NCBI GenBank assembly: GCA_034521495.1 | Contig: JAXHMK010000004.1 | Location: forward strand, 186,001-250,000 | DNA from: Balneolaceae bacterium | GTDB lineage: Bacteria; Bacteroidota; Rhodothermia; Balneolales; Balneolaceae | DNA: 64,000 nt | Reading direction: 5' to 3' | Shown here: piece after piece, positions 1 through 64,000 of the stretch | Numbering within the stretch: the first letter of the stretch is position 1 | How the letters are laid out: each line of letters opens with the position of its first letter | Made by a program: the position numbers and the translations under genes | The notes under the pieces: generated by a model | The model's database searches: none | What the model was told of the DNA's origin: nothing | What the model saw: the letters and a program-made list of their open reading frames with translations, nothing else

Positions 1-130
1 AATAACTCATATTTCCTACAACGAAAAATATTGTCTCGCCAAAGTGATGGTGAAATGATGCTTCCCAACTGTACAAAAAGTAAGAAGCAGTAAATGCACA
101 TTGAAAAGAGAATAAAAGTGCGGTTTATTA

Positions 131-148
131 AATCGTAAAATTACGATT
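131..148. promoter_or_regulatory. ArsR-type operator upstream of the first arsR
   Basis: An imperfect palindrome, AATCGTA-N4-TACGATT, ends 12 bases before the ATG at 161. The same 7+4+7 arrangement occurs at 2617-2634 before the second arsR, with six or seven of seven bases kept in each half-site. ArsR repressors bind such dyads overlapping their own promoters, so autorepression is inferred. A TTGAAA hexamer at 101-106 could be the -35 element. Confidence 0.6.
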
Positions 149-160
149 AATGTGACACTT

Positions 161-496
161 ATGGGCATTACTAAAGCAAAATTATTTAAATCCTCGCAAA
201 AGCGATCCGCTGAGTTGATGAAAGCTCTCGGACATCCAGCGCGTGTTGCCATTATAGAACTGCTCGCAGATCGGGAAACTTGTATTTGTGGAGATATAGC
301 AGAAGAGCTGCCGCTGGCCCAGTCAACCGTTTCGCAACATCTAAAAGCACTAAAAAAAGTTGGTATTATTACCGTTGAAATGGATGGTGTGCGAACTTGT
401 TATTGTTTGAGTGAAAAGGGAATTCAGGAACTAAACGATCTATTGATTCCATTAATTAACGATGTAACAACCAAAAATAAGGAGAACTGCTGCTGA
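161..496 (+). CDS. arsR: ArsR-family metalloregulatory repressor (first copy)
   Basis: A 111-residue winged-helix repressor of the ArsR/SmtB family. The helix-turn-helix lies around residues 44-66 ([10 protein letters not shown]). Three cysteine pairs are visible: C41-x-C43 at the start of the recognition region, C80-x-C82 in the wing, and C110-C111 at the C-terminus. The C-x-C near residue 41 matches the classical As(III)/Sb(III) site. A GTG at 152 is also open, but the ATG at 161 is preferred because the paralogue at 2642 begins at the homologous residue (M-x-x-T-K-A). No arsenic gene follows directly; the next clear gene is the fatty-acid synthase at 841. The target is probably its own operator, and possibly cfa or the ars operon in trans. 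Confidence 0.88.
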   Translation: MGITKAKLFKSSQKRSAELMKALGHPARVAIIELLADRETCICGDIAEELPLAQSTVSQHLKALKKVGIITVEMDGVRTCYCLSEKGIQELNDLLIPLINDVTTKNKENCC

Positions 497-840
497 TATG
501 AGTACCAATAAATAAAGACAACTATCCCTGATCTGTAATGGGACATCCCATAGAAGACATTGAAACTACATCCAGCTAGTTTCCCTGCTGGCGTAAGCCT
601 GGCGCTGATTATACCTGCAATGTCTTCTCTGACCAGTTTAATGTTGGAGAAAGGATAGGACTGGTGGCAGGCGGTTCCTTTTTGAGAGCAGTCCTGTATG
701 CTGTGGATATACATCTGCCCTATTTTCCATTTATCATCGCCGTGTTAACGGTTTCGGTAGCTAAGGTCGCAAGGGTTATCAGGTGCAAACGCAACTTTAG
801 ATAGACATCTATTATAATATAAATCCAAGTAGGTCTCATC
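497..840. other. Gap between arsR and cfa with a possible decayed membrane ORF
   Basis: No convincing gene is present. On the plus strand one frame is open from after a stop near 579 to a TAG at about 808. Its last ~45 codons encode a hydrophobic stretch that could span the membrane, followed by a basic tail (R-V-I-R-C-K-R). There is no ATG in that frame, only GTG or TTG candidates. It could be the remnant of a small inner-membrane protein once controlled by the upstream ArsR; I cannot name a family. Confidence 0.25.
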
Positions 841-1971
841 ATGAAAAACGTAATTAAGACTATTCAACCGCTGTTGGAGTCGGCGGATATCCGGATTAAC
901 GGCTCCCGTCCGTGGGATATTCAAGTGTATGACGACCGGTTGTTTGAACGGGTTATTCGCAAGAGTTCCCTGGGATTGGGAGAAGCATACATGGACAAAT
1001 GGTGGAATGCCGAAGCCCTCGACCGGTTTTTTTATAAAGTCTTGCAAGCGGGACTGGAGGAAAAAGTAATGTATAAACCGGTGGTCATCCTTGAATATTT
1101 AAAATCCCTGTTGACCAATCGTCAAAGTAAAAGAAAAGCGTTTGAAATCGGCGACTACCATTACAATATAGGGAATAGCCTGTACCGGACTATGCTCGAC
1201 AAGCGCATGGTTTACACCTGCGGGTACTGGCAGGAAGCCGATACGCTGGATGAAGCCCAGGAAGACAAGCTGGAGCTGGTATGCCGAAAAATAGGCCTGC
1301 AGGAAGGCCAGCGCGTGCTTGATATCGGCTGCGGCTGGGGCAGTTTTGCCAAATATGCCGCTGAAAATTATGGGGCCGAGGTGGTGGGCATCACGGTATC
1401 CGATGAGCAGGTGCAACTGGGCCGGGAACAATGCAAGGGCCTGCCGGTGGAGATCCGGCTGCAGGATTACCGCGAAATTAATGAGCCGTTTGATCATATT
1501 GTCTCGTTGGGCATGATCGAGCATGTGGGGAGTAAAAATTATCGGACCTTAATGCAGGTGGTACACCGATGTTTAAAAGACGAAGGCGTCTTCCTGCTGC
1601 ATACCATCGGCAGCAACAGGTCGGTACACACCACTGACCCGTGGATCGAAAAATACATCTTTCCAAATTCCCACCTGCCTTCCATCCGGCAACTGGCCCT
1701 GGCTTCCGAGGGACTGTTCGTGATGGAAGACTGGCAGAACTTCGGGCCCTATTATGACAAAACCCTGATGGCCTGGCATCAAAATTTTGAAGACCATTGG
1801 GATGAATTGAAATCGAACTATTCCGAGCGGTTCTACCGCATGTGGAAGTATTACCTGCTCAGTTGCGCAGGCAGTTTCCGGGCGCGGAAGAACCAGCTCT
1901 GGCAGATTGTTTTTTCGAAGCAGGGTATACCCGGTGGTTTTATTCCACCCCGCTATCGCAGGGAAGAGTAA
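841..1971 (+). CDS. cfa: Cyclopropane-fatty-acyl-phospholipid synthase
   Basis: A 376-residue protein close to the usual length of Cfa (about 380). It transfers a methylene group from S-adenosylmethionine to cis double bonds of membrane phospholipid acyl chains, acting as a cytosolic enzyme at the inner leaflet. Recognisable signatures are H-Y-N-I-G-N at 107-112, Y-T-C-G-Y-W at 125-130, the SAM-binding V-L-D-I-G-C-G-W-G at 159-167, and the late G-G-F-I-P-P. The start at 841 follows a weak purine-poor leader, as is common in this phylum. Cyclopropanation is a stress response to acid and toxic agents, which fits a position beside arsenic genes, but co-regulation by the upstream ArsR is only inferred. 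Confidence 0.95.
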   Translation: MKNVIKTIQPLLESADIRINGSRPWDIQVYDDRLFERVIRKSSLGLGEAYMDKWWNAEALDRFFYKVLQAGLEEKVMYKPVVILEYLKSLLTNRQSKRKAFEIGDYHYNIGNSLYRTMLDKRMVYTCGYWQEADTLDEAQEDKLELVCRKIGLQEGQRVLDIGCGWGSFAKYAAENYGAEVVGITVSDEQVQLGREQCKGLPVEIRLQDYREINEPFDHIVSLGMIEHVGSKNYRTLMQVVHRCLKDEGVFLLHTIGSNRSVHTTDPWIEKYIFPNSHLPSIRQLALASEGLFVMEDWQNFGPYYDKTLMAWHQNFEDHWDELKSNYSERFYRMWKYYLLSCAGSFRARKNQLWQIVFSKQGIPGGFIPPRYRREE

Positions 1972-1974
1972 TAG

Positions 1975-2400
1975 CCGGGCACTACAGCCATACCGGTCAA
2001 CCCGCCATGCCGATTCTTTTTATATTTGGGTGTCTGCTGCTTAAACGCATTTACAACTACCGAGATGAGACCCTGGCCAAAGCCCGGGTAATGAATCGCT
2101 ATATACGGCAAAGCCATCCCTGCAGTGCAGTACTTTTGCGGGGAGGCCTATTTCCAGCATACGGTTTCGGCGAAGGGCAGGCACCGAGCCCATTATTGGA
2201 CACCTGAAAACCGACCGCCGCATGAGACAGAACTACCTGCACGGGGAGGAATCGTCCCAAATCAACGCCTATTTGGCTGCAGCCGGATGGAATTTAAAGA
2301 AATGGATGGAACAGTGGATCAGAGATGGAAAAAAATTACTGTGTTTTATGTGGTTGTATCTTGTTGGTAAATCTTACCACAACCCAATTTTTAGTTCTTT
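1975..2400 (+). pseudogene. Remnant of an IS5-family-like transposase
   Basis: Pieces of one transposase appear in three frames in the right order. The first is an early segment (about 2006-2090) with P-I-L-F-I-F-G-C-L-L-L-K and Y-N-Y-R-D-E. The second is Q-Y-F-C-G-E-A-Y-F-Q-H at about 2126-2160. The third is the C-terminal E-P-I-I-G-H-L-K-T-D-R-R-M (about 2189-2225), running on through L-A-A-A-G-W-N-L-K-K-W-M to about 2310. The last motif is the conserved E-P-x-I-G-H-x-K-x-D-x-R-M of IS5-type DDE transposases around the catalytic Glu. Much of the middle is missing and frames change at least twice, so it cannot be active. It starts immediately after cfa. Confidence 0.75.
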
Positions 2401-2439
2401 AGGATCGACTATATATTGGAGTGATTCATTTTAATTTTC

Positions 2440-2478
2440 AACTGCATAACCCGACGAAATTCATCTGGTTATGCAGTT
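2440..2478 (+). terminator. Hairpin with T-rich tail after the transposase remnant
   Basis: A perfect 12-base inverted repeat, AACTGCATAACC at 2440-2451 and its complement at 2467-2478, encloses a 15-base loop. A T-run follows at about 2485-2493. It could terminate cfa-side transcription before the ars promoter, or be a terminal repeat of the decayed insertion sequence. Confidence 0.5.
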
Positions 2479-2587
2479 AATAACTTTTTTTTCTTAGAAA
2501 CAAGTTTAGCCTGCCTGCATTACGAAGATGGACCTTCGGAACGAGCAGATCATCACAAGACATTTGGCGGCAACTCGAAAATAATGA

Positions 2588-2634
2588 TTGACAAAGGGAA
2601 TAAGACCCTGTACTTTAATCGTATAATTACGATA
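2588..2634 (+). promoter_or_regulatory. ars operon promoter with overlapping ArsR operator
   Basis: TTGACA at 2588-2593 is followed after 17 bases by TACTTT at 2611-2616, a good promoter fit for both the sigma-70 and the Bacteroidota-type TTG/TAnnTTT consensus. The dyad AATCGTA-N4-TACGATA at 2617-2634 begins right after the -10 box, so a bound ArsR would block transcription. A further half-site TACGATT abuts it at 2635-2641, just before the arsR start codon. Confidence 0.65.
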
Positions 2635-2641
2635 TACGATT

Positions 2642-2974
2642 ATGGCACTTACGAAAGCATCTTTATTCAAAGAAAATCACATTCAAACGGCGGAACTTGC
2701 AAAGGCTTTATCACACCCGGCAAGATTAGCTATTTTGGAAATTTTGAGCCGGCAAGAGAGCTGTATTTGCGGGGATATAACCAGCGAATTGCCGCTGGCT
2801 CAATCTACCGTCTCACAGCACCTGAAAGTGTTGAAGTCGGCCGGGCTCATAAAAGGGGATGTGGAAGGAACAAGTACCTGCTATTGTATCAACCCAACTA
2901 CATTGAATGAACTGAAGGAGCTAATGGATGATTGGTTTGAAGCATTTACTCCTGATCATTTATACTGTTGTTAA
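2642..2974 (+). CDS. arsR: ArsR-family arsenic-responsive repressor (second copy, ars operon)
   Basis: A 110-residue ArsR/SmtB-family winged-helix repressor, clearly paralogous to the copy at 161. It has the same cysteine positions (C41-x-C43, C80-x-C82, and a C-terminal C109-C110) and a nearly identical recognition helix, [12 protein letters not shown]. Arsenite binding to the thiols is expected to release the repressor from DNA. It is the first gene of a co-directional run ending in the efflux pump acr3 at 7123-8163, and it carries its own overlapping operator. The C-terminal Cys pair resembles that of the ArsD-type protein in the same operon and may give an additional metalloid site. Confidence 0.92.
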
Positions 2975-3001
2975 AACCCAATACGAACCATGGAGAGAAC
3001 T

Positions 3002-3880
3002 ATGAAAAAGAAAGCCATTTTAGCCACCGATCTTTCCGAAACCGCAGATCTGCTGCTCGACTGCACCGATCAGTATAAGGCGCTGGGAATCGAATCCATA
3101 ACGCTGTTTCACGCACTTGGAATCAGCTATACGAATTTTGCCGGTTATACCTTTATGGATAACACGAAGAAGAAGCTGAACGAGCTTAAAGAGCAGTTCG
3201 AGGAGAAAGGCTTCAAAACGGAGATTGTTCTAAAAGAAGGACAACCCGCCCGGGAGCTGGTTCAGTTTGCCAAAAAAGATCCGGAAACGCTGATCATTAT
3301 TGGAACCAAAGGCATGGGATTTGCCAAAGGAGTTCTGATCGGCAGTACGGCCGACCAGGTGTTGCGATTTGGGGAAAATCCCCTTCTGCTCATTCAACTT
3401 CTCGATAAACTTGAAGAAAACAACGATCCGGCAAAATGTGAATTTTACTGCCATGATATAAATCGAAACGTATTGTTTGCAACCGATTTTTCGGAGCCGT
3501 CTGAACAAGCCTTTTATCATTTCAAAAAGCAGGTAGCTCCACAGGCCGAACACATTTTGTTGATGCATGTGCAAAACTGGGAAGCGATGAAGCATCGTGA
3601 TGAAAAAGAGATTCAAAAATTCAATGACATTGACCAATCCAGGCTCGAACGCCTGAAAGAAGACCTGCAAAAAGTTACAGAAGCTGCCATTGATATAAAC
3701 ATCACCACCGGAGTCCCCTCCCAGGAGATCATCAAAACCATGAAGGAGCATTCTGTATCGCTGGTGGTGATGGGGGCCCAGGGACGAAATTTTATATCCG
3801 ACCATATTTTAGGAAGCACTGTCCGACGAGTCATCGAAGGCGGAAAAATCAACACATTGGTAATCCCTTCAACCAAATAG
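3002..3880 (+). CDS. Tandem-domain universal stress protein (UspA family)
   Basis: About 292 residues with two Usp domains. Each carries the ATP-binding signature G-x2-G-x9-G-S-T: first G-T-K-G with G-S-T-A-D, second G-A-Q-G with G-S-T-V-R-R near the C-terminus. An ATG at 2990 is also in frame, but GGAGAG at 2993-2998 lies at the right distance before the ATG at 3002, which I prefer. Tandem Usp proteins are cytosolic ATP-binding stress proteins. This one sits 27 bases after arsR and 6 bases before the next gene, so it should be induced by arsenite. That placement is unusual but not unknown in this phylum. Its exact role in resistance cannot be read from sequence. Confidence 0.88.
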   Translation: MKKKAILATDLSETADLLLDCTDQYKALGIESITLFHALGISYTNFAGYTFMDNTKKKLNELKEQFEEKGFKTEIVLKEGQPARELVQFAKKDPETLIIIGTKGMGFAKGVLIGSTADQVLRFGENPLLLIQLLDKLEENNDPAKCEFYCHDINRNVLFATDFSEPSEQAFYHFKKQVAPQAEHILLMHVQNWEAMKHRDEKEIQKFNDIDQSRLERLKEDLQKVTEAAIDINITTGVPSQEIIKTMKEHSVSLVVMGAQGRNFISDHILGSTVRRVIEGGKINTLVIPSTK

Positions 3881-3886
3881 ATAATT

Positions 3887-4318
3887 ATGTACAATAAACT
3901 CTGGAAGATGGGGCGAACCCGCCTGACCAATCAGCTTGATTCCATTGAAGAATCAGACCTTACCAAAAGGCTGCACCCTGATGCGGCATCAATCGGATGG
4001 CTCCTGCGTCACATCGCGGAAGTGGAGCTGTTGTTTGCCAAGAACGTTTTTGAAAGAGAACTGAATGTAAAAGCACAAACGATTGGCTCTATCGCGAAAG
4101 ACCGGGGACAGTTTAACGAACTCAAACCTCTGCTCGACCTGATTGAAAAAGCCGGAGAGGAACTGGGGCTGGCGATCAGTGATATTGACGATTGGGAAGA
4201 AAAGGTATCCACCGCAGAGTTTGGTACTGTTACAAAAGCGGAGGCCCTTGGCCGCATTACAACTCATACCGCATACCATGCCGGCCAGATTGGCCTCGCT
4301 CTGAAATACGGTGAATAA
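3887..4318 (+). CDS. DinB-like four-helix protein
   Basis: A 143-residue protein of the DinB/YfiT-like superfamily, which folds as a metal-binding four-helix bundle. The expected three-histidine pattern is visible: an early H-I-A-E (about residue 42) and a late H-T-A-Y-H-A-G-Q (residues 126-133). Some members are thiol (bacillithiol or mycothiol) S-transferases; many are uncharacterised. It follows the Usp gene by 6 bases and is co-directional with the ars genes, so co-expression under ArsR is likely. A thiol-linked role in arsenite handling would make sense but is inference only. Confidence 0.75.
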   Translation: MYNKLWKMGRTRLTNQLDSIEESDLTKRLHPDAASIGWLLRHIAEVELLFAKNVFERELNVKAQTIGSIAKDRGQFNELKPLLDLIEKAGEELGLAISDIDDWEEKVSTAEFGTVTKAEALGRITTHTAYHAGQIGLALKYGE

Positions 4319-4433
4319 ATAGTATCTCTATGAATTTTCTTACAAACAATGAACTACCTCGGGGCAGAACCCGGGAGGTATCCACTTGAAACCTATAATT
4401 TATTCGATAAAGTATGCGGATATTGGTGAGTGT

Positions 4434-4512
4434 CCCCCTTCGAAGGGGGCAATGGGGGATGATCAATCTCCCCTCGAGGGGAGTACGGCTTTAGCCGGGA
4501 GGGGTGTAATGC
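4434..4512. repeat. Intergenic palindromic repeat within the ars operon
   Basis: The 315-base gap between the DinB-like gene and arsD holds two short perfect palindromes, CCCCCTTCGAAGGGGG at 4434-4449 and CTCCCCTCGAGGGGAG at 4468-4483, followed by a related GGGAGGGG tail. Such units are dispersed repeats in Bacteroidota genomes. The hairpins could reduce read-through into arsD-arsA-acr3. Nothing else is visible in the gap. Confidence 0.6.
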
Positions 4513-4633
4513 TTCAGAACCAAGATATGGTCAATTCAGAACTTCAAAAGTCATCCCCCGGCTCAATTTAGATTAAATAATTGTTCTACTGCCAAAAAAA
4601 TTTAAGTGAAATCAAAAAAACAAGTCAGAAAAG

Positions 4634-5257
4634 ATGAATACACAAACGGATATACAAACAAAAATTGAAGTGTACGATCCCCCAATGTGTTGCAGCACCG
4701 GCGTGTGCGGACCAGAAGTGGATCAAAAACTGGTGGATTTTAATAACGACCTGAAATGGCTGAAAAGTCAGGGTGTGGACGTACAGCGCTACAACCTGGG
4801 CCAGGAACCCGAAGCGTTTAAAAGCAACCCGGAAGTTATTACGCGCATTCAAAACACGGGAACTGAGATTCTGCCGATTATAGTTGTAAATGGAAAGCTG
4901 AAAATGGAAGGAGATTATCCTGCCCGTACGATGCTGAAAGAGATGTGTGAACTGGATGAAAAATCGGCAAATAAAGAAGTGGCAGATGAAACACCGGAAT
5001 CCATCTATAATGCACAAATTAATGAACTGGTAGCGATAGCGGCTTCGCTGGCATCGAATTGCGAATCGTGCCTGAAATATCACTACAAAGAGGCCGAAAA
5101 ACTGGGTATTGCCAAAGAAGACATTGCCCGAACCTTGCAGATGGCACAGCAGGTAAAAGAAAATCCAACTTCCAATATGGTACAACTGGCCAATAAATTG
5201 CTGGGCGTACAGCCTCAACCATCCAACGGCTGCGCTCCCGGAAGCGGATGCTGCTAA
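4634..5257 (+). CDS. arsD: ArsD metallochaperone fused to an AhpD-like (CMD) domain
   Basis: A 207-residue protein with two parts. Residues ~10-108 are an ArsD domain with the arsenite-binding C19-C20-x4-C25 (M-C-C-S-T-G-V-C-G), the trio that receives As(III) and passes it to ArsA in the canonical protein. Residues ~122-192 resemble a carboxymuconolactone decarboxylase/AhpD domain with the redox motif C143-E-S-C146-x3-H150. The tail ends with C200 and a terminal C206-C207. Typical ArsD is about 105-120 residues, so the second domain is an addition. The gene lies 57 bases before arsA. The AhpD thiols could keep the metalloid-binding cysteines reduced; that is inference. Confidence 0.85.
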   Translation: MNTQTDIQTKIEVYDPPMCCSTGVCGPEVDQKLVDFNNDLKWLKSQGVDVQRYNLGQEPEAFKSNPEVITRIQNTGTEILPIIVVNGKLKMEGDYPARTMLKEMCELDEKSANKEVADETPESIYNAQINELVAIAASLASNCESCLKYHYKEAEKLGIAKEDIARTLQMAQQVKENPTSNMVQLANKLLGVQPQPSNGCAPGSGCC

Positions 5258-5313
5258 ATTTATAGCTCACGAAATAAAAAACTTTTAAAAATCATCAAGA
5301 AGAATCATCTATT

Positions 5314-7087
5314 ATGTTATCTAAAATTACCCCATATATATTTTTTACCGGAAAAGGCGGCGTAGGTAAAACAACGCTTGCATGCGCCACAGCTGTTAAA
5401 CTTGCGGATGAAGGAAATCGCGTGCTGCTGATCAGTACCGATCCGGCTTCGAACCTGGGCGATGTGCTGCAAAGCGAAGTAAACGACAAGGTTCAGCCCG
5501 TTGAAGGAGTCAGCGGCCTCGAGGCGATCAATATTGACCCGGAGATTGCGGCCGAAGAGTATCGAAATCGCACACTGGAACCGCTTGAAGATATTCTCGG
5601 AGCCGATCAGCTCAAGAAAATACGCGAAGAACTTTCCGGGGCATGCACCACCGAGATCGCTGCCTTCGATGAATTTTCCCGGTTTGTAGCCGGCGAGCAT
5701 GAGGGCGAGGACTATGACATTGTGGTGTTTGATACCGCCCCCACAGGACACACGCTTCGTTTGCTGGAACTGCCGGCGGCGTGGAGCAGCTTTATCGACA
5801 AAAATCCGGATGGTGCATCTTGTCTCGGTCCGACCTCATCCGCTCAAAAGCAGCAAAGAGCTGTATGAAGAAGTGGTAAGCCGGCTTCGTGATGAGGATG
5901 CCACCACGGTTTACCTGGTAAGCCGTCCCGAATCTTCTGCTTTAAAAGAAGCCGCCAGATCGAGCCGGGAACTGGACGATCTTGGCCTTTCCAGTCAGTT
6001 GTTGTTGATCAACGGGTATTTTGAACCGCTGGATGCCGGTGATGATGTGGCTTTAGAAATGAAGAAAACCGCCGATCAGGCCATTGAACAGATGCCGGAG
6101 AGTATTCAACACCTGGACCGGGAGATTTTTCCGCTTCGTCCGTATAATATTCTCGGTATCGACAAACTTCGAAAGGTGTTTGAACCGCTGGAGAAAGAGG
6201 AGATCATGGCCAATCATACCGCTGACCTGGAGAAAGAACCGCTTGCTTCACTCCCCGACCTGGACAACCTGATTGGCGACCTCACCCGGCAAGATCACGG
6301 ATTGATTATGACGATGGGTAAAGGCGGGGTCGGAAAAACGAGTGTAGCTGTTGCCGTGGCCCTGAAACTGGCCGATAAGGGATATCCGGTTCATCTCACC
6401 ACTACCGATCCGGCTGCTCATCTCACCGATCAGTTGGGAGTAATGGACACCAATGATAATCTCACCGTAGATCGCATTGATCCCAAACAGGAGACACAAA
6501 ATTACATCGAAAAAGTGATGCGGCAGAAAGGCAAAAATATGGATGAAGAGGGACGCAAGCTGCTCCGGGAAGACCTGGAATCCCCCTGTACCGAAGAGGT
6601 CGCTGTTTTTCATGCATTCTCCAAGGCCATCCAAAAAGCGAAACGCCAGTTTGTGGTCGTTGATACGGCACCGACGGGGCATACGCTTCTTCTGCTTGAT
6701 ACGGCCGGCAGCTATCACCGGGAGATCCTGCGCAACACCAATATGGATAAAAGCAACTTAAAAACACCCTACATGTATCTGCAGGATCCCGAACACTCCC
6801 GTCTGCTGCTTGTAACGCTTCCAGAAACCACGCCGGTGAACGAAGCGGCACAGCTTCAGGAAGATTTACGCCGGGCTGATATTGAGCCGTATGGATGGAT
6901 CGTCAATCAAAGCCTTTCTGCAACGGAGGTAAGTGATCCCCTGCTGGTACAGCGGGCGAAAGAGGAATTGCCTATTTTGGAAACCATTCAAAATGAGAAG
7001 GCCAAGCGCCTCTACTCCATTCCCTGGATTCATGGTGAATCGGTAGCACATCGCATGGCCTTTACCAATAAAAAAGAGTTAGCTTAA
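5314..7087 (+). CDS. arsA: Arsenite-transporting ATPase ArsA (one frameshift)
   Basis: Two homologous halves each have a G-K-G-G-V-G-K-T P-loop (first at residues 13-20; second near 6315) and the D-T-A-P-T-G-H-T signature (near 5731 and 6661). The three cysteines that bind As(III)/Sb(III) in known ArsA are represented: G-A-C-T-T-E, G-A-S-C-L-G-P and S-P-C-T-E-E. The protein energises arsenite efflux and would dock on Acr3 at the inner membrane. The reading frame shifts once at about 5829-5845: the first frame stops at 5868, while homology continues in another frame from K-S-S-K-E-L-Y. Both halves are otherwise intact, so a one-base sequencing error is likelier than a dead gene. Confidence 0.9.
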
Positions 7088-7122
7088 ATCAGAATTTATA
7101 GTTCATAACAAAAAATAAAAAC

Positions 7123-8163
7123 ATGAGCAGTAACGAAAAGAAAATGGATTTTTTTGAGCGATACCTGACGGTGTGGGTATTGCTTTGTATCGCTATCGGG
7201 ATTGGAGTGGGCTACCTGTTTGGCGACAGCATTGAAGTGTTGAGTAAGTGGGAAATTTACCGGGTCAATATTCCGGTCGCTATTTTGATCTGGATGATGA
7301 TCTATCCCATGATGCTCCAGATCGATTTCGGATCCCTCAAAGAGATCGGTAAATCGCCCAAAGGCGTGGTTTGGACCGTGATTATTAACTGGGCCATTAA
7401 GCCCTTCACCATGGCCTTTTTTGCGTGGATCTTTTTCGACCAGTTGTATTCGGCATGGTTAAGCCCGGAACTGGCCGACCAATATATCGCCGGGGCTATT
7501 TTACTGGGAGCGGCACCCTGTACGGCGATGGTTTTTGTGTGGTCCTATTTATCGGATGGAGATCCCAATTATACGCTCGTGCAGGTTTCGGTGAACGACC
7601 TCCTGATATTAATTCTGTTCATCCCCATCGTAGGATTGTTGCTCGGTATTACCGATATCACCATTCCGTATGGCACGCTGGTCGCTTCCGTGCTGGTATT
7701 TGTGGTGGTTCCGCTGGTTGCCGGATATTTAACCCACAATATTCTCATCAACAAACGAGGAGAAGAGTGGTATCTCAACCGTTTTCTGCCCAAGTTTAAA
7801 CCGGTATCTGTTTCGGCTCTGCTGATTACCCTTATTCTGTTATTTGCCTACCAGGGAGATAAGATCATTGACCAACCTTCAGCTATCTTTTTCATCGCGA
7901 TTCCGCTTATCATTCAAACCTATTTTATCTTTGCGATAGCGTGGTATGGTGGCAAATGGTTATTAAAGCTACCGTATCAGGTATGCGCTCCCGGGGCAAT
8001 GATTGGTGCCAGTAACTTTTTTGAACTGGCCGTTGCTGTGGCCATTGCCCTTTTTGGACTGCAATCGGGAGCAGCGCTTGTAACCGTGGTTGGTGTGTTA
8101 ATTGAAGTACCGGTGATGCTTTCGTTGGTACGATTTGCGAATAAAAGCCGTGTAAATTATTAG
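7123..8163 (+). CDS. acr3: Arsenite efflux permease Acr3
   Basis: A 346-residue polytopic membrane protein of the ACR3 family, with about ten predicted hydrophobic segments. The conserved catalytic Cys sits in G-A-A-P-C-T-A-M-V-F (about residues 130-139). A second typical feature is the late P-G-A-M-I-G-A-S-N-F-F-E-L motif. It exports arsenite (and possibly antimonite) across the inner membrane, alone or driven by ArsA. It is the last gene of the ars run, 35 bases after arsA. No arsenate reductase (arsC) is present in the window, so arsenate resistance would need one elsewhere. Confidence 0.95.
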   Translation: MSSNEKKMDFFERYLTVWVLLCIAIGIGVGYLFGDSIEVLSKWEIYRVNIPVAILIWMMIYPMMLQIDFGSLKEIGKSPKGVVWTVIINWAIKPFTMAFFAWIFFDQLYSAWLSPELADQYIAGAILLGAAPCTAMVFVWSYLSDGDPNYTLVQVSVNDLLILILFIPIVGLLLGITDITIPYGTLVASVLVFVVVPLVAGYLTHNILINKRGEEWYLNRFLPKFKPVSVSALLITLILLFAYQGDKIIDQPSAIFFIAIPLIIQTYFIFAIAWYGGKWLLKLPYQVCAPGAMIGASNFFELAVAVAIALFGLQSGAALVTVVGVLIEVPVMLSLVRFANKSRVNY

Positions 8164-8274
8164 ATAGCTTTTCAGAACCAGCCGATTGTTTTTTTCAAGA
8201 TCTTTAAATGAAACCTGCTAACTGACTGAAAAATAGATGCATTTGTTGTGCTTAAATAGAGAATGAGAACGAAG

Positions 8275-9402
8275 CTAAAAGTAATACATCGCTCTTAGTG
8301 AACTTATCACAGGGCTGGTATCGGTTAGATCGCCTGGTCTGTCGGTTACATCTACAAATATCACATTCAGCATAAACCGCAAATTGGCTGCAGCGTAGTG
8401 GTTTAATGCAACTGTAATATTGCGTTGTTTACCTCCGATGTAGTTTGAATCATTCAAATCCATGTAACTGAGACGTGCACCAATCTCCCATGCGCCTGTT
8501 TGATTGTCGAGCTTCACTCCATCAAAAGTACCGTCCGAATACGTTCGTTTTCCGCCGAAAATGTAACTGCTTTGCAGATGCCATCCTCCAAATGTCGGAT
8601 TTCCAGCCGATTTCAAATCCACATTAACTTGCAAATATTCGGCTGCAAGCGAAAAGGAACCCAGAAGATAAGCCGCCTCCAGCCCCTTTTTTAAAGTACT
8701 GTTTAGATTGGGGTTTTCAATAGCCAGGCTGATTAACGCTTTGCCGCCTTTGCTGTCGCGCGCTTCCGGGCGGTCACTAAATTTTATGGACCTGTTATCT
8801 TTCAGATCCTCATAGACAACAGAACCGCCCAAATGAACTGTTCCGCCTGCAAGTTTGGGAGTATAAATTCCCCGCAGAGCAATGCCAAGCGGCATATCCC
8901 CTTCTATACTGCTCTTTTCACCGAGAGCACGACCAAAAATCATGCTCTTCATACCTCCATGACTGCCGGAATATTCATATGCAATGCCCATCCGCCAGGC
9001 ATCGGTTATGATATTGCTGTTTGCGGCACGTTCAATAAACGTGATGTTGTTTGAGCTTGTCAACTCATTGAGACCTTGCGGAACTTTGAACTGTCCAAGC
9101 CAAAGACGGCCGCCGTGATTAAACGACCGTCGAAGTCGAAAATCATTTGGGCTTACATCGCCCTCGGCAAAATCCACCTCAATTCGGCCGTCCCATTTTT
9201 CCAGCAAACTGCCGTTAACTCCTATGCGTGCACGCCGGTTGTTAAACCCATTGCTGAATTCATCCGTATCATCCAAACCCCAAAATGCGTCCATGTGCAG
9301 GCGTCCCCTGAGTTCAAAGTCCTGAGCATTCAATACAGGTGTCAAAATTAATAAAGAAAAAAATGTCAATAGTGCACATACACAGAGTACTTTTCTTTTC
9401 AT
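8275..9402 (-). CDS. Phosphate-selective (OprO/OprP-like) outer-membrane porin
   Basis: 375 residues with an N-terminal signal peptide (basic M-K-R-K, hydrophobic core, A-Q-D cleavage region near residue 27). The mature part has many alternating-hydrophobicity strands and ends in aromatic Y-Y-F, the outer-membrane insertion signal. Motifs such as R-R-A-R-I-G-V-N-G and the early F-E-L-R-G-R-L-H-M-D-A are typical of the OprP/OprO family, which forms trimeric anion channels. It is convergent with the ars operon and in the same direction as the Na/phosphate cotransporter at 9511-11254. A role in phosphate (and accidentally arsenate) entry is inferred from family and context; substrate specificity is not proven. 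Confidence 0.8.
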   Translation of the reverse strand: MKRKVLCVCALLTFFSLLILTPVLNAQDFELRGRLHMDAFWGLDDTDEFSNGFNNRRARIGVNGSLLEKWDGRIEVDFAEGDVSPNDFRLRRSFNHGGRLWLGQFKVPQGLNELTSSNNITFIERAANSNIITDAWRMGIAYEYSGSHGGMKSMIFGRALGEKSSIEGDMPLGIALRGIYTPKLAGGTVHLGGSVVYEDLKDNRSIKFSDRPEARDSKGGKALISLAIENPNLNSTLKKGLEAAYLLGSFSLAAEYLQVNVDLKSAGNPTFGGWHLQSSYIFGGKRTYSDGTFDGVKLDNQTGAWEIGARLSYMDLNDSNYIGGKQRNITVALNHYAAANLRFMLNVIFVDVTDRPGDLTDTSPVISSLRAMYYF

Positions 9403-9510
9403 CTGATCTAATTTTTAATAACGGCTTTTTTAAAAAATATCCTGAATAAACTCACTAATAAGTGAGTAAAAAATGATTCAAATATTCCTGACTATAGCTG
9501 ATAAACAGAC

Positions 9511-11254
9511 TTATCGGCCTACAAGCATTTCGGAATGGGTTTTCAATTTTCTGCCGGCCAACGCTTCCTGTACGTTAAATATATGATCACCAATTTTTTC
9601 GAGACGGGTAATGTAATCGAGGAAAATAACACCGGCTTGAGACGTATAAACACCCTGTTCCAGGCGCCGATAGTGAGCATCCTTCATCTTATCACGCGTA
9701 TCATTGATCTCGTTTTCCAGCTCAACCGCCGCTTCAAGATCTACATTTAGCTCGCCGTTTACATTCTCCATATTTTCGCGCATCAGCTTTACTGCTTTTA
9801 GAACCACATCAAGGTAATCACTTACTTCCATCACGGCATCTTTTGGCAGTGCCACCTCAAGCTCCATCATATCCTCAAACGTTTTGGACATTTGATAATA
9901 CAGATCGCCAATTCTCTCCAAATCGTTAACCATACTGTGCATAGCCCGGACTTTTCGGGTAGCATCATCAGAAAGATTTGCACTGGATATCTTGGTCAGA
10001 TAGTCCGAAACCTCAAGTTCAATGTTATCGGTAATCTGCTCGCGTTTTGCAATCTTTTCCAGAAATTTCTCCTGCTTTTTCTGTTTTCTGAAAAAGAGTC
10101 CGGAGAAGCTATAGTGCATTTTTTCAACCAGTTTTCCAAAGAGCTCTATCTCTTTATGGGCCTGTGCAATAGAAAGTTCGGGTGAAGACATTAACCCCGA
10201 AGAGATATATTGCAGGCGGAACGCCTTGTCGGATTTGTCTTTATCTTTTTGGACGCGTTCTACAAAGCGCACAATAGCGGGAACAAAACCGATCAACAGC
10301 AATAACATTTAAAATATTGAAGGTGGTGTGAAATAACGACAAACCCAGAGTTGCTGAAGCTCTGGCCTCTTGCGAATTTCCAAAAATTGAGCCCGAAGCC
10401 GGATCAAAATAGAGCATGGCTGCATCAATTCCCTGCAGAAACGGATTGATCAGAAAGAGCATCCATAAAACCCCTATAATGTTGAATATAAAATGAAATC
10501 TCGCTGCCCGTTTTGCATGCACATTTCCAACAATCGCGGCAATATTTGCTGTTACTGTTGTTCCTATATTTTCCCCAAGAATCATAGCGGCGGCGATTGG
10601 AAAATTGATCCACCCTTCAAAGAGCATTACAAGCGTAATAGTGGTTGCTGCAGAAGATGATTGGGTCAATAGTGTAAGAGCTGTTCCAATAAACACAAAA
10701 AGTATAATCGATAATACTCCAAATTCAGTGAATGAGTCAAGAGCGGCAAACATTTCGGGATTGTCCTGGATATTGGGAACGGCATTTTTGATAAACTCCA
10801 GCCCAATAAAAAGTATCCCGAAACCAATCATGGATTCAGCCAGGTTTCGAAGTTTTTCCTTACCAAAAAACAAAAATGGAAAGAAAACGCCAATCAGGCT
10901 TACAGCTATGGGGGTAATCTGCATTTTGAATCCAAAAACAGAAACCATCCATGCTGTTACAGTGGTGCCTATATTGGCCCCCATAATCACACCGGTGGAC
11001 TCCACAAGAGTGAGCAATCCTGCATTTACAAAACTAACCACCATTACGGTAGTTGTTGTAGAAGACTGGGTGATTGTTGTTGCACCAAATCCTGTTAAGA
11101 GGCCTCTGAACCGGCTGGTAGTCATTCCCTTAAGAATGGATCGAAGACGGGAACCTGCAACTTTCTGTAATCCTTCGCTAAAGACTTTCATTCCATAAAT
11201 GAAAATCCCGAGAGCTCCAATAAGTTGTAGAAAATCAAAAAAAGAGTAGGTCAT
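9511..11254 (-). CDS. Na+/phosphate cotransporter with C-terminal PhoU-like domain (one frameshift)
   Basis: The N-terminal half (11254 to about 10300) is a NptA/YjbB-type transporter with two inverted repeats marked by T-Q-S-S-T-T-T-T and T-Q-S-S-S-A-A-T-T, the sodium and phosphate site motifs, and G-A-N-I-G-T-T-V-T-A. The C-terminal ~250 residues (10308 to 9511) are a cytoplasmic PhoU-like helical domain. The two parts lie in different frames; the join is at about 10290-10305, where F-N-I-L-N-V should run into L-L-I-G-F-V-P-A. A single missing base explains it. The adjacent OprP-like porin suggests a joint phosphate-uptake unit. Export of phosphate is also reported for some family members. 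Confidence 0.85.
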
Positions 11255-11400
11255 ATAACGACTATCACAAACAAAAAATCAAAACGGCATCACAATATCA
11301 GTAATATTTTTGCAACTGTAAATGCACGTTTGCCTCTGAACAGATTTTTCAAGCCGCCAGGTATTTATACCTAAATTTGTTTACCGGTAAAGGCATTATA

Positions 11401-11560
11401 AGAAGGCTTTGCAAAACTCTGACCGTCATCCTGAACCTGTCTGCCGAAGCTTAGCGCAGGCAGGCTTGATTCAGGATCTCCAGATACTGGCAATAAAGAC
11501 GAATGGAGAATTTCAATCGAGTTCAGATTGACCAATTACCACGGTTTTGCAAAGCCCTCT
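11401..11560. mobile_element. MITE-like element, copy 1 (160 bp, with nested hairpin)
   Basis: The ends are inverted repeats: AGAAGGCTTTGCAAAAC at the left and GTTTTGCAAAGCCCTCT at the right, matching in 15 of 17 positions. The element is flanked by a 3-base direct repeat, ATA (11398-11400 and 11561-11563). It has no coding capacity. A second copy lies at 27313-27443. Copy 1 has about 29 extra bases (around 11436-11464) that themselves form a hairpin with CCTG/CAGG arms, apparently a nested insertion. The gap 11255-11570 holds nothing else. Confidence 0.7.
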
Positions 11561-11572
11561 ATAATTGATTTT

Positions 11573-12571
11573 TCATTCCTTTTCCCAAATCATGACCGTA
11601 CGGTTTCCGTGCGAATCGACGGAGCCGCGAAACATCCCGGCGGTATTCATTTTCATTGATATATTTCCTTCATAATCCACCCCGATAAACCCTGCATCAC
11701 CGGGATTGAGTCGTTCGGTCAACAGAAATTCCATCGCCTTATCGAGGCTTGTATCATTAAATTCCATATAATTCGCAATGGTATTTGCAGATACATTTCG
11801 CATGATCTGCTCGCCCCAGCCGGTTGCCGAAATAGCCGCCACATGATTGGCAAATGTCCCGGAGCCAATAATCGGTACATCTCCCACACGCCCGAACTGT
11901 TTATTGGTCATGCCCCCGGTTGATGTTGCCGCTGCGAGTTTTCCATCCATATCTAATGCAACTGCTCCAACGGTTCCATATTTAAACTCATCGGGAATAG
12001 CCTTTTCTTTTCTGATATTTGATTGCTCTTGAGCTCTTTGCCATTGCTCGTAGCGGCGTTGGGTATCATAATAGTGGTTCTCAACTCGTTCCACTCCGGT
12101 TTGGTCAGCAAACTCTTCAGCCCCTTCACCCGAAAAGAAGATATGCCGGGAGTTGGTCATCACTTTGCGAGCAAGTGATATTGGATTTTTTATTGTGGTA
12201 ACGCCCGTAATTGCACCGGCGGCCAGTGTGCTCCCATCCATAATGGCTGCATCCAATTCATGGTTTCCCTCGCTTGTGTACACCGCACCTCTTCCTGCGT
12301 TGAACAGCGGATTATCTTCCAGAACTCTCACTGTCAACTCAACGGCATCCAGTGCAGAGCCACCCTCACTCAACACCTTTTCACCAACAGATAGTGCCTC
12401 CTCCAATCCATCATAATACAGTTGTTTGATTGAATCGGGCATCTCTTTTGAAATGACACCCGCACCACCGTGCAAAGCCAGCGACCATTTCGTTTCTTGA
12501 GCAATTGTGGTTTGATTCAGTCCGCTAAAAAGAAGCATAACTACTGCACACAAAAATAGAATCGTTCTCAT
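11573..12571 (-). CDS. Exported isoaspartyl peptidase / L-asparaginase (Ntn hydrolase)
   Basis: About 332 residues. The ATG at 12571 gives a clean signal peptide (M-R-T-I-L-F-L-C, hydrophobic core, I-A-Q-E cleavage); an upstream ATG at 12625 would add 18 residues and spoil it. The family marker L-A-L-H-G-G-A-G-V begins the mature protein. The autocatalytic cleavage site and nucleophile is the Thr in Y-G-T-V-G-A-V-A-L-D, followed by T-S-T-G-G-M-T-N-K and G-S-G-T-F-A. It cleaves isoaspartyl dipeptides and, more weakly, asparagine, probably in the periplasm. It appears monocistronic. Confidence 0.92.
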   Translation of the reverse strand: MRTILFLCAVVMLLFSGLNQTTIAQETKWSLALHGGAGVISKEMPDSIKQLYYDGLEEALSVGEKVLSEGGSALDAVELTVRVLEDNPLFNAGRGAVYTSEGNHELDAAIMDGSTLAAGAITGVTTIKNPISLARKVMTNSRHIFFSGEGAEEFADQTGVERVENHYYDTQRRYEQWQRAQEQSNIRKEKAIPDEFKYGTVGAVALDMDGKLAAATSTGGMTNKQFGRVGDVPIIGSGTFANHVAAISATGWGEQIMRNVSANTIANYMEFNDTSLDKAMEFLLTERLNPGDAGFIGVDYEGNISMKMNTAGMFRGSVDSHGNRTVMIWEKE

Positions 12572-12634
12572 TTTATTTGATCCGGTTTGAGGAAAATTGA
12601 TAGTTGAAAATAGACGAAGATCCATAGAAAAGAA

Positions 12635-12663
12635 AAACCCGGCTCTTTTTCTGAACCGGGTTT
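12635..12663 (-). terminator. Rho-independent terminator of the NfeD-slipin operon
   Basis: AAACCCGG at 12635-12642 pairs with CCGGGTTT at 12656-12663. Read on the minus strand the stem is followed by a T-rich run, so it should end transcription coming from nfeD and the slipin gene. It lies about 290 bases beyond the slipin stop. Confidence 0.55.
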
Positions 12664-12689
12664 AGAAAGTATTTACACTGGCATTATTC

Positions 12690-12830
12690 AAATAGCGCAA
12701 GCGTCTCGCTTGTGCTCAAGCCATTGTAAAGGGCACAAGTGTGGACACTTGCGCCATCCCGAGTATTTATCCATTGACTTTATTCAAGATGGCGCAAACG
12801 TCCTCGTTTGTGCCCCTGCGTTGCTGGAAT
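12690..12830. repeat. Cluster of GCGCAAGCG/CGCTTGTGC palindromic repeats
   Basis: This gap contains at least three units of a family built on ATAGCGCAAGCG followed by its imperfect complement CGCTTGTGCT, near 12694, 12733 and 12788. Units of the same family recur near 18100, 21430, 21530 and 63046. They can fold as small hairpins and resemble REP elements. No gene is visible. Confidence 0.65.
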
Positions 12831-12950
12831 GTTAGAATGGTCACGAGCGGGTCAACTACGCTAAAGCTTTATACCTATTTAGCGGTTCAAATTAAATAAC
12901 TTTATTTCTTTAGCTGATCCAAATCACTCTTGGACTATCTATTTGCTATT

Positions 12951-13719
12951 CTACTCTTTCTTCTTCGGCCGGAACGACTCAAGAAAGTCCATCGGCAGCG
13001 GCAGGAATGCAAATGTGGCATTTTCTTCGCTGATTTCATTCATCGTCTGCAGGAAGCGCAAGCTGAAGAGCCGTTGGTGTTTTCTCAATCATTTCACCGG
13101 CCTCAACCAGTTTCGTGGCAGCTTCAAATTCACCTTGTGCATTAATCACTTTCGCACGCCGGTCACGTTCTGATTCAGCCTGCCGTGCCATCGCTCGTTT
13201 CATGCTTTCAGGCAGAATTACATCCCGCACCTCAACAGAAACCACTTTCACTCCCCATGGGTCTGTTTGCTTGTCAATAATGTCCTGGATTTTTTTATTG
13301 ATTTTTTCCCGTTCGGCAAGAATTTCATCCAGTTCAAACTGACCAATTACACTTCGCAGTGTTGTTTGTGCCAGCATGGAGGTAGCCGCTATATATCGTT
13401 CTACCTGGATCACCGCTTTTTCGGCATCCACAACGCGGAAGAATGTAATAGCATCCACGTTTACCGTAACATTATCTTTGGTAATTGCTTCCTGCTTGTC
13501 CACATTGATTGTTAAGACCCGCAGGTCTACTCTTTCTATCTTATCAATAAAGGGAATCAGTATGATGAATCCCGGTCCTTTTGTGCTTTGATATTTACCA
13601 AGCCGGAAGATTACTCCGCGTTCATATTCCCTCAAAATTTTGAACATTTGGGGAAGAAACACCGAGAGGAAAATCACAATGGTGATTACCCAGACTAATG
13701 TATTGGTAAGAGATTCCAT
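12951..13719 (-). CDS. Slipin (SPFH/stomatin-like membrane protein), one frameshift
   Basis: An SPFH-domain protein with an N-terminal membrane segment (residues ~8-26), then the typical E-R-G-V-I-F-R-L-G-K and P-G-F-I-I-L-I-P. The uninterrupted frame stops after 227 residues at 13036. The expected C-terminus continues in the next frame (L-R-F-L-Q-T-M-N-E-I, later F-L-P-L-P-M) to a stop at 12951. The shift, consistent with one extra T, is at about 13045-13055. The full product would be about 255 residues, the usual slipin length. It starts 35 bases after nfeD; slipin-NfeD pairs are a conserved partnership in membrane microdomain organisation. Confidence 0.88.
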
Positions 13720-13753
13720 ATTAAGCTCCTTTTTTTTATTTGATTATATCTGA

Positions 13754-15103
13754 TTATACATTTTCCGTTTCATCGATATTCTTTTCGTGGGTGGGTTCTA
13801 CAAATACCCTCAATCCCTGAAATTCTACAATTTTGCATGGCTCGCCTTCTTTCAGTTCATGCTCGCTTTCGGCTGTCCAATATTCACCATCAAAAAAGAC
13901 ACGTCCGGGCTGATTGGGCTGAATCGAATCGACCACTTCAACAGTTTTTCCAACAGTAGATTCCAACCCTGACCGCGGTGGATTGAAAAGAGATTTAATC
14001 CCATAAGTTACAATCCATCCAAAAAATGCTACCGTTAATAGCGTTGCAGGAACCAGCCAGAATAACGAGATCTGCATCTCGTCGGGTAAGTCCTGGAAAA
14101 GCATCAATGCCCCCAGGAAAAATGAGACTGCCCCGCCGGATAAAAGAATACCAAAAGTTGGCGTAAATGCTTCCGCAACAAATAAGATAATTGCCAGTCC
14201 AATCAATAGAAAACCGGCCAGGTTAATTGGCATGGCGGCTACTCCATATAAAAGGAGAATTAACGCAATCACACCGGAAACCCCGGGTACAATTGCACCG
14301 GGATTGGTCACCTCGCCAATAATCCCGTAGATGGCTACCATCGTTAAGATCAGCATGACCTCCGGTCGCAATAAAAAACTAAAAAACTGCTCGGCCAGGG
14401 TTTCATCAATCCGGCTGATGGTGGCATTTTGAGTATTTAAAACCCGATCTCCAATCTCCATACCATTCATTTGAACCAGCAGGTCATCCAGGTCATTAGC
14501 CATAATATCAATCACATTCAGTTCAAGGGCTTCATCCGAAGTGATAGATGCCCCGTCGCGAACGGCCGACTTTGCCCACTCTGTGTTCCTTTCTCGTTCG
14601 CTGGCAATCGATTCAATGAAACTTTCCGAGTAGTTAAAAATCTTTTTCTGAGCCACGGTATCCATCTCTCCGCCTCCCATGGAAATGGGCGATGCCGCAC
14701 CAATATTGGTGGCCGGTGCCATAGCCGCTACATGAGCCGCCAGCGTTATAAACGTTCCCGCACTTCCTGCATTCGCTCCACTTGGCGAAACATAAACCAC
14801 CGTGGGATGATCTGTGCCCAACAACTCCTGAACAATATCCTGTGTTGAATCGAGAAGTCCGCCGGGAGTATCGAGTTCAATAATGAGAGCTTCATCCCCG
14901 TTCTCAACAGACTGCCGAATGCTTCGGGTGATGTATTGCGTAACCGTTGGGCCAATGGTCCCCTCCACACGAATAACGCTAACCGAAGGCTGCTGATTCG
15001 TCTCATCTATAGCTAATGAATCAACTTGAGTTGAATCTTGCAGGGCCAAAAAAATACCCGCGAAAAAAAGTGTAACTGCCAATAAGAATTTATTTGATCT
15101 CAT
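13754..15103 (-). CDS. nfeD: NfeD-type membrane protease (ClpP-like serine protease plus NfeD domains)
   Basis: A 449-residue long-form NfeD. After a signal sequence comes a ClpP/SppA-like protease domain with I-E-L-D-T-P-G-G and the catalytic Ser in A-N-A-G-S-A-G-T-F-I (about residue 113). About four transmembrane segments follow (residues ~245-375). The C-terminus is a small OB-fold domain (G-R-V-F-F-D-G-E-Y-W). Family members cleave hydrophobic stretches of slipin-like partners, and the slipin gene follows directly in the same operon. The frame is intact, unlike its partner. Confidence 0.92.
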   Translation of the reverse strand: MRSNKFLLAVTLFFAGIFLALQDSTQVDSLAIDETNQQPSVSVIRVEGTIGPTVTQYITRSIRQSVENGDEALIIELDTPGGLLDSTQDIVQELLGTDHPTVVYVSPSGANAGSAGTFITLAAHVAAMAPATNIGAASPISMGGGEMDTVAQKKIFNYSESFIESIASERERNTEWAKSAVRDGASITSDEALELNVIDIMANDLDDLLVQMNGMEIGDRVLNTQNATISRIDETLAEQFFSFLLRPEVMLILTMVAIYGIIGEVTNPGAIVPGVSGVIALILLLYGVAAMPINLAGFLLIGLAIILFVAEAFTPTFGILLSGGAVSFFLGALMLFQDLPDEMQISLFWLVPATLLTVAFFGWIVTYGIKSLFNPPRSGLESTVGKTVEVVDSIQPNQPGRVFFDGEYWTAESEHELKEGEPCKIVEFQGLRVFVEPTHEKNIDETENV

Positions 15104-15557
15104 ATCAGGATAATTGAAATCTTACTTTATTGGTTCCATATTAAGGTCAATCATTTTAAATCTCTATCTATAATATACAATCTTTTAGCCGGATACGTGA
15201 TTTCATACTGGCTGATCCTAATTTTAGTTTTGCCCAAAACGTTTCAAGAAGGCTTTACAAATAATTTTTCATGGATGCATTTGATGACAGATTTTTTGCA
15301 TTTCAATAACCAATCCATTCACATTTTACCCACCAAACCTTCCCAAAGGAAGGGTAAGCATTTGCTTTATGCCCGGCATAATGAAGTGGCATCTCATTAC
15401 TTATAAAATGGATTGATCCCAATTTTGTGATCCATTGTTTCGATGATTATCAACCAGTTATTTTGAATGGTTTAGGCAGTTCTGCCTGATTTAAAGAATT
15501 TGTGATCAATCAAAAAAAACATTTGCATTTTATTTTCCATACAGCGAATTTTCAGTC
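15104..15557. other. Upstream region of the arg operon
   Basis: No gene is visible. A CTTCCC-AAAGG-AAGGG hairpin lies near 15339-15355. A possible Bacteroidota-type promoter is TTTG at 15499-15502 with A-A-C-A-T-T-T-G at 15518-15525, close to the TAnnTTTG consensus and about 30 bases before the leader-peptide ATG. The promoter call is weak, but its position fits a transcript carrying the attenuator. Confidence 0.35.
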
Positions 15558-15620
15558 ATGAAAAATTCTACACACATACAGTCTGCTAATCTTCGCCGTC
15601 GCCGCCCATTGGGCGTGTGA
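15558..15620 (+). CDS. argL: Arginine leader peptide of the argFGH operon (20 aa)
   Basis: A 20-codon ORF whose codons 13-16 are four consecutive Arg codons (CGC CGT CGC CGC), in the context N-L-R-R-R-R-P-L-G-V-stop. It starts at ATG 15558, ends 41 bases before an intrinsic terminator, and lies 158 bases upstream of argF. That is the layout of ribosome-mediated attenuation. With scarce arginyl-tRNA the ribosome would stall on the Arg run and change RNA folding so that the terminator does not form. CTACACAC at 15568-15575 and GTGTGTAG at 15626-15633 are perfectly complementary and flank the Arg codons, giving an alternative structure. The gene symbol is descriptive. Confidence 0.75.
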   Translation: MKNSTHIQSANLRRRRPLGV

Positions 15621-15660
15621 TAATAGTGTGTAGTTTCGGCTACTAAAGAACTTATCGCAA

Positions 15661-15691
15661 GCCCGCTCAAATATACTGAGCGGGTTTTTTT
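15661..15691 (+). terminator. Attenuator terminator upstream of argF
   Basis: CCCGCTCA at 15662-15669 pairs with TGAGCGGG at 15677-15684 around a 7-base loop and is followed by seven T residues (15685-15691), a textbook intrinsic terminator on the plus strand. No gene other than the leader ORF precedes it on this strand, so it must act on the transcript that continues into argF. Confidence 0.85.
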
Positions 15692-15778
15692 ATGTGCATC
15701 CGAAACGCTTTTCAACTCTCAAATGCACCCTTCGAGTTCTTCAATCCAAACCATTTACAACCATAACGAACCATAATC

Positions 15779-16753
15779 ATGAAACATTTACTAACAATCG
15801 GCGAATTAGACCCCGATCAAGTGCAAGGCATTCTTGATTTAAGTCTACAGTTGCAGAAACAATCGCCACAAATACTACAAGGAAAAAACATCGCTTTTGT
15901 TTTTGAAAAACCATCCCTGAGAACCAAAGTTGGAGCGGAGGTAGCCATCAATCATTTAGGCGGAAACGTTGTGGATGTGGACGGCGACCTGATGTTCTCC
16001 AGCAGCAAAGCCGTACCCTTTAGTTTCCGGGAATCTCTTTATGATGCCATGAAAAACGTATCTCAGTGGTGTGATGCCATATTTGCCCGGGTTTATTCAC
16101 ACAGTACTCTCGAAAAAATGAAACAGTATGGAGTTATACCGGTCGTGAATGCTCTGTGTGATCTTCACCACCCCATGCAGGCGCTGGCAGATATTCTAAC
16201 CATTCAGCAGAATTTTGGGAAGAATGAAAAGATAAATCTTACCTTTGTGGGAGATGCAAATAATGTTGCCCTTTCACTCTCAGAAGTAATGCTCTATTTT
16301 GGCCATAATATTACATTTACCGGACCTGAAAATTATGGGTGGGATGATGAAAAAATCGAGTACTTTTCAAAGCTATCGTCTGAATACGGCGGTTCTTTTC
16401 AGGTAGAAGATGATCCCAAAAAAGCTGTTTTTAATTCGGATGTGGTATACACCGATACATTTATTTCAATGGGACAAGAGCATATGTATGAAGAAAAAAT
16501 TAAGCATTTCGAAGAATACCAGGTAAATGAGGAACTCTTTTCGCAAGCGAAAGAGGAGGCGGGATTTATGCACTGCCTGCCTGCCCACCGGGGCGTGGAA
16601 GTAACGGATGATGTGATAGATCACAAAAATTCCTGGGTCTATCAGCAGGCCAAGAACCGAATGATTGTATCAAAAGGAGTTTTTACAGCTCTTTTATACC
16701 CAACTCTGCTTTCAGGTAAAGACACGCTCAGTTCGCTTAAAGCCAAATTTTAA
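15779..16753 (+). CDS. argF: Ornithine carbamoyltransferase
   Basis: 324 residues, the normal size of OTCase. It joins carbamoyl phosphate and ornithine to give citrulline in the cytosol. The carbamoyl-phosphate site motif S-L-R-T is at about 51-54 (K-P-S-L-R-T-K). The H-P-M-Q motif is in D-L-H-H-P-M-Q-A-L-A-D, the ornithine-side S-M-G is in T-F-I-S-M-G-Q-E, and the catalytic H-C-L-P is in M-H-C-L-P-A-H-R-G. The last motif has A-H-R-G rather than the V-R-R-N of Bacteroides succinylornithine enzymes, so a true OTCase is favoured. First enzyme of argFGH, 45 bases before argG, and controlled by the upstream attenuator. Confidence 0.92.
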   Translation: MKHLLTIGELDPDQVQGILDLSLQLQKQSPQILQGKNIAFVFEKPSLRTKVGAEVAINHLGGNVVDVDGDLMFSSSKAVPFSFRESLYDAMKNVSQWCDAIFARVYSHSTLEKMKQYGVIPVVNALCDLHHPMQALADILTIQQNFGKNEKINLTFVGDANNVALSLSEVMLYFGHNITFTGPENYGWDDEKIEYFSKLSSEYGGSFQVEDDPKKAVFNSDVVYTDTFISMGQEHMYEEKIKHFEEYQVNEELFSQAKEEAGFMHCLPAHRGVEVTDDVIDHKNSWVYQQAKNRMIVSKGVFTALLYPTLLSGKDTLSSLKAKF

Positions 16754-16798
16754 TGGATATAACACAAATTTAAACTCACTCAATACTGAATCAAAAAA

Positions 16799-18079
16799 AT
16801 GGAACAAGAAACCACTTATAAAAAAGTAGCCTCACACGAAGCAGAAAAAGGAACTTTTAATACGTGTCTGCTTCTCTACTCCGGCGGCCTCGATACCAGC
16901 GTAATGCTGAAATGGATCCAGGAGGAGTATGAATGTGATGTGATTGCACTGACTATCAATATTGGCCAAACGGCTGATAACCTCGATGCCATCAAAAAGA
17001 AAGCCCTTAAACTGGGTGCAAAAGATGTAATTGTATATGATGCGAAAGAGGAGTTTGCCGAACTCTGCACCGAAGCGGTAAAAGCCAATGCCGACTACCA
17101 GGGCGGATATGCACTCGGTTGTCCGCTGGGCAGGGTGATGATCTCCCAACTGGCCGTTCAATTCGCTTCTGAATATGGATGTGAAGTCATTGCACACGGA
17201 TGCACCGGAAAAGGAAATGACCAGGTTCGGTTTGAAAGTTACATCACTACGCTGAATCCCGAACTAAAAATCATTGCGCCGGTTAGAGAATGGGGCATGG
17301 GCCGCGAAGAGGAGATTGCGTATGCACATGAGAACGGAATTCCTGTCGATCAATCCAAAAAATCACCTTATTCCTATGATGAAAATATGTGGGCCAATAC
17401 AGGTGAGGGAGGAGAGATTGAAAACCCCGAATTGATACCACCCCTCGAAAACATTTTGAAATGGGCGAATACTCCTCAAAATGCACCTGATGAAGATGAA
17501 CTCGTTGAGATTGAATTTGAAAACGGAGCGCCGATTGCTCTGAATGGTGTTCAACAGGAGAAAAAAGATCTCATTCAAACACTGAATGAAATTGGTGGTA
17601 AACATGGCGTTGGTGTTTTTCACCTGATTGAGGACCGGGTTGTGGGACTGAAGGTGCGTGGAGTTTATGAAAATCCGGCTGCACACATTTTAATCCAGGC
17701 TCATAAAAACCTGGAGCAACTGGTTTCCACCAGGGAAGAGAATGAACTGAAAACGCTAATGGATCAGAAGTGGGCGTACCTCGTTTACGGAGCCAAATAT
17801 TTTGAACCGGTTGTGGATAATATCCGGGCGTACATCAACGAACAGAACAAAAAAGTGACCGGTACGGTGAAGGTTCGGCTCTATAAAGGAAATTGTGATG
17901 TGGTTGCACTTTCATCTCCCTATTCCTTGTTTGATGAAAACCTGGCGACGTTTAACAAGTCCGCCGCGTTTAACCAAAACGCATCCTCCGGCTTTATTGA
18001 ACTGTGGAATCTGCCACAAAAAACGGCGTACCAGCTGAAGCAGACTGTGAAGAAGGCAGAACGCAAAAGTGAAAAGTGA
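16799..18079 (+). CDS. argG: Argininosuccinate synthase
   Basis: 426 residues. It condenses citrulline with aspartate at the expense of ATP to form argininosuccinate. The N-type ATP pyrophosphatase P-loop Y-S-G-G-L-D-T-S is near residues 27-34. Other family signatures are A-H-G-C-T-G-K-G-N-D-Q-V-R-F-E and the S-P-Y-S-Y-D-E-N substrate-loop region. The N-terminal ~20 residues are slightly longer than in many homologues. The frame is intact. It is the middle gene of the arg operon; a repeat-rich 322-base gap separates it from argH. Confidence 0.96.
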   Translation: MEQETTYKKVASHEAEKGTFNTCLLLYSGGLDTSVMLKWIQEEYECDVIALTINIGQTADNLDAIKKKALKLGAKDVIVYDAKEEFAELCTEAVKANADYQGGYALGCPLGRVMISQLAVQFASEYGCEVIAHGCTGKGNDQVRFESYITTLNPELKIIAPVREWGMGREEEIAYAHENGIPVDQSKKSPYSYDENMWANTGEGGEIENPELIPPLENILKWANTPQNAPDEDELVEIEFENGAPIALNGVQQEKKDLIQTLNEIGGKHGVGVFHLIEDRVVGLKVRGVYENPAAHILIQAHKNLEQLVSTREENELKTLMDQKWAYLVYGAKYFEPVVDNIRAYINEQNKKVTGTVKVRLYKGNCDVVALSSPYSLFDENLATFNKSAAFNQNASSGFIELWNLPQKTAYQLKQTVKKAERKSEK

Positions 18080-18094
18080 AAAGTGCTGGAAAGT

Positions 18095-18330
18095 GCTGAT
18101 GGCGCAAGCGTCCTCGCTTGTGCCCTTGTTCCACAAGCACGAGCGAGACACTCGCACTATCATGTATAATGTAACGGGAAAGGAAGCCGGAGCTTCCGAG
18201 GAGACATTCCGAAGGTGGACCTTCGGAACGAGTAAAATGTCATTGCGAAGGAGCGATAGCGACTGCGGCAATCCCCGAACGTTTGCATGCAGAAATTGCC
18301 GTGGTAACTGCTCGTAATACAATTCGCGCA
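18095..18330. repeat. Palindromic repeats between argG and argH
   Basis: The gap 18080-18401 contains a GGCGCAAGCG/CGCTTGTGCC unit near 18100, a related CACGAGCGAGACACTCGC unit near 18137, and a perfect CCGAAGGT-GG-ACCTTCGG hairpin near 18209-18226, whose relative occurs at about 2525. A CATTGCGAAGGAGCGATAGC-type unit follows near 18241. Such repeats could weaken read-through from argG into argH. No gene is visible. Confidence 0.6.
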
Positions 18331-18401
18331 CTTTTGCGTTTTGCCTTTTCACTTTTCACTATTTTACCAAAAACCTAAATTCTACTTTTAAACCAATACC
18401 C

Positions 18402-19706
18402 ATGTCCAAACTCTGGCAGAAGAGTAACACCGATACTGAAACCAGCGCATCCAAAAAGGCGGAAGCGTTTACTGTTGGGAATGACTACCTGCTTGACCAG
18501 GAGCTCGTTCCTTACGATATCAAAGGCTCGATTGCTCATGCAAAAGCACTCCACAAGATCGGTATTCTTTCGGATGATGAACTCGACAAATTGACCCGCG
18601 CTCTTCATGAAATCCTGGAAGAATGGAAAGAGGATAAATTCGAGATCCGGCTTGAGGATGAGGATATGCATACCGCCATCGAACTCTCGTTGGTTGACAA
18701 GCTGGGCGATCTGGGCAAGAAAATCCACACAGCACGATCCCGAAATGACCAGGTGCTCACCGCCGTCCGACTCTATGAAAAGAAGCAGCTTAAAGAGATC
18801 ATCGGTCTGATTAAACAAGTGGCCGGAGCAATTCTTGAGTTCGCGGAAAAGCATCAAAACATCCCGATGCCCGGTTTTACACACACCCGAAAAGCGATGC
18901 TAAGCAGTGTTGGATTATGGGCAGGTGCGTTTTCTGAATTGTTGATTTTACAGGCAGAATCTTCCAAAGGAGTTGAGTCGTTGGTTGACAAATCTCCGCT
19001 TGGATCTGCCGCCGGATTTGGAACCTCGTTTGATATTGACCGGGAGCAGGAAGCTGAAGATCTTGGATTTTCAGATCCGCTGATCTGCTCAACCACTGCA
19101 CAACTTTCCCGCGGGTGGACCGAATTGCAGTTCGTTCAATATCTGTCAGGAGTAACGGCTGTTCTGAATCGATTTGCTTCGGATGTGATTCAGTTCAGCA
19201 GCTCCGCATATCCCTATTTTGATTTGGATCCCGCCGTTTGCACAGGCTCATCCATCATGCCGCAAAAGAAAAATCCGGATGTGGCTGAACTGCTTCGGGG
19301 CGGTCATTCCGAATTGATCGGTTTTGCATCTTCCCTTCAAATGCTCACAACCAATCTTGGAAGTGGTTATCACAGAGATCTGCAGTTGAGCAAAGAACCG
19401 GTTCTGAAAGCCGTACATAAAACCAAACAATTATTAGAAGCGGCTGAACTGCTCATCACCCATATGAAGCCCATCAAAGAAAACCTTGCCGAAGCGTGCA
19501 GTTCCGAAATCTTTGCCGCTGAAGCCGCCTACGATCTCGTCAAAGAAAAAGGCATGACCTTTCGCGAAGCCTACCGATATATCGGCGATCATCCCGAAGA
19601 AGTGGAAGACATTTCCGCCGAAGAGATTTTGAAAAAGTATACGCACCTTGGCTCGCCGGGGAATGCGGGGTTGGAGAAGTTGAGGGAGAGGTTGGAAAGA
19701 CTTTGA
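18402..19706 (+). CDS. argH: Argininosuccinate lyase
   Basis: 434 residues of the fumarase/aspartase superfamily. It splits argininosuccinate to arginine and fumarate. The signature loop G-S-S-I-M-P-Q-K-K-N-P is near residue 285. Earlier conserved segments are D-M-H-T-A-I-E and T-A-R-S-R-N-D-Q-V, and the catalytic-region G-F-T-H-T. Start at 18402 is the ATG giving M-S-K-L-W-Q-K. The frame is intact. It completes the argF-argG-argH pathway segment; carB, argB, argC and argD are not in this window. Confidence 0.96.
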   Translation: MSKLWQKSNTDTETSASKKAEAFTVGNDYLLDQELVPYDIKGSIAHAKALHKIGILSDDELDKLTRALHEILEEWKEDKFEIRLEDEDMHTAIELSLVDKLGDLGKKIHTARSRNDQVLTAVRLYEKKQLKEIIGLIKQVAGAILEFAEKHQNIPMPGFTHTRKAMLSSVGLWAGAFSELLILQAESSKGVESLVDKSPLGSAAGFGTSFDIDREQEAEDLGFSDPLICSTTAQLSRGWTELQFVQYLSGVTAVLNRFASDVIQFSSSAYPYFDLDPAVCTGSSIMPQKKNPDVAELLRGGHSELIGFASSLQMLTTNLGSGYHRDLQLSKEPVLKAVHKTKQLLEAAELLITHMKPIKENLAEACSSEIFAAEAAYDLVKEKGMTFREAYRYIGDHPEEVEDISAEEILKKYTHLGSPGNAGLEKLRERLERL

Positions 19707-19713
19707 ACAAACA

Positions 19714-19825
19714 ACCTGGCAGAGCACGAACAAAGTGAGTTCCTGCCAGAGTTGTGGATTTAGTTTTGGCTCTCTGAATGCGCGACTCTTGCAGGACACC
19801 GAAAAGAACGGTGACTCTGCCAGGT
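19714..19825. repeat. Inverted-repeat-bounded element ACCTGGCAGAG...CTCTGCCAGGT
   Basis: ACCTGGCAGAG at 19714-19724 and its perfect complement at 19815-19825 bound a 112-base segment, with two further internal copies of related sequence (CCTGCCAGAG, TTGCAGGAC). It has no coding capacity and lies between argH and the beta-lactamase-like gene, where it may form a hairpin after the arg operon. Confidence 0.55.
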
Positions 19826-19898
19826 CGCTTGTTCGCAATGACTGTGATTACTATTATTATTTTCAGTCAAACCTTAATAACAAACCACCAACAAACAG

Positions 19899-20786
19899 AT
19901 GCATCCCTATTTTCTGTTGATCCTTCTCTTCCTCACAGGCTTTCGTCAAACCGATCCGAAAATAGAGACCCTAAAATCAGAGATTGAAGAATATCTGTCT
20001 GAACAAGAAGGCACCTACGCTGTTTGGTTTCAAGATTTACAAGATGAGGATCAACATTTTGCCATCAACGAGGACACTCTATTCCACGCGGCGAGTACCA
20101 TGAAAACGCCGGTGATGATTGAGCTTTTCAAACGGGTGGAAGCCGGTGAGTTGAGTTTGGATGATTCGATCAAAGTGGAGAACAAGTTTTACAGTATTGT
20201 GGATGGATCGGAATTTCAGATGACCATCAGCCCGGAAAGCAACGATCCCATTGAAAAGAAAGTGGGTGAGAAGGCGACGATCCGGGAACTGAATCACGCG
20301 ATGATTACGTATAGCAGCAATTTGGCAACGAATATTCTCATCAAGCTGGTTGGAGCCGAGGAAACGACACAAACAATGCGTGAACTTGGAGCGATGAATA
20401 TCCAGGTTCTGCGTGGCGTGGAAGATCTGAAGGCGTTTGAACGGGGACTCAGTAATCGGACGACTGCGAAAGATCTTGGTATCATTCTTGAACATCTTGC
20501 AAATGGCACGGCTGTGAACCCGGAGATGGACCAACAAATGATCGAAGTCTTACAGGACCAGTATTACCGCGATATTGTACCTGCAAAACTCCCCGAAGAC
20601 GTTATTGTCGCTAACAAGACCGGGTCTATCACGGGTGTGGAACACGATTCAGCTGTTGTTTACCTGCCTGACGGTTCATCATACATTTTGATCTTCCTCT
20701 CTAAAGATCTTCCGGATAATGAAAAGGGACGAGAGATTGGGGCAAAGATATCCCGAATGGTTTACGAGTTTATTGCTTCTGAATAA
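19899..20786 (+). CDS. Class A beta-lactamase-fold serine hydrolase
   Basis: 295 residues with a short N-terminal hydrophobic stretch that looks like a signal peptide. The S-x-x-K nucleophile motif is S66-T-M-K69 (A-A-S-T-M-K-T), the second motif S-S-N is at 139-141 instead of the usual S-D-N, and K240-T-G is the third. An acidic omega-loop candidate lies in E-R-G-L-S-N-R-T-T. These place it in the class A beta-lactamase/DD-transpeptidase-like group. The altered second motif makes a divergent periplasmic hydrolase as plausible as a true beta-lactamase, so I do not claim resistance. It ends at a perfect palindrome that should terminate it. Confidence 0.8.
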   Translation: MHPYFLLILLFLTGFRQTDPKIETLKSEIEEYLSEQEGTYAVWFQDLQDEDQHFAINEDTLFHAASTMKTPVMIELFKRVEAGELSLDDSIKVENKFYSIVDGSEFQMTISPESNDPIEKKVGEKATIRELNHAMITYSSNLATNILIKLVGAEETTQTMRELGAMNIQVLRGVEDLKAFERGLSNRTTAKDLGIILEHLANGTAVNPEMDQQMIEVLQDQYYRDIVPAKLPEDVIVANKTGSITGVEHDSAVVYLPDGSSYILIFLSKDLPDNEKGREIGAKISRMVYEFIASE

Positions 20787-20818
20787 ATCCGCGAAGTTTT
20801 CGAAAACTTCGCGGATTT
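20785..20818. terminator. Perfect 34-bp palindrome with ATCCGCGAAG ends
   Basis: A perfectly symmetric palindrome centred at 20801/20802 with arms AAATCCGCGAAGTTTTC and its complement. It starts at the stop codon of the preceding gene and ends in a short T-run, so it can serve as a terminator. The same arm sequence, ATCCGCGAAGT, recurs inside the coding regions at 34836-34870, 45254-45288 and 45748-45782. Confidence 0.75.
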
Positions 20819-20886
20819 TGTATACGAAACGCCATCTGCCTGAAAATCATTTTATAAGCAGAAGTTGAACAAAGATTGGTAGAATT

Positions 20887-21282
20887 ATGGCTGAAGTAGA
20901 GAAAAAATCACCCGCGGAAAATTCCCCTTTAACAGATGAAGAGCTTGAACATTTCAAAGAGAAACTCCTGCAAGAGAAGAAAGAAGCAGAAAAAAACATA
21001 GAGGAGGCAAAACAGAGCTTAGAAGAGATTGACAGTAACTATGAGGATGCCAAATCCGCACAAGATCATCATCACAGCGACTTGGCCACAAAAGAGGACA
21101 CCAAGCTGGCCCATCTCACAGCGATTGATAAAAACCAGGAAAAACTGGAAAAAATTACCGTCGCGCTGGACAGAATTGGAACCGGTGATTATGGAATTTG
21201 TGTAGAAACGGGCCAACCTATCCAGAAAGAACGGCTTGAAGTAATGCCGTATGCCATTCGAAGTGTTGGGGCAAAGGATTAA
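20887..21282 (+). CDS. DksA/TraR-family protein with degenerate zinc finger
   Basis: 131 residues: a long charged coiled-coil region (residues ~18-85, rich in E and K), then the DksA-type C-terminal region G-D-Y-G-I-C-x-x-T-G-x-P-I-x-x-x-R-L-E. In canonical DksA four cysteines bind zinc. Here only the first remains; the others are replaced by Thr, Ser and Ala. DksA-like proteins enter the RNA polymerase secondary channel and adjust promoter response to ppGpp. Low-Cys and no-Cys variants are known to retain the fold. Monocistronic, 100 bases after the palindromic terminator. Confidence 0.8.
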   Translation: MAEVEKKSPAENSPLTDEELEHFKEKLLQEKKEAEKNIEEAKQSLEEIDSNYEDAKSAQDHHHSDLATKEDTKLAHLTAIDKNQEKLEKITVALDRIGTGDYGICVETGQPIQKERLEVMPYAIRSVGAKD

Positions 21283-21331
21283 TTTTTAAATGTCTTCCCT
21301 CTTTTAGGGGAGTTCGAATTTAGTCTCGATG

Positions 21332-21565
21332 GGTGTTTTAGAAAGATGCCAGTAATGTGGAGCACAAGCGAGAGTTCCTCAAGTATTCGCATCTATTCAT
21401 GGGTCGAATTTAGTCTCTGCCAGTAATGTATAGAGCGCAAGCGAGACGCTTGCGCTATCCAAGTATGCAATTATTGGTAAGTTACCCCTCGGTCTGGGTA
21501 GTTTTAGAAAGATGCCAGTAATGTGGAGCACAAGCGAGACGCTTGCGCTATCCAAGTATGTAATT
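21332..21565. repeat. Direct and palindromic repeats after the DksA-like gene
   Basis: A ~38-base segment beginning GTTTTAGAAAGATGCCAG occurs at about 21332 and again at about 21499. It is each time followed by the CACAAGCGAG palindromic family; a third unit, GCGCAAGCGAGACGCTTGCG, lies near 21431. The gap 21283-21607 holds no gene. Confidence 0.6.
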
Positions 21566-21607
21566 ATTGGTCATCCCCCCCTTGCCCCATTGAAATAAAA
21601 CATTTTT

Positions 21608-22366
21608 CTATTCCTTCTCAGAAACAGCACATCGAAAACCCACGGTGTGGTCTTCGAGATCACCGAGAACGCCAACACGCCAATAGGTGCGGAGAGTTAC
21701 GTCTTCGCTGTTAAAACTTCCACCCCGCACTACACGCATCGCTCGTTCATCGAGGGGATAATATTGAATGGAATCGGGGTTTGTTTTATAGAAAGGGTAG
21801 TAATCTCCAACATACTCCGATACGTTTCCGCTCATATCATACAAACCCAATTCATTTGGCTGTTTCGTACCAACCAGGTAAGCGTAAGGACCACTGTTTT
21901 CAAGATGCCGGGCATAATGGTCAAGGCTGTCTGGGTTCGAGGTACCCGCATAAAGCTGATGTAATCCACCCGATCTTGCAGCATATTCCCACTCCTGTTC
22001 CGTCGGGAGCCGATAGCCGTAAGCATTGCAAAAAGCAAGCGCGTCTTCCCACGTGACATAAATCACCGCCCGCTTCCCTCTTCCACGATCATCATCTCTT
22101 GGCAGCGGCCGTTCTGTTGCTTTAGCAAAAGCATCATACTGCTCGTAGGTTACTTCATACGTTCCGATGTAAAAATCATCAAGAGTGACTTTGTGCAGAG
22201 GAAGTGAATCGTCATTTTCTCGTTCGAAACTATCTCCCATCAAAAATGTACCTCCCTCAACTTTTGTCATCTCCATTGGAAGGAGCTTCTCTCTTATAGT
22301 CGGTTGAAATAGCGCACATCCCGATAGGCCCAGCAAGAGTGTGATCACAAATAACTTCTTAATCAT
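21608..22366 (-). CDS. SUMF1/FGE-like (DUF323) lipoprotein without catalytic cysteines
   Basis: 252 residues with a lipoprotein signal (L-S-G-C, Cys17). The body is a formylglycine-generating-enzyme-like fold: V-E-G-G-T-F-L-M-G, Y-E-V-T-Y-E-Q-Y, R-L-P-T-E-Q-E-W-E-Y-A-A-R, G-N-V-S-E-Y and R-V-V-R-G-G-S-F. True FGE has paired Cys shortly after R-G-G-S; here that stretch (N-S-E-D-V-T-L-R) has none, so sulfatase activation is unlikely. Related Bacteroidota lipoproteins such as GldJ/GldK use this fold structurally in gliding/T9SS machines, but this protein is shorter and a specific role cannot be assigned. Confidence 0.82.
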   Translation of the reverse strand: MIKKLFVITLLLGLSGCALFQPTIREKLLPMEMTKVEGGTFLMGDSFERENDDSLPLHKVTLDDFYIGTYEVTYEQYDAFAKATERPLPRDDDRGRGKRAVIYVTWEDALAFCNAYGYRLPTEQEWEYAARSGGLHQLYAGTSNPDSLDHYARHLENSGPYAYLVGTKQPNELGLYDMSGNVSEYVGDYYPFYKTNPDSIQYYPLDERAMRVVRGGSFNSEDVTLRTYWRVGVLGDLEDHTVGFRCAVSEKE

Positions 22367-22559
22367 ACTATAGAACTAATACTAATTTATTAGTAGAAAA
22401 TAAATCGCTTTTGGTTCAGATCAAAAAAGAAATCTGCTGGATGTCAATTTCGTAAGTCACTCAAAGTTTAAAACAATCCCTGTTTAGACTTGTGCGATAG
22501 TACGTGAATTGTTTACTATAACTTTGACTGAAAAATGATTTATAAGCAATTCTTTAGCC

Positions 22560-25143
22560 ATGAAAAACAAGTTTTTAGCATTCATTGTACTATTCATTAT
22601 TCCTGTTTCTGCATTCTGCCAGGTTGAGTTGGACTATTATCTCCCCGACGATGTTGAGTTCAACCCGGAAATCCCCACACCTGAAGAAGTCATTGGCCAC
22701 CAGGTTGGCGAGTGGCATATCACACATGACAAGCTGGTAAACTATATGTACGCCGTAGCCGAGGCATCCGACCGAGTGACGATTGAAGAGTATGCACGAT
22801 CCTATGAAGACCGGCCGCTTTTGATTTTGACAATCACCTCGCCCGAAAATCATTCACGAATCGAGCAAATCAAACAGAATCAATTGGCGTTGACGGTGGC
22901 CGATCAATCCGGTGATGTAGATGTTGAAAATCAACCCGTAGTTATAAATATCGGCAATAGCATTCATGGTAATGAGCCAAGCGGGGCAAACTCCTCCATG
23001 CTTTCTGCTTATTATTTTGCTGCTGCCCATGATGAAAAGATTGAGAATATTTTAGAGAACTCGGTCATTTTACTTGATCCGTCTTTCAACCCCGATGGGC
23101 TCAACCGTTTTGCCACATGGGTGAATATGCACAAAAGCATAACAACCACAACCGATCCCGCCGACCGCGAATACAATGAACGATGGCCAAGCGGACGAAC
23201 CAATCACTATTGGTTTGATTTGAATCGCGACTGGATGCCCGTTCAACATCCCGAAAGCCGCGGACGTATCGCAAAATTTCACGAATGGCGACCCAATATT
23301 TTAACAGATCACCATGAGATGGGATCGAACTCCACGTTCTTTTTCCAGCCGGGAATTCCATCCAGAACGCACCCGCTAACGCCTCAAATCAACCAGGATT
23401 TAACAGGACAAATTGCGGAATTTCATGCCGATGCACTCGACGAGATCCAGAGTCTCTACTACTCCAAAGAATCCTTTGATGACTTCTACTATGGAAAAGG
23501 ATCTACCTATCCCGACCTGTTTGGAACGATTGGAATCCTCTTTGAGCAGGCCAGTTCGCGTGGTCATGCCCAGGAAACCGATCACGGAGTTCTGAGGTTT
23601 CCGTTTCACCATTCGGAATCAGTTTACAACGGCACTTTCTACGGTTGATGCTGCCGTTGCCCTACGAACGGATCTCCATGAGTACCGAAGAAGTTATTAC
23701 CAGGATGTTCAGCAGGAAGCATCAGATGCCGATACTGAAGCTTATGTAATTGGAGATCAATACGACCAGGGGCGTAATTACCATTTTGCCGATCTGCTTT
23801 CGAAACACAATGTTGATATGTATGAACTCTCGGAAGACCTTGAAGTAAATGGACAGGAGTTTAAACAGGGACGTGCCTGGGTCATTCCAACGGATCAAAC
23901 CGAATTCAAGTTTATTGAGGCGATGTTTGAAACCCGCACCGAATTTTCGGACAGCCTCTTTTATGATGTATCCGCGTGGACGCTTCCATTTGCTTTCAAT
24001 CTCCCTTATGCAGCGTTGGATGGCGGAGACTTTGATAACGATCTGTTGGGCAATCGGGTTGAAAATCCTGAATTGCCCACAGGTGAAGTTGTTGGTGGGG
24101 AAAGTGATTATGCCTATATCTTTTCATGGGATGAATATTATGCCCCGCGAACTTTATACCGGCTTCAGGATAAAGGGATCCGCACAAAAGTGATTCAACA
24201 ACCAACCACGGTTGAGACTCCAAACGGTACCCAGGAATTTGATTACGGATCGATTCTTGTTGCACTCGGCACACAAGATATAGATGCTGATGAAGTGTAC
24301 AAGGAACTTCAAACCGCTGCTGAAAATGATGGCGTGGATATCTACAATGTAACTACCGGGTTAAGCACGAGTGGTGTGGATCTCGGAAGCCCAAGTTCGG
24401 AGGTTCTCGAAAAACCAAAAGTGGCTATTTTAGCCGGTGAAGGAATCAGCAGTTACGATGTTGGAGAGGTATGGCATCAGTTCGATCAGCGTTACAAAAT
24501 TCCAATAAGCATGATTGAGAAAGATAACCTTGGATCAACAGATCTCGGCCGATACAATACGATTATTATGTCTGATGGCAGATATGGAGATCTCTCCGAA
24601 AATGATATTTCCGAATTAAAGCGATGGGTCAGAAACGACGGTGTTCTGATTCTACAGGAAGGTGCGATAGACTGGGGAATCAGCCAGGAATTGGTCAATT
24701 TAACTGCAAAGGAGGACAGCGGCCGATTCGATTTCAGTGATGATCTGAACTATGCCGATATCTCAAATGCCCGTGGTGCTCAATTAATCGGAGGCACCAT
24801 TTTCAATGCTACCCTCGATACCACACATCCGCTTGGATATGGATATGATGATAATGAAATCTATATTTTTCGAAGTGGTACTCAATTTTATGAACAGCCT
24901 GAAAATCATTTTTCCGTGCCGGTTTCTCTTACGGAAAACCCACTTGCCAGCGGTTACATCTCTGAAACCAATCTTGAGTTAATCAGAAATACGCCCTCAA
25001 TTATTGTGGACCGGTATGGTGGTGGACGCATCATCAGTTTTGTAGATAATCCAAATTTCAGGGCATTTTGGTTTGGACAGAATAAGCTTTTTGCCAACGC
25101 CATCTTTTTTGGCCGCACGATTTATTGGGCATCGACGAATTAA
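22560..25143 (+). CDS. Exported M14-family zinc carboxypeptidase (one frameshift)
   Basis: About 860 residues with an N-terminal signal peptide (F-C-Q cleavage). Zinc-ligand motifs of M14 peptidases are seen in H-G-N-E-P-S-G-A-N (H-x-x-E) and in D-H-H-E-M-G-S-N (second His). The frame opened at 22560 stops at 23648. Homology continues without loss in the next frame (T-V-D-A-A-V-A-L-R) to 25143, so a single-base shift lies at about 23628-23640. The C-terminal ~440 residues include a Rossmann/glutamine-amidotransferase-like segment (K-V-A-I-L-A-G-E-G) common in large Bacteroidota M14 proteins. It probably degrades peptides outside the inner membrane. Confidence 0.85.
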
Positions 25144-25195
25144 AATAACTCTGCGATGACCTGTCGGACTCTCGCAGGTTCTAAAAATTTGAACT

Positions 25196-25603
25196 ATGAA
25201 AATTTCAGGAATCCTTGAAACCTGTTTGTATGCCGAAGATTTGGAAAGAGCCAAATCATTTTATTCAGCATTACCGGGAATAGAGTTTCTATCAGAAGAG
25301 CAGGGACGACATATCTTTTTCCGCTGTAACGGGAGCATGCTTTTAATATTCAATCCAAATCACACCGCCAGAGAACAAACAGAGGTCGATGGTCAACAGA
25401 TTCCTCTTCACGGCAGTAAGGGAGAGGGTCATATCGCTTTTTCAATTGACGAAAATAACCTGGAAGAGTGGAGGCAGTTTCTCATGGATAATCAGATTCC
25501 CATTGAATCGGAGGTTACCTGGCCGAATGGTTCTGTGTCACTCTATTTTCGAGATCCCGCGGGGAATAGTCTGGAACTGGTAAGCCCCTCAATTTGGCAG
25601 TAA
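25196..25603 (+). CDS. VOC/glyoxalase-fold protein
   Basis: 135 residues forming the paired beta-alpha-beta-beta-beta units of the vicinal-oxygen-chelate superfamily. Visible are the start I-L-E-T-C-L-Y-A-E-D-L-E-R-A-K-S-F-Y, the central G-H-I-A-F-S-I with a likely metal His, and the end F-R-D-P-A-G-N-S-L-E-L with a likely metal Glu. Members include glyoxalases, dioxygenases and antibiotic-resistance enzymes. Nothing here distinguishes them. It lies between the M14 peptidase and a MarR gene that reads towards it; the MarR could be a regulator of it, but they are convergent. Confidence 0.85.
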   Translation: MKISGILETCLYAEDLERAKSFYSALPGIEFLSEEQGRHIFFRCNGSMLLIFNPNHTAREQTEVDGQQIPLHGSKGEGHIAFSIDENNLEEWRQFLMDNQIPIESEVTWPNGSVSLYFRDPAGNSLELVSPSIWQ

Positions 25604-25631
25604 ATTAATGGTCGATTTTTGTTCTCTCTTT

Positions 25632-26033
25632 TTATTTCTCTTCCTGTAAAAGATGAACTCCGTGCAACAGAAGCTCGTTAGTTGTATGTACATATTTATC
25701 GCCAAGAGTGCTTTTTAAGTCTTTGACAGCATTTTCAAAGCTCTTTTTAAGAGCAGGGGATATGCCTTGTCCTTTACGGCTCAGCGTAATCATTGCAGTT
25801 CTGCCCACCTTCTTTTTTTCAACCAAATCTTTTTTTACAAGCTTATTTACAAATCTCGTGATGGTTGAAGGAGCAAGATTCATCTCTTCGGCGAGATCGT
25901 TTTGGGAGAGTTCAACCCGATCTTGCAGGATCAAAAGAAGTTCTGCATATGAGGTCGCTAAATCGAACTCTTCAAAGTAAGAATCAAAATGACGGGTTAT
26001 TTCCCGGCTGAATAAATTGGCTGCTGAGTGCAT
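25632..26033 (-). CDS. MarR-family transcriptional regulator
   Basis: 133 residues with a winged helix-turn-helix in the middle (L-S-Q-N-D-L-A-E-E-M and A-P-S-T-I-T-R-F-V-N-K-L) and the basic wing segment V-E-K-K-K-V-G-R-T. The remaining helices form the dimer interface. MarR proteins sense phenolics, oxidants or metals. The ligand is unknown. A TTGTATGTACAATTAG-like dyad just upstream (about 26047-26064) is a plausible own operator, because MarR regulators are usually autorepressed. Confidence 0.88.
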   Translation of the reverse strand: MHSAANLFSREITRHFDSYFEEFDLATSYAELLLILQDRVELSQNDLAEEMNLAPSTITRFVNKLVKKDLVEKKKVGRTAMITLSRKGQGISPALKKSFENAVKDLKSTLGDKYVHTTNELLLHGVHLLQEEK

Positions 26034-26153
26034 TGTATCTCCGCTAATTGTACATACAATTAATGTGCATAAATTTTATCAATCCTCAAAACAGAAAAGG
26101 GAACTGACCTCATCGGCCAGTTCCCTCTTAATAGGATAGATCAAAAAGTGATT

Positions 26154-27143
26154 CTAATCTTTCGGCCAGTTGCCATATACATTGCTGAAAGATGCTTTAT
26201 CTGTACCCAAAGGCTCTCTTACCGGGCCAAGATAGGATGCATTCATCACAGCCCTCGGCGCTACATGTAATTTGTTATTTCCATTCGTCACAAAGATTCT
26301 TCCGAAATGACCAAATCCAAGCGCGTGTCCATTTTCATGCAAGGCCACTGTTTCTATATCTATCCCGGATGAACCATCGTTTGACCATGCAAAATTATCA
26401 TTGTACCACACTTCTTTCAGGGCTATAACATTAGGTTCTGCTGTCCATGTGAATGTAAAGGTGACTCCCAAAACGGAAGCACTTGCCCCTGGCCCAAGCA
26501 CTGAATCAAAAAATGATCCGGGTAAAAAGCCAATAGTCGATATATCCGCAGCAAAGGGATTCTGCGTTAAGCCCGGAAAACTTAATATAGCACTCGGAAA
26601 AACTCCTGCCGGCGTTGGAACTTTAAGAATATCCAGACCGGAATTCTTCTTCAGGTTATTCCATGTTTCAAAAGAAGCATCTATATCCGGCTCACTGTTA
26701 ATTGAACCATTAGCCACAGCAAAGGGGGAGAATACGGTATGAGTCAAATCATTTCCCGATGCGCCGCGGCGTGCATCATTTGGCTGCCATTGAGATGGCA
26801 GGGTTTTGGTTCTGTCATTTGCAAGAAGTGTTTGCCCGGCCTGAAATCCGCCGTTACTTGTATAGGTGATCGTCTCGGCCATCACAAGCTTTATATTATC
26901 AAACCCTTTTTCTGCCAGCTGGCTGTTGATCTCTGCAAGATGTTCACTGTACACGCCCTCTTTAATTCCACCGGTGTTGGTTGTATTTTTGCCCTTTTTG
27001 GCACTTTCGACTTCAACATAATCAACACTTAGTAATCCTTCTTTCTCAACAGTATCATTACTAATTGTTGATTCTTCACAACTCATGAAAATGGCTAAAC
27101 CACAGACAAGTAGCGTAGTTAGTACTTTTTTTGAAAATAGCAT
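26154..27143 (-). CDS. Matrixin-like zinc metalloprotease lipoprotein
   Basis: 329 residues. The lipoprotein signal ends at Cys22 (I-F-M-S-C). The zincin site H-E-N-G-H-A-L-G-F-G-H at 269-279 matches H-E-x-x-H-x-x-G-x-x-H, with a downstream Met (A-V-M-N-A-S) that fits the Met-turn of metzincins. The N-terminal third is low in predicted structure (K-K-G-K-N-T-T-N-T). It is likely anchored in the outer membrane and faces outside or the periplasm. Monocistronic; the substrate is unknown. Confidence 0.85.
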   Translation of the reverse strand: MLFSKKVLTTLLVCGLAIFMSCEESTISNDTVEKEGLLSVDYVEVESAKKGKNTTNTGGIKEGVYSEHLAEINSQLAEKGFDNIKLVMAETITYTSNGGFQAGQTLLANDRTKTLPSQWQPNDARRGASGNDLTHTVFSPFAVANGSINSEPDIDASFETWNNLKKNSGLDILKVPTPAGVFPSAILSFPGLTQNPFAADISTIGFLPGSFFDSVLGPGASASVLGVTFTFTWTAEPNVIALKEVWYNDNFAWSNDGSSGIDIETVALHENGHALGFGHFGRIFVTNGNNKLHVAPRAVMNASYLGPVREPLGTDKASFSNVYGNWPKD

Positions 27144-27312
27144 AATTGATTGATCTTATGTTGATGATTAGATGTTATTTATTGTACAAATGTAGACAGT
27201 AAAATAGATGGTATCTTTTCCTGCCCTTGGATAGATAGGATGGCTCAGAGTACTTTTTGTTACAATAAAAATTCTTCCAAAATTATTAATTGTTGCTGCT
27301 AAATACTTTACA

Positions 27313-27443
27313 GGAAGGCTTTGCAAAACTCTGACCGTCATCCTGAACTTGATTCAGGATCTCCAGATACTGGCTATAAAGACGAATGGAGAATCTGAAT
27401 CGAGTTCAGATTGACCAATAACCACGGTTTTGCAAAGCCCTCT
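27313..27443. mobile_element. MITE-like element, copy 2 (131 bp)
   Basis: The same terminal inverted repeats as the element at 11401 (left GGAAGGCTTTGCAAAAC, right GTTTTGCAAAGCCCTCT), flanked by a 3-base direct repeat ACA (27310-27312 and 27444-27446). The body is almost identical to copy 1 but lacks the nested ~29-base insertion. It has no ORF and must be mobilised in trans, if at all. Confidence 0.7.
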
Positions 27444-27521
27444 ACAGAAATATCAAATGCGCTATTTGTCATTTCGTTTTGAGTTCATGAATTACGATCT
27501 TTTGATGAATCCAATAGCATC

Positions 27522-28289
27522 ATGTACAGAGTTCAGCTAAAAAATTTCGAAGGTCCTCTTGATCTGCTTCTCTTTTTCATCAAAAGAGATGAGCTGAATA
27601 TCTACGACATTCCCATCTCACACATTACCCACGAATTCCTCGAATATATCCGCCTGATGGAGGAACTGGATCTTGATGTGGCCAGCGAATTCATTTACAT
27701 GGCCAGCATGCTGATGTCCATTAAAGCCAGGATGATGCTTCCGTTTGAAGGCGACGAGGAGGAGGAACTGGATGAGGACGATCCGAGGTACGAGCTGGTA
27801 CAGAAACTGCTGGAATACAAGCGGTATAAGGAGATGGCGGAGAAGATGACCATCATCGACGAAGAAACTCAGAAAAAGTATTACCGTGGATATCCCAAAG
27901 CAGATGAGGTGGAAAAACAAGCTACTGGCGAAGCTCTCAAAGATGTTACCCTTTTTGATTTGATGGGAGCCTTCCGAAAAGTTTTAGCAGATATTAAACG
28001 CCAGCACACCTATCATAAAGTAGAGAAAGTTAGCGTTACAGTAGAGGAGCAGGAAGAATATGTGTTGCAAACACTGCAGGAACATGGACGTCGTTCATTT
28101 ATTGAGATCTGTTTAGAATTAAACAACAAGTCGGTTGTAGTGGTCACATTTCTTGCTATTCTTGAAATGCTCAAAGAACAACAAATAAACCTGTTTATTG
28201 AAAACGATGATCCTACCCAATTTTTTATCGACCTGAAACCGGTGGATGAAATTATCGGTGAGGGCAACAATGTTAGCGAATCAGCATGA
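27522..28289 (+). CDS. scpA: Segregation and condensation protein A
   Basis: 255 residues, the kleisin subunit of the bacterial SMC condensin complex that compacts and helps segregate the chromosome. The N-terminus Y-R-V-Q-L-K-N-F-E-G-P-L-D-L-L-L is diagnostic, followed by I-Y-D-I-P-I-S-H-I-T. A central acidic stretch (D-E-E-E-E-L-D-E-D-D) and a C-terminal winged helix (residues ~180-240, contacting the Smc head) complete the family pattern. The stop overlaps the start of the M28 peptidase gene by ATGA. scpB is not adjacent. Confidence 0.95.
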   Translation: MYRVQLKNFEGPLDLLLFFIKRDELNIYDIPISHITHEFLEYIRLMEELDLDVASEFIYMASMLMSIKARMMLPFEGDEEEELDEDDPRYELVQKLLEYKRYKEMAEKMTIIDEETQKKYYRGYPKADEVEKQATGEALKDVTLFDLMGAFRKVLADIKRQHTYHKVEKVSVTVEEQEEYVLQTLQEHGRRSFIEICLELNNKSVVVVTFLAILEMLKEQQINLFIENDDPTQFFIDLKPVDEIIGEGNNVSESA

Positions 28290-29972
28290 AGTATTTATTT
28301 TTATCCCTGTCTATTCTCATTACAATTCCAACTTTTACAACTGCTCAAACCTACTCAACAGACACAGAAGAACTTACCCGTTATTCTGAGTCGATTACAG
28401 CAGATTTTCTGAAAAAGCATTTAAGCGTTCTGGCCCACGATAGCCTTGGAGGGCGCGATACAGGAACACCCGGTTTAGAGAAAGCAGCTGATTATCTTGC
28501 TGAATTTTATCAATCTATCAAGTTTACAGCCCAAAGGAGAAGATGGCACCTATTTTCAGCCCTTTGAATTAAACGCCACGGTTACTGACAGCCTCGTATA
28601 TAATACATATCGGGCAGATAGCGGCGACACATTGTTTGTCAACCAGAGTGTGGAAGTCAAAAATTCCAACACTGAATTTGTACGGGGTATCGGTGGGGCC
28701 GGGCCTATTGAAGGAGATATAGTATTTGGGGGATTTGGCGTAGATGACTCTTTGAACGGCGTAAGAAACCTGGATGGAGATGCCATCGCCAATAATTGGG
28801 TCTTAATTTTTGAACAGATCCCCTATGTTGTAGATGATGATACGTTGGTCAGCACAAATTACACAGGCAGAGATCGGCTTATCACACTTATCCGGGACTA
28901 CGGAGCCCGAGGTATTTTGTTGATTCCGGATCAGACCGAAAACGAGTTCAATGAAATGGCTGCGATGAATTCTCAAACCATCAGTGTACCTGAGAATCTT
29001 GAACTGGCCTATCGCGGCGGCGGACGGGGTTCCTACACACCACCTTATGCCTACACATTCATCAGCCCGGAATTTGCAGCTGAAATTTTGAACGTTGACA
29101 ATGAGCAGGGATTAGAAGAGCTTAGACAAAATACGGTTGAAAACCTGCAGAATTTTCGTTCTGAAAAAACATCGTATTACCTGGAATACACCCCGTATGA
29201 GGGACAAAAAACGATCGAGACAAATAACGTTCTGGCCTATTTCGAGGGTGCAGATCCCGAATTAAAAGATGAGGTTGTGGTGGTTATGGGCCATTACGAT
29301 CACGTTGGACTCGGATCACCAAACGAAGAGGGTGATTACATCTACAATGGGGCAGATGATAACGGCAGCGGAACGGCAGGACTGATGGCCATTGCCAATA
29401 CATTTCAAGAAGCGGCTCAAGATGGTTACAAGCCCAAACGAAGTATCCTGTTTTTACACGTTTCAGCTGAGGAATCCGGGCTGCTGGGTTCACGTTACTA
29501 TTCCGATCATCCCGTTATTCCAATCGAGCAAACGGTTGCTGCACTCAACACAGATATGATCAGCCGCAGTGATCCTGAACATATTGAAGACGGCAATACC
29601 GATTATGTGTACCTGATTGGCGGAGAAATTATCTCATCACAATTAGACAGCCTGGTTCAGGATGCCAATCAAAAAAGTGTCAACATGACGTTGGACCGCG
29701 GATATAACGACCTGAATGATCCCAACCAGTTTTACCGGCGGAGTGACCACTGGAACTTTGGGCGGTTGCGAGTTCCGTTTGTCTTTTTCTTTACAGGTGT
29801 TCACGAAGATTATCATCAGCCCTCCGATCATATAGAGGACGTGGATTTCGAAAAATTTCCCAGAGTCGTTCAGTTGATTTATAATTCCGCCGTAAACATT
29901 GCGAACTTTGAGGGACGCCCACAGGTGGATAATGAAGAGTTTATTGAGATTACAAGTGAACAGTCACGGTAG
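28286..29972 (+). CDS. Exported M28-family aminopeptidase (one frameshift)
   Basis: About 560 residues with a signal peptide (M-K-Y-L-F-L-S-L, then T-T-A-Q-T). Catalytic and metal residues of M28 peptidases are visible: M-G-H-Y-D-H-V-G (His), G-A-D-D-N-G-S-G (Asp), H-V-S-A-E-E-S-G (Glu-Glu) and N-T-D-M (Asp). A protease-associated insert lies between the N-terminus and the catalytic core. The frame shifts at about 28515-28530: the first frame stops at 28567, and the rest continues in frame from K-P-K-G-E-D-G-T-Y-F. It shares a 4-base ATGA overlap with scpA, so it is translationally coupled. Confidence 0.88.
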
Positions 29973-30008
29973 TGTTACAATCTTTAAAAAAGTATAGTTA
30001 ATCGAGTA

Positions 30009-30060
30009 GCCACAAAAACAGGAAATCACAAAATTATTTGTGTTTTTGTGCTTTTGTGGC
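30009..30060. repeat. Long AT-rich hairpin between M28 peptidase and HPr-kinase-like gene
   Basis: GCCACAAAA at 30009-30017 and TTTTGTGGC at 30052-30060 are perfect complements, and the inner bases (CACAAA, TTTGTG) extend the pairing. It probably terminates the scpA-M28 transcript. The surrounding gap 29973-30144 shows nothing else. Confidence 0.55.
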
Positions 30061-30189
30061 CTCTTCTCAAGTTGGTTATTAAATTGATTTATTGATCCTG
30101 AGACTATGTTAATTTCCTGGTTACTACAGTAGTGAGTAGAATCAGTGATCCAACTTGCTATTCATTTTCATAGCTATTACACTCATCCG

Positions 30190-31041
30190 ATGACTAAGCA
30201 ATCTCGCAATACCATCCCATTTCCACTGGATGACGTTCAAATCCAACAAGTCGATTCTGTCAGTCAAATCCGGGAACCAGCTTACTCCAACAGCTGGATG
30301 AGCATCAGCCCCACCGAATTTTCGATGACGGTAAAGAATGTTGGGAGCTTTTACGCTTGCAATGGCAAACGAATCGAATATTCTCCTGATAAAAAAGCAG
30401 ATGCTGCCTCCCTTGAACTTTACATGAATGGCTCAGTATATGGAGCAATCCTTCATCAGCGCCGGATTCTCCCTCTTCACGGAAGTTCATTCATATACAA
30501 TCAAAAAAGTGTGATGTTCTGCGGAGATTCGGGGGCAGGAAAATCCTCATTAACAACCTCTTTTTGTCTGAACGGTGCCGGCTTTTTAACCGATGATGTG
30601 ACACCCATTCTTTTTGAAGAGGGGAAGCCACATATCTGGCCAAAAACGGGTAAAATCAAATTGTGGGATGACAGCCTTCAGCAATTCAAGAAAAAGAAAA
30701 GTGACCTCACAAAAATTCGTCCCGAAGATGAAAAGTATTATTTCGAGATTGAATCAAATCAAACGGAAGCCTGCCCGTTGAATTCCATTTTGATTCTGCA
30801 GGTTACTGAGGATGATGATGTCTCGTTTGAAAAAGTAGAAAAAGTAGAAGCGTTTTCTTATCTGCACCAGGAGATCTACAGGAGAGAGTACCTGTTTGCG
30901 ATGCCGGAGGCGGAAGCGGCTTATTTGAAGAAAATAAGCTCTATTTGCGAGCAAGTTTCTATTACAAAAGTGCAGCGGCCTCAATCCATCTCAATTGGGA
31001 AAATGCGTGAGATTATTGCAAATCATCTTAAATCGATCTGA
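30190..31041 (+). CDS. HPr-kinase-like serine kinase (possible RiPP tailoring kinase)
   Basis: About 283 residues from the ATG at 30190; an upstream in-frame ATG at 30145 would add 15. The Walker A loop G-D-S-G-A-G-K-S-S is at residues 112-120, followed by F-L-T-D-D-V-T-P-I, the HprK-type D-D region. There is a P-L-H-G-S-S segment just before the loop. The phosphorylase-specific C-terminal helices of true HPr kinase/phosphorylase are not obvious, and no HPr gene is nearby. Stand-alone HprK homologues occur in lasso-peptide clusters, where some phosphorylate the precursor's C-terminal Ser. Two peptide genes ending in Ser lie at 34017-34142 and 44349-44480. This link is inference. Confidence 0.75.
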   Translation: MTKQSRNTIPFPLDDVQIQQVDSVSQIREPAYSNSWMSISPTEFSMTVKNVGSFYACNGKRIEYSPDKKADAASLELYMNGSVYGAILHQRRILPLHGSSFIYNQKSVMFCGDSGAGKSSLTTSFCLNGAGFLTDDVTPILFEEGKPHIWPKTGKIKLWDDSLQQFKKKKSDLTKIRPEDEKYYFEIESNQTEACPLNSILILQVTEDDDVSFEKVEKVEAFSYLHQEIYRREYLFAMPEAEAAYLKKISSICEQVSITKVQRPQSISIGKMREIIANHLKSI

Positions 31042-31951
31042 GAGATGGCTCGACGACCCCATTTAAAAATTGTCGTGTTGTCCAGCGCGCTTTTCGCGTA
31101 GCCATATCTGGCGTTTCTTGTTGGAGAAGGAAGCCTCAATTCCAATTAACGCAATGGGGGCTGATCACGGAAGCTTGTACCGGCGTCGATTTTCTCGTGC
31201 GTGTGCTTCGCTCGACGGGCACTTGGGCAAAAACTGTGCATCCGATTTGTCAAGTTGCAACGCCGGATGGGCAACTAAGGGATGGCTGGATAACTACCCG
31301 GTATTCGATACGGACTCAACGAGCTCCGTCTCCTGACCAGAATCCGTGCTGACGTCCGCGATCGTCGGATTATCCCAAATCGATTTAACTCGCAGCGATT
31401 ACCGACCTCATTATCCTCGATTGCAGGCGTCAACTCCGCCGATTATCGCGCGATGTAAAGCTCCGTAGCCGTAGTGGCAGGATTTGACACCTCGGTTTGC
31501 AGGGGAATCGTCGGGGCTATACTGGGCGCTTGCGAGGATGGCAATGATCACCTTATACGGTTCAACAATCGGCAAAGTCAATGAGGGGCTTGGCCCCGGT
31601 CGAGTTCTGAATAAGTGTTTGTCTGTCCATGACGATGACATTTTTTCTAAAACCGGCATGAAAGGATCCGATCTCAGCCGGTGCACCCGATTGAGTCCTT
31701 CCCGGGGACCACCCTGACCGGAGAGCCCATTTCAGGCGGTCATGTTTGCCAAATAACCCTTCGACTCCTTGCCGCTTATAACTCTTGTGCCATAAAGACT
31801 GATGCTATTTATGTCTGTAGAATCATTTTACTGCTGTAAATATACGGGGTAACTTCTCAGCAACTAATTGATATTTATACAGTTGCAATTAATCGGAGGT
31901 GCCCATACTTCAAAACCGGTCAATCCGTTCCTGAAAAATAAATAGTTCATT
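31042..31951. other. CpG-rich segment without recognisable genes
   Basis: About 0.9 kb that reads unlike its surroundings: frequent CG dinucleotides (CGCGATCG, CCGCCGATTATCGCGCG) up to about 31750, then AT-rich sequence. Short frames exist (31070-31336 plus, 31411-31686 minus, 31484-31717 plus), but none has a recognisable motif or plausible start context. One longer plus frame without a start is open from inside the kinase gene to about 31350. A frameshifted or foreign remnant is possible; I cannot identify it. Confidence 0.3.
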
Positions 31952-33204
31952 TTACTCTCCTAACGGAGACCAATCGGGAAAGTAGGATGAACTCTGGTTA
32001 TCATCTGTGATATTTGTTAATCCGGAGCCATTTGCGTTGATCACGAAAACGTCGTACGAATTCTGGCTCTTCATCCCTGTTTGAATCGAATGCAATCTTA
32101 GTGCCATCCGGCGACCAACTCGGGAAGCGATGTTCTATACTATTATCTGCAACATCTGTAAGGCATTCAATGTTTGAACCATCTGCATCTGCCACGCAAA
32201 TCTCCCAGGATACTTCCGATTCCAAATTACTGCGAAATGCAATTTTACTGCCATCGGGCGACCAGGACGGGTTCCCATAAAAAACCTCAGAATCCCGCAA
32301 TAAATCAGCCCGGCCTGTTCCATTCACATTTATTGTACTTATATATATGGGAATACCACTCTCAACTACATGAAAAGCAATCGTATTGCCATTTGGCGAC
32401 CAATCCGGCCACCACTCGCCGGTGGGAGAATTGGTGACATTCGTTTTTTCGGTTCCGTCTGCATTCATAATAAATATATCTCCCTCACCACCTTGATACG
32501 TATGAGTGATAGGCTATTTGAGATCCATCCGGTGACCAACTGGGAAACTCATTAAAGCGCTGAGGATCGTTTGTTAGATTTTCAAGATTTTCTCCATCGG
32601 CGTCTACCATCCAAATTTGGGATGTTGAAAACCCGCCTCCTTCAGAAACAAACAGAATCTTCATGCCATCCGGCGAAACCGCAACTTTCCAGTAATCGCC
32701 AACACCAAAGTCTGTTATCTGGGTGATGTTCTCTCCATCTGGATCAGATTTGTAGAGGTTTGCCGCTCCGTTCTCGAACCTGGTGAAAACAATTTTATTC
32801 CTGAGTATTCCAATACAATTGATCTCAAAATTAACACTTGCGGTTTCACTTCCTGTTATTTCTATGGATTGTGGATTTTCACTGCTCATTGTACAGTGAT
32901 CTGCTATGTCTGAAATCTCAACACTATACATTCCCGGTTCCAGATTGTTGAATGTTCCAGTGTCATTGGCATCCACATTTTTGGTTCCGCTGCCCTGCAC
33001 AGTCACCCTAAAGGCGGGTGGGTTTTCGTCACCACCAGTTGTTACAATCTGTACTTCCACCGATCCCAATTCAGGGTCAGCATTCGTCGAACTATCACCG
33101 CATGAAATCATTATCCCGGCTGGAACCAACATCAATAACAGTACAGTAAAATAGTGATACCTTTGTCTTCTCTTAGTGGGTTGTAACTTGTTTCGTCGAT
33201 TCAT
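31952..33204 (-). CDS. Lipoprotein with TolB/WD40-like beta-propeller (two frameshifts)
   Basis: The N-terminus has a lipoprotein-type signal (I-M-I-S-C-G). Next come an ~80-residue Ig-like or carboxypeptidase-regulatory-like domain and a beta-propeller of PD40 repeats, each marked F-P-S-W-S-P-D-G-[S/T]-[Q/K]-I-A and N-A-D-G. The chain passes through three frames: 33204 to about 32490, then about 32470 to 32065, then to a stop at 31952 that restores N-G-S-G-L-T-N-I and P-D-W-S-P. About 415 residues in total. Propellers of this kind bind peptidoglycan-associated or surface ligands. Its role beside the surface-protein genes is unknown. Confidence 0.75.
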
Positions 33205-33417
33205 AGGAATTTTTGTTGATTTTTAAACTGAAAAGTTTTTTGGATTTAGAGTCACATTCTGTTTTTAGATGCAACAATTCATCTGCAATTGGCTCATCGT
33301 ATCCGGAAATGGCTTAATCAATAAGCCGGTAAGACTTTCAGGATATTCCGTGAGCTTATTTTTTTTGGATTTGAAAGTTTGAAAAATGCCGGAGAAGTGT
33401 GTTCTCTTGATCAATTC

Positions 33418-33859
33418 TTATTCAACTACTTTCACTTCCAGCTTCGCATAATTCTCTCTTACATCTTCCAGTTGATTCATAAAGAACTCAACCGCCTCAT
33501 CTTTTCTCGCTTCATTTACACTGATGTAGTATGTGGGAGAACCGATTACCACCTGATATTTTAGTTGGCCATCTTCTTTGGCGAGCTGATCTGGCGTTCT
33601 ATTTACGGTATTTCCTCTTGATCCATCGTCTCTGATAACTGTAAGTTCATACGAAGAGGCACCGGACTGTGGATTAAAATAAGCCCGAAAGCCTCCATTC
33701 GATATGTTATACGTTCCATCTGAATTTTCATTAACCGGTACGAACGTCTCAAAGCCAACTTCAAACAGATTTTCACCACCGGAACCAGAGTCACTGGGGC
33801 AGCCATATAACAAAGATTAATAGAATAATAGACAGGAATAGTTTGAACAATTTTTTCAT
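33418..33859 (-). CDS. Small lipoprotein of unknown function (one frameshift)
   Basis: About 145 residues. An ATG at 33859 opens a signal (M-K-K-L-F-K-L-F-L-S-I-I-L-L-I-F). A one-base shift near 33810-33820 then leads into the frame carrying the lipobox L-Y-G-C and the mature sequence S-D-S-G-S-G-G. The mature domain has several alternating beta segments (G-G-F-R-A-Y-F-N-P, Y-Y-I-S-V-N-E) and an amphipathic C-terminal helix. I do not recognise a family. It sits between the propeller lipoprotein and the first RiPP-like peptide. Confidence 0.55.
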
Positions 33860-34016
33860 GAGGATTAGATGCTTTTTAGATGTTGATAACATGAGACCAA
33901 AACCGGCTGTAGAACCAGTTTCTTACCATATCATGCAACAACTGCCCCTGAAAAAGCTCAGATTATTTTCTCTCTCTAAATATTATTGAAGCTCTTGATG
34001 TCAATCTTTTAATACC

Positions 34017-34142
34017 TTACGATTGTTGTCCCGCTTCGGGAGGATTTTGAGGATCCGGCCCCTGCGCTGTATCGCGGCTGATAGACAAGGTTTTGAGCTC
34101 GGGTTTTTTCCAGATTTTACGTGAGTTGGATTGATTTTTCAT
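34017..34142 (-). CDS. Putative RiPP (lasso-type) precursor peptide A, 41 aa
   Basis: A 41-codon ORF from ATG 34142 to TAA 34017. The N-terminal half reads M-K-N, then W11-x-x-P14 inside I-W-K-K-P-E-L, then T-L-S-I-S and T25. The second half is a G-P-D-P and Q/P-rich tail with E36 and a C-terminal Ser41. An aromatic-x-x-P motif, an L-x-x-L-type stretch and a Thr shortly before a Gly-rich core are the usual marks of lasso leaders. If G28 were core residue 1, E36 would be residue 9, a usual ring-closing position. The tail would then be short, and Thr lies at -3 rather than -2, so doubt remains. The paralogue at 44349 supports it as a real gene. Confidence 0.55.
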   Translation of the reverse strand: MKNQSNSRKIWKKPELKTLSISRDTAQGPDPQNPPEAGQQS

Positions 34143-34182
34143 ATCTATTGGTTGTTTTATTTAAAGAATTTCGGTTTCATTC

Positions 34183-34439
34183 AAGCGACCTGACAGCGTA
34201 TCCGGTGCTTTCCCGGATTCCTGTAAGCGTCGCGACAGCATGCAGACTTGCTGCATTTCTCCGCTAACGCTGACAGGAACTCCACGTTGTTTCGTGCGCT
34301 GTCAGGTTGGCTTTGCATTATTTCACTACCGTTTTCATTCGCTCCCAAAGTCGTGAGACCCGTCGGGTTTTCTTTTTTTAAGAAGGTTATCATTATGTTC
34401 GTCTCAAAACTTTTCCACAGCAAACCCGACGGGTCTTTT
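34183..34439 (-). repeat. ~257-bp structured repeat, copy 1
   Basis: Nearly the same sequence recurs at 44522-44777. On the plus strand it has GACCTGACAGCG at the left (from 34187), complementary to CGCTGTCAGG near 34298. An inner pair, GATTCCTGTAAGCG and CGCTGACAGGAACTC, fits inside it. At the right, GACCCGTCGGGTTT (34357-34370) faces its complement at 34422-34435. A minus-strand frame across it is partly conserved between copies (e.g. Q-P-D-S-x-R-N-N-V-E-F-L-S-A-L-A), but its ends differ, so I treat it as a structured repeat. It follows the stop codon of the first giant surface protein. Confidence 0.7.
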
Positions 34440-34450
34440 TGGGGTCGATG

Positions 34451-37400
34451 TTATTTTAGTATTGTCAGTTTCCTCGTCATAATTTGGCTGCCAGCTACCA
34501 GTCTGTACAAATACACCCCGCTTGACAAATTCCTCGCATCAAAGTTAACGGTGTGCCGGCCGGCCGATACTTGTTCATTCACCAGTGTGGCTACATTCCG
34601 TCCAAGCATATCATAGACTTCAAGCCGAACCTCACTGCTCACGGGTAATTGATAACTGATCACTGTTGTAGGGTTGAACGGGTTCGGGTAGTTCTGCGCC
34701 AGGGTGAAGTTATCGGGTGTGGCGCCGAGTTCGGTTAAACCGTCTACGCCAACAGATGCAATTAACAGTTCGAAACGAGGAGTGGAGCCGTCTGACCGCT
34801 CCAAGCGTTCTGACGGCTGGCTTGCTGCCACGTCCAGATCCGCGAAGTCTTCTAAAGACTTCGCGGATCTTTCTTCGCCTGAAACCTCCAAGGTTTCCAA
34901 AACCTTGGAGGTTTGCTCTGGATTAATCTCAAAACTGTACGTTGACCCTTCCCTAAGCTCCATCACTTCACCTGTTTCATTATCCCGCAGAAAGTAACTG
35001 CCGATGAAGGTATGCGATTCGGGGAGATTCCAGTCCATCGTAAACCTGCCGGACTCGGTGGTTTGGATGTCCAGCGGGATTCTGATTTTCTCGTCCATCG
35101 CTGTGGGAAGAGCCTGCAATGCGTAGGGATTGTTTTCCTCATCCAGAGAGTAAAACGACAGATAGTTCTGTGCCAGGCCTGCTGAACTTAGTTTCGGAGC
35201 ATCGATCAAATCGGACCCTGTGGAGGCTTCATCATCAAACAGAATACGGGTAGTGTTGGTGAAGGATGTTTTCTGCTGATCTTCGCTGTTCACATTCATC
35301 GTGATCAGGAAGCGGTCTGACGGCTCGTCGTCTTTAAAGTATCCGTTTACATCCGCTTCCACATACGTACCGGCCGGAAGTTCCATGCTGTTATTTGCAT
35401 CCGTGAGCCGCAGCCAGATCGACTGGAACGGGGCGATCACCACATCATCACCGCCGTCACAGCTCAGGTTCATATAATCTCCGTTGCCATCGTTGGCTGC
35501 CGGATTCCAGAAATAGGCGTTTTTTGGAATATTGTTTAGATCCGCTTCGCACAGATCTATCGCAATCGGGTAAGGATTTCCCCACAGATAGAAACTGTCT
35601 TCCGTTTCCTGCTGATCGGGGTCGTAAAAAAAGCTCTCTTCATAACTTCCATCCAGGTTGAGCCAGTTGCCGGTGGAGCTGGTCAGCGTTTTGGGGAATC
35701 CATCATCCGAACCGTTGTTGTCATCGTCACCATACACATACGCGATGACTGCATCCCCAGTATTCAATTCAGCATCATCATTTTCCACCGGCTCCCACAC
35801 ATACTCTTCCTGGTTTAGCTGTTTGAATATTGGCAAAGTCCGCTCCCGGGCTGTCTGAACCGGGAAATCCCTGCGTCCAGATCGGCTCAAAAAGATCTCC
35901 TACGGTTTCTCCGTCCGCCGGCGAGCTCAAAAATCTCCAGCCCTCTCCCTCGTAGCTTAAATTGACACTTGTAGCGGCTACATCCAGGCTCATCGTGTAG
36001 GAGTCTTCGCTGGTGTTTCCACCGGCATCTTTGATGGAAAACTGGAAACTGTCGTAGCCATACCCGTACTCTTCTGAAGATGGCGTGTAAATCAATTGTT
36101 CATTATCAATATTGCCGACGGAAATTTCATCGCTTGTGGACACCTCACCGCCGTCCAGTTCCAGAACTCCATTGAACCCGCTCATGTCCTCGATAATCAC
36201 AATGTAATTGTTGTCCGTTACTCCAAAATCGGCGGGACTGAATGTGTAGGATTGGTTATTCGCAACCAGAATGCGGTTATCAGACGCTTCTGGTTGATCC
36301 AGGGTGGTAAAACTGAAGGTTTCACTCCAGTCTCCCGCGCCACCCGTATTTACGCCGCGTACGCGCCAGTAATACATCGTTGAGAAGTCCAGTTCTGTAG
36401 TCGTTTGAAATTCGGTATCTGTAATTTCACTTTCGTTAATCACGGGATCGGAAAAATCGCCGTTGGGCGATACGACCAGGTCGTAGGTATCGGCTCCATC
36501 GGCCTGGTTCCATTCAAAGAGTGGCCTCAACGGAACGTCCTCAGCTTCATCAGCCGGATCGGTCAGAATCACAATCTCAGAGCTTTCGGGAATCGTGGAA
36601 AAACTAAAAACCTCGCTCCATTCTCCGCTTCCCGCTTCATTCAATCCCTGAACCTTCCAGTAATAGGTCGTAGAATTTTCCAGATTGTTTGGCGGCTCAT
36701 AGGTATTGTTTACGTTGTCAGACTCATCAATTAAAAAATCAGAAAAATCATTATTCTCAGAAATGATCAAGCGGTAGTTCGTAACTGTTTCATCAGGCTC
36801 CCAGGTAAACTCAGGAGAAAGACTTACGTTCACAGCTTCATCTTCCGGTGCAGTTAATACAATTGGGTCCGGCGGTAAAAGGGGCTCGCCCTGGAATTCG
36901 TAGGCGCCCATATCAACCGTTCCGCCATCGTAGATACGGTCGTTGCCGGCAAAGTCGGTGGTCATTCCTTCAGCATCCCCGCCGGACTCGTAGGGAGCGT
37001 TGGTTCCCGCGTTGATGGCCGGACTAACATGTTGCAGAGTATAGTCGCCGTTGACGGGATCAGCAAAGATTGGATCAAGGTCTGAACAACTATTACAAAC
37101 CAAAGTGCCCTCTCTAACGACATCATCCGCCCCCCCAACATTCAGGATAGAATTTTTGATATCGGTTGTTGCATCTTCACCGTTGAAAAATTCATTCGCT
37201 TCATCTTCTGCCGAATTTCCCCAAAAGATTGAATTTACAATCCTCATATCGCCATTGCTAAAAATTGCACCCCCTATCCCATTCTCTGCACTATTATTAA
37301 CGACCGTTGCATTAATTAATATAACATCACTATCTCCGATAGACAGGGCACCGCCGGCGGCTCCACTGCCTAATGCGCTGTTATCAACAAAAACAGCATT

Positions 37401-39225
37401 TATGATTAAGAGAGAACCGTTTAAACCTCCGCTTATGGCCCCGCCCTCAGCATATGCACTGTTGGATTCCATACGTACATTGACCAAGGTGGAACGGCTG
37501 TTGTCGTTAGCCATTCCACCTCCAAAAAATGCGGTGTTATGTGCCAGAACTACATTATTCAGTGTTAGAAAACTGTTTTCTGTATTAAATATCCCCCCAC
37601 CGACTAAAAGTGCCCGGTTACCTTCAATGACGAGATTTTTAAGGGTGGGATTGCCATTTTCGTTATATATTCCGCCGCCGTTCTGATGAGGGGCACTTGC
37701 ATTATAAGTGTTACCGGCTGTGATAGTAAATCCATCCAACAGGGCTGTATTGCCAGTCCCACTACCGGTGACCACATGATAACTGTTGGTACCTTGAATG
37801 TGGTCGGTTTGGGACAGGGTTTCTGAATAGTTGTCACTGTCGGTATCCGGGGCAAACGGGTTGTCATTCCCGTCAATATCCCCGCTGAGGATGGTTTCGT
37901 TTGTTTCCCAATCACGCCCAGAAAGACTGGATTCTCCACCATCAAACCCGCCATATATTTCTACATTGTTTACCAACAGGAAAGTGGCCCCGCGGTCGGT
38001 ATCATCGCTGGTGGGAACGTACAATCCATCCGCCACCCAGATTTGCAGTGTGCCGTCGGTATCCCCGTCCCAGTTTTCACCTGCCCAGCTCAGCGCATCA
38101 CGCAGTTCGGGAATGGCGTTCTCCCAGGAGTTACCGCTCCCGTCGCCGCCATCTACGTTTTGGTCGACAAACAGTACGTTATTCTCATCGGGAAAAATTC
38201 TAAACAAGCCGGGAATGGGATTGACTTCCGGCTCGGCTCCCGGTTCGTCGTAGGTTATCTCCTGCAGGTATGGATAAGAGGTGTACATGCCGGATTCAAT
38301 CTGCCAGGTATCTGTAAAATCGAAATCGGTAAACGAGGCCTCCTGTCGCATCTGGGTACTGGTAAGGCCAGTAGTTCCTGAAGCGTCTCCTTCTCCAGCG
38401 CCAGTGTTAGTACCACTGGTTTCGGTATTCCAGTAGCTGTTGGTGATTGTGTTACCAGGCTCAATTGAACCCACCAAGCCACCGATTAAACCTGTTCCAC
38501 TCACATTACCCGTAGCATAAGTATTGGATATGATACCACCATTTGTCCCCACCAAACCGCTGATGTTGAAGGCTCCATTCACACTACCCGTAGCATGACT
38601 ATTGGATATGCTACCATCATTTAACCCCACCAGACCACCGGCCGTATTTCCGCTGATATTCACATTAGCCGTGGCATAGCTACCCGTGATGTCGCCATTT
38701 AAATTTTGACCCACCAGGCCACCGACAATGAAATTACCTTTCACGTTACCTGTGGCGTAGCTGTTCATGACTTCACCAATAGAAACGCCCACCAGGCCAC
38801 CTGCATATCGATCGCCGGTCAGGTCTACAGCTACCATACCTATATTGCTGAGCTCTACGCCCGCATCAATCGCTCCGAACAATCCGATATAATTTTCATC
38901 TCTGCGATCTATAAACAACCCGGTAATAGTATGTCCATTCCCATTAAAACTACCTTTGAATCGACTATTGTACGTAGCTATAGGATCCCAGCCATCCCCG
39001 CCGTTCCAGTAGGCTCCTGAGGGGTCGCCGGTGGCGGTGGTTAAGTCGATATCGGCAACCAGGATGTAGTGGGCGTCCATGATCGTTTCGGATCTCATTT
39101 AATCCTTCCGCACTGTCGATTTGATACGGATCTCCCGAAGAACCGTCTCCACCGGCAAACTGGGCCTGTGCGGTGGCGCCTGCAGAAGTGAAAGCATGAA
39201 GGAGTCCAAAGACGCGCCAAACCAT
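34451..39225 (-). CDS. Giant T9SS-secreted surface protein with GLUG and beta-helix repeats (two frameshifts)
   Basis: About 1590 residues. The start at 39225 gives a short hydrophobic leader ending A-T-A-Q-A-Q. The order is: GLUG-type repeats (G-G-L-V-G, S-Y-A-T-G; about 39000-38360); a right-handed beta-helix with polymorphic repeats (G-G-G-I-x-N; about 38170-36890); two fibronectin III-like domains (36860-36290); a cadherin-like domain; a domain shared with the protein at 44863 (G-E-G-W-R-F-L-S-S-P); and a C-terminal T9SS sorting domain (Y-P-N-P-F-N-P-T-T, ending M-T-R-K-L-T-I-L-K). Frames change near 39085 and near 35830. It is likely an exported adhesin or matrix protein; the ligand is unknown. 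Confidence 0.85.
34788..34914. repeat. Three palindromic elements inserted in frame in the giant protein gene
   Basis: Between the last globular domain and the sorting domain lie three hairpin-forming units: CCGTCTGACCGC.. at 34788-34816 (29 bp), AGATCCGCGAAGTCTT..  at 34836-34870 (35 bp, 16-base arms, 3-base loop), and AAACCTCCAAGGTTT.. at 34882-34914 (33 bp, 15-base arms). All keep the coding frame and appear in the protein as S-E-R-L-E-R-S-D-G, R-S-A-K-S-L-E-D-F-A-D-L and T-S-K-V-L-E-T-L-E-V. Confidence 0.8.
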
Positions 39226-39378
39226 TGTTCCTCAATCTGTTTTAATGCGATGTGAAAACCAGTTGTGATAATGAATTCATTGATGATGCCATAGTCATAC
39301 CTGCTGTGTGTTGTTGTACCGAGTGGGTAGAGTTGTGATGTTGATTCACTCAAAAAATAGAAAGAGCAGTCTTTGAAC

Positions 39379-39406
39379 GTGTCCAGAATATCTTTGAAAA
39401 CGTCCA
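39379..39406. promoter_or_regulatory. Candidate regulator site, copy 1 (21-bp-spaced TCCA repeats)
   Basis: GTGTCCAGAATATCTTT followed by CGTCCA puts two TCCA half-sites 21 bases apart, two helical turns. Nearly the same 28 bases occur at 40149-40176 in front of the hybrid sensor gene, while the intervening sequence is unrelated. Direct repeats with this spacing suit AraC-type DNA-binding domains, and the adjacent hybrid regulator has one. This copy is 154 bases upstream of the giant surface-protein start at 39225, in the opposite orientation. Confidence 0.4.
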
Positions 39407-39588
39407 AAAAGTGTGGAATAATGGCTGTTTTCGGGATAATCTGTGGTTTTGGTGTGCCTGCTACATACAGGCAGACGCATGACGAGGAGATGTCTCGATT
39501 CGCTCCGAAATGCACATATCGTGTGGACACAAGTTGCTTTATAGTACTTCAACTGGATGATAAATAGTTTTCATGAGATCCTCCATGC

Positions 39589-40085
39589 AACCCCGACAGG
39601 AAAATCGCAGTCGGGGTTTTCGGTCGGGATGACAAGGGTGTGGTGGGTATCGGCGGCGGGCAGTACATGAGGTTTTTTCAAACACGGCCCTCTATGCCCG
39701 CCGCTTCCTCACCCCCCTGTTGTGTCATCCCGACTGAGAGAGCGGAGCGAACGCATGGAGGGATCTCACTGATATAGGCTATCATGACTCCACGACTCAT
39801 AAAGACTCCATAAAACTTGATACATGTCGAATGTATCAACTACAATAGTGTGCAACGCAGTACGGCGAAGTTCGGTAGTCTCGAAATAACGGGCGGCCTT
39901 GTGTAAACACCCGGCGTTTCAGGTTCACTGCCACAATTCCATTTCCAATTACGCCGGTTCTTTGGCGATTCTACTGGCAGCGGCGTTGGACAAAACTGGA
40001 TTCAAGATGCATATTTGATACGCCGCGATGGCCCAATGGCACCGTTGTCATTTCGACCGGAGCGCAGCGGAGTGGAGAAATCCAA
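39589..40085. repeat. Intergenic repeats between the giant protein and the hybrid sensor
   Basis: The ~1 kb gap 39226-40212 has no supported gene; a minus-strand frame at 39099-39530 overlaps the giant gene and has no recognisable features. It holds a terminator-like AACCCCGAC/GTCGGGGTT hairpin (39589-39618), an inverted pair CGGTCGGGATGACA (about 39620) and TGTCATCCCGACTGAG (about 39723), and a TCATTTCGACCGGAGCGCAG-type unit near 40049 that is common in Bacteroidota intergenic regions. Confidence 0.5.
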
Positions 40086-40148
40086 TGGTAATGTGGTTAA
40101 TCACTGGAAAGAGATGTCTCGGTCTATTCTGAAAAGCTCTCTTTGAAA

Positions 40149-40176
40149 GTGTCCAGAATATCTTTAATATCATCCA
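40149..40176. promoter_or_regulatory. Candidate regulator site, copy 2, upstream of the hybrid sensor
   Basis: GTGTCCAGAATATCTTT followed by CATCCA, again with TCCA half-sites exactly 21 bases apart and a shared upstream CTTTGAA. It ends 36 bases before the ATG at 40213, a natural position for autoregulation by the AraC-type output domain encoded downstream. The match with 39379-39406 covers about 40 bases including flanks. Confidence 0.45.
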
Positions 40177-40212
40177 AAATCTACATCATGAAGGCTAATT
40201 TCGACGTTTCCT

Positions 40213-43200
40213 ATGAATCTGTTGTTCTTGACTCTTGTACTTTTCCTACAGCAGTTTGTTCTTCCAGCAGGACAGGAATATATCATTCAAAACTACACAG
40301 TTGAGGATGGGTTACCTGTTAATTCCGTCAACAGAATGGCACAGGATGCAAACGGCTACCTCTATTTTGCCACAACGGATGGTCTTGCCCAGTTTGATGG
40401 ATATGAATTTGTGGTTTACAATTCCGGCAACACCCCGGGGCTTTCTTCGAACCGAATTTCAGAAATGATCTATGTTTCTGTACATGATGAACTCTGGCTT
40501 TTACATCCTGATGGTTCTTTGACTCACAAAACCGGCTCTACATTTCAGAATTATCCAGCCATCCAAAATGGACGCAGTACCGTAGCTGTTGAATTGCATC
40601 TTCAGGAAAAAGAAGATATTTGGATTGCTACCGACTCAGGACCTGCAGAGTTCAACAGGGCTACTAATCAGTTCGTGTTTTTGGATCAACCACTTTTGCA
40701 ATCCGATAGCTGGGCCTTGGGGTGGACGAGCAATCAGACCTTAATGATTGTGAATGAAAATGGACTTATTCATTTGAAGAATGGCAATGCTATACAACTT
40801 CTTGAACCAAACGAATTCCCGATTTCTTTTCGGTCGGTTACAGACATTAAAGAAGATGATGGTTATCTGTGGATTTCCGGAAACGGTGGTACTTTCAGAT
40901 ACTCAATAGATGAGGATCGAATTGATTTTCGTTTCAATCTGGACCAAGACCCAAGCCATGTATGGGGGGTGCACCAAATGCCGGATCAATCTATGCTGAT
41001 CAATAGTTCAGAAGGGTTTTTTAAATATAATCCTTCATCCGGATCAGTGAATATTTACGGCCCTGCTTTTAACGCTACAACAGAGAGAACAAATCTTATT
41101 TATGAAGGAAAAAATGAAGAAGAGATATTGATCAAGTTCAGCAATGTACGTATAAACAACCAAACCGTATTAACAACAGATGATATCATTTCGGGTTTTT
41201 TAGACCGTTCCGGCTCATTATGGGTCTCTACTCTTTATAACGGAGTGTATCAAATCCGAAAAAGTATATCGTCGAATATCACATCTGATCAAATACCCGG
41301 GTTTGAGAATATTTATCCCGTCATTCAAACAGATGACGGAGCTATTTGGGCCGGTAGTTTTCATAACGGAATTTACAGAATCACAAATAACGGATACCAA
41401 AACTGGAATTCCCAAAGCAGTCCTTTACTGGCAAATAATTCCCGATTTCTTTTTGAAGATTCAGACGGTACTCTTTACGCAAGTATAACACATCAAGGAT
41501 TATGGACATATGAAAATGACAGCTGGCGGAAACTGGATGGGTTGGAATCCGTGACCGGCCCAGAAATTACGGTAGAGGCCATGCACGAATACAATGATGG
41601 ATTCCTGTTAGGCACTTCTGATCGGATGGTATCGTATCAAAACGGTGATTTTAGCTTGTTTAACGATTTCGAAAGCGCATCAGAAAATCCATTCCAACAT
41701 GTACGGGTCATTCGTGAAAACCATCGGGGCACTCTGTTTACCGGTTCATTTGGATATGGGCTCACCATATTGAAGGATAGAGTGGCCCGAAATTACAGGG
41801 TTGAAAACAGCGGCCTTCAAAGTAATTTTATCCGCGATATTTTTGTGCAGTCTGAGGATACGATCTGGGTCGCAACCGAAGATCTCGGTTTAAACCGCAT
41901 TGTTCTGAATTCGAATGCGGTTCCCACCGAGTTTACAAGAGTGATGGAACAAGACGGCCTGATTCACAACTCGCTGCACAGGATTATAGAGGATACGGAG
42001 GGCAGGCTGTGGATTAGTTCAAACGGCGGAATCATGGCTATACCTCTTCGGGGTTTGAATGATTATGCAGATGGTAATTTGGAAAACCTGCCGGTGATGG
42101 GATTCAACGAAAATGACGGAATGGTCAACCGGGAGGCGAACGGTGGTGTACAGACAGCCGGATTCATTTCAAACGATCAGCAGCAGATCATCTTTCCGAA
42201 TCAGCGGGGATTGACTGTCTTTCATTTATCACGATTAGAAGAAGCAAGGATCGGGGCAGACTATCAAACCTGTAATTGAAAATATTGCATTTGCCGATAG
42301 TACAATCCATGCCGACCAATATGCTGAGGTTTCACTGCCAAAGTCCGAACGAAATATTCGCATTAAATTTACAGCTCCGAATCTGGTGTCTCCTGAGCGC
42401 ACAATTTTTCGATACAAATTAGATGATGTACAAAGTGAATGGGAAATATCCAATGATATTCGGGAGGCTGCATTTACAAATGTGCCGCCGGGCTGGCACA
42501 CGTTTCATCTGGAGGCGTATCAACCCAATGAACAGGAAGAGATAAAAACTGCCACCATAGACATCTTCATTCCATACTATTTTTATGAAACCAATTGGTT
42601 TTATGGAATTATGATTCTTCTTGGCCTTTGTAGTATGTATGGCGGAATCCGCTATCGCACGCGTTTATTGAAGAGGCGTGAAAGGGAGCTTCAAACCAGG
42701 GTCAGTCAACAGACACAAGAATTGCAGGAAGCCGCTGAACAGAAATCCCGTTTCTTTTCAGGGATTACCCACGAACTTAAAACGCCATTATCTCTCATTG
42801 CCAGTCCGCTGGATGATCTCCTGGAAGACGGAATAGAGCTGTCTGAGAAAAATACGAAGGAACGGCTTCAACTCATGAAACGAAACAGCGACCGACTGCA
42901 AAACCTGGTCGATCAAATCCTGGGAGTGAGTAAGCTGAACGCAGACAAGCTCTCGCTCACTTTCAAACCCGTGGATATTGCGGAACTCACCGGACAACTT
43001 TTAGGGCAGTTTCAGTCGAGTCTTGATCAGAAAGAGATTACACTAAGCTTTGAATCAGATAAGATTGATGAAAAAATTTACCTGGATACTGATGCCTGGG
43101 AGCGAATTATCATCAATTTGATGAGCAATGCTATTAAGTTTTCACCACGGAAATCCACCATTCAGGTCAACCTATCGAACCTGGGTGATTCTGTAGCTTT

Positions 43201-44242
43201 GAGGATTAAAGACGAGGGAGTGGGGATTGATAAAGAGGAGGCCGAAAAAGTATTCGATTATTTGTACCAGGCTGAGGGCGCCTACTCTGCTGAAGGAACG
43301 GGCATTGGGCTGTACCTCGTAAAAGGGTTGGTGGATCGTATGGGGGGAGAGGTTCGAGTTGTCTCAAATAAAGGCGAAGGTGCGGAATTTATCGTAACTA
43401 TGAAGAAGGGATACTCGCATTTAAGAGATTCAGATACCATTATTCATTTCCCTGTATCACGCCCTGTGGAACAAAAGAAGAAAGAAACAGACAAGGATCT
43501 GTCTATCAACCAACATGGAATCTCATCAAAAAAAGAACACCTGCTTTTGGTTGAGGACAACGACGATTTCAGGAATTACCTTCAATCTGTTTTATCTGAA
43601 GAGTATCAAGTAACCGTTGCACGTGAGGGAACGGAAGCACTTGAGTTATTGCAAGAAGAAAAAGTGGACCTCGTGATATCGGATGTAATGATGCCGAAAA
43701 TGAATGGCCTGGAGTTTGTGAATAACCTGCGGAAACAGGAAGAATACAAGAAATTGCCGGTGATTTTCTTATCTGCAAAAAACCTTGACACGGACAAAGA
43801 AGCCGGGCTCTCCTCCGGTGCGGATGTTTACCTGACGAAGCCGATTAAAAGTAAACTCTTGTTATCTCAAATTGAGGCAGTATTACGAAGAGAAAGCATT
43901 TTAAAAGGCAACCAGCTGCACGAAGAAGATGGAGAGGATGAACTCGTAAAGGAAGTTCGGGAAATTGTATACCGGCAATTGGCAAACCAGGCCTTAAGTG
44001 TAGAATTACTGGCTGATGCACTTTTTGTAAGCCGCTCGAAATTATACGCAGACTGGAAAGAAGTTTGCGATACCTCCCTGAATGCATTCATTAAAAAATT
44101 ACGCCTTGATGAAGCCAGGAAATTAATCAAAGAACAGAACTTTAGCGTCCAAGAAGCAGCTACAGCTGTTGGTTTTCCCGATCCGAATTACTTTTCTACC
44201 AGCTTTAAGAAAGAGTTTGGTGTGAGTCCTTCGGAGGTGTAA
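40213..44242 (+). CDS. Hybrid two-component system: sensor kinase, receiver and AraC output (one frameshift)
   Basis: About 1340 residues. A signal peptide precedes a periplasmic double beta-propeller of Reg_prop repeats (D-A-N-G-Y-L-Y-F-A-T-T-D-G-L, W-I-S-S-N-G-G). A Y_Y_Y domain and a membrane segment (Y-G-I-M-I-L-L-G-L) follow. Next are HisKA with F-F-S-G-I-T-H-E-L-K-T-P-L, HATPase (N-L-M-S-N-A-I-K-F; G-T-G-I-G-L), a receiver domain with the acceptor Asp in L-V-I-S-D-V-M-M-P, and an AraC helix-turn-helix at the end (F-P-D-P-N-Y-F-S-T-S-F-K-K-E-F-G). The frame breaks near 42250, where L-E-E-A-R-I-G should join Q-T-I-K-P-V-I-E-N-I. Such HTCS proteins usually control adjacent surface-protein genes. 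Confidence 0.92.
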
Positions 44243-44245
44243 GGA

Positions 44246-44340
44246 GACATTGGATGTTTTCTTATTCGGAAGCTACTATGAAAGGAAAAAATATATTGAT
44301 CCTCTTTCACTTTTTTAAATGGCAAGAAACATCCAATGTC
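44246..44340. terminator. Inverted-repeat element between the hybrid sensor and peptide B
   Basis: GACATTGGATGTTT at 44246-44259 and its perfect complement at 44327-44340 enclose ~67 bases. It lies just after the hybrid sensor stop and just after the stop of the convergent peptide gene, so it can serve both as terminator. A related, weaker element is at 54730-54826. Confidence 0.5.
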
Positions 44341-44348
44341 TTTCTATG

Positions 44349-44480
44349 TTAAGAAGCCTGCGACTCATAATCCGGCGGATCTTTCGGGCCGCTTTGTTGG
44401 GTTCCAACGCTGATGGACAGTGTGGTGATTTCCGGTTTTTGCCAGGGGGCCGGGGTGGGTTGGTTGTTATTGTTTTTCAT
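44349..44480 (-). CDS. Putative RiPP (lasso-type) precursor peptide B, 43 aa
   Basis: A 43-codon ORF from ATG 44480 to TAA 44349, paralogous to peptide A at 34017. Both begin M-K-N and carry W-x-K-P-E-[L/I]-x-T-L-S-I-S-x-x-T, then a G-P-x-D/P-rich tail ending in Ser. Here W13-x-x-P16, T27 and G31 are present, with E39 nine residues from G31 counting inclusively, the same spacing as in peptide A. The N-terminal residues before W (N/P-rich) are unrelated to those of peptide A, while the motif is kept. That is selection on protein sequence rather than a recent DNA copy. No dedicated cyclase, leader peptidase or transporter is adjacent. Confidence 0.55.
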   Translation of the reverse strand: MKNNNNQPTPAPWQKPEITTLSISVGTQQSGPKDPPDYESQAS

Positions 44481-44521
44481 GGGCTGGGTTATTTTGCTTA
44501 GTTCTTTGTTTTGTTTTATTG

Positions 44522-44777
44522 AAGCGACCTGACAGCGTATCCGGTCCTTTCCCGGATTCCTGTAAGCGTCGCTACACGTGCGATCTTGCCGTATTTTCCC
44601 GCTAACGCTGACAGGAACTCCACGTTGTTTCGTACGCTGTCAGGTTGATTTTGTATTATATCACCACCGTTTACATTCGCTCCCCAAGTCGTGAGACCCG
44701 TCGGGTTTCCTTTTTTTGAGAGGGTTATCATTATGTTCGTTTCAAAACTTTTTCACAGCAAACCCGACGGGTCTTTT
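44522..44777 (-). repeat. ~256-bp structured repeat, copy 2
   Basis: Same element as 34183-34439, in the same orientation and at the same relative place: after the stop of a T9SS giant protein and before a RiPP-like peptide gene. CCTGACAGCGTA near 44528 is perfectly complementary to TACGCTGTCAGG at 44633-44644. GACCCGTCGGGTTT at 44695-44708 is complementary to 44760-44773. The frames and loops differ more than the stems, suggesting selection on RNA or DNA structure. Confidence 0.7.
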
Positions 44778-44810
44778 GGGTTAGTTTATTTTACTTAGTT
44801 CTTTCTTAGG

Positions 44811-44857
44811 CCCTCACCCCAATCCCTCTCCCGCGGGGAGAGGGATTGGGGTGAGGG
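44811..44857. terminator. Perfect 47-bp hairpin after the second giant protein
   Basis: CCCTCACCCCAATCCCTCTC and its complement surround a short GC loop, one of the most stable hairpins in the window. It lies five bases beyond the stop codon of the giant gene (44863, minus strand). It belongs to a repeat type found widely between bacterial genes and can act as a transcription barrier or mRNA 3' stabiliser. Confidence 0.7.
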
Positions 44858-44862
44858 AAGTA

Positions 44863-47800
44863 CTACTTCAATATTGTCAGTTTCCTCGTCATGATCTGGC
44901 TGCCCGCAACAAGCCTGTACAAATACACTCCACTCGACAGATTCCTTGCATCAAAGTTTATGGTATGCCGCCCGGCCGAGACTTGGCCATTCACCAGCGT
45001 TGCAACATTGCGCCCAAGCATATCATACACTTCAAGGCGCACCTCACTTCTCACGGGTAACTGGTAACTGATCACTGTAGTAGGGTTGAACGGGTTCGGG
45101 TAGTTCTGGGCCAGGGTGAAGTCATCTGGAATCGCGCCGAGTTCGGTCAGGCCGTCCACGCCGGTGGCGGCAATCAGCAGTTCGAAGCGGGCAACGGAGC
45201 CGTCTGCCCCGACAGCATCTGTCAGGTCTGACTGCTGGCTTACTGCCATTCCCAGATCCGCGAAGTCTCCTAAAGACTTCGCGGATCTTTGATCTGACCT
45301 GTAGATCTCAAAACTGTACGTTGACCCCATCCCTCAGTTCAATTACCTCACCGGTCTCATTATCCCGTAGAAAATAGCTCCCGTTGAAAATGTGAGATTC
45401 CGGAAGAGTCCAGTCCAGGGTAAACCGGCCTGACTCTGTGGTTTGGATATCCAGCGGGATTCTGACTTTTTCCTCAATAAGATTCGAAGCCGGCAGGCTC
45501 TGGAATGCGTAGGTTCGTCCGTCTGCATCCATCGAGTGGAAGGAGAGCCAGCGGATGGCCAGCCCTTCGGCGCTGAGCTTGGGTGCATCAAACCGGTCGA
45601 GACCTGCCGTTGCATCATCGGAAAACATTAAACGGGTGGTACCGGTAAATGCCTCGTTCTGGCTGGTGGTCTGGAGAGTGACGATGTAGCCGTCAATCAA
45701 GCCGTCTGACCGCTTGGAGCGGTCTGACGGCTGGTCGTTGCCCTGATCCAGATCCGCGAAGTCTTCCCCAGACTTCGCGGATCTTTCTATCTCTTTAAAA
45801 TATCCATCTTCAGTGCCTTCAAGATACGCTGCCTCGGGTATTTCCAATTCCGGGCTGTTTCCCGTTGTTCGCACCCAGAATGACTGGAACGGGGCGATCA
45901 GCACATCTTCAGGTGCCGCGCAGTTCAGGTCGATGTAATCGCCGTTGCCCACGTTGGTATCCGGATCAGTTGTGCCGTTTGCGTCCGGGTCCCAGAAATA
46001 GACCGAGGTGGCCATGTCTGTCTCAATAAACTCACAGAAATCCAGAGCAATCGGGTGCGGATTGCCCAGCAGGTAGAAATTGCCGGGATTGGGCGAGGTT
46101 CCGTCTCCATCATAATCCAGGCCGATGAAGCTGTGGCTGCCGTCCAGATCGTTCCAGTTATCATCCGATTCTACCGTTTCGGGCAGGTCTTCGTCCAGCA
46201 CGTACACAATAAACGGTGTTCCCACGCCCGGTTCATTGCTATCCGATTCAACCGGATCCCATTCATAATTGTCCTGATCCAGCTCGTACAGCGTTTGCGA
46301 GGGTGGCGGACCAGTTTCTACCGTAATGCCCGAAAACAGGTCGAAATAAGAATCCCCGTCCGAGGGATTGCTCATAAACCGCCAGCCTTCGCTGCCTAAC
46401 AGTTCTGCGAAGATGGTTCCCAAATCGATGGTCAGCGTGTAGGATTCTTCGCTTTCCACATCGCTGTCATCCACAATAGTGAAGTCGAACGAGGTAAAGT
46501 TGTATCCGTACGCATCCGAAGGTGGGTTCCACGTGAGCAGGTCGTTGTTGATGTCGCTGACTGGAATCAGATCATTCACGCTGACCGGATCACCGTCCAG
46601 CTCCAGATCTCCCTCGTCCGGCAGAGATACTATTTTGATGGAGAAATCATTGTTCGATATTCCAAAATCACTCTTCGATAAGTTATAATCTTCAGCATTG
46701 CTCACGAAGATTCGCTGGTCTTCTCCTTCAGGCGAGTGTACAGCCGGCAGCAAGACCATCATCATTAATGGTCCAGTTATGGTCATCGATCAATGCCTCA
46801 CGGGCATCTTTTCCATTACAATAGGTAAGACCATCAGCTCCTAATATCATATCATTTTGAACGGCCTGAGATTCCCAGCCGGTAAGCGTGGCATCGTAGT
46901 TTTCTGTGGAGAGGCCAGAATTATCAAACATTTCTGTCATGCCTTTGAACACCTTGGAAGAGTTAACGCCGCTAATATCCCAATTCCCCAAATCCTGATT
47001 GAATGATTCTGCGCCTTTAAACATCTCTACCATATTCCCGACGTTGCCCGTATCCCAGCTCCCGATGTCCTGATTGAAAGCTGACGCATTTTTGAACATC
47101 CATCTCATCTCTGTAACGTTTTCGGTATTCCAATCGCTGATATCCTGATCAAAGGCAGTAGCATTGAAAAACATTGCTCCCATATCCGTAACATTTTCAG
47201 TGATCCAGCCGCCGATATCCTGATTAAAGGAGCTCGCGTTTTGAAACATAAACCACAACGTCTCTACATTAGACACGTCCCAGGTGCCAATATCACGGTT
47301 AAAGGAGGTAGCGCCACTAAACATTTGACCCATATCGGTTACGCTGCTCACATCCCAGTTGCTCAAATCTCCATCAAATTTTAAGGCACCTCCAAACATC
47401 AAATGCATAGAGCTGACGTTGCCGGTATTCCAGTTATTTAAATCTTGATTAAAGGAACTCGCGCCATGGAATAATCCATTCATGGTCTCAACATTAGAGA
47501 CATTCCATCCGGAGATATCCTGATTAAAAGACATTGCACCTTTAAACATTCCTCTCATGTCCGTCACATTGGTGGTATTCCAGCCACCAATTTCTCCATT
47601 GAATTGTAAAGCTTCACGGAACATGTTCTGTAAGGTGGTAACCTTAGAAAGATCAGGTATATCGGATGCGTTATATGTTAAATTGGCGGCACCGTAAAAA
47701 GCATTCTCCATGCTTTCCCAGGCTACATCACCCCACTGTTCGATGGTGAGGATTTTCTCCTTATCCTCTTCATTATTGAAATAGATTCTGGGAAAAATAC

Positions 47801-50289
47801 CCGAAATCTCCACCCGGTAGGTGCCTTCCGATGGGAATGTGATGGTCAGATCACCTCGATTGTCCATTTCCGTTCCGTTTATCGAGGGGTGCCGCTATTT
47901 TCTCCCAATAAACGTCATAATCGTACTCATAACCACGTGATTGTAAAGAAGGAATCTCTATTTGATCGTCGTTTGAATCACCCGGTTTATCGGTTTTCCA
48001 GGTGGTGATGAAAGGACGAAATTCACCGCAGCTTTCTGCCAGGGCATCGTCATTGATGGTCCAGTTGTGGTCGTCGATTAACGCCTGTCGGGCAGCCTGG
48101 CCACTACAGTATGTGAGTCCGGCTGCTCCCAATTCTATATCATTTTGAACGGATTGAGCTTCCCAGCCAATCAACGTGTTGTCGTAGTTTTCTGTCGAGA
48201 GTCCGGAATTGTCAAACATAGAGTTCATACCTACGTTTGCGTTGGAATTCGTAATACCGCTGATATCCCAATTCCCCAGGTCCTCATTGAATGAAGAAGC
48301 ACCCGAAAACAAAAAGACCATACTCCGAACACTGCTCACATCCCAGTCGCTCAGATCGCTATTGAAGGAGCTGGCCTCAGCAAACATCGCATACATACTT
48401 TCCACACTGCTAACGTCCCAATCGCTTAAATCCCCATTGAATGAACTTGCAGATAGGAACATACGCCTCATATTCGTGACACTCTGCACATCCCAAACAC
48501 TCACGTCTTTGTTGAAGGAGCTGGCCCCGGCAAACATGTTTCTCATATTGGTCACTTTGCCCACATCCCATTCACTCAGATCCCCGTTAAAGGAGGAAGC
48601 GTTGTTGAACATAAATGACATATCCGTTACGCTACTCACATCCCAGGTTCCTACATTTCCGTTGAAGGTGGTTGCCCCTGAGAACATAGCTGACATGTCG
48701 GTCACGGTACTGACATTCCAATTACTCAGGTCTCCATTGAAGGAGCTGCCAGCAGGGAACACTGAAAACATGGAGGATAAATTGGTAACGAGAGATAAAT
48801 TCGGCGCATCTGTGGCGTTATACGTTAAATTCGAGGCTCCAAAAAATGCATCTTCCATCGAATTCCAGGCAACATCTCCCCACTGCTCGATGGTAAGAAT
48901 CTTCTCTTTATCACCCTCATCATTGATAAAGATCCGTGGAAAATCGCCTGTTATCTCCACCCGGTATGTACTTGCCGAGGGGAACGTGATGGTCAGATCA
49001 CCCGTGTTGCCCGTTTCCGTACCGTTTATTGATGAGTCGGTCGTATCCTCCCAGTAGACGTCATACTCGTATCCGCCGCCTTCGGTGGGGATTGTGATTT
49101 GATTATCGTTTGAGGCACCATCGTTATCTGTTTTCCAGGTGGTGATAAATGGACGGAACTCTCCGCAATCCTCTGCCAAGGCATCACCTGTTATGGTCCA
49201 GTTATCATCAATCCATCAGGGACTGCCGGGCCGACTTCGCCGTTCACAGTAGGTAAGGCCGTCTGCACCCAGATGTCACTTCGCTTTGCACCGATTTGAG
49301 ACAGCCCAGCCGGTCAGTGTAGTCATCGTAGTTTTCTGTGGAGAGGCCGGAGTCATCAAACATTCCACCCATTAGCGTCACATTACTCACATTCCAGCTA
49401 CTCAGATCACGATTAAATGATGAAGCATTTGAAAACATGCCACTCATATCGGTAACGCTACTTACATCCCAGTTACTCAGATCCCTGTTAAAGGAAGATG
49501 CATAAGAGAACATAAATCCCATATCAGTCACACTGCCTACTTTCCAATTGCTTAGATCTCCGTTAAAGGAGTCAGCAAATCTGAACATTAGATCCATTTC
49601 GATTACATTGCTCACATTCCAGCTACTGATATCTCCATTAAAGGCGCTGGCATTGTCAAACATTCGCCTCATGTTTGTGACACTGCTAACATCCCAATTA
49701 TTCAGATCTCCTGTAAAGGACCTTGCTCTTTGAAATACACTTTCCATGTTAGTCACACCACTCACATCCCATCCGTTTAAATCCCCGTCGAAGGTTGAGG
49801 CTCCGAAGAACATATCAAGCATATCAGTTACAGCTGATAAATCGGGAGTATCAGTGGCATTGTATGTCAAATTGGTAGCCCCCATGAATGCAGAATTCAT
49901 CGATGTCCAGGCGATATCCCCCCACTGTTCAATGGTAAGAAGCTTCTCTTTGTCTCCTTCGTTATTAAGGTAGATCCGTGGAAAATCGCCGGTAATTTTT
50001 ACTTCATATTCTCCTGCGGATGTATAGGTGTGTTCAAGAAAATGTTCAATATCATCGCCGGGATTCGTGTTGTAGTCCTCATCACTGTTCCATCGCCCCA
50101 GTCTACGTTAAAATCGTAGCCGTTTCCAATCATCGGAATACGAATGGACTGATCGTTGGATGCACCGGGGTTATCGGTTTTCCAGGTGGTAATGAAGGGT
50201 GCGAATGTCTGTGCAACAATAGTTGAAGCTGCAAAACCAAAAAACAGTAAAATGAATTGGATCAAAAAAACATGTAGAAATTTATTCAT
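44863..50289 (-). CDS. Giant T9SS-secreted BspA/DUF285-repeat surface protein (several frameshifts)
   Basis: About 1800 residues. Signal peptide at the start (L-F-F-G-F-A-A-S-T-I-V-A-Q). Three similar modules follow (about 50230-49240, 49160-48020, 48000-46750). Each has F-I-T-T-W-K-T-D, D-F-P-R-I, E-Q-W-G-D-[V/I]-A-W, then many ~26-residue DUF285 repeats (M-F-x-x-A-x-S-F-N-x-D-L-S-x-W-D-V-S-x-V-T-x-M). Then a cadherin-like domain, a domain shared with the other giant (S-E-G-W-R-F-M-S-N-P) and the T9SS sorting domain (Y-P-N-P-F-N-P-T-T). Frames change near 50085, repeatedly at 49190-49330, near 47880, near 46770 and near 45320. Likely a surface adhesin. The break at 49190-49330 could be genuine decay. 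Confidence 0.8.
45202..45782. repeat. Palindromic elements in frame in the second giant protein gene
   Basis: AGATCCGCGAAGTCT-type units at 45254-45288 and 45748-45782 (35 bp each) and a CCGTCTGACCGC-type unit at 45700-45728 (29 bp) are the same families as in the first giant gene and at 20785. A degenerate hairpin is at 45202-45232. They are read as R-S-A-K-S-L-G-D-F-A-D-L, R-S-A-K-S-G-E-D-F-A-D-L and S-D-R-S-K-R-S-D-G, the same frame in each gene, and lie in linkers between domains. Confidence 0.8.
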
Positions 50290-50382
50290 GACGATTATAT
50301 TAAAATTGTAACAGGCACTCCCCCCGACATACCCTGTTTTGCCAGTGTTATTCCTACATGCAATAAAAGCTTTCGAAATAGC

Positions 50383-51261
50383 TCAAAAAGTAAAATCTTT
50401 TGCAGATCCTGCACTTACCCACGCCAGCCCTCCTGCAGCCGATGCCAGTCCTGTATCTCCGAGGCGGGTTGTTTCACCGGTTTCGGGGTCAATTCTGTAA
50501 AGTGCGCTTGAATCACCCATACGGCCGGTTGCATAAAGCATGTTTTCGGACCCGTTAAACGCAAGTCCGGCCCCAGCCCATAAACCACCGGTATCACCGA
50601 TACTTTCCCAAACCCACTGATTCGAGGGCTGGCTCACATCCAGAGCATAGAGTTCGCGCCGGAATTGAGGTTGTGATTCAGATCCCCTGGCCAGTCCGTA
50701 CAGAATCCGGTTTCTTGCGTCGAGTGCCAGCCCCTCTATATCGGGTTGATTTGGCGGGCTTAAAACCGTTTCAATCGTTTCCCCCGTATTCGGATTCCTG
50801 ATATGCAAAAACCCGTTTGAGCTTGCATACAGAATTTTATCTTCTGGGTCATAAGCCAGGCCCTCGGTAAACGCCTGTCCGGAGGGGTCACCGATTACTG
50901 AGGCGCTGCTTCCATCAGGAGCGATTCTGTGCAGTGCAAATCTATTTGAACCGATCAACGGTTCTCCTGCCCTTACAGCCGCTAAACCCACACTTACCTC
51001 TTCAGCACCGGTTTTGCCGTCACCAACCCTGAATGCTTCAGCAGTCTCCGTATCAACAACATGCAGGCCGTTTGTATCGCCGCCAACACTTAAAAACAGG
51101 CCACTTTCAGGGATCTCACCTGGACCCTCATCTTCTGGTTCCTCACCTGTAGTATTACTGCTGCAACTTATTGCAAGTGTTGCAAACACAACTATTAATA
51201 AGGCATATCCAATTATTTTTGAGTGAAGTTTATTACCATAGAAAAGAGAGGTTTTATTCAT
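50383..51261 (-). CDS. Lipoprotein with beta-propeller-like repeats
   Basis: About 293 residues from the ATG at 51261 (M-N-K-T-S-L-F-Y); an upstream ATG at 51318 would add 19 residues before the signal. The lipobox I-S-C-S ends the signal, followed by an acidic linker (E-E-P-E-D-E-G-P-G-E). The mature part has repeats such as E-G-L-A-Y-D-P-E-D-K-I-L-Y-A and E-G-L-A-L-D-A-R-N-R-I-L-Y-G, typical of a six- or seven-bladed propeller. No catalytic residues are evident. It is the gene next upstream of the second giant protein and in the same direction, so an accessory role at the cell surface is possible. Confidence 0.7.
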   Translation of the reverse strand: MNKTSLFYGNKLHSKIIGYALLIVVFATLAISCSSNTTGEEPEDEGPGEIPESGLFLSVGGDTNGLHVVDTETAEAFRVGDGKTGAEEVSVGLAAVRAGEPLIGSNRFALHRIAPDGSSASVIGDPSGQAFTEGLAYDPEDKILYASSNGFLHIRNPNTGETIETVLSPPNQPDIEGLALDARNRILYGLARGSESQPQFRRELYALDVSQPSNQWVWESIGDTGGLWAGAGLAFNGSENMLYATGRMGDSSALYRIDPETGETTRLGDTGLASAAGGLAWVSAGSAKDFTF

Positions 51262-51485
51262 CTGCATCAATATTCTGATTTTGTTAGTCATTAGATGTTG
51301 TCTTACTCTCTTATGCATTTATTCTGATTAAATCAGCTCAAAAAGATCTTGCTTGATGAAAAGTTTTATGTTTGTGAGTAGAGTTGCCCTCATTTAAACC
51401 TTATAGTTGCGAATTTTACTCCAATTCGGTTACTTTCATTCAAGTCTTTTCCACGATTTTCAGAAAAGCTTTTTAATACTGCGTT

Positions 51486-52055
51486 ATGGCAAACCGAAGC
51501 AGAGAGCTGACAAAAATTCTCAACTCATTTTCGGAAAACTCCGAATCTATCAATGAAGCACTGCCGCTGGTGTATGATGAACTGCGAGTTCTGGCACAGC
51601 GAGAACTACGCCACGAGCGCAAAGGCCACACGCTAAACACCACCGCCCTCGTACACGAAGCTTACATGAAACTTATAAATCATCCCCCAAAGGGAGAATG
51701 GGACGGTCGACATCACTTTTTTGGCATCGCGGCACGGGCCATGCGCCAGATTCTGGTGAACTATGCCAAAAAGAAAAACCGGAAAAAACGGGGCGGTAAG
51801 CAAACTCCCGCAGAATTTGATGAAGGGATCTATCTTTCAACAGAAAAAGCGGAGGAGATCGTTGCGCTTGATGAAGCTCTCGGAAGGCTTGAAAAGATTA
51901 ACGAACGGCAGGCAAGGGTGATAGAGTGCCGGTATTTTGCAGGGTATAATATAGAAGAGACGGCTGACATTCTGGAAATTTCGCCTGCTACTGTAAAAAG
52001 AGACTGGACAGTGGCAAAAGCGTGGCTCTATAACCAAATTTATCCAGCAGAATAA
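51486..52055 (+). CDS. ECF-type RNA polymerase sigma factor
   Basis: 189 residues. The sigma-2 region includes Y-D-E-L-R-V-L-A-Q-R-E-L-R and A-L-V-H-E-A-Y-M-K-L. The sigma-4 helix-turn-helix includes Q-A-R-V-I-E-C-R-Y-F-A-G-Y-N-I-E-E-T-A and S-P-A-T-V-K-R-D-W. The segment F-F-G-I-A-A-R-A-M-R-Q-I-L-V-N-Y-A and the basic K-K-K-N-R-K-K-R-G-G are characteristic of the subgroup often paired with Ser/Thr kinases. Such a kinase gene follows at 52292, so phosphorylation-based control in place of an anti-sigma factor is likely, though inferred. Confidence 0.92.
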   Translation: MANRSRELTKILNSFSENSESINEALPLVYDELRVLAQRELRHERKGHTLNTTALVHEAYMKLINHPPKGEWDGRHHFFGIAARAMRQILVNYAKKKNRKKRGGKQTPAEFDEGIYLSTEKAEEIVALDEALGRLEKINERQARVIECRYFAGYNIEETADILEISPATVKRDWTVAKAWLYNQIYPAE

Positions 52056-52291
52056 ACAGGTATTTTGTAACACAACAACTGAATGCTTTGAGCAGACACG
52101 GGTTGGATCTCTTTTAATGAATGCGTTGCACGATGGTCTGAAAAGTTGGCCTTGAAGCATTCCCATTGCATGTTATTATTCTGATTGATCTTTTTTGAGC
52201 AGTTCTGTTGCATGATATAGAAACCGGACACAATACCATATCTGCTCCAAGATAATTTTTATTTGTCCGCAACAAGTCATTCTAAAAAGCG

Positions 52292-54685
52292 ATGCAAAAA
52301 GAACAGTGGCTGGAAATTGAAAAGTATTTTCATCAAGCTCTTGAATTATCAAAAGGGGAGAGAGAAGTATTTTTCCGGAATCTGAAAAGTTCCAACCCTG
52401 AAACAGCCTCATCCGTTAAAAAGCTGCTGAAATCTCATTTTGAATCAGAACATTTTCTTCAGCACCCCGTCCTCGATGATTTGATATCCATTCCAAACCA
52501 GCGGATCGGTCCGTGGAAAATTATCCGGCAGATCGGGAAGGGAGGAATGAGCATTGTATATCTTGCCGAACGAGCAGATGGCCGCTTTTCAAGAGAAGTA
52601 GCTGTTAAATTTCTCTATGGCCTTGATAACAATCGTGATATGCAGCAGCGGATGAAAACCGAACAATCAATCCTTGCACAACTGAACCACCCTAATATCT
52701 GCAAGCTGCTGGATGCCGGTATTCATCAGAATCGCCCCTACTTTATCATGGAATATATTGACGGCCCGGTTATTGATAACTGGTGTATATCAAAAAACCT
52801 GTCTGTGCGGGAACGGCTTTCCCTCTTCATGCAGGTTTGCGATGCCGTAAGTTATGCCCATCAGCGGCTGATCGTTCACAGGGATATCAAACCATCTAAT
52901 ATTTTGGTGGATTCATCCGGCACCGTAAAACTTCTTGATTTTGGCATTGCAAAGATTATTGGCGATCAAGAAAAAAACAGGTCTGTTACCCTAACCGGCA
53001 ACCATGTGATGACACCGGAGTATGCAAGTCCCGAGCAGATTCAAAATCACCCCATAACCACGGCAACCGATGTTTATGCGCTGGGACAACTCCTGTTTCT
53101 CCTTCTTACGGATACACTGCCATTCGATTTTACAAAGAAAAGTACCTACGAGATTTCTAAAACGATCTCTGAAATTGATCCCGTAAAACCCAGCCAAAAG
53201 ATTACTGAAACAGCGTTGGAAGAATCATCGGAGCGGACAACTCTGGGAGGGTTCACACGAAAACAAGCTGCAAAACAGTTACGGGGTGATCTTGATAATA
53301 TCGTTTTAAAAGCCTTGCGAAAAGATCCGCAGCGGCGATACCAATCAGCCGAAAATTTAAAAGCCGATATTCTCAATTATACTGAGAACAGGCCGATAAC
53401 AGCCCGGCCGGAATCCCGTATCTATCGAACGAAAAAATTTGTTCAGCGTTATAAAACTTCCGTTATAACAGCTCTTGTAGCAGCAGTTTTATTGATTAGT
53501 ACTACGATTTTTGCCGTTTGGCAGGCCGCTGAAGCCAATTCCCAAAGAGAAGTTGCTGAAATGCATTTTGAAAATATTTGGGAGCTTGCTAATTCACTGA
53601 TATTTGATCTTCATGACGCCGTATCAACCCTCCCGGGTTCTACTCCGGCCCGCGAACTGATTGTTGAACAAGCATTAGATTATCTCGATCAGCTTTCAGA
53701 CACAGATAACGCAACTCCTGATCTCCTTCTTGATCTTGCCAGAGCATATCAAAAAGTAGGCGACGTTCAGGGAAATCCAACCAATAACAATCTTGGAGAT
53801 CACCAGGAAGCTCTGCTGAGCTACAATAAGGCCATTGAAATTGCAAATACCGTTTTGATACAGGATTCATCAAACACCCGGGCCCGCGAAATAATGGCGA
53901 TGATTTACGAAAAAATGGGAGATGTAGAAGGAGTTCTGGGAGAACTTGAGTCCGCAGAGCAGAGCCAGGTCGCATCGTTGAACTTGTACCAATCCATTGC
54001 TGAACAATTTCCTGATGATCCCTCAAGGCAGTTTTCATACGCTGTCTCGCTCATCAAATTGGGTGACCTGATGGGAAATCCGAACTTCAGCAATTTAGAA
54101 AATCCGGAAGAATCGCACCGTCTTTACCGGGAGGCTGAAACCATTCTGTTACCCATTTACAATCGCAACCCGCAGAATACCCGGTACATAAAATACCTGG
54201 GAATTGTTTATGAGCGGATGGGAACTATGTTCGAGTATGAAGATCGATTAGAAGAGGCCGCGTGGTGTTTTGAAGAGTCTATGAAACTGAGAACTCAACT
54301 GGTTGAACTTGAACCAATGAATACAGAAGCGGTCCGCGACAAAGCTGTTGCTCACGAAAAGATGGGGCACATCTTAAAACAGTCGCACAAATTGGATGAA
54401 GCTTTAACCCAATATTTGGAATCTCTTGAGATGTTTTCCTGGCTTGCAGAGATCGATCCTCAAAACTCGCAGGCACAGCAATCTGTGGCTATCAGTTATA
54501 TCCATCTTGGAGACCTCTACTACCATCCCGATGATCCCAGTTTTGACGATCCGGCACAGTCGCGTGAGTATTTTAAGCAGTCAAAAGAAATTCTTCTTGA
54601 TTTAGCTGAAAACGACACAGCAAATACACGAACTGATTTTTTAATTGGACTTGTGAACCGCCGGTTGGATGCAATAGAAAATTGA
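52292..54685 (+). CDS. Transmembrane Ser/Thr protein kinase with C-terminal TPR repeats
   Basis: 797 residues. A Hanks-type kinase domain occupies ~72-360: glycine loop G82-K-G-G, catalytic lysine K106 (V-A-V-K), H-R-D at 196-198 with K-P-S-N, and D-F-G at 216-218. A membrane helix follows at ~388-412 (S-V-I-T-A-L-V-A-A-V-L-L-I). The C-terminal ~380 residues are predicted TPR repeats (A-L-L-S-Y-N-K-A-I-E-I) that would lie outside the cytoplasm. The preceding sigma-factor gene is a probable partner or target. All kinase catalytic residues are present and the frame is intact. Confidence 0.92.
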   Translation: MQKEQWLEIEKYFHQALELSKGEREVFFRNLKSSNPETASSVKKLLKSHFESEHFLQHPVLDDLISIPNQRIGPWKIIRQIGKGGMSIVYLAERADGRFSREVAVKFLYGLDNNRDMQQRMKTEQSILAQLNHPNICKLLDAGIHQNRPYFIMEYIDGPVIDNWCISKNLSVRERLSLFMQVCDAVSYAHQRLIVHRDIKPSNILVDSSGTVKLLDFGIAKIIGDQEKNRSVTLTGNHVMTPEYASPEQIQNHPITTATDVYALGQLLFLLLTDTLPFDFTKKSTYEISKTISEIDPVKPSQKITETALEESSERTTLGGFTRKQAAKQLRGDLDNIVLKALRKDPQRRYQSAENLKADILNYTENRPITARPESRIYRTKKFVQRYKTSVITALVAAVLLISTTIFAVWQAAEANSQREVAEMHFENIWELANSLIFDLHDAVSTLPGSTPARELIVEQALDYLDQLSDTDNATPDLLLDLARAYQKVGDVQGNPTNNNLGDHQEALLSYNKAIEIANTVLIQDSSNTRAREIMAMIYEKMGDVEGVLGELESAEQSQVASLNLYQSIAEQFPDDPSRQFSYAVSLIKLGDLMGNPNFSNLENPEESHRLYREAETILLPIYNRNPQNTRYIKYLGIVYERMGTMFEYEDRLEEAAWCFEESMKLRTQLVELEPMNTEAVRDKAVAHEKMGHILKQSHKLDEALTQYLESLEMFSWLAEIDPQNSQAQQSVAISYIHLGDLYYHPDDPSFDDPAQSREYFKQSKEILLDLAENDTANTRTDFLIGLVNRRLDAIEN

Positions 54686-54729
54686 TGACAGCTTTATACC
54701 TACAAAAAAAAGTCCGTCACTTTGTAGTG

Positions 54730-54826
54730 AGACATTGGATATCTTCCTGCCATAATTTAGTCGGTTTTTAAACACCATATCTCAGCCAGATTTTACTTTT
54801 TTAGCTTTCTCAGACATCCAATATCT
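54730..54826. repeat. Inverted-repeat-like element after the kinase gene
   Basis: GACATTGGATATC at 54731 and ACATCCAATATCTG near 54814 share the ATTGGAT/ATCCAAT core of the better-matched element at 44246-44340. It lies within the 217-base gap after the kinase gene and may terminate it. Pairing is imperfect. Confidence 0.35.
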
Positions 54827-54902
54827 GCCCGATTTGGTGTTTGCCACCAGACTTTGATATACTCTTTTCGATATCGGCAATAAACATTTTAAAGACTCTA
54901 TT

Positions 54903-55925
54903 TTGGATCTAAATCGCAACATCCTCCGTAACCGCCACCGCCTTTCTGAACGACAGATTGATGATTTTCTGGAAGAAAAATCTGCCAATGAAACTCCGCA
55001 AGATCGTATGCAGCGAATGCAGCAAATTGCCTTGTTACTGAAAATTATAAAGCTTTTGAGAGAGCATGGTATTGAGGTTATAAATCTGAAGGGACCTCTT
55101 TTGTCAGAACGTATTTACGGCGATCCCACCTACCGCTACTCCCGCGATTTCGATATTCTCGTTGAGCCACATGAAGTAAATAAAACATTTAATTTACTTC
55201 ATAAAGAAGGCTACTCTTTCCCCGGTTTTAAATGGCCGGGATCCAAAAAAAGACAGGAAATTGCACTCCATTTTTTGAACCAGATTGAGATGGTCCATGA
55301 AAAATCCGGGGTGATGATTGAGATCCACTGGAAACTGTTTTCAACAAGAATCACACAACAAAAAACACTCGATCACTTGATGCAGGAAAATATTGAAACT
55401 GTTGAGTTTGGGGGAGTGGAATTAAACAGGTTCTCGAATGAATTTGAACTGTTTTACCTGATTGTCCACGGGGGGATCCATGCATGGTTTCGGCTCAAGT
55501 GGTTAGTTGATATTCGTGAAATGCTAAACCGAAAAACAATTGATTGGGAATCATTTCATCACATCATATCTGATTGCAATGCTCAAAGATTAACAGGAAT
55601 CTGCAACGCTATGCTTCGCGAATATTTTCCCGACGGGACTCAACTTCCCAATACTTCTTCCGCTCCAAATCATCTCTCAAAAATTGCTTCTAAACAGTGC
55701 CGACGGCAGGAGAACGATCCTAAAGCCTCAATAAGCAATACCATGCGGTTGTTATTTTACAGGGTGCAATTGTTCCCTGGTTTTTACCATAAATTGGATG
55801 TATCAAAAGTCCTCACATTTTATAAAACGGATCTAAAGTACAACTGGCTGCCGCCTTACAAATTTGTCTACTACCTGTTTCGCCCGGTTGGGTACCTGTT
55901 GAGGAGAGTTGGGGTTTTGAAGTAG
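54903..55925 (+). CDS. Nucleotidyltransferase-family protein (NTP_transf_5)
   Basis: 340 residues from a TTG start; the first ATG would lose ~35 residues. Motifs of the family are K-G-P at 63-65 and R81-D-F-D84 (Y-S-R-D-F-D-I-L-V), the nucleotide- and metal-binding core, followed by an I-E-I-H-W-K segment. Uncharacterised members are frequent in lasso-peptide and related RiPP clusters of Bacteroidota and Firmicutes, beside HPr-kinase-like proteins; one reported member adds sugar to a phosphorylated C-terminal Ser of a lasso peptide. An HPr-kinase-like gene lies at 30190-31041 and two candidate precursors lie between. The link is by gene content, not adjacency. Confidence 0.75.
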   Translation: MDLNRNILRNRHRLSERQIDDFLEEKSANETPQDRMQRMQQIALLLKIIKLLREHGIEVINLKGPLLSERIYGDPTYRYSRDFDILVEPHEVNKTFNLLHKEGYSFPGFKWPGSKKRQEIALHFLNQIEMVHEKSGVMIEIHWKLFSTRITQQKTLDHLMQENIETVEFGGVELNRFSNEFELFYLIVHGGIHAWFRLKWLVDIREMLNRKTIDWESFHHIISDCNAQRLTGICNAMLREYFPDGTQLPNTSSAPNHLSKIASKQCRRQENDPKASISNTMRLLFYRVQLFPGFYHKLDVSKVLTFYKTDLKYNWLPPYKFVYYLFRPVGYLLRRVGVLK

Positions 55926-55960
55926 TTTCAATTTATCCTCGGAATTAAACATGCTTTACT

Positions 55961-56174
55961 CAAACTCGACAGCCGAATCCAGTCAAGAGACCCGTCGGGT
56001 TTTTTGCGGCAAGAGTATCAACAATCAAAATCAGCTATTGCCTGTGGATAGAGAAACGGGCTCGATGTCAAACTCGACAGCCGAATCCATCGAGACTTGG
56101 GTTTTTTGCGGCAAGAGTATCAACAATCAAAATCAGCTATTGCCTGTGGATAGAGAAACCCGACGGGTCTTTGT
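55961..56174. repeat. Tandem duplication of a 108-bp GACCCGTCGGG-bounded unit
   Basis: Two units start with CAAACTCGACAGCCGAATCC at 55961 and 56069, a period of 108 bases, and share a common core beginning TGCGGCAAGAGTATCAACAA. GACCCGTCGGGTTT at about 55989 and its complement AAACCCGACGGGTC at about 56156 bound the pair, the same arms as in the repeats at 34183 and 44522. The gap 55926-56261 has no credible gene; an 87-codon frame across it is just the repeat read through. Confidence 0.7.
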
Positions 56175-56261
56175 TAATTTTTGTTTCCCTGCCGTTTATG
56201 CCTTCTTCCGCTAAATTCTTTATAATCCATCAGTCAACTTCTAACCAAGGTTTAAATTCTT

Positions 56262-57586
56262 ATGGGGATATTTTTGTGGCTGTTGCTTGTCGTGGCACTT
56301 CTGGTTTGGGGAACTGTGCGATGGAATTTGCATCCGTTTTTGGGACTCTTGCTGAGTGCAATTATCATTGGGTTTCTTGCCTCACTTCCTGTTTCTGATA
56401 TTATCTCCGCCATTGGAAGCGGATTTGGTTCCACACTCGGCAGCATCGGGATTGTGATTGCGGCTGGTGCCATCATTGGCGAGTACCTGGACCGAAGTGG
56501 AGGTGCGCAAGTGCTCGCCAATAAAATCCTGGATACGGTGGGAGAGAAGAACGCCCCGCTCTCTATGAGCCTGACCGGTTACATCGTCTCCATTCCGGTG
56601 TTTTGTGATTCGGGATTTATCGTACTCTCGGCTCTCAATAAGGCTATTTCAAAACGTGCCAAAATTCCATTGACGGTACTTGCCGTTGCCCTGGCTTCGG
56701 GATTGTATGCAACTCACGTATTTGTACCGCCAACTCCCGGTCCGCTGGCCGCCGCAGCCACACTTGGGTGCCGATGTGGGATGGGTTTTGATTCTCGGGC
56801 TGATTGTTTCCATCCCCGTGATGGCCACTGCATTAGCCTGGGCTATCATTTGGTGCAAGAATTTTTCAATTGATTTCGACACTTCTGAAGAAAAAGAATC
56901 GGCATCATTTCAACCGCCATCATTTACTTTTGCGATTGCACCGATTTTGACTCCAATCGTATTAATCGCCCTCAAATCCATTGCAGAACTCCCCTCATCG
57001 CCCTTTGGAGAATCGTTTTTTGTTTGATCTTTTCGTCTTTGCCGGAAATCCCATTATTGCACTGCTTGTGGGTGTGGGGCTTTCCTTTTTGATGGTAAAA
57101 GGAAGCAGGGAAACTGATCAGCATTCCTGGCTGGAAGAGGGATTGAAAAAGGCGGGCATCATCATTCTAATTACTGGAGCGGGCGGTGCATTTGGATCTG
57201 TTCTGAGAGAAACCGAACTCAGCCAGTTTGCCTCGCAATTTACCGATATGGGCGAATTCGGTATTCTCATTCCATTCCTGATTGCCGCTTTTCTGAAAAC
57301 AGCCCAGGGTTCATCCACCGTTTCCATCATTACTACTGCGGCCATTGCGGCTCCACTTTTGGCTCCGCTCGGACTTGAATCGGCCATCGGAAAAGCGTTG
57401 GTTGTTTTGGCTATTGGTGCAGGCTCTCTGACCGTTTCACACGTCAACGACAGTTACTTTTGGGTGGTTGCCAAATTCTCGGAGATGGATACATCAACTG
57501 CCCTGAAAACGCATACCATTGCTACCGCAATTATGGGAGTAACGGGTTACCTGACGGTACAGGTGTTAGCGTGGATATTGATTTAG
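56262..57586 (+). CDS. GntP-family gluconate/organic-acid:H+ symporter (two frameshifts)
   Basis: About 440 residues with 12 or so hydrophobic segments. Family markers are the early H-P-F-L-G-L-L-L, G-S-G-F-G-S-T-L-G-S-I-G, I-P-V-F-C-D-S-G-F, P-P-T-P-G-P-L-A-A-A and the late G-S-L-T-V-S-H-V-N-D-S-Y-F-W-V. The frame changes at about 56765-56775 and again at about 57010-57025, both in the middle of conserved sequence, while the flanking parts are excellent. A sequencing cause is likely. The substrate is a sugar acid or hydroxy acid; no catabolic gene is adjacent to narrow it. Confidence 0.88.
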
Positions 57587-57699
57587 ACTTTTTATCGGAT
57601 TAGCCAGCCGTCTGAAAGCTTGCGCAGGCCTGGGCATCTATCACTCAAAAAATCTTTTTGATCTCCTGAATCCACCTCAACCATACTCTCATCTCTTCT

Positions 57700-58410
57700 T
57701 CAGTAAAAACGTTTTTTAGCCTCTTCAAGCATCGCTATTGTTGCGGTTGCGCCCACACGGGTTACCCCCAACTCTTTAACCCTCAAAAGGTCGTCCAGTG
57801 TTCTCACTCCACCCGCAGCTTTTACCTGTACATTCTCCGGCGAGTGTTTTCGCATCAATTTTAAATCGTGCTCAGTGGCTCCCTGGTAGCTGTATTTACC
57901 ATCCGCACCTTTTACAAACCCATATCCCGTCGATGTTTTTACAAAATCTGCACCGGCCGAAGCACAAATCTCGCAAAGCTTAATTTTAAACCGGTCATCT
58001 GTAAGGAAATCATTTTCAAAAATCACCTTCAGGATTGCGTTATGGGAGTGTGTTTCTTCTGCCACAGCACGAATTTCATCTTCTACATACTCCCATTCTT
58101 CCTGAAGTACCTTCCCTATATTCACAACCATATCGATCTCAACAGCTCCATCTTCGCACGCATTTTTAGTTTCGTTGACTTTAATTTCCGTTGCCGAATT
58201 TCCATGAGGGAAACCAATAACGGTTCCAACCAACACATCCGATTCTTTTAGCCATTCCACAGCATCTTTAACAGCGTAAGGTTTTATACAAACGGAAGCT
58301 GTATCATATTTTTTGGCCACCATACATTCTTCTTTCAGCTCATCATCCGTCATAGTTGGATGAAGTAGTGAGTGGTCTATCATCTTAGCGAGTTCTTTAA
58401 CTTTATCCAT
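57700..58410 (-). CDS. deoC: Deoxyribose-phosphate aldolase
   Basis: 236 residues, a cytosolic TIM-barrel class I aldolase that splits 2-deoxyribose 5-phosphate to glyceraldehyde 3-phosphate and acetaldehyde in deoxynucleoside catabolism. The Schiff-base Lys is K158 in F-V-K-T-S-T-G-Y; the second conserved Lys is in V-K-A-A-G-G-V-R. Other family segments are I-D-H-S-L-L-H-P-T and I-G-F-P-H-G. The start at 58410 gives M-D-K-V-K-E-L. The frame is intact; no other deo gene is present. Confidence 0.96.
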   Translation of the reverse strand: MDKVKELAKMIDHSLLHPTMTDDELKEECMVAKKYDTASVCIKPYAVKDAVEWLKESDVLVGTVIGFPHGNSATEIKVNETKNACEDGAVEIDMVVNIGKVLQEEWEYVEDEIRAVAEETHSHNAILKVIFENDFLTDDRFKIKLCEICASAGADFVKTSTGYGFVKGADGKYSYQGATEHDLKLMRKHSPENVQVKAAGGVRTLDDLLRVKELGVTRVGATATIAMLEEAKKRFY

Positions 58411-58569
58411 CTGTCTTTTAACATTTTATTTGTAGAGTTCCTGTCAGCAAAGTAATAATTCAGCACAGAAATATCACTTAAACCTACTATCAAACCTGGG
58501 ATGAAACGATCTGATTCTATCTATCATTTTATAGATGAATATTAAATATAAACAAATACTTAATACTCT

Positions 58570-59115
58570 ATGAGTAATAAAGTAATTGAAAATTATACAA
58601 CGGACTTATACGAACTCATTAAACACACTCAAACCGTTATTCGAACCCAAAAAAATTCGGATAAGTTAATGAATCCAAAAGCTGTTGATCTGCTTCATGA
58701 TATCGACATGGCATTAACCAATCAGATCAATTCCCTTGAAGATATGGGTATTCTGAACAGTGGAACTAAGAAGACAGTGAAGGATAAACTTGCGAAGGCC
58801 ACCGGAAAAATTGCCGGGCTTGTTGACAGTGCAAGAGATGATGCTGCTTCTAAAATGATCCGGGATGATTATACTGCACTGAGCATGATTGCATCCGGCT
58901 ATACGATGTTACACACAACCGCACTTAGTGAAGACAATGATAATCTTGCCACCTTTACACAGGAAAGCCTGACCAGAATTGCGCAACTTATTACGGACAC
59001 AAGTACAGTGCTGCCTCATATTGTAGCCGAAGAAATGGACGCTTCAGATATTGCGGATAAAGCTGAGGAGAATACTCAGAAAGCCTGGAAACCTGAGAAT
59101 TTTCTTGTCGAGTAA
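58570..59115 (+). CDS. Helical protein of unknown function
   Basis: 181 residues, almost entirely predicted helix, with heptad-like stretches (Y-T-T-D-L-Y-E-L-I-K, D-L-L-H-D-I-D-M-A-L-T-N-Q-I-N-S-L). No signal peptide or membrane segment. A four-helix, ferritin-like arrangement of the YciF/DUF892 type is conceivable, because such proteins share the Y-x-x-E-L-x-x-A pattern near the start, but the diagnostic metal residues are not clear. It is monocistronic, and the region downstream holds a candidate structured RNA. Confidence 0.55.
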   Translation: MSNKVIENYTTDLYELIKHTQTVIRTQKNSDKLMNPKAVDLLHDIDMALTNQINSLEDMGILNSGTKKTVKDKLAKATGKIAGLVDSARDDAASKMIRDDYTALSMIASGYTMLHTTALSEDNDNLATFTQESLTRIAQLITDTSTVLPHIVAEEMDASDIADKAEENTQKAWKPENFLVE

Positions 59116-59133
59116 TCTAATTTGATGAACAGA

Positions 59134-59344
59134 AGCCCTGCCTGGTGGCAGTACGTGTTTAGATGCTTCGATAAATTATCTTGAAGTGTCCGGAGCGCAG
59201 CGGAAGCCCTTAAAGCGTCACGTTTTCAGTAATACGACCGAACGCTTCCCGCAAAGCGATCCCAAAGGAAAGGAGCTTCATTCCATTACGCACTCTTGAA
59301 GGTTCTTTTCGTGCTTAACACGTACTGGTGGCAGGGCTTTTTTT
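59134..59344 (+). ncRNA. Candidate structured small RNA (possibly 6S-like)
   Basis: About 205 bases. The ends pair closely: AGCCCTGCC (59134-59142) with GGCAGGGCT (59330-59338), and after a small internal loop AGTACGTGTT (59150-59159) with AACACGTACT (59317-59326). Seven T residues follow at 59338-59344, as for intrinsic termination. There is no ORF. The single long rod with a large interior resembles the architecture of 6S RNA, and the internal GAAGCCCTTAAAG recalls a segment of that family, but I cannot confirm it. A long bidirectional terminator between convergent genes is the alternative. Confidence 0.4.
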
Positions 59345-59346
59345 AT

Positions 59347-62300
59347 CTAACGCCCCTGTAGTACAAAAGCCGCCCAATTTCTCGGTGCAGCAAATTCCGG
59401 CTGATCGATCAAGTCCATCTTTGCCATCTGCAGGGCTTTTGAATAGGAATGACCATCTTTCACATATCGATAAAATTCAATCATCAGGTTTGCGGTTGGC
59501 TGGTCATTTACTTTCCACATCGATACCATCAGGTTCGATGCACCGGCATAGATAAACGCCCTTGTAAACCCGATCATCCCTTCACCCTTATAAACAGTTC
59601 CCAGCCCGGTTTCGCAAGCCCCCAATACCACCAGGTCGGCATTCATATTCATATTGTAGATGTCATTCACATATAATACTCCATCGTCATCTTCCTCACC
59701 CCAAAAAGCGATGCCCGACAAAGCGGGGTCTTCCTCATTTACAAATGCATGAGTTGCAAAATGGATATACTCAAAATCTTGAAATGAGGTCGATTGAACA
59801 GTTGATTTAGTAGCCTCCTTTCCAAGAAGTATATTTACATTCTCGGGAAAAATATACTCCATCCATGTTTCTCGTTCTCTGAATATTTTGGCGATCTCAT
59901 CAGTTTCGTATCGCGTGAGCGGTAGAGGTGACAGATCGGCTATATACCGCGATGCTGTAGTTTGTTCTTCCTCCCGGATCGTTGATTCATTAAATGGAGC
60001 AACGGCAAACAAATTTTGGGGATTGGCAATTTTTTGATCCGTTAACATCTTCAGAACGGTTGCTGAGGGTACATACGATATTTGATAATCGCGCAGCAGA
60101 TATGGAAAATTATAGTAGTTTGAATGATTGGGTGCCTCTGTGAGAAGCATTTCGAATGGCAGATAGTAAAGAGTCTGATCGGGGACAATAATCAGAGAAT
60201 TTGAATCCAACTCAGATACCACAGGCTTTACCAGTTGATTGTATAAATCATTTGCTAATTCAGAATATTCAGAAGATCGATCTGAGAGAACTGAACTTCG
60301 AAGAGATTTGATTTTTGATGAAAGTGAATCGGCCGGCCCCAAAGAATAAAACCTGATATCCTGCCGGTTCAGCACCAGGGCAAATACCTCCTCTTCGCTC
60401 ACAATGTAATTAACCAGCGCCTCGTCATCCTCAAGCAGATCAGTTATTATCTCGCGATTTGCATAGCTGTGATCGTACTTTAAACGGAAGTAATCGGGGT
60501 AGTTGCTCTCCAGCTGTTCGGTCAATCTGCTGAGCTCGCGACGGGATTCAAAAAGTGAATCGCGATATGCCGAAATACTGTCTTGATTGGCCTCAAATCC
60601 TTTCTCCTGCTCCGCATTTAGTTGCTGGTAAAAATCCGCAATTTGATTGTTGATGGATGATTCCCGGTCTAAGACTTCTTTAGGAACGCCGGCGAAATTT
60701 TTTGCCTCGATATCCTGCAGCAGTTCCAAAGCAATGCGCGATCGGCTCAACTCGCTGGTCGCCAAAATCTCCTCTAACCATTTATCATTTCCCGTTTCTT
60801 CATACAGATAATTGTACGCTTTGATGGTGTTGGTAAATAGGGAATAATTTTGGTCAACAAGATTAAGCTTCGAGGCCTCACTTTGATAGGAATGCTGCAA
60901 AAAATCAACAACTTCTGTTGCCGTTGAGTAATTCTGAATAGCTTGGTGAAGATGTTTTTTACCTCCCTCAGAACCATATAGTTTGATATGCATATCGCCC
61001 ACCCCGGCGGCTGCATCCAAAAAAAGCAAAGGATGCGATAAACTGCCGGCATCAAACCCATTTTGCGGCTGAATTCCGTTTTCACTCACGATCCTGTCAT
61101 ATACTTTCTGATAATTCTCCAGCGCCGTGACAAAATTCTTTTCTTCTTCGTATGAGTCGCCAATATTCAACAAAATATCCCAGATATCCGGATGATTTTG
61201 GCCCAAACGATTTTTAGTAATTTGCAGAGCTTCCCTAAAATATTCTCTTGCTTTGGTGTACTGTTCTATTCTCGTATAAAACTCCCCAATATTTATATAA
61301 GGAGTGATAAGGTTGGGATGATCAACTCCATAAGTCTCCTCGCGAATAGAGATGGACTTCTGATAATTTTCCAATGCGGCATCGAAATCTTCGTTTTCCA
61401 TATAGATACTCGCCAGATTTGAATACCCGATAGCCGTATCAATATGATTTTCTCCGAGTATATTCTCTTTGATTCGCTGGGCCTTTTCAAGAATCTCTGC
61501 AGCTCTTTCAATTTCATCCATCTCGGTGAACACAACGCCGGCATTGTTATAAGCACCGGCCACCCTCTCATGATTTTCTCCGTAATTCTCTCTGAAAATA
61601 TCTGCTGTACTCAGAAAATAATCTGCTGCCTGACCGTAATCACCCATAATGTAATAGATGGTTCCGATGCTGTTATGCAGTACACCAACCTGTGGATGAC
61701 TTTCTCCATGGAGTGCCTGAGTTACATCCAGTGCTTTTAGAAAGTAGTCCATAGCTCCCTGGATATCGCCGAGCTTTCGGGTCAGAAGTCCCATATTGTT
61801 GTAAGAATGAGATAGAAATCTGAGTATTTCATCATCTCTCTCAATTCCACTTAACGATTTCACAGCTTCTGAATATGAATCCAGTGATTCACGAAAATAT
61901 CCGGCCGCCTCTTCCAGGTAACCTGATGCCATAAACCCGCGTGCACTCGGTAATCCGGAAAACTCCGGCTCATTCGCCATCTCCATCATTCGTTGAACTA
62001 CCTGGCGGGCTCGCTCAAATTCTGTCATATCCACATAGAGAAAAACTTTTTGTGTATTGATCTCCATCTGAAGTGGATGCGGAGTTGTCAGCTCTTTTTC
62101 TAAAATTTGTTCGGCTTCTTCAAGGATCTTTTCAGACGACTCAAAATTCCGATTAACACGGGCGATATCAGAAAGGTAGGTCTTCGCGTCAATACAAATT
62201 TCGGCCTGAACCGGGGCTTTGCAGAGGTTCTCCGATGCCTCTATAAACATCTTTTTTGATTGCTCATAATCACCAGCCTGGAAAACTTCTTCTGCTTGTT

Positions 62301-62397
62301 CAAAAAGATTTTTGGCATCTGTTACAGGTTGGGCAAATAGAGATTCCGAAGTCAAAAACAGTGCAGCCAGCAATAAAAGTTTTATGCAGTGAGACAC
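59347..62397 (-). CDS. Exported TPR-CHAT protease-like protein
   Basis: 1016 residues with an N-terminal signal peptide (L-L-L-L-A-A-L-F-L, L-F-A-Q). About eleven tetratricopeptide repeats (A-L-E-N-Y-Q-K-S-I-S-I, A-x-x-Y-x-N-I-G) occupy residues ~25-480, a coiled-coil linker follows (~540-640), and a CHAT domain (caspase HetF-associated with TPRs) occupies ~700-1016. The predicted catalytic dyad is His883 (F-A-T-H-A-F) and Cys928 (G-A-C-E-T-G), with the end motif W-A-A-F-V-L-Q-G. CHAT proteins are cysteine-protease-like and take part in signalling or cell-death circuits. Export of this one suggests a periplasmic role. The frame is intact. Confidence 0.92.
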   Translation of the reverse strand: MSHCIKLLLLAALFLTSESLFAQPVTDAKNLFEQAEEVFQAGDYEQSKKMFIEASENLCKAPVQAEICIDAKTYLSDIARVNRNFESSEKILEEAEQILEKELTTPHPLQMEINTQKVFLYVDMTEFERARQVVQRMMEMANEPEFSGLPSARGFMASGYLEEAAGYFRESLDSYSEAVKSLSGIERDDEILRFLSHSYNNMGLLTRKLGDIQGAMDYFLKALDVTQALHGESHPQVGVLHNSIGTIYYIMGDYGQAADYFLSTADIFRENYGENHERVAGAYNNAGVVFTEMDEIERAAEILEKAQRIKENILGENHIDTAIGYSNLASIYMENEDFDAALENYQKSISIREETYGVDHPNLITPYINIGEFYTRIEQYTKAREYFREALQITKNRLGQNHPDIWDILLNIGDSYEEEKNFVTALENYQKVYDRIVSENGIQPQNGFDAGSLSHPLLFLDAAAGVGDMHIKLYGSEGGKKHLHQAIQNYSTATEVVDFLQHSYQSEASKLNLVDQNYSLFTNTIKAYNYLYEETGNDKWLEEILATSELSRSRIALELLQDIEAKNFAGVPKEVLDRESSINNQIADFYQQLNAEQEKGFEANQDSISAYRDSLFESRRELSRLTEQLESNYPDYFRLKYDHSYANREIITDLLEDDEALVNYIVSEEEVFALVLNRQDIRFYSLGPADSLSSKIKSLRSSVLSDRSSEYSELANDLYNQLVKPVVSELDSNSLIIVPDQTLYYLPFEMLLTEAPNHSNYYNFPYLLRDYQISYVPSATVLKMLTDQKIANPQNLFAVAPFNESTIREEEQTTASRYIADLSPLPLTRYETDEIAKIFRERETWMEYIFPENVNILLGKEATKSTVQSTSFQDFEYIHFATHAFVNEEDPALSGIAFWGEEDDDGVLYVNDIYNMNMNADLVVLGACETGLGTVYKGEGMIGFTRAFIYAGASNLMVSMWKVNDQPTANLMIEFYRYVKDGHSYSKALQMAKMDLIDQPEFAAPRNWAAFVLQGR

Positions 62398-62592
62398 AAA
62401 CGAACCCAGATTTTAAACGAGAACAGGTTGAGAAGTACTAAAATATCTTGTTCACATTACTAAACGATTCCCTATTTGTAAAGAATCAGAGCATTTTTTT
62501 AATCTTGCTGAAGTTTTTCCATCACGAAATAACAACAGATGGTGCAAGTGTCTCACATCAGCCAAGGATAACGGGTTAGCTAACTGTTATAC

Positions 62593-63237
62593 GCCGGACA
62601 GCCTGTCCGGCTGTGAGAACGCCTTTTTGAATGGATAAAAAATTTTTACAGTTTGATTCTGAAATAGCGCGAGCGAGACGATCAAGCTATCAGATTTATT
62701 AAAACTTCCAGATATTTTGATACCAGAAAATCAAGGGAAGGAGTAAGAATAGCGTTTATAGGTAACGGGTCAGCGTCCCGTTGTACATGTACGCCGGACA
62801 GCTTGTCCGGTACTAAAAGCCTAAAATCCTATACCGATTGGAGTTCGGGGATGTACACCCCACCCGACTAAAGTCGGACTCCCCTCAAGGAGTGAATTCT
62901 TCCTTTTCCGCAAGCAAGAGTACGAGGCAGGCAGGATGAGAACAAAAACTCGAAATCAATTGAACTGCTCTTCTGAGGTAACGGGTCAGCGACACGTTGT
63001 ACTTTTATTTCCCAAACAAGGCCTTTACAAACGTTTCTTTAAGATAGCGCAAGCGTCTCGCTTGTGCTTGTACTTAATGTTTATTACAAAAAAAGAGCGA
63101 CTTAACTACGTTAAAACTTAGCAGACCGAATAAGCTCGCCCCAGCAGGTGTTTTTATTGTTTGGTTGATAGGTCACAAAGCAAAAAACCTGGAATCCAGT
63201 GAGAATAACGTTTACAGGTAACGGGCAAGCTGCCCGT
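62593..63237. repeat. Dense cluster of palindromic repeats before ftsY
   Basis: In the ~850-base gap 62398-63244 I see GCCGGACAGCCTGTCCGGC at 62593-62611 and a partner at about 62792-62810. TAACGGG..CCCGTTGTAC-type units lie near 62763, 62978 and 63219 (the last containing a 17-base palindrome ACGGGCAAGCTGCCCGT). A GCGCAAGCG/CGCTTGTGC unit is at about 63046-63068. At least three repeat families are interleaved. No gene is supported; a 61-codon frame at 62936 is repeat sequence. Confidence 0.7.
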
Positions 63238-63244
63238 TGTACTT

Positions 63245-64000
63245 TTATTCCCCAAACAGTGCCTTCACAAATCCGTCTCGTTCAAACACCTGGAGGTCTT
63301 CAATCTGTTCTCCCACGCCGATATATTTTACCGGCACATTCAGTTCGTTTGAGACTCCGATCACAATTCCGCCTTTGGCCGTGCCATCCAGTTTAGTAAG
63401 TACAAGCCCGGTAATATCTACTACGTCTGTAAATGCGTTGGCCTGCTGCATGGCGTTTTGTCCCGTGGAAGCATCGAGTACGAGGAGAATTTCGTGAGGA
63501 GCGCCGTCCACCACTTTGCCCATTACCCGTTTGATTTTGGCGAGCTCTTCCATCAGTGATTTCTTGTTATGAAGTCGGCCGGCTGTATCCACCAAAACCA
63601 CATCGGCCTGTCTTGATTTTGCAGCAGCTACTGTATCATAGGCCACAGCAGAAGGATCGGCATTTTGTCCCTGTTGAATGATCGGCACATCCGCACGCTC
63701 ACTCCAGATCTTAAGCTGATCCACCGCTGCTGCGCGAAATGTATCAGCAGCTCCGAGCATTACGTTCTTACCGGCTTTTTTATAGAGGTGTGCCAGCTTC
63801 CCAATGGTCGTTGTTTTCCCGACTCCGTTCACACCTACAATCATTATTACATGCGGTTTTGCAGGAAAATCGGCATCAAACTCTGCGGGCTGTTCGGGCC
63901 GGTTCTCCTTCAGCAGCGCCGTAATCTCCTCCCTCATAATCTGCTGAAGCTCATTTTGTGTGATAAACTTATCGCGGGCCACACGGTTTTCAAGCCGGTC
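63245..64000 (-). CDS. ftsY: Signal recognition particle receptor FtsY (5' end outside the window)
   Basis: The C-terminal ~250 residues of FtsY, covering the end of the N domain and the whole GTPase (G) domain. Motifs: G1 G-V-N-G-V-G-K-T-T-T, D-T-F-R-A-A-A-V-D-Q-L, G3 D-T-A-G-R-L, G4 T-K-L-D-G-T-A-K-G-G and the C-terminal I-G-V-G-E-Q-I-E-D-L. It docks SRP-ribosome complexes at the membrane for insertion of inner-membrane proteins. A Met at 63982 exists, but the frame stays open to the window end with FtsY-like sequence (D-R-L-E-N-R-V), so the true start is beyond 64000. Confidence 0.96.
   Translation of the reverse strand, partial: DRLENRVARDKFITQNELQQIMREEITALLKENRPEQPAEFDADFPAKPHVIMIVGVNGVGKTTTIGKLAHLYKKAGKNVMLGAADTFRAAAVDQLKIWSERADVPIIQQGQNADPSAVAYDTVAAAKSRQADVVLVDTAGRLHNKKSLMEELAKIKRVMGKVVDGAPHEILLVLDASTGQNAMQQANAFTDVVDITGLVLTKLDGTAKGGIVIGVSNELNVPVKYIGVGEQIEDLQVFERDGFVKALFGE

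Follow-up and report, generated by a model that had tools for sequence, protein, structure and literature searches.

A probable arginine-codon attenuator upstream of argF-argG-argH in an ArgR-less lineage related to Bacteroidota

Introduction

Arginine is a textbook amino acid under the control of a repressor, ArgR. In fungi, the sequence of the arginine attenuator peptide makes it stall at high arginine, and its target is eukaryotic translation; it resembles the leader described here in being an upstream peptide that controls an arginine-pathway gene, but attenuation of transcription is proposed in our case. The classical attenuators of Proteobacteria (his, trp, leu, thr, phe, and ilv) contain a leader ORF with consecutive cognate codons, RNA strands that pair according to a 1:2 / 2:3 / 3:4 logic, an intrinsic terminator, and structural genes for the same amino acid, and the locus of our study is alike in all these features. 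It differs from them in that arginine would be sensed, the target is an arg operon, the host belongs to an ArgR-less, Bacteroidota-like group, the Arg codons themselves make up strand 1, and a near-leaderless start is predicted.

Classical attenuators, trp and others, are also described in Actinobacteria (PMC1262725). The bacterial case of arginine sensing by leader codons that was returned by our literature search is orf34, the leader of Salmonella speF, where two consecutive Arg codons are present and ribosome pausing remodels the mRNA (PMC6386406). Arg codons of a leader ORF sense arginine there as is proposed here; however, speF encodes ornithine decarboxylase and is governed by Rho-dependent termination, RNase G decay and occlusion of the RBS, whereas at our locus the genes are those of arginine biosynthesis and the terminator is intrinsic (PMC6386406). 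In the related phylum of Flavobacterium psychrophilum, strong clues for leader-peptide attenuation before amino-acid operons were reported, although the main text mentions neither an arginine operon nor a mechanism (PMC9723704). A leader peptide precedes the carbamoyl-phosphate synthase gene carA of Pseudomonas, and attenuation was proposed; the target is different, and ArgR is discussed as a regulator in that genus (PMC4997734). No arg-operon leader was found in the accessible text of the attenuator survey of Naville and Gautheret (PMC2965389), the Actinobacteria study (PMC1262725), or a 26-genome structured-RNA survey (PMC8632094). The original prediction, made from the sequence of the present locus, had remarked that attenuation is rarely described for arginine. 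Our search agrees, since no earlier description of an arginine leader for an arg operon was found in the open literature, subscription papers being outside its scope.

Results

The window analysed was a stretch of 64,000 nucleotides from a Balneolaceae bacterium. The plus strand contained a leader ORF of 20 amino acids, MKNSTHIQSANLRRRRPLGV, at 15558–15620 (ATG at 15558, TGA at 15618–15620), in agreement with the leaders of relatives. Four Arg codons in a row, CGC CGT CGC CGC, were present at 15594–15605. An intrinsic terminator was found at 15659–15691, between the leader ORF and the first structural gene; its stem (15659–15669 with 15677–15687) was 11 bp long with about −17 kcal/mol, followed by a T-run at 15685–15691. 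The genes of argF (ornithine carbamoyltransferase, TIGR00658), argG (argininosuccinate synthase), and argH (argininosuccinate lyase) followed at 15779–16753, 16799–18079, and 18402–19706, respectively, all on the plus strand. The Arg-run ORF, the terminator, and argF were thus present where the original prediction had placed them. The leader precedes argF-argG-argH and not an ornithine decarboxylase gene, which sets it apart from the speF orf34 type. The next gene upstream (13754–15103) was divergent, on the minus strand, with a gap of 675 bp between it and argF; the terminator can therefore act only on RNA that was started inside this gap. Folding of the leader was better than that of 198 of 200 dinucleotide shuffles (z −3.5). 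The argF gene was 85% identical to that of R. sulfatireducens, and the genome grouped with Rhodohalobacter. No riboswitch or T-box match was found in the window with Rfam 15 at the gathering threshold. A pattern search and a covariance model returned this leader only, with no second copy in the genome, and no Arg leader was found at its argD-argC-argJ operon. The gap between argG and argH (window 18080–18401), about 320 nucleotides, contained a repeat-like element, GTCATTGCGAAGGAGCG...GGCAATC, and GTCATTGCGA was found again at 19833 on the opposite strand; the argC-argJ gap of the same genome was similar in length.

A probable promoter was found on the plus strand at 15523–15553, where TTG (15523–15525) was followed, after 20 nucleotides, by GAATTTTC (15546–15553). 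It resembles the −33 TTG / −7 TAnnTTTG type of Bacteroidota. The TTG was unchanged across 23 relatives, and its spacing to the −7 region was kept within the genus. In Flavobacterium the −7 consensus TAnnTTTG sits at −12 to −5 (PMC9723704), and by this consensus the RNA start would fall at or beside the leader ATG. A sigma-70 promoter was also considered and rejected, as the matches of the scan were no better than chance, and the conserved TTG / −7 region was taken instead.

The DNA upstream of argF was collected from relatives by means of their argF genes. In 23 Balneolales genomes, an Arg-run ORF of 19–36 amino acids was followed by 20–51 nucleotides, a terminator with a T-run, and then argF. 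Near-equivalent leaders preceded argF in almost all argF-bearing relatives whose upstream region was examined, the leader was kept across several genera and families of Balneolales, and the terminator was found in all type A leaders examined. Absence of the Arg run and terminator from close relatives would have counted against attenuation, and both were present. Codons 1–3 of the run were Arg in all 33 aligned leaders where they were present; codon 4 was Arg in 29 and Cys in four. The codons varied among the synonyms CGC, CGT, CGG, and CGA. The C-terminal LRRRRPxGV was kept within the genus, where selection on coding and on pairing is hard to separate because the four Arg codons also form a CG-rich helix; the more distant types separate the two. 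No Arg-run ORF with a terminator was found at the argF loci of Peregrinibacteria, Gracilibacteria, and Acidimicrobiia, and the leader therefore did not travel with the gene. A Cytophagaceae-labelled sequence (L116, CP030886.1) contained the same type of argF with another Arg-rich ORF, MTNSYNNIVNIRRSYRRYRRS, and no clear terminator.

The covariance model R1 was applied to 245 class genomes, with E below 1e-7 taken as a strong match. The strong matches inspected, among them the loci that supplied the 33 aligned leaders, all preceded argF, except that of G018. The weak matches inspected (E 1e-5 to 1e-2) proved to be ordinary terminators that lie behind unrelated genes, and they were rejected. G018 is a genome of the same genus without a close argF or argG; its leader (L064:900–1100, G018:C17) had an intact-looking Arg run and terminator, MKFYGNILLMHTRRRRCLLGM, about 400 nucleotides upstream of a SusC/TonB-type receptor gene. 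It may have been orphaned, or it may have been recruited for the control of uptake. In the genus members G001, G012, G013, G018, G023, and G024, two of which are 97% complete, no close argF and no argG were found, and such genomes are possibly arginine auxotrophs. One genome (G093) contained two near-identical copies of leader-argF-argG-argH, on C2 (L065) and C17 (L066).

Alternative helices were found in the leader RNA, all on the plus strand. Strand 1, the Arg-codon stretch (15598–15607), pairs with 15611–15615 and 15617–15621 to form the protector hairpin P2. This hairpin is enclosed by an outer protector helix, P1, made of CTACACAC (15568–15575) and GTGTGTAG (15626–15633). Strand 2, GGGCGTGTGATAA (15611–15623), is the 5' half of an antiterminator whose 3' half, strand 3, is TTATCGCAAGCCC (15652–15664), the end of which is the 5' arm of the terminator; strand 4 is the terminator 3' arm. 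A small apical hairpin of the antiterminator (GTAGT...GCTAC) was present at 15630–15643. In the alignment, 98% of the cells were paired in P2 and 98.5% in the apical hairpin, where a compensatory change was found at one pair. Antiterminator pair counts in a 17-genome alignment were higher than in shuffled and slid versions. High sequence conservation left few double changes for the helix-by-helix shuffle test on the same alignment.

Native pairing was then compared with that of strands exchanged between 23 genomes, with 20,000 permutations. Swapping weakened the 1:2 pairing from −14.6 to −13.0 kcal/mol, 2:3 from −14.8 to −12.1 kcal/mol, and 3:4 from −17.8 to −12.2 kcal/mol, and in each case none of the 20,000 permutations was as good. 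With only the ten sequence types, the 2:3 swap test gave p 0.004. The control pairings 1:3 and 2:4 showed no effect in the 23 genomes, and 1:4 a weaker one (p 0.0009). P1 was also found to co-vary (native −12.4 vs. swapped −10.5 kcal/mol; 0/20,000 permutations). When the Arg codons were masked, the terminator 5' arm paired with sequence 3' of the Arg run in the minimum-energy fold of the 23 leaders examined. For type A leaders, a duplex test limited to the terminator 5' arm gave p 0.23. It was underpowered, since the arm contains only half of strand 3 and the other half is located further upstream; the test suited to these leaders is the swap of full strands. The original prediction had proposed that the two halves of P1 give a second structure sensitive to the position of the ribosome. 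The pairing is real, but it protects the fold that permits the terminator and is not the antiterminator; the antiterminator itself (15611–15623 with 15652–15664) and the Arg-codon hairpin had been overlooked.

Folds were then simulated with a ribosome mask of 17 nucleotides behind and 13 ahead of the A-site, an assumed footprint. Without a ribosome, P1 and P2 were formed (P2 p 1.00), the antiterminator was 0.00, and the terminator followed. With the ribosome at Arg1 or Arg2, the probability of the antiterminator was 0.96 and 1.00, respectively, before the 3' arm was made, and 0.93 and 0.91 in the full leader. At the start codon it was 0.27 and was gone once the terminator was complete, whereas at Arg3, Arg4, or the stop codon it was 0.00 and the terminator fold was found. 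Only stalls at Arg1 and Arg2 produced the antiterminator, an outcome that depends on the assumed footprint. By computation, the constraint folds, the 23 leaders, and the strand swap show an antiterminator that is mutually exclusive with the terminator and gains from a stall at the control codons.

ArgR was sought as PF02863, the C-terminal domain of ArgR. It was not found in the genome itself, which gives no sign of ArgR control, nor in 59 relatives at the level of the order. It was missing from 244 of the 245 genomes of the class and was found in 8 of 14 control genomes. In the sole exception of the class (G153), the PF02863 gene was located immediately before argG. In the wider phylum, PF02863 was matched in 54 genomes, in most of them immediately upstream of argG.

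Arg clusters were also found before other arg operons. Other Balneolales families have argG-first operons, and 11 of the 13 sampled had both an Arg cluster and a terminator ahead of argG (e.g., DSRRRRFRRRLERDLCKDCV), and in other families of the class both were found in 27 of the 35 sampled, for example VRPIRPVRRPRRPRG, with a terminator of −31 kcal/mol, and SRRLRRRRTPARTEW. The terminator arm paired better than shuffled sequence in the argG-first (combined p 1e-7) and the wider-class leaders (combined p 5e-7). In NAGS-argG-argC-argD-argF-argB operons, an Arg cluster was present near the stop codon in 16 of 18, and no intrinsic terminator was found in these leaders; these type C loci are L184, L186, L187, and L197–L217, with MQKSLAHRIDRRSVRRIPRRR as an example of a leader. 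Arg density was above that of dinucleotide shuffles in every group, with combined p values of 1.7e-9 to 2.7e-16 that are too small because the genomes are related, though the peptides are mostly dissimilar. The class-wide clusters of L231 and L246 resembled the tails of ordinary proteins and were rejected as leaders. Elsewhere in the phylum, ArgR-less genomes contained an Arg cluster in 13 of 29 upstream regions (combined p 6e-9), such as SLRRRRPMRRR and TRRRP, both directly followed by the stop; among the ArgR-bearing controls it was one of six (p 0.86). The regions upstream of hisG in the class, taken as an unrelated-gene control, contained Arg clusters in 1/30 and His clusters in 25/30. His clusters are found before hisG and Arg clusters before arg operons; the codon content follows the operon. 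The His clusters of the class were mostly without an intrinsic terminator. Upstream of hisG in the genome under study (G000:C9, L303), a His-rich leader ORF, MLTNKLHTSYHFGHHHGSHEHAVH, was present.

Discussion

We consider it very probable that the leader is a ribosome-mediated transcription attenuator that is specific for arginine and controls argF-argG-argH. Arginine-specific attenuation, as originally predicted, is backed by the conserved Arg codons, the co-evolving helices, the location of the terminator in the gap behind a divergent gene, and the lack of ArgR; folding with and without a stalled ribosome, which the original prediction had proposed as a check, gave the antiterminator at Arg1 and Arg2 and the terminator without a ribosome. 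The RNA would begin just ahead of the leader ATG. When Arg-tRNA is ample, a ribosome translating the ORF would pass the four Arg codons, reach the stop, and cover strand 2; when there is no ribosome, P1 and P2 would hold strand 2. In both cases, the folds indicate that the terminator would form and transcription would stop. When Arg-tRNA is short, the ribosome would be expected to stall at Arg1 or Arg2 and mask strand 1. Strand 2 would then be free to pair with strand 3 and take the 5' arm of the terminator, as folding and co-evolution suggest, and the RNA polymerase would presumably run on into argFGH.

Poly-basic stretches can slow ribosomes, and the switch might therefore sense the Arg-rich nascent peptide or free arginine, through arrest of the ribosome, rather than uncharged tRNA. 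The fungal arginine attenuator peptide arrests the ribosome in this manner at high arginine. The conserved end of the peptide, LRRRRPxGV, would fit such an arrest, but within the genus it is accounted for by pairing with strand 2. The peptides differ widely by type (LRRRRPLGV, VVLRRRCRTG, DSRRRRFRRRLERD, and VRPIRPVRRPRRPRG), and Arg density alone is common to all, as sensing of codons predicts; moreover, these genomes have His clusters at their his operons. We regard arrest by the peptide as improbable. Alternatively, the terminator might be acted on by a riboswitch for arginine or by an RNA to which a protein binds, the ORF being incidental; either would suit the strong RNA structure and the mutually exclusive helices. 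This is somewhat less probable still, as no Rfam family matched, codons 1–3 remain Arg through synonymous changes, and a shared aptamer fails to explain the recurrence of Arg clusters before arg operons with unrelated leaders. A non-regulatory pair, in which an insulator or constitutive terminator lies beside a chance ORF, is hardly credible: each is common singly by chance (0.6 terminators expected per kb), but the arrangement is conserved across the order, which in practice already refutes it, the alternative pairing co-evolves, and the neighbouring upstream gene is divergent, which leaves nothing to insulate.

Attenuation by codon sensing is a mechanism of a known type; what is new is its use for arginine, at an arg operon, and in place of ArgR across the class. 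The Arg leader would occupy the role that ArgR fills in most bacteria, and from the genomes compared, attenuation by such a leader appears to be the rule in the ArgR-less class and not an oddity. In a broader reading, Arg-codon leader peptides would be a general arginine feedback in ArgR-less Bacteroidota and their Rhodothermota/Balneolota relatives, with at least three operon layouts and unrelated leaders; we put the chances of this at about even. Within this reading, the NAGS-argG-argC-argD-argF-argB leaders are without an intrinsic terminator and therefore would need another, undescribed route, through Rho, translation, or mRNA decay.

For the ArgR-less class, attenuation by a leader is apparently the standing solution, matched by the His leaders of the same genomes. 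A direct question is thereby made testable, namely whether the loss of ArgR was accompanied by a gain of codon-based control. The divergent natural variants of the leader, some of them terminator-free, form a set for studying how operons in Bacteroidota are controlled by leader peptides.
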